Below are positions 1 to 64,000 of a stretch of 64,000 nucleotides of DNA, one piece after another. Position 1 is the first letter of the stretch. Every line of letters begins with the position of its first letter. The notes under the pieces were generated by a model. That model had not been told where the DNA came from. It saw only the letters and a program-made list of their open reading frames with translations, and did no database searches. The translations under genes were made by a program, and so were the position numbers. The DNA comes from Cordylochernes scorpioides (taxonomy: Eukaryota > Arthropoda > Arachnida > Pseudoscorpiones > Chernetidae): the NCBI GenBank assembly GCA_030710605.1, contig CP092870.1, positions 96,500,592 through 96,564,591 of the forward strand, in the 5' to 3' direction.

Positions 1-1473
1 TTAATTAACAATTTTTGCTTAATTGTTGTTTGCTTAATAATTGTTGGTTAATGAATTAGTACAGTTTAAAAATAAAAGTATGCAAATTCAAATATGGCAA
101 TAACAATTTTTTTTACCTTAATATATATTTTAATTGATATGATTTTTATATGAGAAGGAAAAAACTATTATATTATTACACTGGGTATAATGCAAATAGC
201 TGGCTATTTTCAAAAATTTTCTAAAAGTTTGTGGCATACAAACACATTTTTTTTTTTTTGTAATTAAACAAATACACCAAAAGCTGAGCTTTTGAAGGGG
301 TCTCCTTAATCCATAGCTATTATGTAAGAAGGCATTGACATGACTTATGTGGTCCTACATAATAGCTATAGGTTAAAGAAACTTTTCCACATTTTGTTGT
401 ATTTATATTGTAATAAAATAATCGCCGTTTTTTAGATTTTTTTACATTTATATAGCTTATAACTATATAAATGTTCATTTATTCTAAAGTGTCTTATTTT
501 TTAATCCCTATATAAGGCCCAAACACTTTTTTTAAAACTACATGTTAGCTTCTCAAAACTGAAATATATGCATCTATTAATACCGCGTATATGTATACTA
601 TTCTTCACAAGTCTATAATCTATATTTCAAAATGTGCTAAATAAAACCTTAATTCATTTTTTTTTATAACAGACCATTTTTAAAAGCTTGCAATTACCTT
701 AGCTGAATATTTTTATGGTGTATTTTTCTCGTTCTTTATGGAATTGACACTTAATAAATAATATATTTTAAAACAAAATCAAATACTTAAAACTAATTAG
801 ATCAAATTGGAAACACAGTTTTTTAAAGAATATATAACAAAAAAAAAAAAAAAATGTAAAGAGGTTTCTATATAATAAATACTTATATTTTAAATAATTG
901 TTATTTCCTCCCTAAGAATTTTATTATATTAGATTTAAAGTACAAAGCATGATATCTAATAAATAAATTCAAAATTTCAAACCTATTATGTCCTTTAAAA
1001 AAAAATCGAAATAATATATTTTGGACGTTTGAAAATTAAAATATTCGATTTGATTACCCTGTGTTATTTCGGTAAACAATTATGGACGCTTGTTGCACTT
1101 TTAATTTTTGTTGTTTTAATTTATAGTTAATTTAAGTTCGTTTGTTGTTTTTTATTTTGCTTTTTAAAACAATTATCTTGAGGTATACTTTTCAAATAAT
1201 CACATTTAATTTGAAAGTTTTATTTTAAAAATCAATCACCCATTTTTTTAGCAGCCTATAATAAAATAACTTTAAAGTTTATGAAATAACCAAATTTTTG
1301 CTCAAAATATTATTTTATTTTTATTTTTGTTGCTTTTTTGCGTTTGCTTTTTTCTCTAGAACATTTTTCAAACGTCAAGTTTTTCCTTTAGCTTTATGTA
1401 TTGGTTCCAAACAACCAAAATAATAAAGGGGAAACAATCAAACACAAAAGATTTTTATATATAGATTCTGCCA
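1..1473. other. AT-rich 5' flank of TADA3, no gene seen
   Basis: Long A and T runs dominate and no reading frame or repeat family used elsewhere in the window was recognised. It presumably holds the TADA3 promoter and 5' UTR. An in-frame TAG at 1462-1464 closes the TADA3 frame just upstream of its ATG. I could not identify a TATA box or a 5' UTR intron with confidence. Confidence 0.5.
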
Positions 1474-2742
1474 ATGAAAGGTAAAGGCAAAGAAGTATCA
1501 TCACCCGAATCAAAAGATTGTCCCCTCCAATTATTTGATGTCTCCCCAATTGAAATAGACGTACTCTTTCCAAAATTAGCATCAATTTTACAGAAACCAG
1601 AGGAGGATGGGGCAGTAAGCCTCGAAGACCTTGATCCTCTGCAGCTTGAACTTGAAACCCTTCTTTTAACATTAATCAAACGGAAAGAACAATTTGAACA
1701 AGAAAACCAGGTGTTGGCTAGTTGGCAAGATAAAAAAGAGAAGAAAATGCCAGAAAAGGAACAAGAATGCGAGACTCCCGGCAAAAGAAGTCGTCCAGTT
1801 CAGCCTGATAACAAACCATGTAAGAGATCAAAAGACAATTCAGGTAAAGGCCATGCAACTCCAGCAGTTGGAAGGCCACCAAAAAATAAGAATGTACAAG
1901 CTAAAATGCAAGAGTATGAATTCACAGATTCACCTGAAGTCCAAAAGAGTGCACCAAAGAATGATGCTCCCCATAGATTCTGGGCATCTGTTGAACCTTA
2001 CTGTGCAGAGATCACTCAAGCTGATCTGAATGTTTTAGAAGATTTGATTGCTCTTCATGACGAGGATCCAGAATATTTTAAAGTCCCGCCTTTAGGGAAA
2101 CATTACTCCCTCAAATGGGCACAGGATGATATCATTGAGGAGCAGAAAGAATCCGGAAAGACTGGAGAAAAAAGAAGAGGCATCAGCACCTCAGAATCTG
2201 ACAAGCACAAGAATTATGATTCCGATGACACTTCCCCATTTGGAGCTTTGACACAGAGGCTGGTATCCTGCCTCATCGAGGAAAACCTCATGTCCCCCAT
2301 AGAAGACAATGTGGATGGCAGCTCACCTCCCTCGTCTAAATCCAACTTCATCAAATCCCTCAACACAGGCAATACCCACCATATTGAGAAAAGGATCAAG
2401 AAAGAGCTAGAAGAACAGGGAATCCTCGATATGGATGGCCTAGAGAACCCAGAAGACGAGATCCTGGCTGAATTGAAGAAATGTCAGGCGGAGCTACGTA
2501 TGGTCAGCTCAGTTACCTTGAACCAGACCCGCAAGCTCCTGCGTCTAGCCAAGGAAGAAATGGCGCGTACGGAGCTGTGCAAGAAACTCCAGCAAGCGGA
2601 CAACGAAGTGATGGAAGCTTACCGCAGGATCGCAGCAGTACGCCTCAAGAAGAGGAGCCCCACAAAGAAAGAAAGAGATATGACCTTGAAAGCCCTCAAG
2701 GAACGAGAAGCCATTTTGAGGCAGCTAGAAAGTAACAGATGA
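1474..2742 (+). CDS. TADA3: Transcriptional adapter 3 (ADA3), SAGA/ATAC complex subunit
   Basis: This 422-residue frame is a full-length homologue of TADA3, close to the 432 aa of the human protein. ADA3 joins ADA2 and GCN5/PCAF in the histone acetyltransferase module of SAGA and ATAC, acting in the nucleus as a co-activator. Visible family motifs, in order: KDCPLQ near residue 14, LQLELETLL near 56, SWQDKK near 83, GRPPK near 133, EYEFTD near 147, PKNDAPHRFWASVEPYC at 161-177, PPLGKHYS near 205, PFGALTQRL near 255, LRLAKEE near 356, ADNEVMEAYRRI near 375 and KKRSPTKKERD near 392. The start is the first ATG after an in-frame TAG 12 nt upstream, and it aligns with the family N-terminus. The whole protein is one exon with no stop or frameshift, so it is either an intron-less gene or a well-preserved retrocopy. 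No target-site duplication was found. Confidence 0.96.
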   Translation: MKGKGKEVSSPESKDCPLQLFDVSPIEIDVLFPKLASILQKPEEDGAVSLEDLDPLQLELETLLLTLIKRKEQFEQENQVLASWQDKKEKKMPEKEQECETPGKRSRPVQPDNKPCKRSKDNSGKGHATPAVGRPPKNKNVQAKMQEYEFTDSPEVQKSAPKNDAPHRFWASVEPYCAEITQADLNVLEDLIALHDEDPEYFKVPPLGKHYSLKWAQDDIIEEQKESGKTGEKRRGISTSESDKHKNYDSDDTSPFGALTQRLVSCLIEENLMSPIEDNVDGSSPPSSKSNFIKSLNTGNTHHIEKRIKKELEEQGILDMDGLENPEDEILAELKKCQAELRMVSSVTLNQTRKLLRLAKEEMARTELCKKLQQADNEVMEAYRRIAAVRLKKRSPTKKERDMTLKALKEREAILRQLESNR

Positions 2743-4067
2743 ATCTCCCTTCTCTACGGTAAAAAAAAAAACAATGTTTAATGTATATTTTTACCTAACG
2801 AGTCATTTTGGCCCATATAGAAAGTATTAACTTATTTATATATATATATTTTTTTTTTTTTTCAAAAATTCTTTAAATTTTTTTTTTCTTTAATTTACGG
2901 AATTTTAATAATAATACCTTTAATCTCTCTACACAATCATTTATTATTATTATTATTCTCTTAATTCTCCATCCATATTTTTCTGTTCTCTTTTATTTTT
3001 CATTGATAGAGAACAACAATAACAAAAGGAAAACAAACTTGGTCAGTTAGTCTAATTAAATATTTATATTTCACAGAGTATGTAAATAGATAATTTGAAT
3101 TATTTTAAATATATCTTTTTTTTTATTGTTTTATAAATATATATATATATTTGGGTGTAAAAGTTTCATTTTGTGTATCCATATATAAATATATATTTTC
3201 TTTTTTTTTTAAAGCAATAGAATATTTTAATAGTATAATATAAATAGTATATATTTATATATTTTTGTTTTGTTTCTCCACAGAAAGGAAAAAAAAAAAA
3301 AATTGTTTCATCCAATTTCATTAATTTTTTTTTTTTTCTTTTAAAGAAGGACCAAAAATTACACTAATCCTTGTAGAGGATATCTTGCATCGAAGTTGGT
3401 TTAGATATATATGCAATATATATATATATGCAATTAATATAATATAGATTAATAATATTGCTTCCCTCTTTCTATGACAGTTACAAAAAAAATTGACTCT
3501 AATTTGTCATAGAATTTTTTTTTTTTTTTTTGACCAGAATATATATTTTTAAGAGAGAGAAACTCAAATTTTCTCATAATTTTCTCTTCTTTTTTTTTTT
3601 TTTCCTGATTCAGGTTGTTGGCAACATTTGTACGTACCAGGAACCTTGCGGAAAAAAAAAAAAAAAAAAACAAACAAAGCTCATTCCTAATACAAAAAAT
3701 AGTGAAATTGAAATATATGTTTTATATGTGTGTGTATATTATTTCTGAGTAAAAAAAAAAAAAAAATTTTTTTTTCTTGTACTTAAAATATATTTTGATT
3801 GAATATATGTATAATATGTATTCTCTCCCATTCCTATGCACATTTTCTATCCATTATTATATAAATTCTGTCTCTCTCTCTATATATGTATATGTGTACG
3901 AGGTAATGTTCAAAGAGGAAAAAAAAGTTTTAATTATAAACAATGATATAACTTTAATTGTGTTTATTGTGCCCACCCCCACCCCCCCTTTCCCAATGAT
4001 ACACTTCCACTGAAGACAATTTAGCTGACTTCTAATCAATGGTTAAAAAAAATATTTTTAATATATA
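2743..4067. other. 3' flank of TADA3: homopolymer-rich, probable 3' UTR then intergenic
   Basis: This stretch has many A and T runs of 10-20 nt, TA repeats and an ATT microsatellite near 2940. The proximal part should be the TADA3 3' UTR, but I could not place its end. A short non-repetitive patch at 3613-3650 follows an acceptor-like pyrimidine tract ending CAG and could encode about 13 residues. It is too short to call. Confidence 0.4.
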
Positions 4068-4462
4068 TCTCTCTTCTTCTTCTTCTTTCTTATCTCCACT
4101 CAATCACACTAAGGTATCAAGCTTGTAAAGCTTGAGATTTTTGATGGTGTCTGCCGGGGAAGAGTAGAGCTCATCAATGGATGAGTCAATAGAAGCGCGA
4201 CGGCCAATGTAGCATAGTGGGGAGATTTGACAACCATCATGATTGGGTGAAGTAAAATGCGTCTGCCTTTGTCATTAAGACTGGGAGCACTACTCAGTGG
4301 CAGGCTGACTTAGCTCCAAAAGAAATGGCTGCCTCTGACATGAGGAACAGACGCCATGTGCAGCCGTTCCTAACATGGAGTACAGATGCAGCTCATTCTG
4401 TATCCCTGGATCAGGAGACCTTACAGGGTACTATCAGCCAGGCCAGCTGAGCAGCAAGACGG
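4068..4462 (+). repeat. Interspersed repeat family B (about 400 bp), copy 1
   Basis: The copy opens with a TTCTTTCTTATCTCCACTCA-type start and contains the phrases GACTGGGAGCACTACTCAGT and CCAAAAGAAATGG. It ends near a GGGTACTATCAGCC motif. The same order recurs near 6014-6900, 9697-10118, 11432-11792 (reverse) and 49486-49848. There is no coding capacity. Class unknown; it could be the 3' end of a LINE or a SINE. Confidence 0.75.
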
Positions 4463-4550
4463 AGTTTAAACCTAAAATGTATCAATATAATAAAGCCAAG
4501 TTATTCTCAAGCTGCCTAAATTAATCATTACAGAATAACAAGAACAAGTA

Positions 4551-4690
4551 TTTTTTTTGCTTATCCCTAGTATACATGGTACAGGCCATGATAATCATGG
4601 TGGGTAGAAGTAGGCGACTGCTTTTACTGTAAGTGCACCACATGTCTACACATGTAAAAAGCAGTTCGACTTTGCACTTACAACAGATCA
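4551..4690 (-). repeat. tRNA-derived SINE, truncated copy
   Basis: Read on the minus strand this is the 3' half of the SINE described at 6103-6408. It ends with CTAGGGATAAGCAAAAAAA. It carries the shared ACATGTGTAGACATGTGGTG and CATGATTATCATGGCC segments. The tRNA head is absent. Confidence 0.75.
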
Positions 4691-4736
4691 AGTATTGGAC
4701 ACTGTACTTCACAAAGAATAAACCCAAGGTAATAAG

Positions 4737-4888
4737 ACCAAATCCACACACACACACAAAAGCTCTTATTAAGACACACTGGTCTTATAGAGGATTCTCC
4801 CCGAGATTACAAGAGAGATAGGCCTGTGAAAGTGGGGAATATACAGAGGAAGAAGAAGAAAGATTATGTAAGTATGATATATACATAC
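4737..4888 (-). repeat. 3' end of a retroposon with a (TG)n tail (family I)
   Basis: On the minus strand it reads through TATTCCCCACTTTCACAGGC and ends GTCTTAATAAAGAGC-like followed by a short TG tract. It is the reverse of the copy at 23930-24070. The AATAAA plus simple-repeat tail suggests a retrotransposed 3' end. Confidence 0.6.
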
Positions 4889-4894
4889 ATATGG

Positions 4895-4995
4895 TAATAA
4901 GACAAAATCCAAATAAATAGTGTGACAGTAACATTGTTGTTACCAAAATGTCATACACTTTACTTATTTAGATTTGGTCTTATTACCTTGTGTCT
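4895..4995. repeat. Degenerate Penelope-type inverted end (class 1)
   Basis: It carries GGTAATAAGAC and its inverse GTCTTATTACC, the same arms as the palindromic element at 6568-6792. The hammerhead centre is badly decayed: only the GTAACA and TTGTTAC halves remain. Confidence 0.5.
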
Positions 4996-5165
4996 ATAAT
5001 CCAAATTGTTCTTTATCCTTAGACAGAGAATAAGAAGCTTCCATGTCAAAAGAACTCATAAATAAAAACTCTTAGATAAATTTGTTTTTTTTTTTAAAGT
5101 ATAGAAAGTATAACAACAAATAAAAATAAATTTTTAATATTAAAAAAAAAAAAAAAAACTTTTCT

Positions 5166-5352
5166 AATTAAAAAATAATTGCTCCAATGGCCACTGATTC
5201 TTGCAAAAGTCCAACCCCACCAAGTGAGTGCAAGAAACCAAACGGGGTTATGCAAAAGTTGAACTGCGATTTCTACCTATGTAGACATGTGATACACAGC
5301 TTATAGCAACCATGATTATCATGACCTGTACTACGTGTATTATGGATAATTA
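5166..5352 (+). repeat. tRNA-derived SINE, body only
   Basis: It matches the SINE body from GCTCCAATGGCC to the CATGATTATCATG and GTACTACGTGTA segments, with several substitutions. It lacks both the tRNA head and a clear poly-A tail. Confidence 0.7.
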
Positions 5353-5502
5353 ATCCTTGCAACACCTGCTGTGTGTCCTGCATACACTCCACTAAACTCT
5401 GGGAAACCCCTAAATTGATAATAGAAAAACTGAGATTAACTCCTGTTGGAGAACATCTGAATAAAAACATGTAGAAAAGTGGAAAACAAGAAAAAATATA
5501 TA

Positions 5503-5589
5503 CAGTTAAACCTATCTATAGCGCCTCCCTCTTGGGACTCACCAAAATAGGGTGCTATAGAGAGGGGGTGCTATAGACAGGTTTAACTA
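5503..5589. mobile_element. pogo-like MITE, about 87 bp
   Basis: The ends are CAGTTAAACCTATCTATAG and its inverse. TA sits on both sides (5501-5502 and 5590-5591). The interior repeats the phrase GTGCTATAGA. The CAGT-RAACCT end is typical of pogo/Tigger-type TIRs. Confidence 0.65.
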
Positions 5590-5711
5590 TAGTGAGAAAA
5601 GACAAAGGATGAAAACAGCCTAATTGAGAAGAAAGGGCATCCAGAACCTAGGAATCCTTACCACAACACAGTAACCTTGTTTTCTTCTTCTTTCTTTTCT
5701 TCAGGGGGGAT

Positions 5712-6003
5712 TTGTGGAAGGGTAGTTAAACCATTGTTTTTTCGACCGCTACAACCCAGGATCAAATTCCTCATTGGGCACTTTTTTCTAATTTAAAAAA
5801 ATGCTCCATTGGCCTGCGATTCTTGCAAAAGTCCAACCTTACCAGCGAGTGCAAGTAACCAAAAGGGGCTCTGGTACATTTATAAATGCAAAGTTGAACT
5901 GCTTTTCACATGTGTAGACATGTTGTGAACTTACAGTAAAAGCAGTCGCTAACTACCCACCATGATTATCATGGCCTGTACCACATGTACTAGGGATAAT
6001 TTT
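5712..6003 (+). repeat. tRNA-derived SINE, near full length
   Basis: The copy has the head GTGGAAGGGTAGTTAAACC, then a decayed B-box region, then a T-rich spacer. The conserved body runs from CAATGG-like sequence to ACTAGGGATAA. It compares well with the reverse copy at 6103-6408. Confidence 0.75.
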
Positions 6004-6102
6004 AAAAAATAATAATTAAGGTATAAAGTTTGTAGAACTTGAGATGGTGTCTGCTAGGGATGAGTGGAACTCCTTAAAGAAAATTTCGCAACCATCATTT
6101 TT

Positions 6103-6408
6103 TATTTTTTTGCTTATCCCTAGTACACGTGGTACAGGCCATGATAATCATGGTGGGTAGTTAGCGACTGCTTTTTACTGTAAGCGCACCACATGTCTAC
6201 ACATGTGAAAGCAGTTCGACTTTGCACTTACAAATATGCCAGAGCCCCGTTTGGTTACTTGCACTCGCTGGTGGGGTTGGACTTTTGCAAGAATCAGGGG
6301 GCCATTGGAGCATTTTTTTTTTTAACAGAAAAAAGTGTCCAATGCGGGGATCGAACCCGGGTCGTAGTGGTCGTAAACCAAACGGTTTAACCAGCCTTCC
6401 ACCGACCG
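6103..6408 (-). repeat. tRNA-derived SINE, best full-length copy
   Basis: On the minus strand the head reads GGTCGGTGGAAGGCTGGTTA (A-box-like). A B box GGTTCGATCCC follows, as expected for an RNA polymerase III internal promoter. After a T/A-rich spacer comes a body of roughly 190 bp ending CTAGGGATAAGCAAAAAAAT. Related pieces occur at 4551, 5166, 5712, 26730 and 40148. It has no coding potential and would depend on LINE enzymes for movement. Confidence 0.8.
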
Positions 6409-6614
6409 AATGTGTCTATTTTTATCATTATGACTGGAAGCACTACTCATTAGCAGACTGACTTGGCTCCAATATGAAATGGCCGCCTCTGACATTAGGA
6501 ACAGACACCATGTACAGCTCTTCCTAACATGGAGTACAAACATCCTGTATTCCTGAAGACCTTACAGAATATAAACACAAGGTAATAAGACCAAATCCAA
6601 ATAAATAAATAGTG

Positions 6615-6656
6615 TGTGACGTTTCGGTAACAGCATTGTTACCATCTTCAGACAAA
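6615..6656 (-). ncRNA. Hammerhead ribozyme motif (class 1, left arm)
   Basis: On the minus strand the core reads CUGAAGA, then a stem GGUAAC/GUUACC, then GAAACGUC. This fits the CUGANGA...GAAA consensus. One extra U lies between the core and stem II. Helix III would be the 2 bp AC/GU, which is self-complementary. Confidence 0.6.
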
Positions 6657-6679
6657 AGTACTTTTTTCAGTCAGTACTT

Positions 6680-6722
6680 TTGTCTGAAGATGGTAACAAC
6701 GCTGTTACCGAAACGTCACACA
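6680..6722 (+). ncRNA. Hammerhead ribozyme motif (class 1, right arm)
   Basis: The core CUGAAGA is at 6684-6690, stem II is GGUAAC/GUUACC and GAAACGUC is at 6710-6717. Helix I can pair UGU just upstream with ACA just after 6717. The predicted cleavage site is after C6717. Confidence 0.65.
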
Positions 6723-6911
6723 CTATTTATTTATTTGGATTTGGTCTTATTACCTTGTGTTTATAATCTATAATCCAAATTGTGCCTTATCAACCTTACA
6801 GGGTACTATCAGCCGGGCCAGCTGAGTCAAAGTTTTTTAGTGAATGTTCTCCAACTAATTCATCTGGGTTTGGGACCGGCAAAGGAGGAGCTTAGTAACC
6901 TTTAAAATACC

Positions 6912-7107
6912 TGAAGACATTGTAAAGTAGATGAACCTGTACATATTTCTCGATTGTAAATAGCATTACTTGGGTTGCTCTTTTTTGAGAGGCATTTAAT
7001 AAAGTTACTTTTGAACTTTGTTAAATTCCGCTCACGAAGAGCAACCCAAGTAATGCTATTTACAATCGAGAAATATGTACAGGTTCATCTCCTTTACATT
7101 GTCTTTA
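6912..7107. repeat. Long inverted repeat, arms about 75 bp
   Basis: The segment GATGAACCTGTACATATTTC through GGGTTGCTCTT is repeated in inverse at 7033-7107. The spacer and right flank share TAATAAAGTTACTTTTGAAC. It resembles the palindromic retroposons but has no hammerhead core that I can see. Confidence 0.7.
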
Positions 7108-7523
7108 ATAAAGTTACTTTTGAACTCCTGTATTTCCAGGCTCAAAACATGGCCAAACAAGAGCACTTCTCTTCCAGGATGGTGAAGAGGTGAAAAAGCA
7201 TGGTGAAAAGACCTTCCCACAATGCACCATCTACAGGACCAAAGAGACCTCACCAAACCACCTCTTGGAATGTATGGAAGCCTCAAGACAGGATCTATAT
7301 TCCAACCCTACCAAGATTATAAATTTAAATCCATGAATTTAGACTCCATGACCTTGTATAACTATACAATGGGATAATAATAATAAACAAAAACTTTTAA
7401 ATTGACTCGGCATACAGCCTGCACTACACTGACCAGGACCAACATGCTGAAACATGTACATGTTTTTCTTGATCATTCATTATTGAGTACAGGTCAATAT
7501 TCTAGAATTTTGAAAAATAAATA

Positions 7524-7801
7524 CACCTATCCCCCAATTTACACGGTAGATACGTTCCTGAGAAAAACGTGTAAATCGGGGGATAGGTGTACATAGAAAT
7601 AAAAATAAAATGCATTGACAGGTTAAAATATGTAGTCAGCACATAAGCTCGGGATTCCTCGTGAGATGTCTACACAGCGCATGTGTTCAATCACAGTAGC
7701 ATTTAGTATAGTGCGATAAAAACAAAAAAAAAACTTATTTGGAAAACCGTGTAAAAGCGAAAACATGTAAAAAAAGTACCGTGTAAATCGGGGGATAGGT
7801 G
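7524..7801. mobile_element. pogo-like MITE with CACCTATCCCCC ends
   Basis: The left end CACCTATCCCCCAATTTAC and right end GTAAATCGGGGGATAGGTG are inverse, with TA on each side (7522-7523 and 7802-7803). A third copy of the end lies inside at 7567-7591, so it may be a small 70 bp element plus an extended one. Confidence 0.65.
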
Positions 7802-7978
7802 TATTTATAATGGATTGCAGTAGGCCTTCATCAAAATTCAGTCTCACAATATTTCATCTGTAAAACAATGCTAGGATTGAATTAAACCAAGAGTGGCCAA
7901 CACAAGGTCAGTAAATGCCAATAAAGTATATGACCAGTAAAACTAGGTCAAATGAACATAAATTTCAATTTTATTGTA

Positions 7979-8144
7979 CATTAGAACCTCCATGAAAGGA
8001 CACTCGTGCTAGAGGAAACCTCTCTATAAAGGACAGTTTTCATTTGGAAAATTACCAATTTCTCTATTTAGAAACTCTACAGTAAGAGGACATGGACCTC
8101 TCAATCAAGGACACTTTGGCTCGGCAACCAAGTGTCCTCTACTG
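7979..8144. mobile_element. pogo-like MITE, 166 bp
   Basis: Ends CATTAGAACCTCCATG and GTCCTCTACTG are imperfect pogo-type TIRs, with TA on both sides. The interior repeats AGGACA phrases. It abuts the next pogo-type element with only TATA between them. Confidence 0.65.
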
Positions 8145-8148
8145 TATA

Positions 8149-9232
8149 CAGTAGAACCTCGTTAATTCGACACACGCAAATTCGACCATATTCTGATATC
8201 CCGACCTCCGGCCTATCAAATAACAAACCGTAATTCGACAATATCGATAATACGACAGTTCCGATTGTTCGACCATTTTAAAATCCGAATTTCGACAGTT
8301 GAATGTTTTTTTACATACAACTTTACCGCTAAACGGTATTACGGCGGCGACGATCGGCATCGGCGGGCTCCGATAGGATCGCGCGCGCCTGTGCACGTTT
8401 GTTTCTAGTTAAAGTTTCACTTTGCAGTGCCGTTGCGCAATGTCGCGAGTGTTATTATTTTTTTGTTGTTGTTGTTTTTTTACGCGTGAATTAAAGAATC
8501 GTGCACTAATTAATAATATTTCTTTTTAATTTTCACCGTTGAAATATTTTAGTTAATTTAAAATTTACAAATAATTTCCTTTTAAATAAATAAATCTTCA
8601 TAAAATGTAGCCACAATGATTATGATAACATTTTATTTCAATATTCCATTTTCATGTTATTATAAAAGATTTAAACACAAAATCAATAACACCTGCAGCA
8701 GCAGTGGATGCCTTTAATACAATAAAAACTCTTTGTTATTTAAAACACATTTCAGAGGAAGAAAGACATGCATGTTTTTTTTTTTTTAAATAGACCCTCT
8801 GGAATACATCCTGAATAGGATTTCAGTGAAAATGCAGACATCTTTAAAGGAATTTTTAAAAAGATCTTCATGATTATTTTTAAATATTATTTTTAAATTT
8901 TCTTTTTACTTTCGATATTTATTTCCTTTCAACTGCTATATTCTTCAATTTGAATAAAATATTATTTGTAATTATTTATGTTTCAAAAATATGTATTATT
9001 GCCATTTTACCCCTGATGCTAAAAGTTAATCATGAAAATAAAAAAATAATACAAAAAGGACACATACAATGGTTTCAATTAATATGATCAATTTATATTA
9101 CAAAGCTATTTTTAAAAATATTATTTTAGTGAGTTAGATGATTAGTTAATCATCTAACCTTAATTCAACACTTCCTTTAATTCAACCGAAAGCTCTGATC
9201 CTTTGGGGTGTTGAATTAAAGAGGTTCGACTG
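8149..9232. mobile_element. Non-autonomous pogo/Tigger-like element, 1.08 kb
   Basis: The ends CAGTAGAACCTCGTTAATTC and its inverse (GAATTAAAGAGGTTCGACTG at the right) are flanked by TA at 8147-8148 and 9233-9234. The left 250 bp holds repeated TTCGAC phrases and a CpG-rich block (8340-8400) unlike the surrounding AT-rich DNA. No transposase frame survives. It is probably an internally deleted relative of a full pogo-type transposon. Confidence 0.7.
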
Positions 9233-9354
9233 TATATCATAAAGAAAACAACAACAACAACAAAAAATAGCTACATGCATGACAAGAAATTATATCTATA
9301 GAATTTGGCTCATCCTGCTTGGTCACTTCTGTATTAAACTAGTAACTTGTAGTA

Positions 9355-9440
9355 ATAAGACCAAATAAATAAACATTGCCGTTACTGAAACGACACACAC
9401 TGTTTATTTGGATTTGGTCTTATTACCTTGTGTTTATAAA
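9355..9440. repeat. Deleted Penelope-type class 1 palindrome
   Basis: TAATAAGACCAAATAAATAA and the inverse GGATTTGGTCTTATTACC face each other around a shortened centre ACTGAAACGACACACAC. The hammerhead core has been lost by deletion. Confidence 0.6.
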
Positions 9441-9463
9441 CTATCGACTGTTAACTAAATATA

Positions 9464-9690
9464 ATAGAACCTTTCTCTAAAGGACAGGACACCTAGTTGC
9501 ATAGCCAAAGTATCGTAAGATAGAATCCTCTGGTATACAAGTTGCAGCAACACATAAAACTCCGAGGATAAGTTTCTTTTATTTCATAAATAATATTTCA
9601 TATTTATGAAATAAAAGAAACTTATCCTCGGAGTTTTATGTGTTGCTGCAAATAGCCAAAGTATCCTTTAGAGAGAAAAAGGTAACCTCT
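9464..9690. mobile_element. pogo-like MITE split by a palindromic retroposon
   Basis: The left end AATAGAACCTTTCTCTAAAG resembles the CAGTAGAACC family. The phrase ATAGCCAAAGTATC occurs at 9501-9514 and again at 9652-9665, where the host element resumes. The right TIR is not clear. Confidence 0.5.
9515..9651. mobile_element. Palindromic retroposon, 137 bp, 14-bp target duplication
   Basis: Arms of about 50 bp run from TTGCAGCAACACATAAAACT to the exact inverse ending at 9651, meeting near 9596. A non-palindromic extension of about 26 bp (9515-9541) precedes the left arm. ATAGCCAAAGTATC is duplicated on both sides. The arm phrase AAAAGAAACTTATCC is shared with the Penelope ends near 59220. No hammerhead core is present here. 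Confidence 0.75.
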
Positions 9691-9696
9691 TACCAG

Positions 9697-10118
9697 AGAA
9701 TTTCTTCTTTCTTATCTCCACTCAATCGTATCAGGGTATCAAGCTTTTAAAGCTTTAGACTTTTGATGGTGTCTGCTGGGGATGAGTAGAGCTCATCAAT
9801 GATACAGTTGATAATGTGTTTTGACAACCATAATGACTGGGTGAACTAGAATGTGTCTGCCTTTGTCATTAAGACTGAGAGCACTACTCAGTGGCAGGCC
9901 GACTTAGCTCCAAAAGAAATGGCCGCCTCTGACATGAGGAACAGATGCCATGTACAGCCGCTCCTAACATGGAGTACAAACGCTGCTCATCCTGTATCCC
10001 TGGATTAGGAGCCCTTATAGGGTACTATCAGCCGGGCCAGCTGACCTAAGGTTTTTTAGTGAGCTTGTTACTGCTCCCCCCTCCTGCTTTTTCATCGGGG
10101 CTTGGGACCTACAAAGGT
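9697..10118 (+). repeat. Family B copy, near full length
   Basis: It spans the family from TTTCTTATCTCCACTCAATC through GGGTACTATCAGCCGGGCCA to TTGGGACCTACAAAGGTGGA. It serves as the reference for the broken copies. Confidence 0.8.
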
Positions 10119-10999
10119 GGAATTTGAGAGAATTTCTAATTAGTAAAAATGGTAATTTGATATATTCCATCAAACCACGTTTGGATTTGTCCTGTGAATG
10201 AGAGTACTCACAGGGGATACCAAGGGAATATGACTTGTCTGGATTTTTTAACTCCCCTTTGGATATTACTGAACTTAAAATGTGTTTTATTAAAGTATAA
10301 TATTCTCAATAATATTTATAGTAAAAAAATTTTGTTTCACTTTTTACCTTTAGAGAGAGAAAATATGGTTTTTACGGGCTACTACCCAAAGTGCATGATG
10401 TTCGAACCCAAAATATTTTTCCCTTTAGTGAAAAATTCTTTTGAATGGAAAAAAAATATTGGAAACTAATAATATACCATCCAAAATTTTGCATAAAAAT
10501 AAGTGAAAAGTTGGTGCACATAAATATGTATTTTCTAACCTTCATTAATATATCACCACATGCAATAAATAAGTTACAATATTGTTGAGAATATATTCTA
10601 ATTTTGATATAATTTTTTTATTATTTTTAGTTTCACAAGTTCTCGATAGATGGCGAGAGTATCCTGTTGTTTGAAATTCGAGTGTTAGTTATTGGTAAAT
10701 AGATTTAGCTTTAAAACACTACATGACATGAAAATACTAAAATATAAAAATAATATATAATTAATATGTAATTTATTTTAAAATTATGTATAAATAATAT
10801 AAAAAACAAGCAAAATATATAGACTTTTTTTTTTTAATTAGAGAAATTATCAAATATATTTGTGTGTATGTGAAACTTACACCCCACCCCCTCTAAAACA
10901 AATATATATAACCAGTAAAAAGGGAATAACTTTAAAAAATGAACAAATAATAATGCATTTATAAAAATATAAGACCTGCAAAAAAATTATTAAAAAAAA
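10119..10999. other. AT-rich intergenic, nothing recognised
   Basis: A 91-codon frame at 10194-10469 is of low complexity and shows no family motif, so I do not call it. The segment is otherwise A/T-rich. Confidence 0.5.
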
Positions 11000-11000
11000 A

Positions 11001-11073
11001 TGTTTCTGCCAGGGCTCGAACCTGGGACCTTCCGCGTGTTAGGCGGATGTGATAACCACTACACCACAGAAAC
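11001..11073 (-). tRNA. tRNA-Val (AAC)
   Basis: On the minus strand the 73-nt sequence folds as a full cloverleaf. The acceptor GTTTCTG pairs with CAGAAAC over 7 bp and the discriminator is A. The D arm contains GTGTAGTGGTTATCAC. The anticodon stem TCCGC/GCGGA closes the loop CTAACAC, giving anticodon AAC. The T arm is CCAGG-TTCGAAC-CCTGG. There is no intron. A run of nine T follows the 3' end on the minus strand, a good RNA polymerase III terminator. The perfect stems argue for a functional nuclear gene and against a SINE head. Confidence 0.96.
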
Positions 11074-11309
11074 GATGGGGTTATTGGTTCTAAAATGTTT
11101 TATGTATAATATATTGCTTAAATTTCGTTTATACACATATACATATGGTTGTATAATATTATACATTGCATTTAAAATATATTTTAAGATTTAATTTCAA
11201 TTTTGTTTTTTATTTATAAATAACTATAAAAAAAAAAAAAACACGCCTTTGAAAATTGTTAATTAGAAAGAGAGGGAACGATTTTTTTTTTTCTTTATAA
11301 ATAAGACAC

Positions 11310-11425
11310 TTTCTACGGTTCTTACTGTAATGGAAAAATTATAGCTGTCTTATATCAGTGAGATGCATATCATAGTGGTCTGATTGATTATACTGACGAA
11401 ACCGCTTGAAGGGTTCACATTGTTT
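11310..11425. repeat. Family J fragments (scrambled)
   Basis: The phrases CGGTTCTTACTGTAATGG (reverse sense) and GACGAAACCGCTTGAAGGG (forward sense) belong to the family at 19378 and 53840. Here they face each other, which suggests an inverted or rearranged copy. Confidence 0.5.
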
Positions 11426-11431
11426 ATAAAT

Positions 11432-11792
11432 CCGCCTTTGCCGGGCCCAAGCCCGGATGAAAAAGGAGGAGGGGGAGCAGTAACAAGCTCGCTAAAAAAC
11501 CTGGGTCAAGCTGGCCCGGCTGATAGTACCCTGTAAGGGCTCCTAATCCAGGGATACAGGATGAGCAGCGTTTGTACTCCATGTTAGGAGCGGCTGTACA
11601 TGGTGTCTGTTCCTCATGTCAGAGGCGGCTATTTCTTTTGGAGCTAAATCGACCTGCCACTAAGTAGTACTCCCAGTCTTAATGACAAAGGCAGACGCAT
11701 TCTACTTCACCCAGTCATGATGGTTGTCATGTCTCAAGCTCTACAAGCTTGATACCTCAATATGATTGAGTGGAGATAAGAAAGAAGAAGAC
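11432..11792 (-). repeat. Family B copy, reverse orientation
   Basis: Read on the minus strand it follows the family B order from the TTTCTTATCTCCACTCAATC start to the CCGGGCTTGGGCCCGGC end. It is well conserved. Confidence 0.8.
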
Positions 11793-11997
11793 ATTATTTC
11801 GATAAAAATAAACTTTGAGTTGAAATTTCGTATATTATACTCCCTATACCTTTATTTTCAATTGAGTGTGTGTATTTTTATGATAATTAAATGAATTACG
11901 ATTCGAATATGATAGAGAGAGAATTAAGACACAAACACAATGTATTTGCTACTTGCTAGTCCATATTGTCTGACACCATCCTCTTCCCATATTACAG

Positions 11998-13760
11998 GAC
12001 ATCAATGACTTAGAGTATGTCCCTGGATACCATTATGTGATTGGTTCCTTCTCGTCATCTTACAGGACATCAATGACTTAGAGTATGTCCCTGGATACCC
12101 TTATGTGATTGGTTCCTTCTTGTCATCTTACAGGATATCAATGACTTAGAGTATGTCCCTGGATACCATTATGTGACTGGTTCCTTCTCGTCATCTTACA
12201 GGACATCAATGACTTAGAGTATGTCCCTGGATACCATTATGTGATTGGTTCCTTCTTGTCATCTTACAGGATATCAATGACTTAGAGTATGTCCCTGGAT
12301 ACCATTATGTGATTGGTTCCTTCTTGTCATCTTACAGGACATCAATGACTTAGAGTATGTCCCTGGATACCATTATGTGATTGGTTCCTTCTTGTCATCT
12401 TACAGGATATCAATGACTTAGAGTATGTCCCTGGATACCATTATGTGATTGGTTCCTTCTTGTCATCTTACAGGATATCAATGACTTAGAGTATGTCCCT
12501 GGATACCATTATGTGATTGGTTCCTTCTTGTCATCTTACAGGACATCAATGACTTAGAGTATGTCCCTGGATACCATTATGTGATTGGTTCCTTCTCGTC
12601 ATCTTACAGGACATCAATGACTTAGAGTATGTCCCTGGATACCATTATGTGATTGGTTCCTTCTCGTCATCTTACAGGACATCAATGACTTAGAGTATGT
12701 CCCTGGATACCATTATGTGATTGGTTCCTTCTTGTTAATCTTACAGGACATCAATGGCTTAGAGTATGTCCCTGGATACCATTATGTGACTGGTTCCTTC
12801 TTGTCCATCTTACAGGATATCAATGGCTTAGAGTATGTCCCTGGATACCATTATGTGACTGGTCCCTTCTTGTTAATCTTACAGGATATCAATGGCTTAG
12901 AGTATGTCCCTGGATACCATTATGTGACTGGTCCCTTCTTGTTAATCTTACAGGACATCAATGACTTAGAGTATGTCCCTGGATACCATTATGTGACTGG
13001 TTCCTTCTCGTCATCTTACAGGATATCAATGGCTTAGAGTATGTCCCTGGATACCATTATGTGACTGGTTCCTTCTTGTTAATCTTACAGGACATCAATG
13101 ACTTAGAGTATGTCCCTGGATACCATTATGTGATTGGTTCCTTCTTGTCATCTTACAGGACATCAATGACTTAGAGTATGTCCCTGGATACCATTATGTG
13201 ACTGGTTCCTTCTTGTCCATCTTACAGGACATCAATGACTTAGAGTATGTCCCTGGATACCATTATGTGATTGGTTCCTTCTCGTCATCTTACAGGACAT
13301 CAATGACTTAGAGTATGTCCCTGGATACCATTATGTGATTGGTTCCTTCTCGTCATCTTACAGGACATCAATGACTTAGAGTATGTCCCTGGATACCATT
13401 ATGTGATTGGTTCCTTCTCGTCATCTTACAGGATATCAATGACTTAGAGTATGTCCCTGTATACCATTATGTGACTGGTTCCTTCTTGTCCATCTTACAG
13501 GATATCAATGGCTTTGAGTATGTCCCTGGATACCATTATGTGACTGGTTCCTTCTCGTCATCTTAACGGACATCAATGACTTAGAGTATGTCCCTGGATA
13601 CCATTATGTGACTGGTTCCTTCTTGTCATCTTACAGGACATCAATGGCTTAGAGTATGTCCCTGGATACCCTTATGTGACTGGTTCCTTCTCGTCATCTT
13701 AACGGACATCAATGGCTTAGAGTATGTCCCTGGATACCATTATGTGACTGGTTCCTTCTC
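11998..13760 (+). repeat. Minisatellite of about 26 units of 68-69 bp, each with a splice-acceptor-like motif
   Basis: The unit begins GACATCAATGACTTAGAG and ends TTCTTGTCATCTTACAG. Most units are 68 bp; variants with GTTAATC or GTCCATC are 69 bp. The last part of each unit is a pyrimidine-rich tract closed by ACAG, like a 3' splice site. The next bases read DINDLEYVPGYHYV in one frame. The 69 bp units keep that frame and create a 106-codon open stretch at 12717-13037, which I regard as a by-product. Two late units carry TTAACGG in place of TTACAGG and lose the acceptor. Confidence 0.9.
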
Positions 13761-13813
13761 CTTTTTGACCAACTATATGCCGAGAAAAGTGATTCCTCGA
13801 GGCAGTATGACCT
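13707..13813 (+). other. Possible terminal coding exon fused to the minisatellite
   Basis: The last unit stays open beyond the repeat. DINGLEYVPGYHYVTGSF runs into SFLTNYMPRKVIPRGSMT and a TGA at 13811-13813. The first unit at 11998 has a good acceptor context (CTCTTCCCATATTACAG). One reading is that an original terminal exon starting with these codons was expanded from its own acceptor. No upstream exon and no protein family was recognised, so a gene is only a suggestion. Confidence 0.3.
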
Positions 13814-16800
13814 GAAATCCATTCCATCACTTCAATTCTTCATCCTATAGTTTTCTTTCCATCCATTTTATCCTCCACAACTTATTTTATCAATCCATTT
13901 TTCTTTTATATAAATGTACTACCCAATTATTTTGTCTTTTTATGATGATCTTCAACATGCTTCTTTCCTCTATTATAATATTCTCAAAAGACTCTCTTCC
14001 TAATCTATTCCAATATTCTAAAAACGTCTTCATTTTTTCATTATTCTTTTTATTCAACTCAATATTAAGGAAATCTAGTATGAAAATTCGAATTTTAGTT
14101 GTCCTATCCAACTTTTACATTAAGCGCCAGTAACCAAACATGCTAGCTCATTGTAAGAAACATTCCAATAGCTGTATAATGCTGTAAAAGTTGCAAACCT
14201 CTATCAACTTCAATTTTCATTATGGCCTGTTACCACCTCTGACATTTAAAAATATCTAAACAAACAAAGGTTAATTTATAAATAATTTCTATATATCAAA
14301 AGAGATTTTTTTCTTAGCAGCAATAGATTTGGCTAAAAACATTGATGCACAATAAAAATGTAGCTTTTTTTAATTGCCAATTTGCAAACTATTCATTAAA
14401 ATTTCACGCTTTAAAAAGGATAAACTTAATTTATAGACTTTTTACTTTAACTTTTGTCTTTTGGAAGCGCCTTTTGCTGTAATATTTAAATTATATAAAT
14501 ATTTAATTTTTCAATCTTAGGGCTGACACACGAAAACGGAACAAAAAGTCATTTGGTTGAAAATCCTAAGAAAATTCTTTTGCCCATCTTCTTAAGAGCG
14601 TGTATAAATATTGCATTTTTTTTTCTTTAAAGAATAAACATTATTTTTAAAATTTTTACGAAAAAAATATAGGTCTTCACAACGCGTCTATATATAAATT
14701 TAATTTAATTTAATTTTAACAATCTCTTCAATTTAAATTTAGAGAGTTCTTTCTGTGTATTATATTTAAAAAAAAATAATATGCTAATCCGAGTATCAGT
14801 TATTTAAAATTGTATTTTATTTTATAAATATATATAGCAATGCTGTCTTTATTATTTCTCCCTGCTATAATAAAAAGAAAGAAAAAAAAAGAAGAAAAAC
14901 TACATTTATAAAACAATTATAAATATATCAAAGGCACGTCATTTAGATAATTAAGTCAATTTAGCTTAATTTATAAAAACGATATTTGGAGAAATAAATG
15001 CCATTATATGTTCTCTCAATTTAAAATTGTTACGCCCGCTTAATTTAAGTCATAAATCATTATTACGCCCAATTTCTGGGTCATGTGATCCAAGACAAAT
15101 TACCATATAACAAGCGATTCTGCTTTTAAAATTGCACATTAAATTTTGAGCTACAATTTATTAAAGTAGAACGAATTAAAAAAAAAACAAAAAAAAAAAA
15201 AACGAGAATATAATAGCAAACTGCGATTTTAAGAAAGAAAGTGTGTTGAGTAAATTAAAATATTTTTATTTTTGTATGTTTTACACATATAAAACACGAT
15301 TTTCTTGTTAAAAAAGTTAGCAATAAGCTATATAAAATAGAAAAATAGGAGAAACTTTTAATCTAAATAAAAATTGGGATTATATTACATTTTATTAAAT
15401 AATAAAAAGGCATATATATTTGATTTAATAAAAAGATTTATTTTTGCCAATATTTTCAAAGCAATTATATTTTATATATAGTGTTTAGAGGTATAAATAC
15501 AACTCCACTCTCTTAAAACATGCGTAATTATGTTGAATATATTTAATTAAAAAGGTATATATTGGATAAAAAAATAATATGTTAAGAATATATATTTAAA
15601 TATTTTACTAGTTTTTGAAATGTCAAAAGTCACTATAAACTATATACAAATGTGACGAAGTAAATTCTCAAACATTTGATGACATCGAATTTTTATAAAC
15701 GTGAATTTTGTGTCTGCTCTTGTGTGTATAAATATTATTTATAATAATATATATGAACACAATTATTTGGCACATAAAACGTCCACACTATAAAAATATT
15801 TTTTAAATTAACCATTTAATCCGACCAGAATAAATTCAAAGACGCAGATAAAAAGAAGCGGGTAAGGCATTCCTATAATTTACCAAAGAAAATTACTAGG
15901 AACAAAGCAATTAAGAAGGCAAGAAAATGAACGAATGTGCAGTCTTCCATGGCTAAAAGTGTGAAAAAAACAAAGGAGATTTAACTGGATTTGGACACTA
16001 AAAAGTTTTTTTTCAGTTATTTCTTTCTTTGTTTTTTATTTGCCATTTGATACGTTTAATTATATTAGCTTTTTTTTAATTAAAAAAAAAAACTTAATTT
16101 AAACTTCTATATTTAACATTTTGATGTATTAAATATTATCTATTTACTATCCAAATACAGAAAAAATTATAAATAAATGTGTGTGCATAAAGAAATATAA
16201 ATATGAAAGCGATGTAAGTTAAATATTTTTACGAAAATATTATCCATTGAGATGTATTCATATTTCATGGAAGAAATTAAAACTATTTATATCTTAGAAA
16301 ATCAATTTATCATTTTGGTTGGCCGAATAAAAATTGTCGATACATATTTATTTAAAAAATGATTCTATTCACTTTTAAAATTTCATTTTCGTCAATAGTT
16401 AATACAACTATTGACATTTTATCTTTTTTATATTGAGGCTTGTGAGAATCTAATTTTATTATTTGAATTTATTATATCTACATACAAATAGATTAATTTT
16501 GATTTTTAATAAAATAATGTAGAATTGACATGCATGAGATTTTTTTTCAATCTAATGAATATTTTAAAAATCTATTTTTTTTTTAATTTTCGAGGACAAA
16601 TAATACTAAAGAAAAATATTTCGTAAAAATCTTTCTTAAATTCTGTGTTTCTTTAAATATATAAAATGAATCCACAAATTATTACCACAAAATTCTATAT
16701 TTAAATATATACTCTGATAATATAAAAAAAAAATAAAATGCTGAGATTTTATAAAAATATTTCTAATATATTATATGGAATATAAAATAAGTCCATTTAT

Positions 16801-16871
16801 CTATGAATAATAAAGTTATTGCGCGGAAGTATACTCGTATACACACACTTGGGTGTATATAAATTTATATT
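13814..16871. other. 3 kb AT-rich intergenic, no feature recognised
   Basis: Only short spurious frames occur, such as the pair on opposite strands around 13890-14133. None of the repeat families seen elsewhere was recognised here, which is unusual for this window. Confidence 0.5.
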
Positions 16872-17056
16872 ATGAAAAAGGCATCTTCTTATCGTGCAAC
16901 TGAAAGTTGCTGATGGCTTGCGCCATCTATCCGAATAAATATCAACTATTCTCGTTGATTTTTAATTATTCCAGAATTGGCCAAATACCCATTCTTGATT
17001 AATCAAGAAAAACTAACCACGGACGCGATAAGGAGATGCCTTTTTCATAATTTATG
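16872..17056. mobile_element. Fold-back MITE family D
   Basis: The ends ATGAAAAAGGCATC and GATGCCTTTTTCAT are inverse, and the inner segments CTTATCGTGCAACTG and ACGCGATAAGGAG continue the pairing partly. The centre has GCTGATGGCTTGCGCCATC. Further copies lie at 29625, 31612, 44884, 49225 and 50330. Confidence 0.75.
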
Positions 17057-19377
17057 CACCTTATCCCAGTACAATATCACACTTGTACTAATTTTCATAA
17101 ATTTATATGTACCTAGAGAGAGAGAGACACCTCTCCCTTTTGAACTACATTAAAATAATGTATTTTGTTTATTACTCCAGTACAAAACGTACTGACGTAT
17201 GATAAATAATCCACCACAACATCAGTTTTGTAAAATTCAGAAAAAAGCCATCCTTTATATACCAAGTCTTGTTAAATGCCTCAGACTGGTAGGGAGGTGA
17301 CCAGGACAGTATGTCTTGTACTCCTGTTACCCTAAACATGAAGGCTGCTGTCCTACAAAGCCCAAATAAATGTTAACAGTTGTATTTCTACCTTTGTGTG
17401 ATGTTCCCATCAACAGGAAACCAAATTACTCTCCGTATGTGAATTTCACTCTTCAAACTAATTTTATAGACAATTGACAATTAAAATAATTTTATTGACA
17501 TCTTGTCAATACATGCAAAGTGCACAGTCTGCACTATTTAAAAAAAGATAATATGCCTTATATACACTATGTACAATGAATATGGCGCCTCTGCCAGTGC
17601 TGCAGATTTTGGAGGAGAATCGCCAGTGGGTCTCCAGCGACATCACGTATTTCGTGATCTACAAAGAATACGTAGATCGCGTACTTCGCCGCTGAGGAGA
17701 TGGTGATGGCGTGGTCCTCGAGACCAAACTGGAACTAAAACTGGAACTGGAACCAACTGGAAATACTAATTTTATAGAGAATAGTAGATTTATAGACAAG
17801 GTCTAAGGAGCACCACTACCATAAAAAGAGCTGTGTATGGAAAAAAAACATTTAACCAAACAAAGAAAATTATTCCAGACAAGATGTCGATGTACACGAT
17901 ATTTTCCCATCACTAACCTATGAAAGTGAAACTCGGAACATAAAACACCGTCAAAAGAAGAAAAACAAAGTCTATTAACATCATAAAGGTCAATTGAGAG
18001 ACAAATATGCGGATTACAGAGTCAACTTGAACATAGAAGACATTCTGAGAGATAAGAAATATATTCAGGTTTCAGAGTTGTAACATCATAGATATGCTAA
18101 GAAGCACTCTTCTTTTATTTCCGATGTTTCATTAACTCCCTGTCACTCTCAGGGGAATAATTAGTTCTGAATGACGTTCATAAATATAGGATAGTGTGAA
18201 GAGATGCACATAGCCAGAATGAGGGATAACCGTTAGACTATCAGAGACTGGTGACATGTGGTGAGAAGACCGGGGATGGGAGATGGGAACGATCCAAGAC
18301 TGGTTGTTGGATGACAGCGAGGACATTGTGACTGAAGAAATGGAGAACCCACTCTGAAATGAAAACTCCATCATGGTAAAGACGATAAAATATGTGTCCC
18401 AATATTATATTTTATATATTAAGTAGATAGAAACATCAACCATCAAAATTTATTATCGGTTGTTCGGCAACCCACTGTCGAATAATACAAGGTAGTCCGC
18501 TACTCTCTCTTTTAACTGTTTCATCGATTATTTCAAATGTCTATACTCTCCTTGAACTATATTCCTCTTAAAGCAAATGTGAATCTCCCCGAATACAAGA
18601 GCTGGCCTGAAATCACCGAGAAAATACATTTTTAAATGTATTCATTTGCTATAAAAACCTTTTTTTTTAGATTGGTCACGTGGAGCAGTGATTACTAATC
18701 TTTTATAACCAGCGGTTCCCCCTGATCAGAGAGAGAGTAATATATATATGCCTATATCTTTATTTATCCATCTGATCCTTCTCAGTACAATTTTTCACTC
18801 GATTACTATCATATATACATATGATTAAGTGGGGTCAGTGATTTTATTTCAGGTATCGAATAAATAATTTATTCGTGACAGGCTTTTTATCCCGTCGACC
18901 TAAACATGCGATAGAGTTGTGTTGAGATGTTGAGACGTTGCGGGTTGGAATCACCGAGTACACATCCAGAAGCAGGAATTTCAGAGAGAAAAAAAACACA
19001 AAATGGTTGAAAGAGGAGAGAGGAAAATCCAGTCATATTGGCAATGCTGACTTTCGCATACGCTTACGTCTGCTGCTTTCCAGGATGAGGCTTCAAATGC
19101 CGGATCTATACAGTAGCTGAAAGCAAGAAATATAAAATTCTTTGCTTTAAATTCTTTCAATCATTTTGTATAGATGGCGTTATAATTAATATAAGCCCCC
19201 TTGTCCTTATTGTTTGCAGAAGAGCATTGCTCGATGCAAATATTTTCATATGTAATTCTACTGTTCCTATAAGCTTATGTCCATAGTTTGCTTGAATACC
19301 ATTTCTGAGATTCCACTCTTCAGTGTAGCATATATAAGCATAGTCGTACAATACAGTATTAGAGCTCTAAGAAGCGG
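17057..19377. other. Mixed intergenic region with a short GC-richer island
   Basis: No confident gene was found. At 17582-17698 a 38-codon frame (MAPLPVLQILEEN...) is followed by TGA and sits in the only GC-balanced patch nearby (17580-17770). A minus-strand frame at 18132-18374 is also in balanced DNA but has no known motif. Either could be a relic exon. Confidence 0.35.
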
Positions 19378-19480
19378 TCTGGGGGATTAAATTGGCGAAA
19401 CCGCTGGGAGGATTCACCACTGATGAGCCAAGCCCTCACTATATTTTTTCATCGCAGTAAGTATAGTAGAAGTTTGTTTT
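19378..19480 (+). repeat. Repeat family J copy with permuted hammerhead-like motifs
   Basis: The sequence TTGGCGAAACCGC is followed 18 nt later by CACTGATGAGCCAAG. TTGGC and GCCAA can pair. Other copies are at 22690, 22980 (reverse) and 53840 (reverse). Confidence 0.65.
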
Positions 19481-19519
19481 ATGTGTAAAATAAATCATTG
19501 TGCTTTAATGATTTCATTT

Positions 19520-20820
19520 CTTAAGTATAAATTGAATCACTTTTTATTTCACCTCACGATTTCGGGTTTTTATTTATTTGCTCAAGGCAACCTATGATAG
19601 CTTATTGATAATGCAATGTAAATGTTACTCTTATGATTTGATTTTTTTTTGTAAATGTGAATTAAATAGATGTGCAGAAGATAATATTTTCAAAATTCCC
19701 GCCAAAAATATAAATGCAAAATTATAAATACAAAATATAAATTCCAAAAAAAAAAATCTCGCTTTCATTCTAATTGTTATTATTCTATGAAACAATATTG
19801 CCACGTGGAAAATTAGGAAAGACAAACTTCAGGATGAAAAAGCAATTTATTAAAGGCAAGAACAAACTGTGAATGATAAACAAAAAAAGATAAACAATGA
19901 GGGAAGTTTGTGACAATATATACATGTGTGTTGTGTGTCCGCGAGTGTAGATAGAGAAATAAATTATTTAAAATATTTGCTTTATATATAAACAAAATAA
20001 TCTAAAAAGAAAAAGTTATTTTTTTAACAGACAATTATTCCAACGAATTATATAAAAAAAAATTCAATAAAATGAAAATTAATACATTTTTTTATTTGAG
20101 AGAAACAATAAGAAAGAAATAATATTTTAAACATTTTGACAAAAATAAAAATTGATAATTTCACTCTTTTTTTTATGTGTGAGACAATAGTTAAAATCGC
20201 CTTAGCTTTATAAAAGTGTTAAAACAGTGGAAAAATGACTTTGTGCCTATAATCTACAACAAAAAATATTCTTTTTTTTTCTTAAGTTTAAAAATTACTT
20301 ATCAAAGTAAGTTTGGGACAAGCTCCTATCTAGAATTGGAAGCTCTTTGATAGCTCGCATCATCGGCTGCCTTTTTTTTTCCCCTCAATTTAAAGAGTTC
20401 TATTAGAAAATACTTGTGTCGTCCAAAAGGAATTTCGCTTTCTCCAGAGGCCTTTGCAATTTTTTTTTTGCTTTACTTTCCTTTCTTTTCTTTTCTTTTT
20501 TTTTTTCGACGAGTTCTATACCGGATTTATTCAAGTGTTGACAATTTTTTTTTTGTTGCTTTGTTTTTTTTTTTGTATAAGGAAAAACCAGCGATGTATT
20601 CTTTTTGGTCGCTTTTATATACAATTTTGGTATATATAATGAAAATGTTTTTATAAAAATGATTATTAATTAAAAATTGATGTGGGTAATTTTTTTTTTA
20701 CGCAGAGTTTAGTAAATTAGAAAATATTAAATTTGAGTTTTAATAACGCCGACAAAAAGTGTAAAAAAAAAGATGGTTATGTAAATAAAATATAGTGTTG
20801 ATTATTATAATCTATTATAA
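19520..20820. other. AT-rich intergenic
   Basis: Includes a stretch (19790-19900) sharing phrases such as CAGGATGA with 51360 and 32670. Frames at 20403-20656 are products of long T runs. Confidence 0.4.
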
Positions 20821-20825
20821 TTATA

Positions 20826-21090
20826 TTGCTGCGGCGTTTTATGGTTTCCACAAGTCCATATCTCAGAAGAAGGCCAAGTGACACTCACTCCTCACTTTCT
20901 TACTGCTACTCTTTTTGTGTTGTTTTTCTTGCTTCCCTCTTTCTCTTTCTTTTTTTTTTCTTTTTTTTTCTTCTTCTGTATATATCGTTATTTCCTTTGT
21001 CTCGCTGCTTTGTTCTTATGCATACCTCTGGTGAATCCTGTATAGGGTCAGTGACCCTGAATAAAGGCTTTTTGTTGTTGTTGTTGTATA
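20826..21090 (+). repeat. Retroposon-like 3' end with (GTT)n tail
   Basis: A pyrimidine-rich stretch is followed by CCTGAATAAAGGC and a TTTTTGTTGTTGTTG tail. Similar ends occur near 32730, 41290 and, reversed, 45550. The tail and AATAAA signal suggest target-primed insertion. Confidence 0.55.
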
Positions 21091-21139
21091 ATCTATTATA
21101 ATGATCATTTTGAACAAAATTGATTTTATATAATAAACA

Positions 21140-21445
21140 TTAGCAATAATAAACAAAATGGCCTCTCCGAGGATCAAGTTTCCTACTTTATTTACATATT
21201 CTTTCAAGCTTTCGGTTATTATAAACTTTTCTCCAGCAGTATATATGACAAAATAAATCTTTAACTATTATTAATCTCTTTAACTATTAATAAACATTAG
21301 ACCCAATTTTTAAAAAGACACGTCATAATAGTGTAAAAACGCAAATGTGATATCGTGATACTCCTGTAGAAAGACTGACAAGTCCGAAAGCTTGAAAATA
21401 AAAATTTGAACAAGAAACTTAACCCTGGAAGCTTTATTTACTTTA
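21140..21445. repeat. Facing Penelope-type class 3 ends
   Basis: Reverse CCGAAAGCTTGAAAG near 21205-21220 faces forward CTGTAGAAAGACTGACAAG with CCGAAAGCTTGAAAA at 21363-21400. Flanks share AAGAAACTTAACCC-like and CGGAGAGGCC-like phrases. The forward core can fold with stem GACU/AGUC, but it is CUGUAGA, not CUGANGA. Confidence 0.55.
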
Positions 21446-21790
21446 TAATAAATGTGAAATTAATAATCTATTATTATTGTGTGTTTTGAATATTATTCTA
21501 TATGTGGGTGGGATGACAAATTCTCTTCAAAAGAGAGTATATGCATATTTTCTCTTTCTCAAAATTAAATTTTTAAATTTATTTATTTTTTAATTGTTCT
21601 ACAAGCATTATTTGTCAAATATTCGGAGAGAGCCAGACTTACAACTGTAGTAATGATTACCTCTAGGCTGTTAAAAAAATTATTTACTAATACTGTACAG
21701 GCTGCCATACTAATCATGATGGTTAGGATTTATGAATGATTTTTACTGTGTAAGCATATTTTCGGAAAAGTAAAATCCTCTGCAATACAT

Positions 21791-22178
21791 TCTATATACA
21801 GTTACGAGCGTCATTCTTCGTCGCCTCTGTCACGGTTTGCTTTTTTTTTTTTTGGAATGGCGCCCTCCTATTGGTCGGCTACGATCACGCCACCTTTGCC
21901 CCCCCCCCCCCATTTTTGTAACTATTGTGTTGGAGCGGGTCGCTCCTTAAATAAATGCATATATTAGTTAATAACCAAATGGAATCCTCTCTTTCTTTTT
22001 CCCAGTAAGAGACGCCTACGGAAGCCAACAGTACATAGACAGATAAAGCACATAGACTATAGTTATTAACTAACATATGCATTTATTTAAGGCGCCAAAT
22101 TATAATCGTAACAAATAGTATTTGAATCAAAACATTCAATCGGGTAAAACACGGGCGTTGCCCGGGTCATTCGGCTAG
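21791..22178 (+). mobile_element. Non-autonomous Helitron, copy 1
   Basis: It starts TCTATATACAGTTACGAG and ends with the hairpin CGGGCGTTGCCCG, ten bases, then CTAG followed by T. This is the Helitron 3' signature (a hairpin followed by CTRR, next base T). A near-identical copy lies at 23219-23648. No Rep-helicase frame is present, and the interior is mostly non-coding with a C run. Confidence 0.8.
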
Positions 22179-22195
22179 TATAAATAATAAACAAA

Positions 22196-22376
22196 ACGTC
22201 TTCCTAGGGTGAGTTTCTTGTTTTATTGTATATTCTTCTCAAGCTTTCGAGTATCTCTCAAACCCTTCTACAGAAGTATAGGATTCCTGTATACTCCTAT
22301 AGGAAGGTTTGTGACCTGAAAACTTGAGAAGAATATAAAACAAAACAAGAAACTCACCCTCGAAAGACGTTTTTTT
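22196..22376. repeat. Palindromic Penelope-type class 3 element
   Basis: Arms run from CGTCTTCCTAGGGTGAGTTT to the inverse AACTCACCCTCGAAAGACG. The left arm (minus strand) carries CUGUAGAAGGG...CUCGAAAGCUUGAG; the right arm copy is decayed. Helix I can form as UUC/GAG. Confidence 0.65.
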
Positions 22377-22459
22377 TTTTTTAATTATTCTGTAAGTATA
22401 TATATATGTCTGCGTGTGAAAAAAATAAGAAAAATATAAAAAATGTCAGGTATTGGTAT

Positions 22460-22600
22460 AAAAAGGCATATGTCCTTACCGCTCCTATGAACATTTTAGA
22501 TACCAGAGCGCTATCTAGTTGATATTTGTTCAACTAGATGGCGCTCGGCTATCTAAACTGCTTATGTAATTAATCAGTAGAGATATGCCCTTTTATTTTT
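22460..22600. mobile_element. Fold-back MITE family E (diverged)
   Basis: Ends AAAAAGGCATATGTCCTTAC and GATATGCCCTTTT pair partly. The inner palindrome GAGCGCTATCTAGTTG faces CAACTAGATGGCGCTC. It is related to 27440, 39161 and 45890. Confidence 0.6.
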
Positions 22601-22712
22601 TAATACAAATAAAAACGTATATATCATACTTACATAATCTTTCTTTTTCTTCTTTTGTATATTCCCCACTTTCACAGGCCTATCTCTCTTGTAATCCCAG
22701 GGAGAATCCTCT
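22600..22712 (+). repeat. Retroposon 3' end family I, truncated
   Basis: It shares TATATCATACTTACATAATC through TATCTCTCTTGTAATC with the copy at 23930-24070 and then switches into family J. Confidence 0.6.
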
Positions 22713-22880
22713 GGGAGGGTTCACCACTGATGAGCCAGGCCCTCCCTTTAATTTTTCCATCGCAGTAAGGACAGTAGAAATTGTTTTATTTTAAAAAGAA
22801 TATTACGCCTCTAAAATAGTTTTATAATTTGATAACAGATGGCGCTCTAGTACATCGTAACAAATATATATATATATATA
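22690..22880 (+). repeat. Repeat family J, long copy
   Basis: It runs from GGGAGGGTTCACCACTGATG through CATCGCAGTAAGGACAGTAG to GATGGCGCTCTAGTACATCG. The last phrase recurs in reverse at 53845 and 54445 and forward at 40880, which joins those fragments into one family. Confidence 0.6.
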
Positions 22881-22979
22881 AGGGGTAAAACGTTACGTTA
22901 CTAAAATTTATACATTTGTACTACTATGTTACGCTTATTTTTTACACATATTTAATCATCAAATCTACTTCTTCAAAAT

Positions 22980-23060
22980 TCGTTGCGATGAGATAAAAAA
23001 AATAGATGAGGGGCTTGGCTCATCAGTGGTGAATCCTCTCAGCGGTTTCGCCAATTTAGA
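22980..23060 (-). repeat. Repeat family J, 5' part
   Basis: On the minus strand it reads AATTGGCGAAACCGC, then CACTGATGAGCCAAGCCCC. It is very close to the copy at 19378. Confidence 0.65.
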
Positions 23061-23218
23061 AAGATCACTGATGGGACAAACCTTCTCATATAATTGTTCT
23101 ATTACCGATGGGGGATATTTGGATTGTTCCTTATTTACAGCACAGAGAGTATTCGCGTAGAAATAAAATGTAAACAAATTGTATCATTTAATTTATGATA
23201 AGGCACAATTTGGATTAT

Positions 23219-23648
23219 TCTATATACAGTTACGAGCGTCATCAATTCTTTTTCATCTCTGTCACCGTTTGCTTTTTTTTTTTTGGAATGGCGCTCTCCT
23301 ATTGGTTGGCTACGATCACGCCACCTTTGCCACCCCCCCCCCCCATCATGCCCCCCCCCCCCCCCCCCCACTCGCTTTGTTGTTTTTGTAACTATTGTGT
23401 TGGAGCGGGTCGCTCCTTAAATAAATGCATATATTAGTTAATAACCAAATTGAATCCTCTCTTTCTTTTTCCCAGTAAGAGACGCCTACAGAAGCCAACG
23501 GTACATAGACAGATAAAGCACATAGGCTATAGTTATTAACTAACATATGCATTTATTTAAGGCGCCAAATTATAATTGTAACAAATAGTATTTGAATCAA
23601 AACATTCAATCGGGTAAAACACGGGCGTTGCCCGGGTCATTCGGCTAG
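23219..23648 (+). mobile_element. Non-autonomous Helitron, copy 2, inserted into a Penelope-type end
   Basis: The ends are the same as copy 1. The left flank ATAAGGCACAATTTGGATTAT and right flank AGATTATAAACACAAGG, read together, match the uninterrupted extension near 6766-6790 (on its reverse strand). This gives an empty-site comparison that fixes both ends to within one base. The interior has two long C runs (23332-23370). Confidence 0.85.
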
Positions 23649-23929
23649 TAGATTATAAACACAAGGTAATAATTACATACTATATATTTATTTGGATTTG
23701 GTCTTATTGGATCTATGTGGGTTTTACAAGGCAGTGAATAAAAGGCATCGTTACTGTTACCTTGAATTGAGTGAATGTGTATATATGTATATATATATAT
23801 ATTTTTTTTTGTTCACTTCTTTGTCTCTTTCTTACTTTGCTTCTTGGATCCTGCAATCGAGTCTTTTGTAAGACTTTGGGTCTTAATGGGGGCTTTTGTT
23901 GTTATGTTGTATATATGTATGTGTATGTA

Positions 23930-24070
23930 TATATCATACTTACATAATCTTTCTTTTTCTTCTTCTGTATATTCCCCACTTTCACAGGCCTATCTCTCTT
24001 GTAATCTCAGGGAGATTCCTCTATAAGACCAGTGTGTCTTAATAAAGGTTTTTGTGTGTGTGTGTGGATT
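23930..24070 (+). repeat. Retroposon 3' end family I with (TG)n tail
   Basis: It reads TATTCCCCACTTTCACAGGC, then GTGTGTCTTAATAAAGG, then TTTTTGTGTGTGTGTG. It is followed by ATTAGGTCTTATTACCTTG from a Penelope-type end, so it sits inside that older element. Confidence 0.6.
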
Positions 24071-24314
24071 AGGTCTTATTACCTTGTGTTTAACATTTAA
24101 TTTACTATCTACGAAACACACAATAAGAAGGTTTAATTACATAAATAATGCTTGCAGGGCTAAATTTCTTATATAAAACCTTTTATTTTCTCAAGCTTTC
24201 GGACAGTACTTCTCTCAACGGGTGTATGACATAACTAAACGCCGACATGAATGGGATATATATTTACATATACAATTGTTCAATATTATTTACATATTTT
24301 AAAACTATACATAC

Positions 24315-24499
24315 GATATTAAGAGAGAACACTATTACAAAATTTAAAGAAATATTTTTTTTTGATAAAAAGTATATTTTTAAAATAGAGCAATCCATAA
24401 ATAGATCTTTAATTAAAGAGGCATATATTTGATTAAAACATAATTTATTTTACTGATATTTTGATCAAATATATGCCATTTTAATTAAAAACAAGTATA
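24315..24499. repeat. Penelope-type class 4 end (host of the mariner)
   Basis: It has AAAATAGAGCAATCCATAAA, GGCATATATTTGATTAAAAC and the inverse GATCAAATATATGCC. The same phrases occur at 41541-41760, 61640-61710 and 62870-63080. The mariner at 24500 lies directly after it. Confidence 0.6.
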
Positions 24500-25824
24500 C
24501 GAGGTGTGTTCAAAAGGTATCGCGAAATTTGAATTTTCGCGGGTTACGTATATTCGAATTTCGATCTTTTTCTGGCTTTATGTTGGTACTCATGTCTCTC
24601 ACTTATGCCGACAAGCTCGGCCATTTTGAATGTTTACTTAATTGTTGACAGCTGCTTTGCTTGCGGGTGTTTTGGATCGTCTTCGATTTTTACCTATTAA
24701 AAAAAAAAATGGATCAAAGAACCTGTATCAAATTTTGTGTGAAAAACGAAATTAAGTGCGCGGATGCATTCCGAATGTTGACTGTGGCATACGGAGAAGC
24801 TACCTTGGACCGAAGCAACGTTTATCGGTGGTACAAAATGTTCTCAGAAGGCCGAGAAGATGTGAACGACGAAGAGCGTGCCGGACGCCCGAGCACTTCA
24901 ACAACAGACGAAAAAATTAATGAAGTGGAGAAAATAATATTGGCCAATCGTCGAATCACCGTTAGAGAAGTTGCTGAGGACCTAAACATATCGATTGGCT
25001 CGTGCCATTCGATTTTTATCAATGATTTGGGCATGAGACGGGTCGCCACGAAATTCGTACCAAAATTGCTCAATTGCGACCAAAAACAGCATCGCATGAA
25101 CATTGCTAATGAGATGTTGGACTCTGTCCGCGACGACCCAAATTTGCTCCAGAGGGTCATAACTGGTGACGAAGCGTGGGTTTATGGTTATGACGTGGAA
25201 ACCAAAGCTCAATCATCTCAATGGATGCTGCCGCACGAACCAAGACCGAAAAAAGCGCGCCAAGTTCGGTCGAATGTGAAAGTTTTGCTGACAGTTTTCT
25301 TCGATTGCAGGGGCGTGGTGCATCATGAGTTCTTGCCACAGGGTAGAACGGTCAATAAGGAATATTACCTGCAAGTTATGCGCAATTTGCGCGAAGCAAT
25401 CCGCCAAAAACGCCCGGATTTGTGGAAGAACAAAAATTGGCTTTTGCACCACGATAACGCCCCTGCTCACACATCGTTGCTTGTGTGCGACTTTTTGGCC
25501 AAAAACAACACACTAATGATGCCGCAGCCACCGTATTCCCCAGAACTGGCCCCCTGTGACTTTTTCTTGTTCCCTAAACTGAAGAGGCCCATGAAAGGAC
25601 GACGTTACGCTACGCTTGACGAGATAAAGACGGCATCGAAGGAGGAGCTGAAAAAGATTTTTAAAAATGATTTTTTGAAGTGCTTCGAAGATTGGAAAAA
25701 CCGTTGGCACAAGTGTATAATATCTCATGGGGATTACTTTGAAGGGACAAAATAGGTATTCATGAATAAATAAATAATTTTTGAAAAAAACACAAAAGTC
25801 GCGATACTTTTTGAACACACCTCG
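24500..25824 (+). mobile_element. Mariner transposon, about 1.3 kb, apparently intact
   Basis: The ends CGAGGTGTGTTCAAAAGGTA and (inverse) CGAGGTGTGTTCAAAAAGTA are 19-of-20 identical and continue as TCGCGA. TA precedes the left end at 24498-24499. The right flank is TTA, so the target duplication is imperfect. The length and single open frame fit an autonomous mariner. Confidence 0.9.
24709..25755 (+). CDS. Mariner transposase, DD34D, intact
   Basis: This 348-residue frame is a cut-and-paste transposase of the mariner family. The N-terminal half holds two helix-turn-helix regions (around residues 5-50 and 70-115) joined by a GRPSTS linker, and would bind the terminal repeats. The catalytic triad is visible: D in ITGDEAWVYGY, D in LLHHDNAPAHTS and D in YSPELAPCDFF. 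Exactly 34 residues separate the second and third D. The start chosen is the ATG at 24709 (MDQRTCIKF), because the frame upstream opens with no ATG. The protein stops at TAG 25753-25755, shortly before the right repeat. There is no internal stop or frameshift, so activity is possible. The nearest well-known relatives are SETMAR-type mariners. Confidence 0.93.
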   Translation: MDQRTCIKFCVKNEIKCADAFRMLTVAYGEATLDRSNVYRWYKMFSEGREDVNDEERAGRPSTSTTDEKINEVEKIILANRRITVREVAEDLNISIGSCHSIFINDLGMRRVATKFVPKLLNCDQKQHRMNIANEMLDSVRDDPNLLQRVITGDEAWVYGYDVETKAQSSQWMLPHEPRPKKARQVRSNVKVLLTVFFDCRGVVHHEFLPQGRTVNKEYYLQVMRNLREAIRQKRPDLWKNKNWLLHHDNAPAHTSLLVCDFLAKNNTLMMPQPPYSPELAPCDFFLFPKLKRPMKGRRYATLDEIKTASKEELKKIFKNDFLKCFEDWKNRWHKCIISHGDYFEGTK

Positions 25825-25832
25825 TTAATACT

Positions 25833-26700
25833 TGTATTTACATCTTAAAAACGCTCAGGTTGAAATATATCATCACGATACATATTAAGGTTTGTATCCA
25901 CTTAAATGTCGCAAACAATAAACCAGGTCCTGTTGCATAGCCGAGAATTTGCATAATTCCGTATTTGCATACACAGGGTAGTAGTATAGTAGGCGAAGAG
26001 AGAGATTGAGATTGAAACTGATATATTACAATGTTCATATAAGATTATATATGGTTAATTACAGAATTGAATAAATACGAATATAAATAAGATTATATAA
26101 TGATAAATATAGGAATAAATAGATATAAATAGATAAAATAAGAGAGAGAGAGAGAGAGATTTTTGAGATTTAAACATATTTTATTGACACATACACAAGT
26201 CAATGGTGTGAGAGAGAGAGAGAGAGATGGTTTAAAAATATGCAAATTTTATATTTTCTTCTACAAATTATTGTTACACCGTGTTTGGCAGGCTTATCAC
26301 CCTTGATCTTCCTTCATTCAAGTTGGATGTCTTTTCTGTTTCAACCACCAGCAATCCAATTAAATAAGTGAGTAACAAAGCACAAAATGTGTATATGCAC
26401 TTTATTATATTTCTCATTAATCCAATCAACAATGAGATGTAGATAGTAATAGTGTTGTAAAATATGAAGGAATTATGATATAATACATAAATAGTTCATA
26501 TTAATTTTGATATAGTTTTAAATGAATATTTGCGAAATATAATGATAGAAATTATTTGGAATAAAAGAAATAAATTGCATCAAAAATGATGCAGAAATAG
26601 ATTATATAAAGCTTTTAGGATTTAATATACTACATATGAATGATTTAATATACTACATATGAATATGGATCCAGAGGGATATTTATAACCCAGGGAGCGC
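25833..26700. other. AT-rich intergenic with (GA)n microsatellites
   Basis: AG repeats occur at about 26138-26158 and 26210-26227. No reading frame with recognisable content was found. A short AT direct repeat (TGATTTAATATACTACATA) occurs twice at 26626-26660. Confidence 0.5.
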
Positions 26701-26729
26701 AGAGCGCCAACTACCCGGGGAGTCCAGCT

Positions 26730-26912
26730 CACTCCAACCCCACCAGCGAGTGCAAGTAACCAAACGGGGCTCTGGCACATTGGAAAGTGCAAAGTCGAAC
26801 TGTTTTTCACATGTGTAGACATGTGGTGCACTTACAGTAAAAGCAGTCGCCTTCTACCCTCCATGATTATCATGGCCTGTACCACGTGTACTAGGGATAA
26901 GCAAAAAAAAAA
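26730..26912 (+). repeat. tRNA-derived SINE, 3' part with poly-A tail
   Basis: It reads CCAACCCCACCAGCGAGTGC, then ACATGTGTAGACATGTGGTG, ending CTAGGGATAAGC and a run of 16 A. It is immediately followed by an antisense LINE fragment. Confidence 0.75.
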
Positions 26913-26932
26913 AAAAAAGTGTTGAGCGCTTT

Positions 26933-27150
26933 TTACTCGCGTCCTGTTTTGATTGCTGAGTTGAACCAGTTGACCAGAAATTTCCATGCTGAGGTTGAGT
27001 CTGGGAGGATGGATCCAGCTTCGTCCAGGTTCCTCCCGAGTAAAAGTTTGCCAAACAGCTCGAGGAGCATGGACTCATGGAATTTGTGTAATCTTTGCAC
27101 AAGGGGACAAGAAACAACAAAAGTTTGCCTAACGATTATATTGTTTTAAC
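26933..27150 (-). pseudogene. LINE ORF2 C-terminal fragment
   Basis: On the minus strand a frame without an ATG reads RQTFVVSCPLVQRLHKF, then LLELFGKLLLGRNLDEAG, then SAWKFLVNWFNSAIKTGRE and a stop at 26933-26935. The layout is like the end of non-LTR retrotransposon ORF2 proteins: a cysteine-containing segment, a hydrophobic helix and a final LVNW-type helix. The rest of the element is absent. Clade not assigned. Confidence 0.5.
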
Positions 27151-27184
27151 AAAGGGTTTGTTATTTCAAGATTTTTTTTAGTAG

Positions 27185-27190
27185 TAATAA

Positions 27191-27228
<38 letters not shown>
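27185..27228. repeat. (TA)n microsatellite
   Basis: A run of about 17 TA dinucleotides, with a shorter one at 27413-27430. Confidence 0.9.
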
Positions 27229-27231
<3 letters not shown>

Positions 27232-27439
27232 TTAAGATATTAAAAAGGCTGGATGGCATGGTATTGGATTGAAAAAAATATTTTTTACACCATCTACCAT
27301 ACACCATCCTATTTTGACTTTAAAATATGTAAATGAGTCCGTAATTTGACTAAATTTTCATATTCGACACAGTCGACACTATGATAGTCATTCCTTAGTC
27401 ACTCCTAACTTGTTATATATATATATATATTAAAAATAA

Positions 27440-27615
27440 AAAAGGCATATCCTGACCAGGAGCACATGTGCTTTTTAGATGGCAGAGCGCCATCTAGTGG
27501 AACAGAAATCAACTAAACATTGATTTAGCCTGTTCCCTGATATTTGGCCAACCCAATTTCTTGATAAATCAAGAAAAGCCATCCACGTCAGGATATGCTT
27601 TCTTTATTTTTAATA
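27440..27615. mobile_element. Fold-back MITE family E
   Basis: Ends AAAAAAGGCATATCCTGACC and GTCAGGATATGC pair. The interior includes GAGCACATGTGC, GCAGAGCGCCATCTAGTGGA and TGATATTTGGCCAACCC. It matches one arm of the palindrome at 39161-39448. Confidence 0.7.
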
Positions 27616-27944
27616 TCAACACTTGACCCGTTTATTATTTTTTTTTATTGTTTTTCATATATAAATATATTAAAAATTTCATTCAGATAGGTTGAATATC
27701 GAGGGATTGATGTTAGTGATAACATCGATAGAGTTTGTGAACTTATATTTGAAGAAATAAGACAGCCTTTTGTATATTTGACAATTTTTATTTTTATGTG
27801 TCATATGTACACTTTTTTATTCAAGACTACAGCATAATCTAAGAAAGTAATGTATAGGAGTAAATTACTCAAAATATGAAGCAGGAAAAATTCACGGGTG
27901 CTTAAAACATTTAATTGCCAATGCATTACCCGTAAACAGAACTC

Positions 27945-28800
27945 CATACATGGACTAAACTTAAAGAAGGTGTACATTTTACCATGTATATCAGGATTCA
28001 GACAATAACTCTGAAAGATATTACAGTGACCTTTATTGAAGACACACGAGATAACCAAGTGTTAACATAATTGCCTTTCAAGAAAGTGGACTAAGGAAGT
28101 GAACATCTAAGACCTTCCACTTTCTTTAGTTTTGTCCATGAGTGTATATCAGTGGCAAACTGTTATTGAAGGAGACAAAGGCAATATTGTTCACACTTGG
28201 TTATCTCGTGTGTCTTCAATAAAGATCACTGTAATATCTTTCAGAGTTATTGTCTGAATCCCGATATACATGTTAAAAGATACAACTTCCTTAAGTTTTG
28301 TCCATGAGTGTATATCAGTGCAAAACTGTTATTGAAGGAGACAGAGGCAATTTTGTTCATACTTGGTTATCTCGTGTGTCTTCAATAAAGTCACTGTAAT
28401 ATCTTTCAGAGTTATTGTCTGAATCCTGATATACATGCTGAAAGGTACAACTTTCTTAAGTTTTGTCCATGAGTGTATATCAGTAGCAAACTGTTATTGA
28501 AAGAAACAGAGACAATTTTGTTCACACTTGGTTATCTCGTGTGTCTTCAATAAAGTCACTGTAATATCTTTCAGAGTTATTGTCTGAATCCTGATATACA
28601 TGCTGAAAGGTACAACTTTCTTAAGTTTTGTCCATGAGTGTATATCAGTAGCAAACTGTTATTGAAAGAAACAGAGACAATTTTGTTCACACTTGGTTAT
28701 CTCGTGTGTCTTCAATAAAGTCACTGTAATATCTTTCAGAGTTATTGCCTGAATCCCGATATACGTACATGCTAAAAGGTACAACTTCCACGAGTGTATA
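27945..28800. repeat. Tandem array of a TA-flanked MITE, unit about 165 bp
   Basis: Forward units start near 28131, 28297, 28462 and 28627, each opening TTTGTCCATGAGTGTATATC and containing CACTTGGTTATCTCGTGTGT and TCACTGTAATATCTTTCAG. A reverse copy at about 27945-28080 faces them. The unit is the MITE seen singly at 55933-56131. Confidence 0.85.
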
Positions 28801-29204
28801 TTTATTTGTTTTACTTATTCCAATAATCCCAATAATGCATATGACATATACATACAACGTATTTAATAAAATTATTCTCATGGTTAAAAAAAAAAAGGTA
28901 AAATGGTCTATAATAGTTATGAAAATCATTTGTAGGTTGTCAAATGTACTTGTAGAGAAAAATGTATAAGCAACCAAAGGGAGTATTTTATTATTCACCA
29001 AGGTTTCGCACAGCCTCTCTCACCTTTCATCAAGGTGGCGGAGAGAGACACCAAATCGTCGAGTAACAATAACCTGGTCGTTGTAGTCGCGCTACAATAA
29101 CGACCTAAGACGTCTTAATCAGGCGTCTGGAAACTGTCGCAGCATCCGGAAAATCCTGTTTAGAACACTTCTATTAGTAAATTAAATTTAATTGCCATCT
29201 ATCG

Positions 29205-29495
29205 TTAATATTTTACACAAATAAATTTACTGGCAATGTGTTTCTTTTAAACATCATCAAATATTATGGTCTATAGAGATAATATTTGATGATATTTAAA
29301 AGAAAGTTCTGTAGAGATAATATTTGATGATATTTAAAAGAAAGGTCTGTAGAGATAATATTTGATGATATTTAAAAGAAAGTTCTGTAGAGATAATATT
29401 TGATGATATTTAAAAGAAAGTTCTGTAGAGATAATATTTGATGATATTTAAAAGAAACATATTGCCAGTAAAATTATTTGTGTAAAATAAGAACA
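29205..29495. repeat. Inverted-repeat element with an internal 41-bp tandem array
   Basis: TTACACAAATAAATTTACTG with TGTTTCTTTTAAA at the left is inverse to AAAGAAACATATTGCCAGTA with ATTATTTGTGTAAAA at the right. Between them AGATAATATTTGATGATATT with AAAAGAAAGTTCTGT-type spacers repeats five times (29275-29460). Confidence 0.75.
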
Positions 29496-29624
29496 CTTCT
29501 ATGTCGTCATTTCATGGTGTAAACAAGATATCGTAGTATACTTAGGGGTTATATAGAAGGTTTGAATGGTGCAGGGTAATATGCAAGAGGGGCATCAGAT
29601 TGACAGTGGCTATTTTGCTATCTT

Positions 29625-29712
29625 AAAAAAAGGCATCTTCTCATCGTGCAACTAAAGGTGATGATATTTTGATGATTAGTTGCACGATCAGGAGATGCCC
29701 TTTTAAAATGTA
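29625..29712. mobile_element. Fold-back MITE family D, miniature copy
   Basis: GGCATCTTCTCATCGTGCAA faces TTGCACGATCAGGAGATGCC around a short AT-rich loop. Confidence 0.75.
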
Positions 29713-29974
29713 TCCACCTGATACCAGTACAATTTCTATTTTATACTATTTGTACATATCTTTCTATCGCCAGTACAAAAAGTGAGGCGTCTGGGTAGTA
29801 CAGGATAAGAGTAGATGTGTAAGGTGTTGTTTGGATATTTGTAAGGGCGGGTACCTATAAGAAAGTCAGATTTATGTAAAACAAAGAGTAAGAGCAGTGA
29901 TCAACACAGTAGAGGTAAGATTTCTCTTCTGTTATGTGAAGGGCAAAGACGAAAAGGAATGATTTTTTGGGTAG

Positions 29975-30267
29975 TACAGAGGGTTGACGTTCTGATTGTC
30001 ACTAAGGTCAATTGTAGGCGGCCGCCACGATCCGAGTAACAGGGCAATAGTAGAGGGTTAACGTGGACATTTGTATAGAGTAAGGGGGTATGTAAATAGG
30101 GGTAGGTATGTATCGGCGGTAGGGTATGCAACAGTGGCATGAGGGCAGGGCGGGATTAACAGCCTTGGAGCGGCCGTTTAAATGGAAGCAATTAGGACTC
30201 TGGCAGCACAGCAGACGGCCGATCGATGGGTGGCAGCTACCCAGAATGCCTCAGCGGCGGTGCCAGG
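29975..30267 (+). promoter_or_regulatory. CpG-rich 5' region of the K2P gene
   Basis: Base composition switches abruptly from AT-rich to GC/CpG-rich here, with GGCGGCCGCC at 30016-30026 and GAGCGGCCG near 30167. The rich segment continues through the exon. It is probably the promoter and 5' UTR. No TATA box was recognised and no transcription start can be placed. Confidence 0.45.
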
Positions 30268-30724
30268 ATGGACGAAGAGGTCGCCCACCATCTGCACCAC
30301 CTGCCCCCGCCCCCTCCCCCGCACGACGTCGCCTCCTCGCACTCGGGGACCTCCTGTTGCACCCGCAGGCTGGCGGGATGCCTCTTCTCACACGCCGGGC
30401 TCTGCTTCGTAGTCGTCGGCTACGGCATTCTGGGCGCCTTCACCTTCAGGGCGCTGGAGGGGCCCCACGAGGCTTCCCGGGCCGCTCGGGTGCGCGCTAT
30501 GCGGGCCGAGACCGTACGCAAGCTGTGGAACCTCACTGCCGAGCTGAATGTCCTCTACCGCGACAACTGGACGCGCTTAGCGACCGACGAATTGCAGCGC
30601 TTTCAGACCGACCTGCTTCACGCGCTGCGACGGGAAGGCTACGACGGCGTTCAGGACCACCAGCCGGGACACTGGTCGCTCTGCGGGGCGTTCTTCTATT
30701 CTCTCACCATCATCACCACCGTGG
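30268..30724 (+). CDS. Two-pore-domain potassium channel, first coding exon (partial gene)
   Basis: The exon encodes the N-terminus of a K2P leak channel of the plasma membrane. After a His/Pro-rich cytosolic tail comes CCTRRLAGCLFSHAG, then membrane segment M1 (AGLCFVVVGYGILGAFTF), ALEGP, an extracellular cap of about 70 residues with WNLT and DNWT glycosylation sites, and pore helix plus filter WSLCGAFFYSLTIITTVG. The exon ends GTGG|GTAAGT at 30724/30725, a strong donor that splits the first filter glycine, a conserved intron site in K2P genes. The ATG at 30268 has a good context (A at -3, G at +4). An in-frame ATG at 30226 would add 14 residues in a weaker context. The frame to 30930 is intron read-through. 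M2, P2 and later parts are not in this window. The CCTRR start resembles TWIK-like insect channels, but I give no symbol. Confidence 0.88.
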
Positions 30725-31611
30725 GTAAGTCCCAGCATATGTTGCTTGCCCCACCCTACCCACCTCTATACACAACCTCGCCCCCGGAAACAATAATTAA
30801 ACCCATCGGTATCTCTCTAAACAATAGCAAGCAGAAAAAAAAGACCATTCCGCAAAATCCACACCATATAATTAATCCCTACCGAGCGTTCAACCAGAAA
30901 TCACCATGGAAACTGGGGGGATTATTCTAATTTTGTGGGGTTTGCTTGCTTGCTCTCCTGCCCGCCTTGGGGCAGTCAGTCAATACCTAGTTGAAGGAAC
31001 TTCCAATATCTCTCTTTTAGCTGTTGGTGAATAATACCTGGTTGATAGGCAATTGTACATCCATTTATATTTGTAATGTTCCTGATAAACGATATTCAAG
31101 GGTGGGAATAATACATTTATAACCTTTTAAATATATTTATTAAAATTTACTTGTACCTAAAATTGACTCTTCCATTACACCTGAAACCTCGTTTTGACAG
31201 ATTTCAGGATTTTTTTCCCCTCTGTTGGATGTTAGGGAATCGTAGCCGCTGCTGTACTGTTGAAGGCCATATTCCCGAAACCATGAAGGGATATACAGAT
31301 AGATTTCTTTCTCTCTCTTGCATTTGACAGTTGATATTGTATTTTAATGATATGAATCGTTGCGATTTGAATAAAGAAAAGACAAAAAAAAAAAAGCACG
31401 GATTTTGATAAACAATTTTGGCATGGTGACAAGTCAAAGATTTATAAACTTTACTCCGATTTTTTGAATGATGAGAGATTTGTCTGTTTATACAACCTGT
31501 TCTACCCATCAGCAGAAAAACTAAAAAGCTTGGAAAAAAAAAAAAAAGATCGCTAGAAGACACGAAGTGGACATTATGTCACTTCCACCAAGACAATAAA
31601 TAGCTGATTAT
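30725..31611 (+). other. 5' part of the K2P intron 1
   Basis: It follows the GTAAGT donor and returns quickly to AT-rich sequence. The minus-strand frames at 31204-31563 are shadows of poly-A/T runs. All later sequence to the window end may belong to this intron, since exon 2 was not found. Confidence 0.5.
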
Positions 31612-31790
31612 CTATTAAGACATCTCTTGATCGTACAAATAAAATTTACTGATTGCTTGTGCTATCTATCGGAATAAATATTAACTATTCGTTGATTTTT
31701 AATTATTATGAATAATTAATATTTATTTCAACAAATGGCGCAAGCCATCAGCAACTTTAGTTGTACGATTAGGAGATGTATTTTTATTTA
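31612..31790. mobile_element. Fold-back MITE family D, diverged
   Basis: ACATCTCTTGATCGTACAA faces TTGTACGATTAGGAGATGT. Both arms keep the ATGGCGCAAGCCATCAGCAA-type phrase in altered form. Confidence 0.65.
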
Positions 31791-31833
31791 AACACAAGGT
31801 AATAAGACCAAATCCAAATAAATAAATAGTGTG

Positions 31834-31876
31834 TGACGTTTCGGTAACAGCGTTTGTTACCATCTTCAGACAAAAG
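31834..31876 (-). ncRNA. Hammerhead ribozyme motif (class 1, solitary arm)
   Basis: On the minus strand CUGAAGA is followed by a GGUAAC/GUUACC stem and GAAACGUCACAC. It sits in a single Penelope-type arm (31793-31885) that opens with ACACAAGGTAATAAGACC and lacks the facing partner. Confidence 0.6.
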
Positions 31877-32215
31877 TACTGAATGAGAAATTTTACCACA
31901 ATAGAGGAGAGCTTCAGATCCTGAACTCTTTAAAATAGAATCTTCAAGTGATGGCTTAGCATCAACATTGATAGTCTTTTTATTTTCTTCTTAATTTACC
32001 ACCAGATCCCAGTACAATTTTACTTTTGTACTATTTTTACAGGGATAAGTTGCCTTTCTGAAAAAAAAATCAATTTAGATCTCTAGCTTTCGAAAATAAA
32101 TGCTAGAGATCTAAATAAAAAAAATCAAAAATAGAGATTTATCCTTAGAAACCTGATGATTTCCCATTATAATTGATACAAGGAATAATTTTATTGAATT
32201 ACCTATTTACATATT

Positions 32216-32459
32216 ATCGTAAAGATAGAGGCTGCCTGGCCGGCATTCATATTTATATGAAAAATAGACACTTCGGCCAGTTGGAGTTTTTTTTTTTAAT
32301 TTTCATATGAGAACGCCCTTACAACCTCAGAACAATTTTTAACACCTTGCCAAATGCTTTATTTTTATTTACTTCTCCTGACGAAGACAAAAGATTTTTG
32401 TCGAAACATTGAGAAAATAAAAAACTCTAACTGGCCGAAGTGTCTATTTTTCATATAAA
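32216..32459. mobile_element. Palindromic Penelope-type retroposon (class 2), 12-bp target duplication
   Basis: TATTTACATATT is duplicated at 32204-32215 and 32460-32471. A left extension (CGTAAAGATAGAGG and GCCTGGCCGGCATTCAT) precedes a short left arm. The right arm carries the hammerhead region and ends CTGGCCGAAGTGTCTATTTT. The left arm is truncated before its hammerhead. The same extension is present at 50476. Confidence 0.75.
32373..32416 (+). ncRNA. Hammerhead motif (class 2) with a damaged helix III
   Basis: CUGACGA at 32378-32384 and stem GACAAAA/UUUUGUC are perfect. The sequence after the stem is GAAACAUU, where the other class 2 copies have GAAACGUU, so the C-G pair of helix III is lost. 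Probably inactive. Confidence 0.5.
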
Positions 32460-32499
32460 TATTTACATATTGATACTTATCATTTGCTTTGTTGTTTTT

Positions 32500-32760
32500 C
32501 CCTTTTCTTGGACTCAAGTTGACGAGTCTATATTGTAACAAAGTATTTATTATTTTATTAACAGAGTATCCCTTTTTGTTTATATTTTGTTACTCTGTAA
32601 ACTTACCTCTTTGCTTATCTTTTGTTTACCATTCATAGTTGGTTCTTTCCTTAAATAAATTGCTATGTCGTCCTGAAAGTTTGTCTTTCCTAATTTTCCA
32701 CGTGGCAATATAAAACCGAAATTGTCTTAATAAAAGATATTTGTTGTTGTTATTGCAGGG
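32500..32760 (+). repeat. Retroposon-like 3' end with (GTT)n tail
   Basis: It ends TTGTCTTAATAAAAGATA with TTTGTTGTTGTTATTG, like 20826-21090 and 41090-41320. Confidence 0.45.
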
Positions 32761-33169
32761 CTTTTTTTATGTATTAATAAAAAGAGATAGGTGAGAGGAA
32801 AAGGTTTACAATTTTCGCACGCTCACATATATACATATAATACCATATAAAATTAGATCTATATATAAAAGAGCGAGATTTAATGGATAAGAGAACCATA
32901 TTTCTGTCCGATCATTATTCCTTCTAATGGACCGATGTCGTGCGAGGTTTCTAACTTTCCATGCAGATGGGTCTCCGGGGACCGATCCAATGGTGGAAAT
33001 GATGATAACAGCCCGTTCATCATACGGTCTTAACCAGAACTCTCTCTCTCTCAACACCACACCATACATACACACTTTAGGTCGGGGATTATAGAACTTA
33101 TGTAAGCACTTGTAATATATATATTGTTAAATATAGAGCAATCCATTTATGTGGTTTGGTCACACCAAC

Positions 33170-33500
33170 ATATGTTATATAAAACAACACTTCTCGTGCG
33201 CGCATCACGCGGATAATAAGCTTACAAGGAGTTTGAATATTTTATAGTACAATATAATGCGGCTTGTGATTGTAAAACGAATACTATCCCGCATGTGTTT
33301 CTTTTCAACGAAAAATCAAAATTTATTTCAAGGAGAAATAACGATTTTTTCCAACCTTAGGGATGAGGTATGAAAGAGTGAATTGTGAAGAGTAATGATA
33401 AACGGAAAAATAAAAGTGTCCAGAGATGGGAAGTTTGAATATTTCCGAGAAGAAGATAGGCGAACAGCCTCGTCGAAATATTGAAATTTGATAAATATTT
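33170..33500. repeat. Interspersed repeat family H
   Basis: TTTCTTTTCAACGAAAAATC, GGATGAGGTATGAAAG and AGAGTAATGATAAACGG are shared with 51070-51260. Class unknown and non-coding. Confidence 0.6.
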
Positions 33501-33559
33501 TTATCCAAAATATGCCCCTATTTTAATTAATATATATATATATTATATAAATTTAAAAA

Positions 33560-33870
33560 ATGAGATTAGATGTTGTATTTTGATTGTTGAGGATTATGGT
33601 AATGGTGATGCAGTCGTGGTTAAAATCTTGAAAGAATAATATTAAGAATGGTTTTGATATCAGAGGTTGCTTTAATTGAGCTAAGGAATATATAAAATAC
33701 ATAATTTGGTAAAAGTACTGCCTGGCTTAAGGCGAGTAGAATAAGGAAAACAAAAGATTATTTACATAATATACAAAAGTTTTGAGCCATTGGGAAAGAA
33801 CAACAACGAGTTTTTATAGGGGAAGCATGACCTCTGGCGGTCGATTTAACAGAATATTTGGATCTATGAA
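33560..33870. repeat. Interspersed repeat family G, copy 1
   Basis: Shared phrases are GATGCAGTCGTGGTTAAAAT, GCCTGGCTTAAGGCG, TTGAGCC and GACCTCTGGCGGTCGATTTA. Copies follow at 33945 and 38990. Confidence 0.65.
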
Positions 33871-33944
33871 ATATAATTTTAAATAGAATAATATTTTAAT
33901 ATAACATATATATATATATTATAAAAAAAAAAATTCTGTTGATT

Positions 33945-34290
33945 TTAGAATATTACTGCCATAGAACCATTACTTGCTGATTGATATAGAGAATTGAGCA
34001 TTTGCTTGAGGTTGATATACATGAGTATTGCAGTCGTGGTAAAAATATGATAAACTTTGAATCACAATTTACTTTAATTTTGCTGATGAGACGATTTAAG
34101 AAGAAATACCTGATTTGAGGAGTAAAGAGAAGAAAATAAAATAATAGGTATTTACATATATACAAAAAGATTTGAGCCGGCCAACGAGAAACAACAACAA
34201 TAGGTTTAAATAGGGAAGGCAGCAACCTCTGGCGATCGACTTTACAGAGTAGTTTGTTCTAAAAGTTATAATTTTAAAATGAAATACAAT
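33945..34290. repeat. Interspersed repeat family G, copy 2
   Basis: It keeps GCAGTCGTGGTAAAAATATG, TTGAGCCGGCC and CCTCTGGCGATCGAC. It lies directly downstream of copy 1, giving a loose direct repeat. Confidence 0.65.
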
Positions 34291-34459
34291 TTTTATATAA
34301 CATATATATAAATTCTTAAAGCGCTATCTCTTTTTATACTATGCTTTTACAGATTTCTGAAAAGTATCCCCTTTTGCTTAAAAACACGAGAGATACAACA
34401 TAAACTTCTATATATAAACACTTCTAGGATAAAATGATATATTATGAAAATAGAGCAAT

Positions 34460-34645
34460 CCATAATATAAATATATTTTAAAAATAAGGCTTATTTTGGA
34501 TTGTAATAACATTATTTATTAATCCGATATTTCGATGGACCAATCGTCCATCTTTTACGAGGTTTTTGGACGATTGGTCCATCGAAATATTGGATTAATA
34601 AATAATCTTATTACAATCCAAAATAAGCCATATTTTTAAAATATG
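34460..34645. repeat. Palindromic Penelope-type class 4 element
   Basis: Arms contain GGCTTATTTTGGATTGTAAT and its inverse, then GATTGGTCCATCGAAATAT on both strands. A stem GGAC...GUCC precedes GAAAUAU, but no CUGANGA core is present. The mariner at 34655 starts just beyond. Confidence 0.65.
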
Positions 34646-34654
34646 ATATATATA

Positions 34655-35953
34655 CAAGGTTGGGTCAATAAGTAATGCACAATTATCAATAATTATTTTA
34701 TTTGACAAACCATAAACATTGTATATATGAATACCTAACTATTAGCTATATATCATTCAATATATCTCCTCTGTACACATTTGGTCCAGTGATCTTTCCA
34801 ACTCACAACTTTGGTAAAATGCTACATCTTGCTTTCTGAACCACCCTCTAACCTCATGGAGTAACATTTCATCATTTTCAAATGTTCTACCGCGTAGAGA
34901 ATTATTTAATTTACCAAACAGGTAGAAGTTGGAAGGAGCCAGGTCAGGACTGTAAGCTGGGTGAGACATCAAAGTCCATCCATATCGGAAAATTTGAGCC
35001 AATGTCTGTTGCGCGGCGTGAGGTTTTGCATTGTCCTGATAAAATTTGATTTGACAGTCTTTTATACCAATCATTTTTGTTGAAATGGATCTTTTGAGCT
35101 TTTCTAATGATTTAAAATATCTTTCCTTGTTCATGGAAGTATATTTTTCAAGCATGTCCATGAATGTGAGTCCATCTTCGTCCCAAAAGACCGTGATCAT
35201 GATTTTGTCTTTGGAAAGGGAAAGCCTTGGTTTTTTCTTGACTGGAGACATTTTATGGGTCCATTGCATTGATTGACGCTTTGAAGAAGGGTCATAATGA
35301 TAAACTCAAGTCACATCACACGTTATGACTCCTTTAAAGGCCTCAGAAGCTGGTCATTGGGTAAGATTCGATGAGGTCTAAACAAATTTCTTTCCGAGTT
35401 TGCATCATTTCTCGTGTCAGAAGCTTTGACACCCATTTTGAGCACAATTTTCGATAGCCAAGATCTGAAAGTAGTTTAAGAACACTTCCTTTGGGGATTG
35501 AAAGTTTTTTCATCAATTGATATGTCGTTATTGTCCGGTTATTCTTGACAATTTTCTCAACAAGAGCCAAGTTTTGGTCTGTTGTGACAGTTGAAGGTTT
35601 ACCTGGCGTCTCTTTGTCATGAAGATCAAAATAACCTTTCTGGAAGCGCTGAACCCATCTCTGTATAGTGCTTCTAATCAAAGTTTCGTTTCCATATACT
35701 GGCTGAAGTTTTGAGTGAATGGTTGTGGCTGAAATGTCATCGGACTTAAAGAGGAACTCGGTCACCGACCGTTGTCGGATTCTTGTGTTCACATTAGGCT
35801 CCATATCTAAAAAATTACAGAAGATAAATGAATTCTGATTGAAGATATGAAAAGCAGAGTGTTTTATCTACCATAAAATATGTATTTTATGATAATATAT
35901 TCTTTATATATTTTGCTATGGGTGATTATGCATTACTTATTGACCTAACCTTG
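34655..35953 (-). mobile_element. Mariner transposon, 1.3 kb, inactivated
   Basis: Terminal repeats CAAGGTTGGGTCAATAAGT and (inverse) CAAGGTTAGGTCAATAAGT differ at one base. TA flanks both ends (34653-34654 and 35954-35955). It is full length but the transposase is broken. Confidence 0.92.
34757..35804 (-). pseudogene. Mariner transposase, disrupted, third catalytic residue N
   Basis: The N-terminal part (35804 to 35343) begins MEPNVNTRIRQRSVTEF and holds the helix-turn-helix region with GKPSTVTT. The C-terminal part (35269 to 34757) holds FYQDNAKPHAAQQ and AYSPDLAPSNFYLFG. Between them the frame shifts near 35340 and 35300, and a TGA replaces the expected W in TCDVTWVY. Thirty-four residues follow the second D, but the third catalytic position is N. 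These lesions make it non-functional. It differs clearly from the mariner at 24500. Confidence 0.9.
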
Positions 35954-35984
35954 TATATAAAAATTCTATTCTATTCCAGACAAA

Positions 35985-36890
35985 CGCAGCCACCTAGAAG
36001 TCTGGTATTTCGTACACTTGAGTTGTTAGATTGATTGAGTGAATGCACAAAATTTTAGACTTCTAAGTGTTTGGGAAGTATACATATTAGAGTTGATCAC
36101 AAACTTTGAAAAGAAATATAGAAATTAGTCCAATCCCGAAAACCCAGAAGTGTTAATTTTTGTAGACTTGTATTGTTAGTAGGGTCAGAGCGAGTGTGTA
36201 CAAATTTCAGAATTCCTTGTGTGTGGTCTGGAAGTATATTAAAACTTTATCACAAAAATTGAAAGGCAATATAGAAAATATTCCAGTCCCGATCACCCCG
36301 GCCACATATTTATATAACTCCAACCGCTAATTACGCCAAAGAAACGGCCTGCCTATTTATGTCCGTTTGAAAGGAAATTCTATCGTCTATTCCCAACCCT
36401 CGAGGTCACCTAGAAGTCAGAAATTTGGTACACTTGCAATGTTTGTTGGATTGAATTAGTTCATTAAATAACCAGATTTCTACGTGGTTAGAAAGTATAT
36501 TAAAACATTGATCACAAAATTTGAAGCGAAATATAGGAACAATAGTCCATTACACCGATCACCCAGAAGTCTGAAATTTTGTCAACTTGCATTGTTAGCT
36601 GTATGGAGCGAGTCTACATATTTTCAGAATTCTATGTAGTCTGGAAGTATATTAAAACTTAAGAAAAAAATTGAAATTAAATATGGAAATTAAAAATTAG
36701 TCCATTGCTGAGAATTCCCGATCACTCAGAAGTCTGATATTTTATCAAATTGCATTGTCATCAGGTTTGAGCAAGTGTAGCATATTTCAGATTACTAGGT
36801 TCTCTGTAAGTATTTTACAAATCGATCGCAATATTTAAAAGAAAAAAGACAATTCCCGACCATCCAGAAATCTGAAACTTTGATGGTTAA
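35985..36890. repeat. Diverged tandem array, unit about 160 bp
   Basis: Units repeat the order CACCYAGAAGTCTG, ACTTGCATTGTTAG, CAGAATTC, GGAAGTATATTAAAAC, then ATTAGTCCA. About five or six units are visible with strong divergence and small indels. No coding frame is kept. Confidence 0.65.
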
Positions 36891-37194
36891 AATTCCTTCC
36901 GACCAATTAAACAAAAAATCGCTAAGCTCTTGTAACATTTCTTTTGTGAATCGAAGCCCATATATGGCAGAGTAATCTACAGAGCGGCAATGTGTCCCGG
37001 CGAATCATATCTCTCCCATTACACACATACAAGAACGATTTTATTCTTTGTAGACAAATTAAATAACAATTTAGAGAGATCTCTATAGATTAGTTCTGTG
37101 ATTACTATCGTTTCTCCCCCAGCTCAACTGCTGACAACTCAAGGACAAAGTGTTCGTCGTAACTTGTGTTGAGCACAGAGAAAGGGACAAATGG

Positions 37195-38250
37195 GGAAAG
37201 TGGATAGGGATCAGAGGAGGAAATATACATGGAACAGATGGTGGGAAGTGGACAGGGATTAGATGAGGAAAGTGGACAGGGATTAGATGAGGGAATGTGG
37301 ACAGGGATTATATGGGGGAAAGTGGACAGAGGGATTATATGAGGGAATGTGGACAGGGATTAGATGAGGGAAAGTGGACAGGGGTTAGATGGGGGAAAGT
37401 GGACAGGGATTAGATGAGGAAATAGACAGGGATTTGATGAGGATTGTGGACAGGGATTTGATGAGGATTGTGGACAGGGATTAGATGGGGGGAAGTGGAC
37501 AGGGATTAGATGAGGAAAGAGACATGCAACAGATGAGGATTGTGGACAGGGATTAGATGAGGGAAAGTGGACAGGGATTAGATGAGGAAATAGACAGGGA
37601 TTTGATGAGGATTGTGGACAGGGATTAGATGGGAGGAAGTGGACAGGGGTTATATGGGGGAAAGTGGACAGGGGTTAGATGGGGGAAAGTGGACAGGGAT
37701 TAGATGAGGAAATAGACAGGGATTTGATGAGGATTGTGGACAGGGATTAGATGGGGGGAAGTGGACAGGGATTAGATGAAGAAAGAGACATGCAACAGAT
37801 GAGGATTGTGGACAGGGATTAGATGAGGGAGAGTGGACAGGTATTAGATGAGGGAAAGTGGACAGGGATTAGATGAGGGAGAGTGGACAGGGATTAGATG
37901 ACGGAAAGTGGACAGGGATTAGATGAGGAAAATGGACAGGGATTAGATGAATTTGTGGACAGGGATCATATGAGGAAAGAGACAAGGGACAGCTAGGGGA
38001 AAGAGACAAGCAACAGATGGGGGAGAGAGATAAGCAACAGATGGGGGAAGTTGACAGGGATCAGATGAGAAAATGGACAAGGGACTGGGGGAAAGTTGAC
38101 AGGGACTAGATGAGAAAAGAGACAAGGAACATGCATTAGCCGAGGAAAAGGAGACAAGAATTAGATAAGAGACATGTGACAGGCGGGGAAAGTGAACAGG
38201 GATTAGATAAAGAGACAAGAGGTAGCAATTAAATGATAAAAAAAATACAA
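37195..38250 (+). repeat. Purine-biased minisatellite, unit about 25-29 bp
   Basis: The core is AAGTGGACAGGGATTAGATG with GAGG or GGGGA spacers, nearly pyrimidine-free apart from a few T and C. Variants with GAGGAAATAGACAGGG recur near 37413, 37581 and 37703, and a GAGACATGCAACAGATGAGG variant occurs near 37511 and 37788, showing a higher-order pattern. Minus-strand frames here are artefacts. Confidence 0.9.
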
Positions 38251-38989
38251 GGAGCAGAAAAAATTATTAGGGATTAGATGAGGAAATAGAAATGTGGAAC
38301 AGAAGGATTCTAGAGTTGAGATGAGGAATGAAAAGTGACAGAAGGGAAAGTAGAGACTAGAAGGGATGAAAGGAAGTGAAAGGACAAGGAAGAGGTGACA
38401 GGAAGGGAAGGGACACAGGGACATCACATGACGGCCGCTGCCTTGAAAGCAATCCATACTGGTCGATTGGGGCCAACGTCCTGGCACGGGTCCCAGTGCC
38501 CACTACCATTCTTGGGCCTATATGCAATTATGTAATGTACATATGCACATATGAAATAAAAGTTACCTCACATTTCAAATTATAAAAAATGTGCAATATT
38601 AGAATATATAAATTTAACGGGGTGAAATTCACATATATAAAAGTAATCGAACCGAAACGCAAAGTGCGAGTTTAAATAAAAAATTAAAAGATTCTATGCA
38701 ACTTTTTTTAAAACGAGATGCACTTTTTTTTATTATTATTCAACTGGCTAGCTTTCGTGATAAAACTCAGCCAGATAAATAAAAAACGTATTCTTTGTAA
38801 AAGTTGCATAGAGAGTTTTATAATTCTCTCTTGATAAAAATGTCTTCTCTCTATCTCTCGGAGGGGAAAAATCCGCAAACCACGAGGAGATCTCTAGAAG
38901 AAAGGTAAAGAAATATTAACGTTCTTATAGAGCACGTCGCCATACTACATATATATATATATAGTATAAATAAAAAGATTGAGATTTCT
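38251..38989. other. Intergenic
   Basis: GA-rich sequence fades out by about 38400. A GC-balanced patch (38425-38520) contains no recognised motif. The rest is AT-rich. Confidence 0.4.
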
Positions 38990-39745
38990 GTTTGTTTTTG
39001 GTTATCTTGAGGATTATGCTATGGTAATGCAGTCGTGGTTAAAATCTTGAAAATATAATTATAAAAATAGTTTTGATCAGTAATTTAATTCAACTAAAGG
39101 AATATATATATATGAAAAAACAATAGAAAAAAATAAAAGATAAGTGGGTCAGTTGTTGATATTAAAAATAAATAAGGCATCTCCTGACCACGAGCACATG
39201 TGCTTTTTAGATGGCAGAGCGCCATCTAGTAGAGCAAGAATAAACTAAACGTTTATTTAGCTTGCTCCGTGATATTTGGCCAACCCATTCGTGGATGACT
39301 TTTCTTGATTTATCAAGAAATTGGGTTGGCCAAATATCACGGAGCAAGCTAAATAAACGTTTAGTTTATTCTTGCTCTACTAGATGGCGCTCTGCCATCT
39401 AAAAAGCACATGTGCTCGTGGTCAGGAGATGCCTTATTTATTTTTAATATATATATATATATATATAAACATAATTGAATAAAAGTAATGCCTGGCTTAA
39501 GGCGTAAAAATATAAAAAAATGAAAAACTTATTTACATAATGTACAAAAGATTTGAGCCGGCCATCGGGAAAGAGAAAATATCTTTATTTTACGGGGCTG
39601 CTAACCAAAATGAATGATTTAAAAAATCGGGAAATCGGGATCGGGAAACAACAACAATGAGTTTTTATAGGGGAAGCGTGACCTCTGGCGGTCGATTTAA
39701 CAGAGTATTTGAATCTATCAAATATAATTTTAAATAAAATAATAT
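38990..39745. repeat. Family G copy split by a palindromic MITE
   Basis: GGTAATGCAGTCGTGGTTAA at the left and GCCTGGCTTAAGGCG with CCTCTGGCGGTCGATTTAAC at the right keep the family order. The palindrome at 39161-39448 lies between them. A 40 bp internal segment (39585-39640) is extra. Confidence 0.65.
39161..39448. mobile_element. Near-perfect palindrome, family E MITE
   Basis: Two arms of about 128 bp are almost exact inverses, from ATTAAAAATAAATAAGGCAT to the same inverted. They share GAGCACATGTGC, AGCGCCATCTAGTAG and TGATATTTGGCCAACCCA. The loop is about 33 bp (CGTGGATGACTTTTC...). The identity of the arms suggests a recent insertion or gene conversion. Confidence 0.85.
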
Positions 39746-40147
39746 TTTAATATAACATATATATATATAATCTGAAAATGTAAATATTTTATTTTTTAAA
39801 AACATATATTTTATTTTCATTTATTGACTATTCAACATATTTTGACCATAGTTTTAGAATATACCACTTTGAATTTTGTTGTAAATATGTATAGTTAAAG
39901 TTACCTATTTTTTTAATTCACTAATATAGGATTCATTTTATAAATTCTATATAATTGTGATAAATATTTAATGTATAATTTTATTCAAGTAATTGAAAAT
40001 AAAAACTACTTGATACTTAAATAATTATATTTCCCATTATCACGACTGCACCTTCAATTCCTCTATCTTTTCAACAACATTATGTTCATAACATATATAT
40101 TCTTAGAAATGTTCAAACTGGTGAAAACTTGCTTCTTACCCATTTCA

Positions 40148-40222
40148 AGCAGTCGCCTACTTCTACCCACCATAATCATCATGGCCTGTACCACGTGTAC
40201 TAGGGATAAGCAAAAAAAAAAG
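40148..40222 (+). repeat. tRNA-derived SINE, 3' end only
   Basis: CAGTCGCCTACTTCTACCC through GTACTAGGGATAAGC and a short poly-A. Confidence 0.7.
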
Positions 40223-40345
40223 TTCACCAAGTGTTTCCAGGCCGGTTTGTTTCTTGGTAGATTCAACCTGGCAGTGTCATTATCAACAAACCAACAACTA
40301 AGTACAACTAGAGAGATAGTGAACAACCAAGCTATGGAACATATA
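40223..40345 (-). pseudogene. Possible LINE C-terminal fragment
   Basis: On the minus strand a frame reads LNLPRNKPAWKHLVNF. The AWKHLVN segment resembles AWKFLVN at 26933-27150. It also abuts a SINE tail in the same arrangement. The match is short. Confidence 0.3.
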
Positions 40346-41540
40346 ATATGATGATTTCATAATAAATACAGAGTTATATTCCTCTACTGTGTATTCTAAT
40401 TGATTAATTAAATTATAAATTGAGACGTTACAAAAAAACAATTTTCAATTGTACATAAATTCCTTTAAGGTGTTACTTTAATTTTTCATATGTTTATTTT
40501 CAATATCTTTTTCTCATTCATTAAAAGTCAATGATGTACATGCAAAATTAGTAAAAACTCAATAAAAACGATATGTAAATATAGATATAAAAACAAATGG
40601 CTTGTAAACGAAGGCGGCAATAAAATGAGTTGAGGTAAAATGTCTATTCCATTAACAAACATTTCATTTTTAAAATAATGAACTTTAAAATTAAAGTTTT
40701 ACAAAACAGAAAATTAGCGTTTTAAAATAAAAACGTGGCAAAATAAATAATAAAATATACATTATTTCTTTTCGTCACAATATATGCTTAGAGCAATTGC
40801 TCTCACCCCCCGCAAATATAATTGTTTAATTTAAAAAAAGAATCATACGCGTCTATAATAGTTTCGAATTTTCATAACAGATGGCGCGCCAATGCATCGT
40901 ATTATAACATATGGATTTATTGGCAGCACTTAATGGTTCGATAAAGACACCGAAAGTGAAATAAAAATGTGGAAAAGTTTAGCGCGCTGTGTTGAACAAA
41001 GGTTTTTTAGCTCTCTATTACGGGTGTATTGTACGCGCTAATTTAAAGGTGTTGTCTAAGAACTTAGTTACTTATATTGTTTGACATTGTTTTCTTTGTT
41101 GTTTTTTTATTCCATCCTTTGACTCACCGACAAATGTATATTTTTTTATATGTATAAAAAAGACGTAACTGGATCTGTGGCAGAAAATATTTTTTTCAAA
41201 ATATTACGGAAAATTGCTACCTCTTTATCAATTTATTGTACCCCAAAAAACCTTAAAAGTGATCTATATGAGACAAATTTCTCTTAATAAAAGTATTTTG
41301 TTATTGTCGTTGTTATAGAAAGTTTTTGTAGGTATACTGTATATAGATTTAATACAAAGCAATAACGCGCCATCTATAAATTGCGAATGGAGATATTAAG
41401 ACGCAAATATTTCTTTTCACAAAAGAAACATTCGCGTATTAATGTCGTATAATATCATTCGTAATATATAGATTTATTAGACATAAAATGATAAGCTTTA
41501 TATTTTATTTTTTTCGTATTATATATATTGTTAATTAAAA
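40346..41540. other. AT-rich intergenic with family fragments
   Basis: A family J tail (CATAACAGATGGCGCGCCAA, 40875-40900) and a (GTT)n-tailed retroposon end (about 41090-41320, CTTAATAAAAGTATTTTG) are recognisable. No gene seen. Confidence 0.4.
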
Positions 41541-41765
41541 CGGCATATATTGGATCAAAATAACATTTATTTTACCAATATTTCAGTTGGCTGAACGCCA
41601 ACCTTTATCAAGGTGTTATAACATATTAATGTGTGTCAACAACAAACTCAGCGCCACATAACGTCAACAGAATTAAGTTTTAAAAATATTTTGTTATATT
41701 AAATGTTTTTGAAATAACTTTTTAATTAACGATTTATTTATGGATTGCTCTATTTTCAAAACGTA
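41541..41765. repeat. Penelope-type class 4 element end
   Basis: On the minus strand CUUGAUAAAGGUUGGC pairs with GCCAAC and is followed by UGAAAUAUUGG. Flanks are GGCATATATTGGATCAAAAT and the GCAATCCATAAATAAATC phrase shared with 24315 and 61640. The core UUGAUAA departs from CUGANGA at two positions. Confidence 0.6.
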
Positions 41766-41963
41766 TTATATATATGTTTGTATTTTATTTTATTTTATTT
41801 AACAGTTGGGAGAGACACGCCATATCCACAATTTGGATAATTGTGTGTATATCTTAAAATTATATACAATTAACACAATTGAACATTGGGAAGTAGGAAA
41901 ATTAAACGTTCGATGTCAAATTTGCATATAGTAATTAGAAATAGTAGCTTGAAATATATACAG

Positions 41964-44475
41964 TCAACACTTTCGCCTCAAAATATACATCCTGCAGAAT
42001 CTATTAAACTTAATGAATTGGTCTTTATTGCAAGCAGCTTGTTTTGTATTAGTCAGGTAAAGTTGGTTTTCTTCCCTTAGATCAGAAGTTAATGGACAGT
42101 CTATCAGAAGATGTTCAGGGGTTTATTGTTCGTTTCCACAAGTGCATGCAGGTGAACCAATTTTGCCAATTCTAAACAAATATGTGTTAAAGTCACCATG
42201 TCCAGTAAATAATTGAACGTTATAAAAGTTGGGTTGAACATAGTTAGGAATTCTTGAAGTATCAAAGAATCCCTTGACATTATCATTGGCACCCCCATAG
42301 TATTCCTCAAATTTCTGGTTTATAAAATTAGATATAATTTTTCTTTTAGTTGTATCTGATTTTTTGTATCCAATATTTATTTTTAGTATATTTGTCTCAA
42401 TAAAATCCGTGAGCTTTGGTGTTCTAGCAACAATATGAGTACAGTTTGAAGATGTTGAATTATAAACCTGTGTACTGTGCTTCAAAATTTTGTACTGCAG
42501 AGAGTTTAATTTATCTTTGACTTTTTTGGGTATAAAGTTATACCAGATCGTGGAACCATAAGTTAGTGAACTTCGAAACAGTGTCTTATAGAGTTCTATT
42601 CTTCTTTTACTGTCCAGTCCCCATGCTTTCCCGGTTAATCCAATTAGGTTTCCACTAGCTCTATCTGTCTTAGTAATAATCTCATCAATATGGGGCACAA
42701 AATCCAATTTTGTTTTTATTTCTATGATTTTTAAAAGTTATTCCCATAATCTTCAGTTTTTCTACCCGATTGGCAGTGATAGTGTTCAGAATTTTTGCAG
42801 CTATTTTGCTATTAAACAAGTATAAGATTTTCGTTTTCTCTTCAGAGATACGGTCAAATTATTGTTCCCACACCAGTTTAATATTCTCCCCATGACCTTT
42901 CCTGTTGTATTCCGAAGTTCTGTCAAGTTGTTTGCCCAACATATCACAGTTATATCATCCGCATAAGCAATGATTTCACTGTTTGATTCTGAATAGTTAT
43001 TCAATAAATCGTTTAGAATAATATTCCAAATTGTAGGGGATATAGGCCCACCCTGTGGACATCCCTTGCTTAATTTTTTATGGGTTTCATTTGATGAGTA
43101 TCTAAATATCACTCTTCTATTATTAAAAAAAGACTGTAGTAGTTTTATTATTGAAGCTTGAACGTTGTCTTCATCTAGTCTTTTCAGCACCATCGGCCAC
43201 CATTGCATTGTCGAACGCTCCACTTATATCAACTGCGATTATAGCTGTATATTCTTTGTTTTTATGTTCTAGAGCTATTTTGACAATTTCATTTAATGCA
43301 GAGATGGTAGATCTTGATCTTCTAAATCCATGTTGACGATTGTTAAGCAGATTCGAGTCTTCATAAAATTTTATAAGTTTGTTGTTAATTATTTTTTCAA
43401 ATATTTTGGAAATGTTTGAGTTGAGACAAATGGTTCTGTAGCTTTTATAAATATTCATGTCTGTTTTACCTGGCTTGGGAATAATTATTACCTCAGATTT
43501 TTTCCATTCATTCGGATAATAATTTGAATCTAAGCATTTTTGAAAAAGTTTCACCAGTATTGGAACTATTAGTTGTTTAGTATGGTTTATCATATTGTTA
43601 GAAATATTATCAATTCCAGGCGTTTTCTTTGAGTTTAGCTCATCAATTATTCTATTTACTTCATTGGGCGTTATTGTTATATTTTCTTCATTATGAAATC
43701 CTAGAGTATAGTTCCTTATGTTTTTGTGGAAGGTTGTGTCTTCATTATCTCTATCATCGGGGAAAAGGTTGTTCAAAAGTTCCGCTGTCTTCTGGAATCG
43801 TTCTTCATCTTTATTTACTTCTAAAATTTCCAAAAATCCTTTTCGGTTAGAACCGTTTTTAATATTTTTGTATACCCTGTATAAATTTCCATATGGGTTT
43901 TTTGATTTGATGTCCTCTAAGAAAAACCTCCAAGACATTCTTTTAGCCTTATTTATTTCCCTGACGTATTTGTTTCTTGCACTTTTATACTGTTGTTGAA
44001 TATGGATAGAGGGATTTTTTGCCCGATAATAGGAGTTACGGAGGTATTTACAATAGCTCTCAAGGCGGGTCAAGTCCGCGTTCCACCATCTGTTTATGTT
44101 GTTTTTTATTGGTTTATTTTTTCTTAGTTTAAGAGTATTATACGCTGCTTCAATGAGCGTGTTCGAAAGTTCTTTTACCGCGCTATCGACGTCTTTCCTT
44201 GTATTTGCTGTATCTAAAAAGTTTTCAATATTATTTTGATCTATTTTATTGAAATTCTGGCCAAAATTTGACCAATTCGCCTTTTCTTCACTGAATTTCC
44301 ATGTGGAATAATTAGTAGCTGTGGTGAAATTATCAGTTGTATGTACTTCATAGATTATTGCTACATGATCAGAGATCTGCGATATTTGTTCTGTGTGCCA
44401 GTCTCTGATAGCTGCTATTGCTTGTTTGTTAGTCAGCGTAAGATCAATCACACAAGCATGTATATAATATTGCAT
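41964..44475 (-). pseudogene. R1-like non-LTR retrotransposon ORF2, 5'-truncated and frameshifted
   Basis: Read on the minus strand, the fragment begins at the end of an APE-type endonuclease (CVIDLTLTN and SQISDHVAI). A linker is followed by the reverse transcriptase: KKTPGIDNISNNMI, NEWKKSEVIIIPKPGK, YRTICLNSNISKIFEK, NNRQHGFRRSRSTISAL, VDISGAFDNA, KGCPQGGPISPTIWNI and the active-site YADD. The C-terminal part has ACTCGNEQ, then HLLIDCP, a CCHC-like knuckle typical of R1-type elements. Frameshifts lie near 43200, 42835 and 42720, and a TAA interrupts at about 42120, after which the frame continues to a stop at 41964-41966. A TAAAA-type tail on the minus strand near 41806-41790 may be the 3' end. 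The first part of the endonuclease and ORF1 are missing. It is inactive. Confidence 0.88.
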
Positions 44476-44883
44476 GTATTAATATTTTAAAAAATAAATA
44501 TTTTTAATGTTTAAAGTAAATTGGGATGATTTATTAGACATAAAATAATAATCCGTATATAATATTTAAAAAAATAAATATTCAATATTTGAAGTAAATT
44601 GGGATATTTACGTCCAAAAAATGTATTAATAAACAAATATTTATAATTGTGTGTGGGAGAAAAAAAGGCTATTTCACACAGCGTGTGTAAAAGGATAAAT
44701 ATTCACATAATTGTGAGTGGGTGCACCAATCAATTCCTAATCGGTCAATGTTATCGATCAATTGGCAGTTGAGTGTTGGTTAGGGAGTAATTGATAGCTT
44801 TGTCACCTGACGCTTTGTTAACAAATCTTTACACACCTATAAGACGATTAACTTTTTTTTGTGCAACGTATTATATAGGTAGA

Positions 44884-45012
44884 GAAAAAGGCATCTCCTT
44901 ATCATGCAACTGAAACTTGCTGATGGCTTGCGCCATCTATCGGAATAAATATCATGGCGCAAGCCATCAGCAACTTTCAGTTGCACGATAAGGAGATGCC
45001 TTTTTCATAATT
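44884..45012. mobile_element. Fold-back MITE family D, compact palindrome
   Basis: AGGCATCTCCTTATCATGCA and GCACGATAAGGAGATGCCT face each other. CTTGCTGATGGCTTGCGCCAT faces its inverse near the centre (44920-44970). Confidence 0.8.
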
Positions 45013-45067
45013 TATGCAACTTACCCCAGTACAATATCACATTTGTACTATTATTTCGTATTATATA

Positions 45068-45261
45068 AGGTTATCCCAAAAGTTCGTAAACACTTGCAAA
45101 AAAGTGAAATATCAATATTATTCGCCGTTATGTATAATGTCTATATATAATATATAAAGTAATTGTATTATGTATTATTATGTATTCGCCGTAATAATAT
45201 TATTCGCAAAGTAATAATAAAAACAATATTTTAAGAAAAACACGAACTTTTGGGACAATCT
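45068..45261. mobile_element. Mariner-type MITE, 194 bp
   Basis: AGGTTATCCCAAAAGTTCGT faces ACGAACTTTTGGGACAATCT, with TA on both sides. It has no coding sequence. The TIR is unlike the two larger mariners in this window, so its mobiliser is another element. Confidence 0.75.
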
Positions 45262-45362
45262 TATATATTTAATCAATTAGAAATATATCTGACTAACCCA
45301 AACCAATCATTCGATTTATAATATTAACAAAACCGTTGGTTTTATTCTTAAATTCCAGAATA

Positions 45363-45525
45363 CAGTCGAACCTTTCTGTAAAATACATCTAGTTATTGGA
45401 TCAACATGTTCTTTAGAGAGAGGTGTCCTCTTACTGGAGAGTTTCTAAATAGTAAAAAATGTTAATTTTAAACGATGAAAACGGTCTTTGTAGAGAGGTG
45501 TACTCTCATGGAGGTTGTTCTATTG
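45363..45525. mobile_element. pogo-like MITE, 163 bp
   Basis: CAGTCGAACCTTTCTGTAAA and CATGGAGGTTGTTCTATTG are imperfect inverse ends, flanked by TA. Internal GAGAGGTGTCCTCTTACTGG is shared in part with 7979-8144. Confidence 0.7.
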
Positions 45526-45889
45526 TATTGACCAGATACTCTTGACTCTAAACAACAACAACAACAAAAAGGCTTTTATTAGGGCCCATTGGCCTGTATG
45601 GATTCGCCATACAACAACAAAACAATACAGCAATTCCTCTCCCTTTCCCCTTGTGCACGCGAGTCTTTGTTTGAAAAGGGATTTATTTAGACATCTGTTC
45701 TAAAACTTTCCTCACTACCTCTTTTGTGTATGAATATATTTACAATTGATCTGTAGAAATTATAGAGTTCTCTTGACCCTAAACACACATTTTAATTATT
45801 TTTCATATATAAAAATGAAAGAAAAAAAAGAAAAAAAATATTAAATATATAAATATAAATATTACATATAAAAATATTAAAAATAAATA

Positions 45890-46000
45890 AAGCATATCCT
45901 GACCAGGAGCACATGTGCTTTACAGAAGGCAGAGCGCCATCTGGTGGAAAAGAAATCAACTAAACTTAGCCTGATCCCTGATATTTGGCCAACCCATTTT
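45890..46000. mobile_element. Fold-back MITE family E, truncated
   Basis: AAAGCATATCCTGACCAGGA through GAGCGCCATCTGGTGGAA to TGATATTTGGCCAACCC. The right end is missing. Confidence 0.65.
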
Positions 46001-48143
46001 TTTTTCTATTGTTTTTTCATATATAAAAATATGCACTAAGTAGGCTCGAAGTAGACAAGGAATAACCAAGAAGCATATAAGTAGACTAGTTGTATATAAG
46101 AAGTAAAAAAATAAAAAGAAGTAGACAAAATGTAGACAAGGAATACAGATGACACGGGGCAAGAGCCGGCGCCGTGTTTTATATATTTTTAAACGTATTA
46201 TATATTGGAGACATTTGAATATCAAAAGCGTATTATTATGTTTAAATGGATTTTTTTCATTCGATCTATGATATATTATTTAAACAGTAAATATATATAT
46301 ATATACCTATAGGAAAATAAAATTATAGATCCTTCCTATATATATGTAAAACTAATTGAATGCACGTGTGATTTTAATTCCAAAAGATTTTGAGAAAGAG
46401 ATATGTAAAATAGGAAATGTGTTAGTTGCATATATACGTCTGTAAATATGTCTTAGTTTATTTGTGAATGATGCGTTTAAGGGGTGTAGGTTCCTTCATT
46501 CTATCCATATTAAATCGGTTTTTAATGTTTTATTTTGTGAAGTAGTTTTATTAAAATATTATATATATATATATACGATATAAATTTGCATATTCGGAAA
46601 ATACATATTTAAAATAATATTGAAGGCGATTACTGGAATAGTTTTCTAAGCCTATAAAATTTGAATAATATATTTCTTATATATTCAGCAAATACGCATA
46701 GACCTTTTTATATACTCGCATCTAGATTTAAAATAAGTCATATATTCGATTGATATAGGATATTTTGCATATAAAATAAACAAGACGTATGCCTCTGGTA
46801 TAAATAATTCAAATAACATCGTGGCTCGGTTTAGAAGAAAATATAGAAGAAAATCAAAGGAATATTAGAGTACATTAAATATAGGGAAGACTTATATGCA
46901 AATCAGATGAGAGTCACCAAATAATACGACCATATATTCTATATGATAAATCTCTTTATTTGTGTTTTTGAATATTTTGCATCGAATCTTCTTCCCATTT
47001 TTTACTGATCTCTCCAATATACAAAAAACAGTTCTATTATAAAATGCTTTACCAAAAATATTAAAATGTCAAAATCTACTTTCCCCCTTTCTGAAACGAG
47101 CAGGCTTGGCAAAACATGTTTTGATGACTAAATCACAGAGTCGGTCAATAGTCCAAATCATTTATTTATTTTCACAGAATTTTTCTTACAGTCACATTCT
47201 CTCTCTACGAACGTATCTAGAATGATTATTTAAGTTTTTAAAAATTTCATTAAAATTTAGCCTTGTGTGTGATATATAGTAATAATAATAATTTTCATTA
47301 GAATATTCTATGAGTATCGTTAGCATTATTATCATTATAAAATTCTTCATCGTGATTTTCTCATTAATAGCTTCTCTTCGAGAAATATAAATGTTAAATC
47401 TTATTCTAACCTAGTTAAAACTTTCTCCTACAAATATCTGCTCCGCTATAGTCAAAACCACACCTGAATTGGAGTTCTACTAAATATAATCTTGAGTTAT
47501 CAAATAACATTATTATCTGCACTTTCACCCTACATAAACAACAAATAGTTATAATTTCATTAAATATACTTAGAACGAATTTCTCCATAGGATCTGTAAG
47601 AATATCTCGTTTCATGAAACTGGTAAAAAAAAAAGGAAATTGTGTGCGTTTATTTCTCTGAGAAATGTCCTCTCCTGTCGGGCCGGAAAATTCTTCTTTT
47701 AATTTCCCAATTGGGAAGATGGGAACATTGTGTTGGATGTTAATGTCAAATATTATATTTATTCTATGATTGTAATAATCTGTGACTTAAAATATGTGGT
47801 GTCAGGAATGTGTATATATAGGTAAGAGTTAATAGATGGGTAGTTAGAGAGATGGTATCAGTAATGTTTACTTAGATATATTTAGTAATTTATGTTTCTT
47901 GTACCTTCAATAAAGAAGATTTATATTTTAGAAGAGAAGTAATTTTTGAGATCCATCACCAACACATTGGGTTTAATCAATTGACTTTCTTTTGTTGTGT
48001 CCTTGTGATATATATATATCACAAATACATAAAATACAAAACATTTTGAAGCCTTAAAAATAATATTTATCTAAATTCATTTCAACTATCAATATTCCTT
48101 CTCTCATACCAACTTTCTTTCATATATTATAGATGTAATTCTA
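46001..48143. other. 2.1 kb AT-rich intergenic, no gene seen
   Basis: TA microsatellites are present (46288-46305, 46560-46575, 48008-48020). Small frames at 45956-46225 and 47415-47615 lack family motifs. Confidence 0.5.
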
Positions 48144-48420
48144 CTAGACGAATGGCCCGGGCAACGCCCGGGTTTTACCCGCGAGTGCGTATATATTTTT
48201 AAAAACGTTTTAATTCAAATACTATTCGTTACAATTATAAATTGGCGCCATGGATGTCACTCTTGTGAAACGCCCCGTTCCAAACTGTGTGTTTTTAAAA
48301 TGTTTTAATTAAAATACTATTCGTTACAATTATAAATTGGCGCCGTGGATGTCTCTCTTGTGAAACGTCCCGCCCCAAACTGTGTGTGTCTTTAAAATAT
48401 AAAAATAAAAATGTGAACGG
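48144..48420 (-). mobile_element. Helitron 3' end with an internal 110-bp duplication
   Basis: On the minus strand it ends CCCGGGCGTTGCCCGGGCCA followed by TTCGTCTAG and T, the same hairpin and CTAG terminus as the two Helitrons at 21791 and 23219. Inside, the segment with CTATTCGTTACAATTATAAA and GGCGCC is present twice (about 48215-48300 and 48305-48390). The 5' end was not found. Confidence 0.7.
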
Positions 48421-48429
48421 GAAAATATG

Positions 48430-48503
48430 TCCAGGGTAGCCTAGTGGTCATGGCATCTGCCCGGTAAGCGGAAGGTCGTAGGTTCGATTCCCATCCCTTG
48501 ACA
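48430..48503 (+). pseudogene. tRNA-like sequence, Thr-type relic
   Basis: The 74-nt sequence folds as a cloverleaf: acceptor GTCCAGG/CCTTGAC with one mismatch, A-box TAGCCTAGTGG, anticodon stem TCTGC/GCGGA with loop CCGGTAA, and B box GGTTCGATTCC. T7 follows. The loop has C at position 33 where U is normal, and anticodon GGT is not expected for a eukaryotic tRNA-Thr. It is best read as a tRNA relic or SINE head. Confidence 0.6.
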
Positions 48504-49224
48504 CTTTTTTTATTTTATCCATTCTGACCAAAATCTATCCGTGAACTTCACACAGTGAACTTCACACAGACAGAATAAGGCAATTATATAATAACTCTAT
48601 TATATATGACCCATAATAAAAGTATATTTAAGCCAAAGGATATAATTTGACATTTAGACATTGTGATTTAGAGAGGACCCTCTTAAAATAACGTCTAGAT
48701 GATATATTAATAACAAAAGTAAACCTATAGTACCCTAAAATACATAATTATCCCATATATATATATTAAAAGAAAGCTCCGCTTTTCTCTTGTAAACATT
48801 TTTTTCCTTTCATTTTCTCTCTCTCCCCCAAAAATATAAATTAATTAAGATATTATTTTATTGAAAGGGAAAACCTCGTTATTTTTTTTCTCGTCCATTA
48901 TTTAACAAACGCTTAGTGTAGGTCAAAAGTCAAAATAAATATTATCCATTCATTTCTCTTTCTTCTGTGATCCCATTATTCGGTTCTAATTCGATTATTC
49001 GTCTCTAAGCCATTAAAAAAAATGCTATAAATATAATTAATAGTTTTTAATAAAGAGATGTCATTAGTTAAGCCTAATGCCAATAAATGAGCTAGTTAAC
49101 CCGCTGTATTGATGGGATGATCCGTCTTTCTTCACATCATACAATATTTTATAATAAATATTCGAAAAACCCTACGTAATATGAAAAAATAGTACAAATG
49201 TGATTTTGTACTGGGATAAAAGGT
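48504..49224. other. AT-rich intergenic
   Basis: Nothing recognised apart from a short direct repeat GTGAACTTCACACA (48541-48568). Confidence 0.45.
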
Positions 49225-49360
49225 GCATAAATTAAATAATTTATTCCAGAATTCTGGAATAATTAAAAATCAACGAGAATAGTTTATATTTATTCCGATA
49301 GATGGCGCAAGCCATCAGCAACGTTCAGTTGCACGATAAGGAGATGCCTTTTTAAAATAA
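49225..49360. mobile_element. Fold-back MITE family D, partial
   Basis: CCAGAATTCTGGAATAATTA, GGCGCAAGCCATCAGCAACG and GTTGCACGATAAGGAGATGC match the family in one orientation. The left TIR is absent. Confidence 0.65.
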
Positions 49361-49365
49361 CTTAC

Positions 49366-50021
49366 ACAATACGTTTCTTTATTACGAAAACACCAAGAGC
49401 TTTCGAGTTCTCAATCTTCAACAGGATAAAGTTATAATCTAAGAGTGAGCAATATCTATGCAAATCTCACCTCGCGTGCTCACTCTTCTTCTTTCTTATC
49501 TCCTCTCAATCATATTAGGGTATCAAGCTTGTAGAGCTTGAGACTTGACAACCATCATGACTGGGTGAAGTAGAATGCGTTTGCCTTTGTCATTAAGACT
49601 GGGAGAACTACTCAGTGGCAGGCCGACTTAGCTCCAAAAGAAATAGCCGCCTCTGACATGAAGGAACAGACGCCATGTGCAGCCGCTCTTAACATGGGAG
49701 TACAAACGCTGCTCATCCTGTATCCCTGGAGCCCTTACAGGGTACTATCAGCCGGGCCAGCTGAACCCAGGTTTTTTACCGAGCTTGTTACTGCTCCTCC
49801 TCCTCCTTTTTCATCCGGGCTTGGGACCGGCAAAGGCGGAGTTCGCTCACTCTTAGTATAAATACCCATCTATGCAAATCTCACCTCACGTGTTACTCTC
49901 AATATAAATAGCCATTTCGTCTCCCTTGCTCACTCTTTGATTGTAATCTTACCCTGTTCAAGAGCGAGACCTCGAAAGCTCGTGATGTTTTCATAATAAA
50001 GAAACATATTGCGTAAGGTTT
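49366..50021. mobile_element. Facing Penelope-type class 3 ends enclosing a family B copy
   Basis: The left end (minus strand) carries CUGUUGAAGAUUGAG...CUCGAAAGCUC and the right end CUGUUCAAGAGCGAG...CUCGAAAGCUC. Outer arms ACAATACGTTTCTTTATTAC and its inverse match. Family B (49486-49848) lies between. Cores deviate from CUGANGA. Confidence 0.6.
49486..49848 (+). repeat. Family B copy
   Basis: It follows the family order from TTCTTTCTTATCTCC to GGGACCGGCAAAGGCGGAG. It is well conserved and shorter in the 5' third. Confidence 0.8.
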
Positions 50022-50329
50022 TTCCGAATATTTTTTATAAAAGTAAATCTCAAATTTTCTTATATCTGAAAATATAATATTTCTAAATTTTGCCAAAGAA
50101 CACACACGCTATAAACTTTTAATAGGGAACTATACCTTTAGTATTTTGCTGCTCTGAGAATTTGGTTGGTGAAGGAATGATATCGGCATCCATTACCCGG
50201 AATCAAATACCGAATTGGATACTTTTTTTTCCGATAAGCCTTGAAATCAGCCTTTTCACTTCCATCAGCATTTAAAGACCCTTCGAGCAAATTCGACTCA
50301 TTTCATAACTCCTCGTAGGATTAAGGTAT

Positions 50330-50475
50330 TAAGACATTTCTTAATCGTGCAACTAAAAGTTGATGATGGCTTGCGCCATCTGTCGGAATAAATATCAACT
50401 AATCGTTGATTTAAAAAAAATATATTATTCCAGAATTGGACAAATACCTTATCTTGATTAATTAAGTAAAGCTAT
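50330..50475. mobile_element. Fold-back MITE family D, left part
   Basis: GACATTTCTTAATCGTGCAA through GATGGCTTGCGCCATCTGTC to GATTAATTAAGTAAAGCTAT. It is cut at the insertion point of the next element. Confidence 0.6.
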
Positions 50476-50551
50476 CGTAAAGATAGAGGTTGCCTGGCCG
50501 GCATTCATATTTCAATAAAAATAGACACTTCAGCCAGTTAGAGTTTTTTAT

Positions 50552-50597
50552 TTTCTCAACGTTTCGACAAAAATCCTTTGTCTTCGTCAGGAGAAGT
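50552..50597 (-). ncRNA. Hammerhead ribozyme motif (class 2, left arm)
   Basis: On the minus strand: UUCUC, CUGACGA, stem GACAAA/UUUGUC, GAAACGUU, GAGAA. Helix I pairs UUCUC with GAGAA. The loop differs from the right arm but stem II is kept. Confidence 0.7.
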
Positions 50598-50693
50598 AAA
50601 TAAAAATAAAACATTTGGCAAGGCGTTAAAAATTGTTCTGAGGTTGAAAGGGCGTTCTTTTTAACGCCTTGCCAAATACTTTATTTTTATTTA

Positions 50694-50740
50694 CTTCTCC
50701 TGACGAAGACAAAAGATTTTTGTCGAAACGTTGAGAAAAT
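50694..50740 (+). ncRNA. Hammerhead ribozyme motif (class 2, right arm)
   Basis: CUGACGA at 50700-50706 is followed by one extra A, stem GACAAAA/UUUUGUC (708-724), GAAA at 725-728 and CGUU at 729-732. Helix I is UUCUC (50695-50699) with GAGAA (50733-50737). Predicted cleavage is after U50732. Helix III would be AC/GU with no loop, so dimer formation is likely needed. Confidence 0.75.
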
Positions 50741-51069
50741 AAAAAACTCTAACTGGCTGAAGTGTCTATTTTTATTGAAATAATAAAAGCTATTTTGGTT
50801 CAATAATTCTCTCGTAGTGTAGTATGTAATCGAAGCTTTCCATGTACTGATAAGGGATAAATCTCGAAACCTCATGGTATACAGATTGGCCTTTTGTCTG
50901 AATTTGTCAAAATGAAGTATTGTGGGACATTATTGATCACAAATAGTACGTTCTGAACTGGGTTGATAAATCAAAATGCCTTGTTTCGATGTATTTTTAA
51001 AAGGGGAGGTGCTAATTTTGGTACATGAACATCATTCCCCCGTAAGTTTATGCAATACTATTTATATAT

Positions 51070-51260
51070 AAAACAACACTTGAAGTTACACCGCATGAGT
51101 TTCTTTTCAATGAAAAATCAAAATTTATTTCAAGGTGAAATATTGACTATTTCTAACCTTTTTGGATGAGGTATGAAAGGATGAATTATGAAGAGTAATG
51201 ATGAACGGAAAAATAAAAGTGTCCAGGGATGGACACATGGAATTTACAATCACAAGCCGC
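51070..51260. repeat. Interspersed repeat family H
   Basis: TTTCTTTTCAATGAAAAATC, GGATGAGGTATGAAAGG and AAAATAAAAGTGTCCAG match 33170-33500. Confidence 0.6.
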
Positions 51261-51524
51261 AGTGTATTATACTATTTATATATGCAATTATTAATAATAA
51301 CCACATCTCTAACTAGAGATTAACAGAATAAATTATATTTTCTCGTAGAGAATAGAAAGACAAACTTCAGGATGACGCAGCAATTTATTTTTATCAAAAC
51401 AAATTCAAACTTGCCTTCACAAAAGAATTAAAATACAATGAGAGAAAATTTTTGACGAGTAACAAACTATTGAAAATAATATTCTGTTGAGAGACTAAAT
51501 AATAAACATTCAAAAAAGCGTGAA

Positions 51525-51715
51525 ATCATAAGGTGAAAGATTTCTTTTAAAGTTTTAATTATTATATTTTACCCCGAACTTTCGAACATTACTGCCCTTC
51601 CACAAGAGAAAAATCGAAAACGTTCTCTTGTGGAAGGGCAAAAATACTTCGAAAGTTCGGCAAAATAATAATAACAACTTTTAAAAAATCCTTTCGCCTT
51701 TTTTTTTATTTCGCG
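51525..51715. repeat. Palindromic Penelope-type element, decayed class 3
   Basis: TTTACCCCGAACTTTCGAA faces TTCGAAAGTTCGGCAAAAT around GTTCTCTTGTGGAAGGGC and its inverse. GAAAGUU replaces GAAAGCU and the core is degenerate. Confidence 0.6.
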
Positions 51716-52341
51716 CTTTATAGGAATTTTCTGCAGACGATTATATATAACCCCAAATAAACATTCCGTTACAACATTAATAATATACCTATATTAAACA
51801 ATAAAGAAGGTTCCTTGAAATTTGGTTCTTCATAATTGACATGAGAGAACAGAAGAAAATAAGAGATTTCTCCAGAAGCTAAATACAATTCTTAGAACCC
51901 GCCGTTCACAGAAACACCTACTTCAACAATCCACTTCGATAGCACTGCAGAAATGAGCATTCAAATCGTGAAAATAAAAACATATATATGTAAAATGACG
52001 TTTGGCATCCATCGAAATATTGCATTTATTTTGCCCTGAATAATAACTTGTTCTTCCCCATCAAATTCAAAATCTATTTCCCATAATCTACGTATTGAAA
52101 ATATTGAGGGGGAAAAATAATGTTTTTTTTTAATTTCATAGAGTGTTGAAATCACACAGTGTTGAAATTTGATTTTTGACCTAAAGTGAATGCCACGTGA
52201 ATTATGTAATTCAATTCAACATTCCCTTCCACATGTTTGTCCATGAGTATATATTTCTCTCAACCTGTATATATAGCTAAAATAACAATTTCATAGCTCG
52301 ATATTCAATTAAGCCCATTATTGATTTTGTATATATAAATA

Positions 52342-53833
52342 CACTGGTGTCCAAAAAATAAGAAACTTTTGTTTTTAATGATATGTTTTAAAATATACAA
52401 CGCTAAAAGCTAAAAAGTAATTTAATTAGGTATTTTAAGTCGTAGAATTTATTTATCGCCACCATTCGATTCGGTAAAATTGAAAATATGCAAATTTTTG
52501 CTTGTCTTTATAAGTGTGCTATTTGGCGTTTCGTTTACCCCATCTAAGAATTGTCCAATTATAATTTTATTTAATCCTTAGTTAATTATGAGTTTACGAA
52601 AAATTTTAGTAGATGATTTAAAATGGAGAGCTGTTGTAAGAATGGAGGCAGGGCAATCACAAGTTGAAGTAGTAAAATGGCTAAATGTGAATAAATCTGT
52701 GGTCAGCAAAATATGGAAACAGTTCATTGAGACAGGAACCATCAAAAGAAAAGAAGGTTCTGGTAGAAAAAGAAAAACAGCTACCTCTGAAGATCGTTAT
52801 CTGGTCGTAACTGCCAAGCGCCATAGGGAGATGACAGCTATTCAACTCTCTAATGAACTCTCAAGTGCTACTGGAACGAGAATTTCAAGACAAACTGTTT
52901 ACCGAAGGCTTCACGAAGGTGCTCTTTAAGCAAGACGACCAATGGTCTGTATCCCTTTAACTTCTGCTCACAGGAGAGCCCGCTTGAATTGGTGCTTGGA
53001 ACATCACGCCTGGACTCATGATCAGTGGGCCAATGTTCTCTTCAGTGACGAGTCAAGATTTAGTTTAAACACAGATTCTCGACGAGTTTTCATCTGGAGG
53101 GAGCCTGGAACCCGCTATCATCCCAGTAACATCAGGGAAATAGACAGTTTTAGAGGGGGCAGTCTCTTAGTCTGGGCTGGCATCAGTTCTAGCAGACGCA
53201 CACCCCTCCACATTTTTTCTGGGGGCACTTTAACTGCCCAAAGGTACAGGGACGAGATCCTTGAGCCCTATCTAAGACCTTATAGAAATCAAATTGGTGA
53301 CAATTTAATTTTTATGGACGATAATGCTCGTCCGCATAGGGCTAGGCTAGTCAATGAATATCTCCAGAGTGAGAATATTCGAAGAATGGATTGGCCAGCC
53401 AGATCTCCGGACCTGAATCCAATAGAGCATGTGTGGGATGCTCTAGGGAGGCGTATTGGAGCTCGTCACCTCTCTCACAGAACCCTCGTTGAGTTAAGAA
53501 CTGCTCTATTGGAGGAGTGGGGTTTACTACCCCTGGACCTCCTCCAAAGCCTGGTAAACAGTATGAGGGCTCGCTGTGAGACCTTGATAGCTGTTAGAGG
53601 TGATCATACTCCCTATTGATATCTTATTTCTTTAAGATCTGGAACCTTAGCTTTGGGTATGTTGGTAATAATTTGCATATTTCATAATTTCAAATATTTT
53701 ATTTCATTTTCATATAGCTAGTCAAATTCTCCATTGTTTAAACTATTTGTATACTAAATTTTATATTTGTTAATAAATTAGCTTTTGAGAAATTTCAATA
53801 TTGGTTAAGTTTCTTATTTTTTAGACACCAGTG
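52342..53833 (+). mobile_element. Tc1-like transposon, 1.49 kb
   Basis: Terminal repeats CACTGGTGTCCAAAAAATAA and (inverse) CACTGGTGTCTAAAAAATAA differ at one base, with TA on each side (52340-52341 and 53834-53835). It encodes the transposase described next. Overall good preservation suggests a fairly recent insertion. Confidence 0.93.
52588..53619 (+). pseudogene. Tc1-like transposase, DD34E, one premature stop
   Basis: The N-terminal 113 codons contain a paired-type helix-turn-helix with GSGRKRKTAT as the linker hook. A TAA at 52927-52929 then stops translation in RRLHEGAL. The same frame continues without a shift at ARRPMVCIPL to the end, giving about 343 codons if the stop is ignored. 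Catalytic residues are D in FSDESRFSL, D in FMDDNARPHRA and E in SPDLNPIEHVWD, with 34 residues between the last two. The stop position usually holds a Y in this protein family (from memory). With one nonsense change it is a very young pseudogene, or the stop is a sequencing or allelic variant. Confidence 0.92.
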
Positions 53834-53839
53834 TATATA

Positions 53840-53990
53840 TATTATGATGCACTAGCGCGCCATCTTTTATGAAAATTAGAAACTATTATGGACGCGTAAG
53901 ATTATTTTTGAAATTGAACAATTTCTACTGCCCTTACTGCAATGGAAAATCAGTAGTGAACCCTCCAAGCGGTTTCGCCAGTTTAATCTA
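53840..53990 (-). repeat. Repeat family J, long copy
   Basis: On the minus strand it reads ACTGGCGAAACCGCTTGGAG, GGGTTCACTACTGAT, TGCAGTAAGGGCAGTAGAAA, then GATGGCGCGCTAGTGCATCA. The GAGCC part after CTGAT is deleted. Confidence 0.65.
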
Positions 53991-53991
53991 C

Positions 53992-55234
53992 CATACCGCT
54001 GTTATATTGCATTTTTCGATCTTCCCTTTATAGTGATACTGTTGCTAGACTCTTGGAATGGGTATTTTAGAGGAACTATGTACATAAGCTTCATATATAC
54101 ATATATGAATGCTAAACGAATGACCCTGGCCATGTCCGTTCCCCGAGTAACTTTTTTATCGGAGTGTATATAGAAGAGATTCTTTGTTCCCTACAAAACC
54201 AATATGTAAATAGACTGATTGAATATATCGAGTTATATTTATTTAAGGTTTAAAAATTAATAAACAATAGCTCACCTTAGCAGCACGAGATAAACACACC
54301 CTTCGTATTTAAAAAATGTCATTCGAGATAAAGAGTAAAGCGATTTGCTCTTAATATTGCTCTAAAATTTGCTATAATAATTTGCTCTAAAAATTAATAA
54401 TTTTAAAGCTAAGTAGTATATTTAAATATCCAAATATATATATGATGCACTAGCGCGCCATCTGTTATCAATTTTATATTACAAATATATATATCTTTAT
54501 TATAATGTTTATATGAATGGAGATATGTAAATATAGGGGTAAAACCTAAATATTTCAGACGATAAAATCCACAACAATTACATATCATTCAAACAAGAAA
54601 ATTTAAAGAAAGGTTTCTCATAGCTTACTTGTTTTAATGAACATGAAAACTAATAATTATTTTTTTGAGAGGTAAACAAAAATGTATTATAGATTTTGAA
54701 AATACAGAAAAAGATTTTAAGCTATAATTCTATCTACGATTGTTTTTTCACATTTTCAACTCCAAAGTCAATTTTGATCGCACACACACATATATCCCCA
54801 AGTTATCGTGCAAAAAAACTATATATATAAAAAAAGACAAACTATAAAAAAGATCGAGCGGTTCACAATTTTCAAGGAACAGGTCAGCGAGGTTACCATG
54901 GCAACCACATTTAAAGAATAACAGGACAGAAGAATTTTTTTGTAAAGCATACACGAGAGTTTCTTGATCCATTGACTCTTGGACCTAATTATGTTGAGAA
55001 GTGAATAAAAAAATATTCTGAAATTTCAAAAATAATTTGTGCAATATTCAAACTTGATAGCTATAAAATGACTGATTTTTTTTTCATTATACTGATGCCA
55101 GGTGTTTAAGAGTATTTGAGAGGTCTTGAGACCATCTTTTTGCCTGATGCTTTCACTTAAAAAAAACCTTTTTTATATCACGTGGGCGACCTGGTTTCGT
55201 GGGCGATGTCATTCGATGTCAGCTTATTTGCATT
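53992..55234. other. AT-rich intergenic
   Basis: A family J tail occurs at 54443-54480. Other phrases were not recognised. The frame at 54748-54972 lacks motifs. Confidence 0.4.
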
Positions 55235-55665
55235 CATGGACAAAACTTATGGAAGTGGAAAGTCTTTGATGTCGTCGGTCGTCTGTTTTTTTTTAAGGAG
55301 ACAGAGGAATTTTTTTTGTACACACTTGGTTATCTCGTGTCCTCAATAGTCTACTTCTTCACTGTGTTCTATGCACAAAAAACGATGCATATAGTCTCAA
55401 CTTTTGTACATAGATATTCTTTCCTTTTCTTTTTTTTTCTTTTCTGAGCGAGGATTCAGTTTCTTCCCCTGCTTCTCATTTCTTTTTAGATTCATTTATA
55501 ACAGGAGAATCGTCTGTATAAGACGGAATGTCTTAATAAAGTGTGTATGGTTATCTCGTGTTCAATGAAGGTCACTGTAATATATTTCAGAGTTATTGTC
55601 TGAATCCCGATATACATGTTAAAAGATACAACTTCCTTAAGTTTTTTCTCTACGAGAGTGTATAA
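55235..55665 (+). mobile_element. TA-MITE split by a retroposon
   Basis: The left part reads TTCATGGACAAAACTTATGG through ACACTTGGTTATCTCGTGT. After an insertion, TCAATGAAGGTCACTGTAAT resumes and runs to TTTCTCTACGAGAGTGTA. The family matches 55933-56131. Confidence 0.75.
55341..55548 (+). mobile_element. Retroposon with (GT)n tail, 13-bp target duplication
   Basis: GGTTATCTCGTGT is duplicated at 55328-55340 and 55549-55561, exactly where the host MITE is interrupted. The insert ends GGAATGTCTTAATAAAGTG with TGTAT, like family I. It has no clear coding content. Confidence 0.75.
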
Positions 55666-55932
55666 ATAAGAATTCATAAATAAATATGAGCCTAATTTTA
55701 TTTGCATATTGCCAACACTGTCTGTGTACTGTACAGCCGTCGTGAACTAATTAAATAGATAATATGTAAAGGGGGGAATGTGTTAATATTAATATTATTC
55801 TATTATTTTGTATAATTTTATGGAAATTTTCAACTTAATACGTTATAAAATGTGTTAGAAAATTATATAAACATTATTTGTTATATTCTTAATATAACTA
55901 TTTTCTTACATGTGCGTAGTAAATGCAAAATA

Positions 55933-56131
55933 CACTCACGGACAAAAGGAAGTAGAGGGTCATTGATGTCGCCGGTCGTCGGTTTTTTTAATGGGAGACA
56001 GGCAATTTTGTTCACACTTGGTTATCTGGTGTGTTTTCAATAAAGGTCACTGTAATATCTTTCATGGTTTTTGTTTGAATCCTGATATACATGCTAAAAG
56101 GTACAATTTCCTTAAGTTTTGTCCATGAGTG
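55933..56131. mobile_element. TA-flanked MITE, complete 199 bp
   Basis: CACTCACGGACAAAAGGAAG faces TTCCTTAAGTTTTGTCCATG with GAGTG at the end; TA lies on both sides. It is the monomer of the array at 27945-28800. Confidence 0.8.
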
Positions 56132-56548
56132 TAAAAAGACGAATTGTAATTTACTTATTATATAATAAATTCGTCAATCCTTCGATAGTAAAATTTTAAT
56201 CTTTGCTATAGATTAATAAGCCGATATAAAAATATATAAATAACGATATAAAAAAGAATTCAAAGTTTTGTGTAGAAACTAAAGAATGCATAAAGATTTC
56301 CGGATGGCGGCACGCTAAAGAATTTAAACAATGAAACTGAGAAAACTATTTGAAAAAATCTTAGGATATATTGAAAGTATCTCTGATTTAAAAAAGATAA
56401 TAAAAACATTCTTTAAAATGTAAGAAAAGTACTTTCATGGACAAAACTTAAGGAAGTTGTACCTTTTAGCATGTATATTGGGGTTGAGACAATAACTCAA
56501 AACTGATTCCGAAATAGCCTAAAACCAACTCCATAAAGCTCCAAAATA

Positions 56549-56720
56549 CAGTCGAACTTGGATAATTCGAACCCCAAGGGACCATAAAAAAATTCGAATT
56601 ATCCAAAAATTCGAATTAAAAACGGAAATTCTATTTATAGGAAATTCTAGGGACCAAGATAAATATTCGAATAAAAGAGGTTTTCGAATTAAAGAAGTTC
56701 GAATTATCCAAGTTCTACTG
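56549..56720. mobile_element. pogo-like MITE, 172 bp
   Basis: CAGTCGAACTTGGATAATTC faces GAATTATCCAAGTTCTACTG, with TA on both sides. The interior is made of AATTCGAA-type inverted phrases. Confidence 0.8.
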
Positions 56721-57467
56721 TAGTACCAAAAACCTTTTTTTTTAAGTTAGGAACCCAGAAATCCGATTCTAAAAATCCAGAAACCGACTTAAAAAACCCA
56801 AAACTAAATTCTAAATCTTATAACCAATGCCAAACATAGATATGGAGCAATCAACGTGAAACCAACAGGACGGTGCAACAATATACTTTCTGTAATATAT
56901 ACTTTCTATCCTCATCCCTCTTACTGTACGCAATATGGACTTTCTGTTATATGTACTTTATAATCTTTTCCCTCTCTTACTGTATAAGTACTTGGGATTT
57001 TCTAATATGTTATTGGTTACTTTATATATTACCGTAATTCTATAATTAAGAAAAACTGACATACACTAAGACGTCGATTGAAAACACAACACTATATTGT
57101 TACACAACACTATTTTGTAGAACTGTATTATTGTAGCGCTACACTCCCGTTATAAGGTAGACGGGAAAGTCAGTCCAATATGGCTGCTGCCCACAGGTCT
57201 ATGTAATCAACGGTCGGCTCCTCAGCAGGTGTGACGTGATTTATGCCTTCAGCTTGGCCCCAATCTGCATAATGTCCGCCATTAATGCCAGCGGGGCTAC
57301 TAATGCACGGCTTCAGGGCAATTTAAAAGTGATTTTCACTTAACTGACCTCCCCATGTATTGGCTGGGATCAACACACTGTTGTACGTGTATCCCCTACA
57401 AGTTTAGAACTGTGCTCTCTGATAGTATATTCATGGTATTAGAGAGCTAGCATATATTACATATAAT
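56721..57467. other. Intergenic
   Basis: The patch 57150-57440 is GC-balanced and non-repetitive within the window, but no open frame or motif was recognised. It could hold a relic exon or a single-copy regulatory stretch. Confidence 0.35.
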
Positions 57468-57530
57468 ATATAGGTTATATTTTAAAATAAAACTACAACC
57501 TTTCGCAATAAGTTTCTTTTATTGTGATAT

Positions 57531-57568
57531 GCGCGAGCTTTCGGGCTGGAGCCGCCCTTCTACAGGCA
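57531..57568 (-). ncRNA. Hammerhead-like motif (class 3, left arm)
   Basis: On the minus strand: GC-CUGUAGA, stem GGGC/GCCC, GAAAGCUC, GCGC. Helix I can pair UGC with GCG. The core has U where CUGANGA has A, so activity is doubtful. Confidence 0.4.
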
Positions 57569-57750
57569 AAATATGAAACATTTGATTCACGAGAGACAGT
57601 TATATACATTTGATTTGTTACAAATTTTAAATAAAATATCAGAAAGAAAAGTATTAAAAAACTACATAAATTATTACTATTTAACTTTGTTTAACAATTG
57701 GAAATAATTTAACCTTAAATTTCAATATTTTAATAAAGTTAAGTTTTAAA

Positions 57751-58347
57751 CTATGAATTGGATAAGCGAGAAATCTGATTTTTGTGGTATGGAATATGAC
57801 AAAATTGTTCTGGGATATCTATTCTACGATTAATGCTATTGTGTTGTTTGGAAATCAGCGATTCAAGGATTAATCTTTCAGATTTGGTGGTTATGTTACT
57901 GTAGTGGCAAGTTGGACTGTCTAAATTAAATTTGTGGCCGGTATTCATGGTATGTTGAAAAATGAGGGATCTTGGATCTTTGGTCTTCATATTGTAAGTA
58001 TGTTCCTTCAATCTTGTCTGTATTTTCCTGCTTGTTTCTCCTACGTATATAGATGGACAATCAATGCATGACACGGAATATATGGCATTTTTCTTCTGAA
58101 GGGGGTTCTGGTCTGTGGTCGATTTTGTGATGGGATTTCTAAGGATATTCCCGATGGTTCTTGGGGTGCGGAAAAAGAACTTGATTCCGTATTTCTTCAT
58201 TTCCAGGGCTATTTTTAAATTGGTTGGTGAATAATCAATATAACAGGTCGTTTTGAAAGTCTGCTGGGTTCTATGATGGGATGGATTGTAACAGTGTTGA
58301 TCGATAAACAGTGGGGGATAGCCAAAATTTCTAAGATTTCTGTAAAT
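57751..58347 (-). pseudogene. Penelope-like endonuclease, left-arm copy (5'-truncated)
   Basis: On the minus strand the frame is open from about 58347 (IYRNLRNFGYPPLFIDQHC) through TQQTFKTTCYIDYSP to the GIY-YIG domain. The first ATG is at 58200. Key features are KKNAIYSVSCIDCPSIYVG with ETSRKIQTRLKEH, that is the GIY-YIG strand pattern, the helix with its conserved R, and later an E in SERLILES. CIDC and CHYS supply cysteine/histidine positions typical of Penelope endonucleases. The domain nicks the target to prime reverse transcription. Lacking the reverse transcriptase, this copy cannot be autonomous, but the domain itself is uninterrupted. Confidence 0.85.
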
Positions 58348-58394
58348 TCACCCATTGCTCCCTCCCCAAATTTAAAGCAATAGAAAGAAATAAT

Positions 58395-58991
58395 ATTTAC
58401 AGAAATCTTAGAAATTTTGGCTATCCCCCACTGTTTATCGATCAACACTGTTACAATCCATCCCATCATAGAACCCAGTAGACTTTCAAAACGACCTGTT
58501 ATATTGATTATTCACCAACCAATTTAAAAATAGCCCTGGAAATGAAGAAATACGGAATCAAGTTCTTTTTCCGCACCCCAAGAACCATCGGGAATATCCT
58601 TAGAAATCCCATCACAAAATCGACCACAGACCAGAACCCCCTTCAGAAGAAAAATGCCATATATTCCATGTCATGCATTGATTGTCCATCTATATACGTA
58701 GGAGAAACAAGCAGGAAAATACAGACAAGATTGAAGGAACATACTTACAATATGAAGACCAAAGATCCAAGATCCCTCATTTTTCAACATACCATGAATA
58801 CCGGCCACAAATTTAATTTAGACAGTCCAACTTGCCACTACAGTAACATAACCACCAAATCTGAAAGATTAATCCTTGAATCGCTGATTTCCAAACAACA
58901 CAATAGCATTAATCGTAGAATAGATATCCCAGAACAATTTTGTCATATTCCATACCACAAAAATCAGATTTCTCGCTTATCCAATTCATAG
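58395..58991 (+). pseudogene. Penelope-like endonuclease, right-arm copy (5'-truncated)
   Basis: It mirrors the left arm. Two differences stand out: IYSM in place of IYSV, and a TAG where the left arm has CAG (TQ*TFKTT), so the frame is interrupted before the first ATG at 58542. From that ATG the 149-residue GIY-YIG region is open to 58991. Its arrangement and near-identity suggest both arms arose in a single event or are kept alike by conversion. Confidence 0.85.
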
Positions 58992-59172
58992 TTTAAAACT
59001 TAACTTTATTAAAATATTGAAATTTAAGGTTAATTATTTCCAATTGTTAAACAAAGTAAAATAGTAATAATTTATGTAGTTTTTTAATACTTTTCTTTCT
59101 GATATTTTATTTAAAATTTGTAACAAATCAAATGTATATAACTGTCTCTCGTGAATCAAATGTTTCATATTT

Positions 59173-59211
59173 TGCCTGTAGAAGGGCGGCTCCAGCCCGA
59201 AAGCTCGCGCA
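59173..59211 (+). ncRNA. Hammerhead-like motif (class 3, right arm)
   Basis: CUGUAGA at 59176-59182, stem GGGC/GCCC, GAAA at 59199-59202, GCUC at 59203-59206. It is the mirror of 57531-57568, with the same A-to-U departure in the core. AGCU forms the self-complementary helix III. Confidence 0.4.
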
Positions 59212-59305
59212 TATCATAATAAAAGAAACTTATTGCGAAAGGTTGTAGTTTTATTTGAAAATTTGTAGCGCAATTTTTTCGTTTACTTCAAATATAGGTT
59301 ATATA

Positions 59306-59465
59306 TGAAACAACAAACGTCTGTTTTTTTTAAAGAAGACAGAGGCTGTTCACACTTGGTTATCTTGTGTGTCTTCAATAAAGGTCACTGTAATATCTTT
59401 CAGAGTTATTATCTGAATCCCGATATACATGTTAAAAGGTACAACTTCCTTAAGTTTGTCCATGA
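59306..59465 (+). mobile_element. TA-MITE copy, left-truncated
   Basis: GTTCACACTTGGTTATCTTG, CACTGTAATATCTTTCAGAG and TTCCTTAAGTTTGTCCATGA match 55933-56131 and the array at 28131. Confidence 0.75.
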
Positions 59466-60462
59466 GGGGAATATATATTATATAATCTAAAATGAAAATA
59501 TATTTTTTAAACATGTATTTTATTTTCATCATTGACTGTTTTACATTTTTGACCATAGATTTAGAAGATACCACTTTTTTTTTAACATTGTTGTAAATAT
59601 GTAGAGTTAAGCTACCTATTTTTTAATTCACGAATATAGAATTCATTTTATAAATTCTATCTTACTGTGATAAATAATTTCCTTCAAGTAATTCAAAATA
59701 AAAACTACTTGATGGGTAAATAATTATCTCTATTCTTTCACGACTGCACCTCCAATTCTATCTTTTTCAACAACAAAGCAAAATAATTCATAACATATAT
59801 ATAAGGATATATGGAAAGTAGGAGGAATTTGTACTTGTACCTAGTAATAAATGGTTACTGAAATATGACCATTTCTATGAATAGGGTTTCAGATATGTGT
59901 TTAGTCAACTATTGAAAGGCAATGTATATTTAAATAGCTTTTGTGGAAATTTAAAATAACAATTCCCCAATATGTTTGAATGAGTGTAGTGTATAAATAA
60001 TTTCAATATACCTAATATTTGTTATATATATATATAACAATTACCATATATTTTGATAAATATATCCAATAAATATTTATACAAGCCCTTTTCAATAATT
60101 CTTCATATTTGAAAAATAATACAATCTATCTCTTCATTTAGTTAGACAAAAAAACGAATTTTAATAATTATTAAAGTTAATATTTGTCTTATTTCTCCCA
60201 GAATGATAACATTGAGAAATCTGGTCAAATATCAATAAATGAATTTCATTGATAGCCTCTCTAATTATTTCAATGGAGTAATTTTCCTTATACTGTTTTT
60301 TTTTTTTTTTTAAAGTAATTTGTTCTCTTTCAAAATATCTTATATACGTTTTACAAAGAATGTCTTTATATATATATATTTTTTCAGTTATTCACATATA
60401 TATTCACAAGAAAGGTTCTTCTAGGATTTAATGGCTACAAATAGAAAGGAATTTTGAAGTTC

Positions 60463-60494
<32 letters not shown>

Positions 60495-60976
60495 ATTCTC
60501 CATATTGGGTTACCCTAACCAAATTCTACTCTCTCCCCAAGAAGTCTAATATTTGTCTTTACTCCTTATTAAAATCTTAAGAGGAGGAAATTTGATATTT
60601 TGATCTTATGGAGGTTCTAAATTGGTATAGAATTTTCTCCTCTCTTTGTGTTGTTGTTTTGAATTTGACACAAAGTGCGCTATTCTATTGGAAAAGATGA
60701 ATTTGACTATATATTTTTTTCGATAAAATAATCCCTTTAATCAATATTAAAATAAAAACATAAAGCCTCCAGGGAAAAGTTTCTTTTTTTTAGGACTTTA
60801 TTTAATTTTAAATCATATTTTATTAGCGTATTAATCATGTAAAAGATTTTCTACCGGGTTTATTTGCCCGAAAGCTCGAGATTTTTTTAATAAAAAATAT
60901 TTTAAAAGAAACTTTTACCTGGAGGCTTTATATATTTTTTATTTTAATATATATTTTTGTTTATTAATTTTAAATA
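59466..60976. other. AT-rich intergenic
   Basis: A segment near 59500-59790 repeats phrases of 39780-40080 (ACATATTTTATTTTCATTGA-type and CACGACTGCACC), so it is another dispersed repeat. An (ATT)n microsatellite lies at 60465-60494. A decayed class 3 end (GCCCGAAAGCTCGAG) is at 60855-60925. Confidence 0.45.
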
Positions 60977-61227
60977 CAGTGGTACCTCGACATACGAGCG
61001 CCTCGACATACGAGTTTTTCGAGATACGAGCCGACGAGCAAGTGATTTTTTGCTTTGAGTTACGAGCGAAATTCGAGATACGAGTTCGCTTCGGTAGTGT
61101 TGAAGATATTAATCTGTGATTTTAAATAGGAATTTTGTATGGGGGGAAATTTGCTTCGAGATACGAGTAATTCAAGATACGAGCAAGGTTGCGGAACGAA
61201 TTAAACTCGTATGTCGAGGTACCACTG
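60977..61227. mobile_element. pogo/Tigger-like MITE, 251 bp
   Basis: CAGTGGTACCTCGACATACG faces CGTATGTCGAGGTACCACTG exactly, with TA on both sides. The interior repeats GAGATACGAG phrases. The perfect TIR suggests recent activity. Confidence 0.9.
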
Positions 61228-62869
61228 TATATATATTTTCTCTGGAAATAAAGTAATTAATACTCGCCTATATAAAACGAGGTATAAAATAGATCAAAAT
61301 GGAATTACTAGAGACTTGGGTTTGTTTTTTATTCTGTTCATATGAAAATTTTGCCTAACTATTAATGTAATTTCACTCAATATTATTGTTTTTTTTTAAA
61401 ACAAATTTCAAAGTTAATTACGATCTTTTTTTTTCATTTATAAATTCAATTGCCAGATATCTTTAAAATGTGCAAATATTTAAATTGTTGTCAATTTGTT
61501 TCTTTCCACATATATCATCAAATATTATCTCTACAGACCTTACTGCAATGAGAAAAGTTATTGAATGAGAGAGCTTGGTTCATATTTCATTATTTAGATA
61601 AGAATCCTTCATGCTTAATACTTTATATATATATATATATATTTAAAATAGAGCAATCCATAAATAAATCTTTAATTAAAAGGCATATATTGGATCAAAA
61701 TAATATATATATGTCGTATCCGTCGTGGTCGAATGGAAGGGCGCGACCGTTGTGCATGTATGCGTCAAAAAAGAACTTGTTCCACACTCGTGAGCGCGCT
61801 GCCTCCCACGTTTATTTTGTACAGATTTATAGATGGAATAATTTGTATTTACATTTTAACATTCTAATTATGGCGGAAATAAATTATGCAAATTGGGCAT
61901 TAGGTAAATTATGACATATATATATAATTTCATATATATTTGAAAAAAAAAAAAAGAAAACATGAATAAATATAAATAGTTCTTAATATTGTGTTTTTAA
62001 TATGATATACAATAAACCAAATAGAAAACTACAGCTAATTTATACGTATTAAATGACGAAGAAATATAGTTCCATATATTTAACGCTTTTAAAATAGCAT
62101 TTTGTGTGTGTCAGTTTTTAAATCGGCCAATGTGTAAAAATACATTTTCCTAGTTTAAAATAGCGACGTTCAATAACAACTCGAACATTGGAAAATTGCA
62201 TCTCTATTTTCTTCTGCCATTTTTTTTTTACGATTTCACTTTCTACAAATATCTGCTGCATTCTTTCTTCTTCTTTTTTTTTATCTTTTTCTCCCTGCCT
62301 ACGATTGGCTGATTTATTTTTCCAGCTGGCTTATTAAAATGGAATTTTTTATTTAACGGTGAATATTATTAAGTTCAATAGTATCTTATTGATATTGATT
62401 TTTTTATTTCTTATTATTACAATCTTTTAACTTTTATATAATAGAGTTATGTGTCAAGGTTTAATAGTTATTTTTTGTGACTTTTTATCTAGTTGTGTGG
62501 GTGTGTTAAATAGTTGTTATTTTTTAGTTATATAACCCTATGCAGACTATTATAATTGCGCTGAACAATAACGCAAATTTTATATGATTATCAATTATTT
62601 TATTTCCAAAGCGCTATATCCCGCAAGGGATACTTGAGCCAAACAAGGAGAAAAGTTTATTTACATAAGTTATTTACATTATTCAACGCATGAAAACATT
62701 AGAGATCCAGATTTTGTAGAAAGTTTAGAATGTATTTACAAAATGAATTGAACTTTAAATATGATTTTTTATCGGAAATCAAATCGTTAAGTTCACAATA
62801 ATAAGTTATTATTAGAATATATAGTTATATGATATCAAATATTTATAAAGCCCCATATATATATATTAA
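61228..62869. other. AT-rich intergenic
   Basis: A class 4 end phrase (AAATAGAGCAATCCATAAAT, 61645-61665) is present. The segment 61715-61915 is GC-richer with an open frame (YPSWSNGRARPLC), but has no recognisable motif. A TTGAGCC phrase with TTTATTTACATAA near 62635-62675 resembles family G. Confidence 0.4.
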
Positions 62870-63080
62870 AAATCGAGAAATCCATAATAATATCAATAAA
62901 TAAATAAAAGGCATATATTAGATCTAAATTTATTATTCAATCAATATTTCTAGGGGCAAAACGCCTCTCTTTAAATCAAAGAAAAACGTTGATAAAGAGA
63001 GGTGTTTTGCCCCTAGAAATATTGGTTGAAGAATAAATTTAGATCCAATATATGCCTTTTATTTATTTATATATATATAT
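62870..63080. repeat. Palindromic Penelope-type class 4 element
   Basis: Arms from AATAAATAAAAGGCATATAT to the inverse GCCTTTTATTTATTTATAT. The right arm has UUGAUAAAGAGAGGUG, then CCCCUAGAAAUAUUGG. AUAU is the self-complementary helix III candidate. The core is degenerate. Confidence 0.65.
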
Positions 63081-63900
63081 ATAAATTATCACTTTTTTGT
63101 GATACTCAAATAAAATTAAATATAAATTATTAATTTATATTAATAATCCCAAACATACAGAAAAAATTAATTGTTCAGTTTTTTTATAGCCTGATAAAAA
63201 AATGACATGATATTATCAATCAAAATATTTTCAAAATAATTTTCGAAGCAGTAATTAGAATTCTTCTATTTTATAATACACACTTTAGGAAATAATGAAG
63301 AGTAAGAAAGGAACAAAATGGGTGTAAGGATGTTTATGTCAGTTATTTATTACTTGTATTATATTTTAGAGATGAATATTCTCAATGTATTAATGAATAT
63401 TTAAAATATTTAACGGCAAGATTTAAAATCAAAGCGAAGCTTATAAATCGGCTTTAACCCGTCATACACTTGTCCAAAAACAAACCAAAAATTGGGATAA
63501 CGAACCAGATATTCTTCAATAAAAAATAATGAGGTAAAAGAGTACTCTAAAAAAAAGTAAATTTTAAAATAATATATAAAAATATCTTTTCTTTATGTTG
63601 TTTTTTTGTATAATCTATATATAGCTAGTAAAACGAAAACATACATTATTATTATTTTAAAACTTTTAAGATAGGTTTAATGCAAAATATTATATGAAGA
63701 TTGGTATATAACAAATATAATTTGAATACGTATTTTTTTAAATAAAATATTTGTTAATTCAATAAAAGTATTAAGTTCCTTGATTTTTTTTATTTTGCAC
63801 ATTGTTGAATATTTAGCCTATACCTTCTTTGTATTGTACCTTTAATTGAAAAGAACATGAGGAGAAAATAGGAAGAGTATAATAATGAGAATATTGTAGC
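63081..63900. other. AT-rich intergenic
   Basis: No repeat family or frame recognised. Confidence 0.45.
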
Positions 63901-63964
63901 TCCCCACATTTTAAGAATTCCGGCATTGAGTGAGTGGGGCTACAGTAATCCTCCTCTCTTGCAG

Positions 63965-64000
63965 TAATCACGCCGCCGCAATACCGCACCAAGTGAGGTG
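63965..64000 (+). other. Possible start of an exon at the window edge
   Basis: CCTCCTCTCTTGCAG precedes a GC-rich stretch (CACGCCGCCGCAATACCGC). A GTGAGG donor-like string follows within 30 bases. Joined to the K2P exon in the required phase it does not continue the expected YGN filter, so it is probably not K2P exon 2. Confidence 0.2.

Follow-up and report, generated by a model that had tools for sequence, protein, structure and literature searches.

A 310-bp Head-to-Head Hammerhead Palindrome of the Pseudoscorpion Cordylochernes scorpioides as a Very Probable Shortened Penelope-like Insertion

Introduction

The closest described systems are the Penelope-like retroelements of the rotifer Adineta vaga and the element PAc of the lizard Anolis carolinensis. 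In the covered parts of the rotifer paper, an inverted pseudo-LTR beside direct ones, a 31-bp tail, a 9-bp target repeat, and head-to-head palindromes are described, and self-priming is proposed for the inverted repeats (PMC3846280). For the lizard Penelope protein, Frangieh et al. reported in-vitro cleavage and extension of both target strands, with the tail bounded by two start sites on the RNA; hammerhead cleavage was dispensable for insertion in vitro, and the hammerhead needed protein (PMC11167929). The parts of the lizard paper covered show two-strand extension and leave inverted copies undiscussed. Minimal hammerheads without helix III are known, from the covered parts of two further papers, in Penelope pseudo-LTRs and at thousands of dispersed sites in animal genomes (PMC7761336, PMC6155905).

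The window analyzed here is a stretch of 64,000 nucleotides of contig CP092870.1 (C8 among the 24 contigs, 2.62 Gb in total, in which copies were searched). It contains a 310-bp palindrome with a hammerhead motif in each arm, which an earlier note on the sequence had described as a miniature palindromic retroposon.

Structure and Identity of the Element

The element (50476-50785) includes an inverted repeat of two 125-nt arms (50508-50632 and 50658-50782), which are 98% complementary and separated by 25 nt. By comparison of the flanks, the 8-bp target repeat AAAGCTAT was found on both sides (50468-50475 and 50786-50793). The tail-bearing pseudo-LTR arm lies on the minus strand (50508-50658) and is longer than the tail-less inverted arm on the plus strand (50658-50782), so that the 25-nt "spacer" (50633-50657), without a counterpart in the other arm, is the excess length of the former. 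The head-to-head junction at 50657-50658 is private to this locus. A tail of about 32 nt is present at the left end only (50476-50507, minus strand). Together with the preceding base, the tail reads ATGAATGCC.., with the in-frame translation MNAGQATSIFT, which is presumed to open the Penelope reading frame; a tail of this nature has been published for other Penelope-like elements (PMC3846280, PMC11167929, in the parts covered).

The element is 310 bp long and without protein, as had been observed before, and the GIY-YIG frame is absent from it. Such frames (PF01541, above cut-off) lie upstream of the same repeat at two other loci, L074 (4676-5035, E 1.6e-07) and L075 (5352-5657, E 1.9e-05), and a third locus, L073, has GIY-YIG matches on the opposite strand. 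None of the copies analyzed, all of them short of full length, yielded a Penelope reverse transcriptase frame for this family. Retroposition, already proposed in the earlier note, is supported by the flanking target repeats and by 20,738 genomic copies of the tail. The anatomy is that of Penelope: short target repeats enclose pseudo-LTRs arranged as an inverted pair, one of which bears a tail. The palindrome is thus very probably one insertion of a Penelope-like retroelement, shortened to two head-to-head pseudo-LTR copies. Since both this anatomy and minimal hammerheads have been published, it belongs to a known kind, namely a Penelope-like element that is truncated at its 5' end and has its pseudo-LTRs inverted, with a known anatomy and a known ribozyme variant. 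The single element is ordinary for its class, and the set of its copies is more useful.

Hammerhead Motifs

Read from the centre outward, each arm contains TTCTC-CTGACGA-A-stem II-GAAAC-GTT-GAGAA. Helix I has 5 bp, a single unpaired A separates the conserved core from a 6-7-bp stem II, and helix III is 2 bp long and loopless. The left-arm motif extends from helix I to helix I at 50553-50595 on the minus strand, and the right-arm motif occupies 50695-50737 on the plus strand, with a predicted cut after U50732. The CUGACGA, stem II of 6-7 bp, GAAAC, and helix I (UUCUC/GAGAA) claimed for both arms were borne out at these positions (minus 50595-50553, plus 50695-50737). The arms also differ at the stem II loop with pairing kept, as claimed, by one loop-adjacent stem II position that is A-U in one arm and G-U in the other. 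The core CUGANGA..GAAA..UH lies between helices I and II in both arms and is preserved intact in 120/150 genomic arms. The unpaired A between the core and stem II, which had been assigned to every copy, is found in 147/150 genomic arms, hence in most but not all, and a T takes its place in the window's second hammerhead family. A comparable unpaired base at this point also occurs in other Penelope motifs. Judged by its sequence, the arm motif appears to be a minimal type I hammerhead like those described from Penelope pseudo-LTRs, in agreement with the earlier note. The primary papers on minimal type I hammerheads of Penelope pseudo-LTRs and dispersed animal sites are reportedly those of Cervera and de la Pena (2014) and of Lunse, Weinberg and Breaker (2017).

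The pattern CTGANGA..GAAAC occurs at 6 places in the window against 0.52 expected from shuffles, so chance does not explain the motif. When a stem of at least 5 bp was required, 7 window places were obtained, compared with a mean of 0.25 in 60 Markov sequences; one of them, at 42756, is weak (5 bp) and probably due to chance. The Rfam hammerhead models gave no match over the window at the gathering score, nor over 50000-51300 at E<=10, for which our own explanation is that the curated models expect a fuller helix III.

Within the family, both partners of a stem II pair had changed in 0 of 1045 cells (mean 1.7 and at most 6 in shuffles), so stem II covariance has no support there; for helix I, the count was 2/750, taken without a shuffle control. 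A zero is expected of dead copies under neutral decay. Between the two hammerhead families of the window, stem II differs throughout and its pairing is kept.

In the predicted fold of a single arm, helix I and stem II are formed (z -2.7, -2.1) and part of the core is paired otherwise; the motif of the second family has a less distinct predicted fold (z -1.4). The two motifs of the element lie on opposite strands, so any one transcript has just one of them in sense. The 310-nt RNA is predicted to fold into a single hairpin of -199 kcal/mol, which would bury the ribozyme, so little activity is to be expected of the full palindrome at equilibrium. At the predicted hammerhead cut, there is no enrichment of insertion ends (4/85 in a 7-nt window, p 0.51; 5/164 within 3 nt); there is thus no sign that hammerhead cleavage sets insertion ends.

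Related Elements in the Window

A second copy of the same family, also head-to-head, was found at 32216-32459; it has a different junction, one hammerhead (32378, plus strand), and the target repeat TATTTACATATT at 32204 and 32460. The second hammerhead family, CTGAAGA-T-GGTAAC..GTTACC-GAAAC, is represented by an inverted pair at 6567-6792, flanked by the repeat ACCTTACA (6559, 6793) and with additional sequence on the right side alone, and by a lone copy at 31838-31869. A longer palindrome (57481-59291) is head-to-head with 98% over about 1786 bp, a 13-bp target repeat, an extra stretch of about 30 nt at the right end only, and one GIY-YIG frame (PF01541) per arm (57751-58347, minus; 58482-58991, plus). 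These three palindromes share the target-repeat layout of the 310-bp element and, as judged by eye, its one-sided tail. Beyond each frame of the longer one, a hammerhead-like CTGTAGA..GAAA was noticed by eye; it was missed by the strict scan, and its fold was no better than that of shuffles. Other transposon frames are located at 24649-25755, 34757-35867, 52930-53619, and 43171-44478, one with DDE_3 and one with RVT_1; the first two look mariner-like by eye, and the DDE_3 frame is Tc1-like.

Genome-Wide Copies

The tail pattern (about 32 nt, at most 3 mismatches) has 20,738 matches in the genome, and its reversed control has 0. A query with the whole palindrome gave palindromes at 40 places (best 40 of 3036 candidates). 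Because such a query selects palindromes, searches were anchored on the tail and the outer arm, without the hammerhead or the centre. In the first tail-anchored query (best 40 of 1077), an inverted arm lay at most 70 bp from the tail arm in 31/40; in the second (best 40 of 824), 20 places were analyzed and 17 of them had an inverted arm. The latter 20 (set C) were the best-scoring new ones among the 40, one near-copy being omitted. Altogether, 48 of the 60 tail-anchored insertions analyzed are head-to-head. The 12 places without an inverted arm within 70 bp comprise two copies with a GIY-YIG frame upstream (L051 and L069), three that look simply truncated (L066, L081, and L087), two with an inverted arm about 250 bp away (L061 and L088), and L050, L057, L089, L090, and L105. 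A search anchored on the hammerhead alone yielded 609 candidate places, of which 40 were scored.

The counts below refer to 82 independent palindromes, each picked for having a tail, tail-less palindromes lying outside the sample. Duplicate views (L015, L021, and L028) and near-copies (L014 of L004, L020 of L017, and L063 of L062) were dropped, L063 staying in the 31/40 above. Four loci already in set A (L044, L046, L056, and L072) are outside the 82 and are counted in the inverted-arm tallies of sets B and C and in the cut-site and end-cluster analyses. L074-L078 are longer views of L051, L069, L066, L059, and L057, respectively. Looser alignments, in which the tail arm overran the junction in some loci, were superseded by a stricter one, the partner-arm distance test still being on the looser.

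On contig C1 (103648875-103649180), three exact tail copies were seen on one strand, 137 and 136 bp apart. They may mark short pseudo-LTR units in direct tandem; dimeric cleavage is said to take place in such hammerheads when they are so arranged.

Insertion Statistics

A flank repeat of at least 8 bp was present in 56/82 palindromes, compared with 5.1% of 6642 mismatched flank pairs. A second tail occurred in 0/82, each palindrome having been chosen for one tail, and the tail-less arm ended at index 150-157 in 69/82, the tail starting at index 153. The tail arm was the longer one in 40 palindromes, the other arm in 40, and the two were equal in 2; in the palindrome-selected set (n=38), the tail arm was longer in 22 and the other in 14, and in the tail-anchored sets (n=47), these counts were 21 and 26. 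At 43 loci, the inner ends of the two arms had the same distribution (KS p 0.80) and were uncorrelated (Spearman p 0.34). The joins between arms showed an overlap in 37 cases, extra bases in 42, and neither in 3. Some index ranges were enriched in tail-anchored ends, namely 19-22 (8/85, p 0.0013), 26-28 (5/85, p 0.022), and 52-59 (16/85, p 4e-6), with p values uncorrected and windows picked after viewing the data. For the ends at index 19-22, a transcription start at the initiator-like TC|AGAAC was considered as a possible cause.

On the looser alignment, the distance between partner arms was 0.070, against 0.080 between loci (42 loci), and 0 of 5000 permutations were as low. Since this distance is ambiguous as to one or two templates, single polymorphic sites were used. 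Partner arms agree well at index 63 (53/57), 119 (65/76), 145 (73/77), and 147 (55/67) and are at chance level at index 84 (32/60, 0.56 expected) and 127 (43/79, 0.53 expected). Index 127 is a CpG, with the T allele in 37/82 tail arms and 16/79 other arms. Index 84, at the hammerhead stem II loop, carries a common G/T difference with no linkage to other sites at p<0.01; the mismatch there between partner arms may be due to two templates or to recurrent change.

Discussion

The head-to-head copies probably arose by target-primed reverse transcription from both target strands, with two start sites, followed by joining of the cDNA ends. The protein of the element would cut both target strands, and reverse transcription would proceed from both 3' ends. 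The first cDNA, begun some 33 nt into the presumed reading frame, would for that reason carry the tail, and the second, begun at the border between the pseudo-LTR and the frame, would have none. Both would extend toward the 5' end of the RNA, halting at different points; their ends would be joined via short overlaps or a few extra bases, and gap filling would create the target repeat. The hammerheads would be passengers copied from pseudo-LTR RNA; in tandem transcripts of that RNA, their cleavage may occur through dimers or with the help of protein. That the process of the lizard element made these copies, that the arms come from separate RNAs, and that the hammerheads are active is what we infer. 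Priming from both strands is favored by the equal arm lengths (40/40) and the absence of second tails (0/82), taken with the two-strand extension by the lizard protein. What counts against it is that the start sites of the lizard system in vitro are alike on both strands (PMC11167929, parts covered), while here none of 82 palindromes has two tails. A stricter form, in which each head-to-head copy results from two separate reverse-transcription events on the two strands of one break, with two RNA templates and a strict division into an inner (tail) and an outer start site, is put forward tentatively, as something we are slightly inclined to doubt.

The main competitor is self-priming, proposed for rotifer Penelope (PMC3846280, parts covered), in which cDNA or antisense RNA folds back and copies itself into an inverted partner. 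It would account for the slight excess of similarity between partner arms and their agreement at subfamily sites, and for a locus such as L026, where the arms are merely 0.9% apart. Fold-back of a tail-primed cDNA, however, predicts a longer tail arm and a copied second tail; neither was seen (40 against 40, n=82; 0/82), which again favors two-sided priming, and 28 of 60 partner pairs have different letters at index 84. We read the likeness of partner arms as probably that of two RNAs of one subfamily, copying within one molecule being possible at some loci, L026 among them, and recurrent mutation could produce the mismatches at index 84 and 127. On this balance, self-priming is unlikely, though a serious contender. 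A retrozyme, a small non-autonomous element spreading via circular RNA made by the hammerhead, would likewise be small, non-coding, and high in copy number, and animal retrozymes are thought to borrow the Penelope machinery (PMC7229834, PMC7761336, parts covered). This origin is very improbable here given that inner ends are unenriched at the predicted cut, as stated above, that the arms are inverted and lack direct tandem repeats, and that helix III is a loopless 2 bp.

The earlier note inferred that the inverted dimer moves as a unit; such a stable retroposon would be transcribed and reinserted whole. The palindromic form is indeed common, and some near-copies have one junction in common (L004/L014, L017/L020, and L062/L063). 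The junction of the 310-bp element, however, as probed with a 34-nt pattern across it, has 2 matches in the genome, its own locus and L041, the latter with 3 mismatches and the arm roles swapped, the other arm being longer. Junctions, arm roles, and sizes vary between loci (108-458 bp, median 276, for the 47 tail-anchored palindromes, L063 dropped), as do the inner ends among 85 palindromic places, where exactly equal breakpoints were found for L004/L014, L017/L020, and L033/L043. Both breakpoints agreed within 1 nt in 42 of 3570 pairs of places, most of them near index 20-22 and with differing bases between arms. L004/L014 and L017/L020 lie close together on C1 with alike flanks and hence look like local duplications. 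Each of the pairs L004/L014, L017/L020, and L062/L063 lies on one contig with the same or nearly the same junction and was apparently duplicated after insertion. Mobility as a unit is largely refuted and keeps hardly any probability; each insertion seems to create its mirror image afresh, with no separate tiny mobile element. Least credible of all, to the point of being negligible, is a chance or microRNA-type hairpin. The Rfam families that match around the element at E<=10 include many microRNA precursors, but every match is below the gathering score, and the microRNA models are drawn by the long hairpin; the hairpin itself is a consequence of the inverted pseudo-LTRs, whose sister copies occupy tens of separate places.

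Searches of the open-licence literature for a two-sided explanation of Penelope inverted repeats led to the rotifer and lizard papers described above. The head-to-head share (48/60), the arm lengths (40/40), the second tails (0/82), and the varied junctions bear on the origin of these repeats, and the copies suggest a simple source for the minimal hammerheads dispersed in animal genomes. If the stricter form of two-sided priming holds, inverted pseudo-LTRs would be its direct product and not that of self-priming, many of the dispersed minimal hammerheads would be such short insertions, and the genome would preserve a large natural experiment on Penelope integration.

Comparison with Known Systems

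As far as the covered parts of the sources describe them, the metazoan non-LTR retrozymes (PMC7229834) share with the present element a small size, the absence of coding capacity, a type I hammerhead, and a high copy number. They consist of direct tandem repeats with a canonical hammerhead and form circular RNAs, in contrast to the inverted pair with a minimal hammerhead found here. With the published minimal hammerheads of Penelope and dispersed sites, the conserved core, a short or absent helix III, the Penelope context, and scattered non-coding copies are held in common, and the present motif differs in one unpaired base between the core and stem II. The likeness to the Penelope families of Adineta vaga (PMC3846280) and to PAc of Anolis carolinensis (PMC11167929), again in the parts covered, extends to pseudo-LTRs of which one is inverted and one carries a 30-40-bp tail, to short target repeats and head-to-head palindromes, and to GIY-YIG in longer copies and a hammerhead in the pseudo-LTR. 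Unlike those elements, the one described here retains only the two pseudo-LTR arms, and such minimal pairs are the usual form in the tail-anchored samples.
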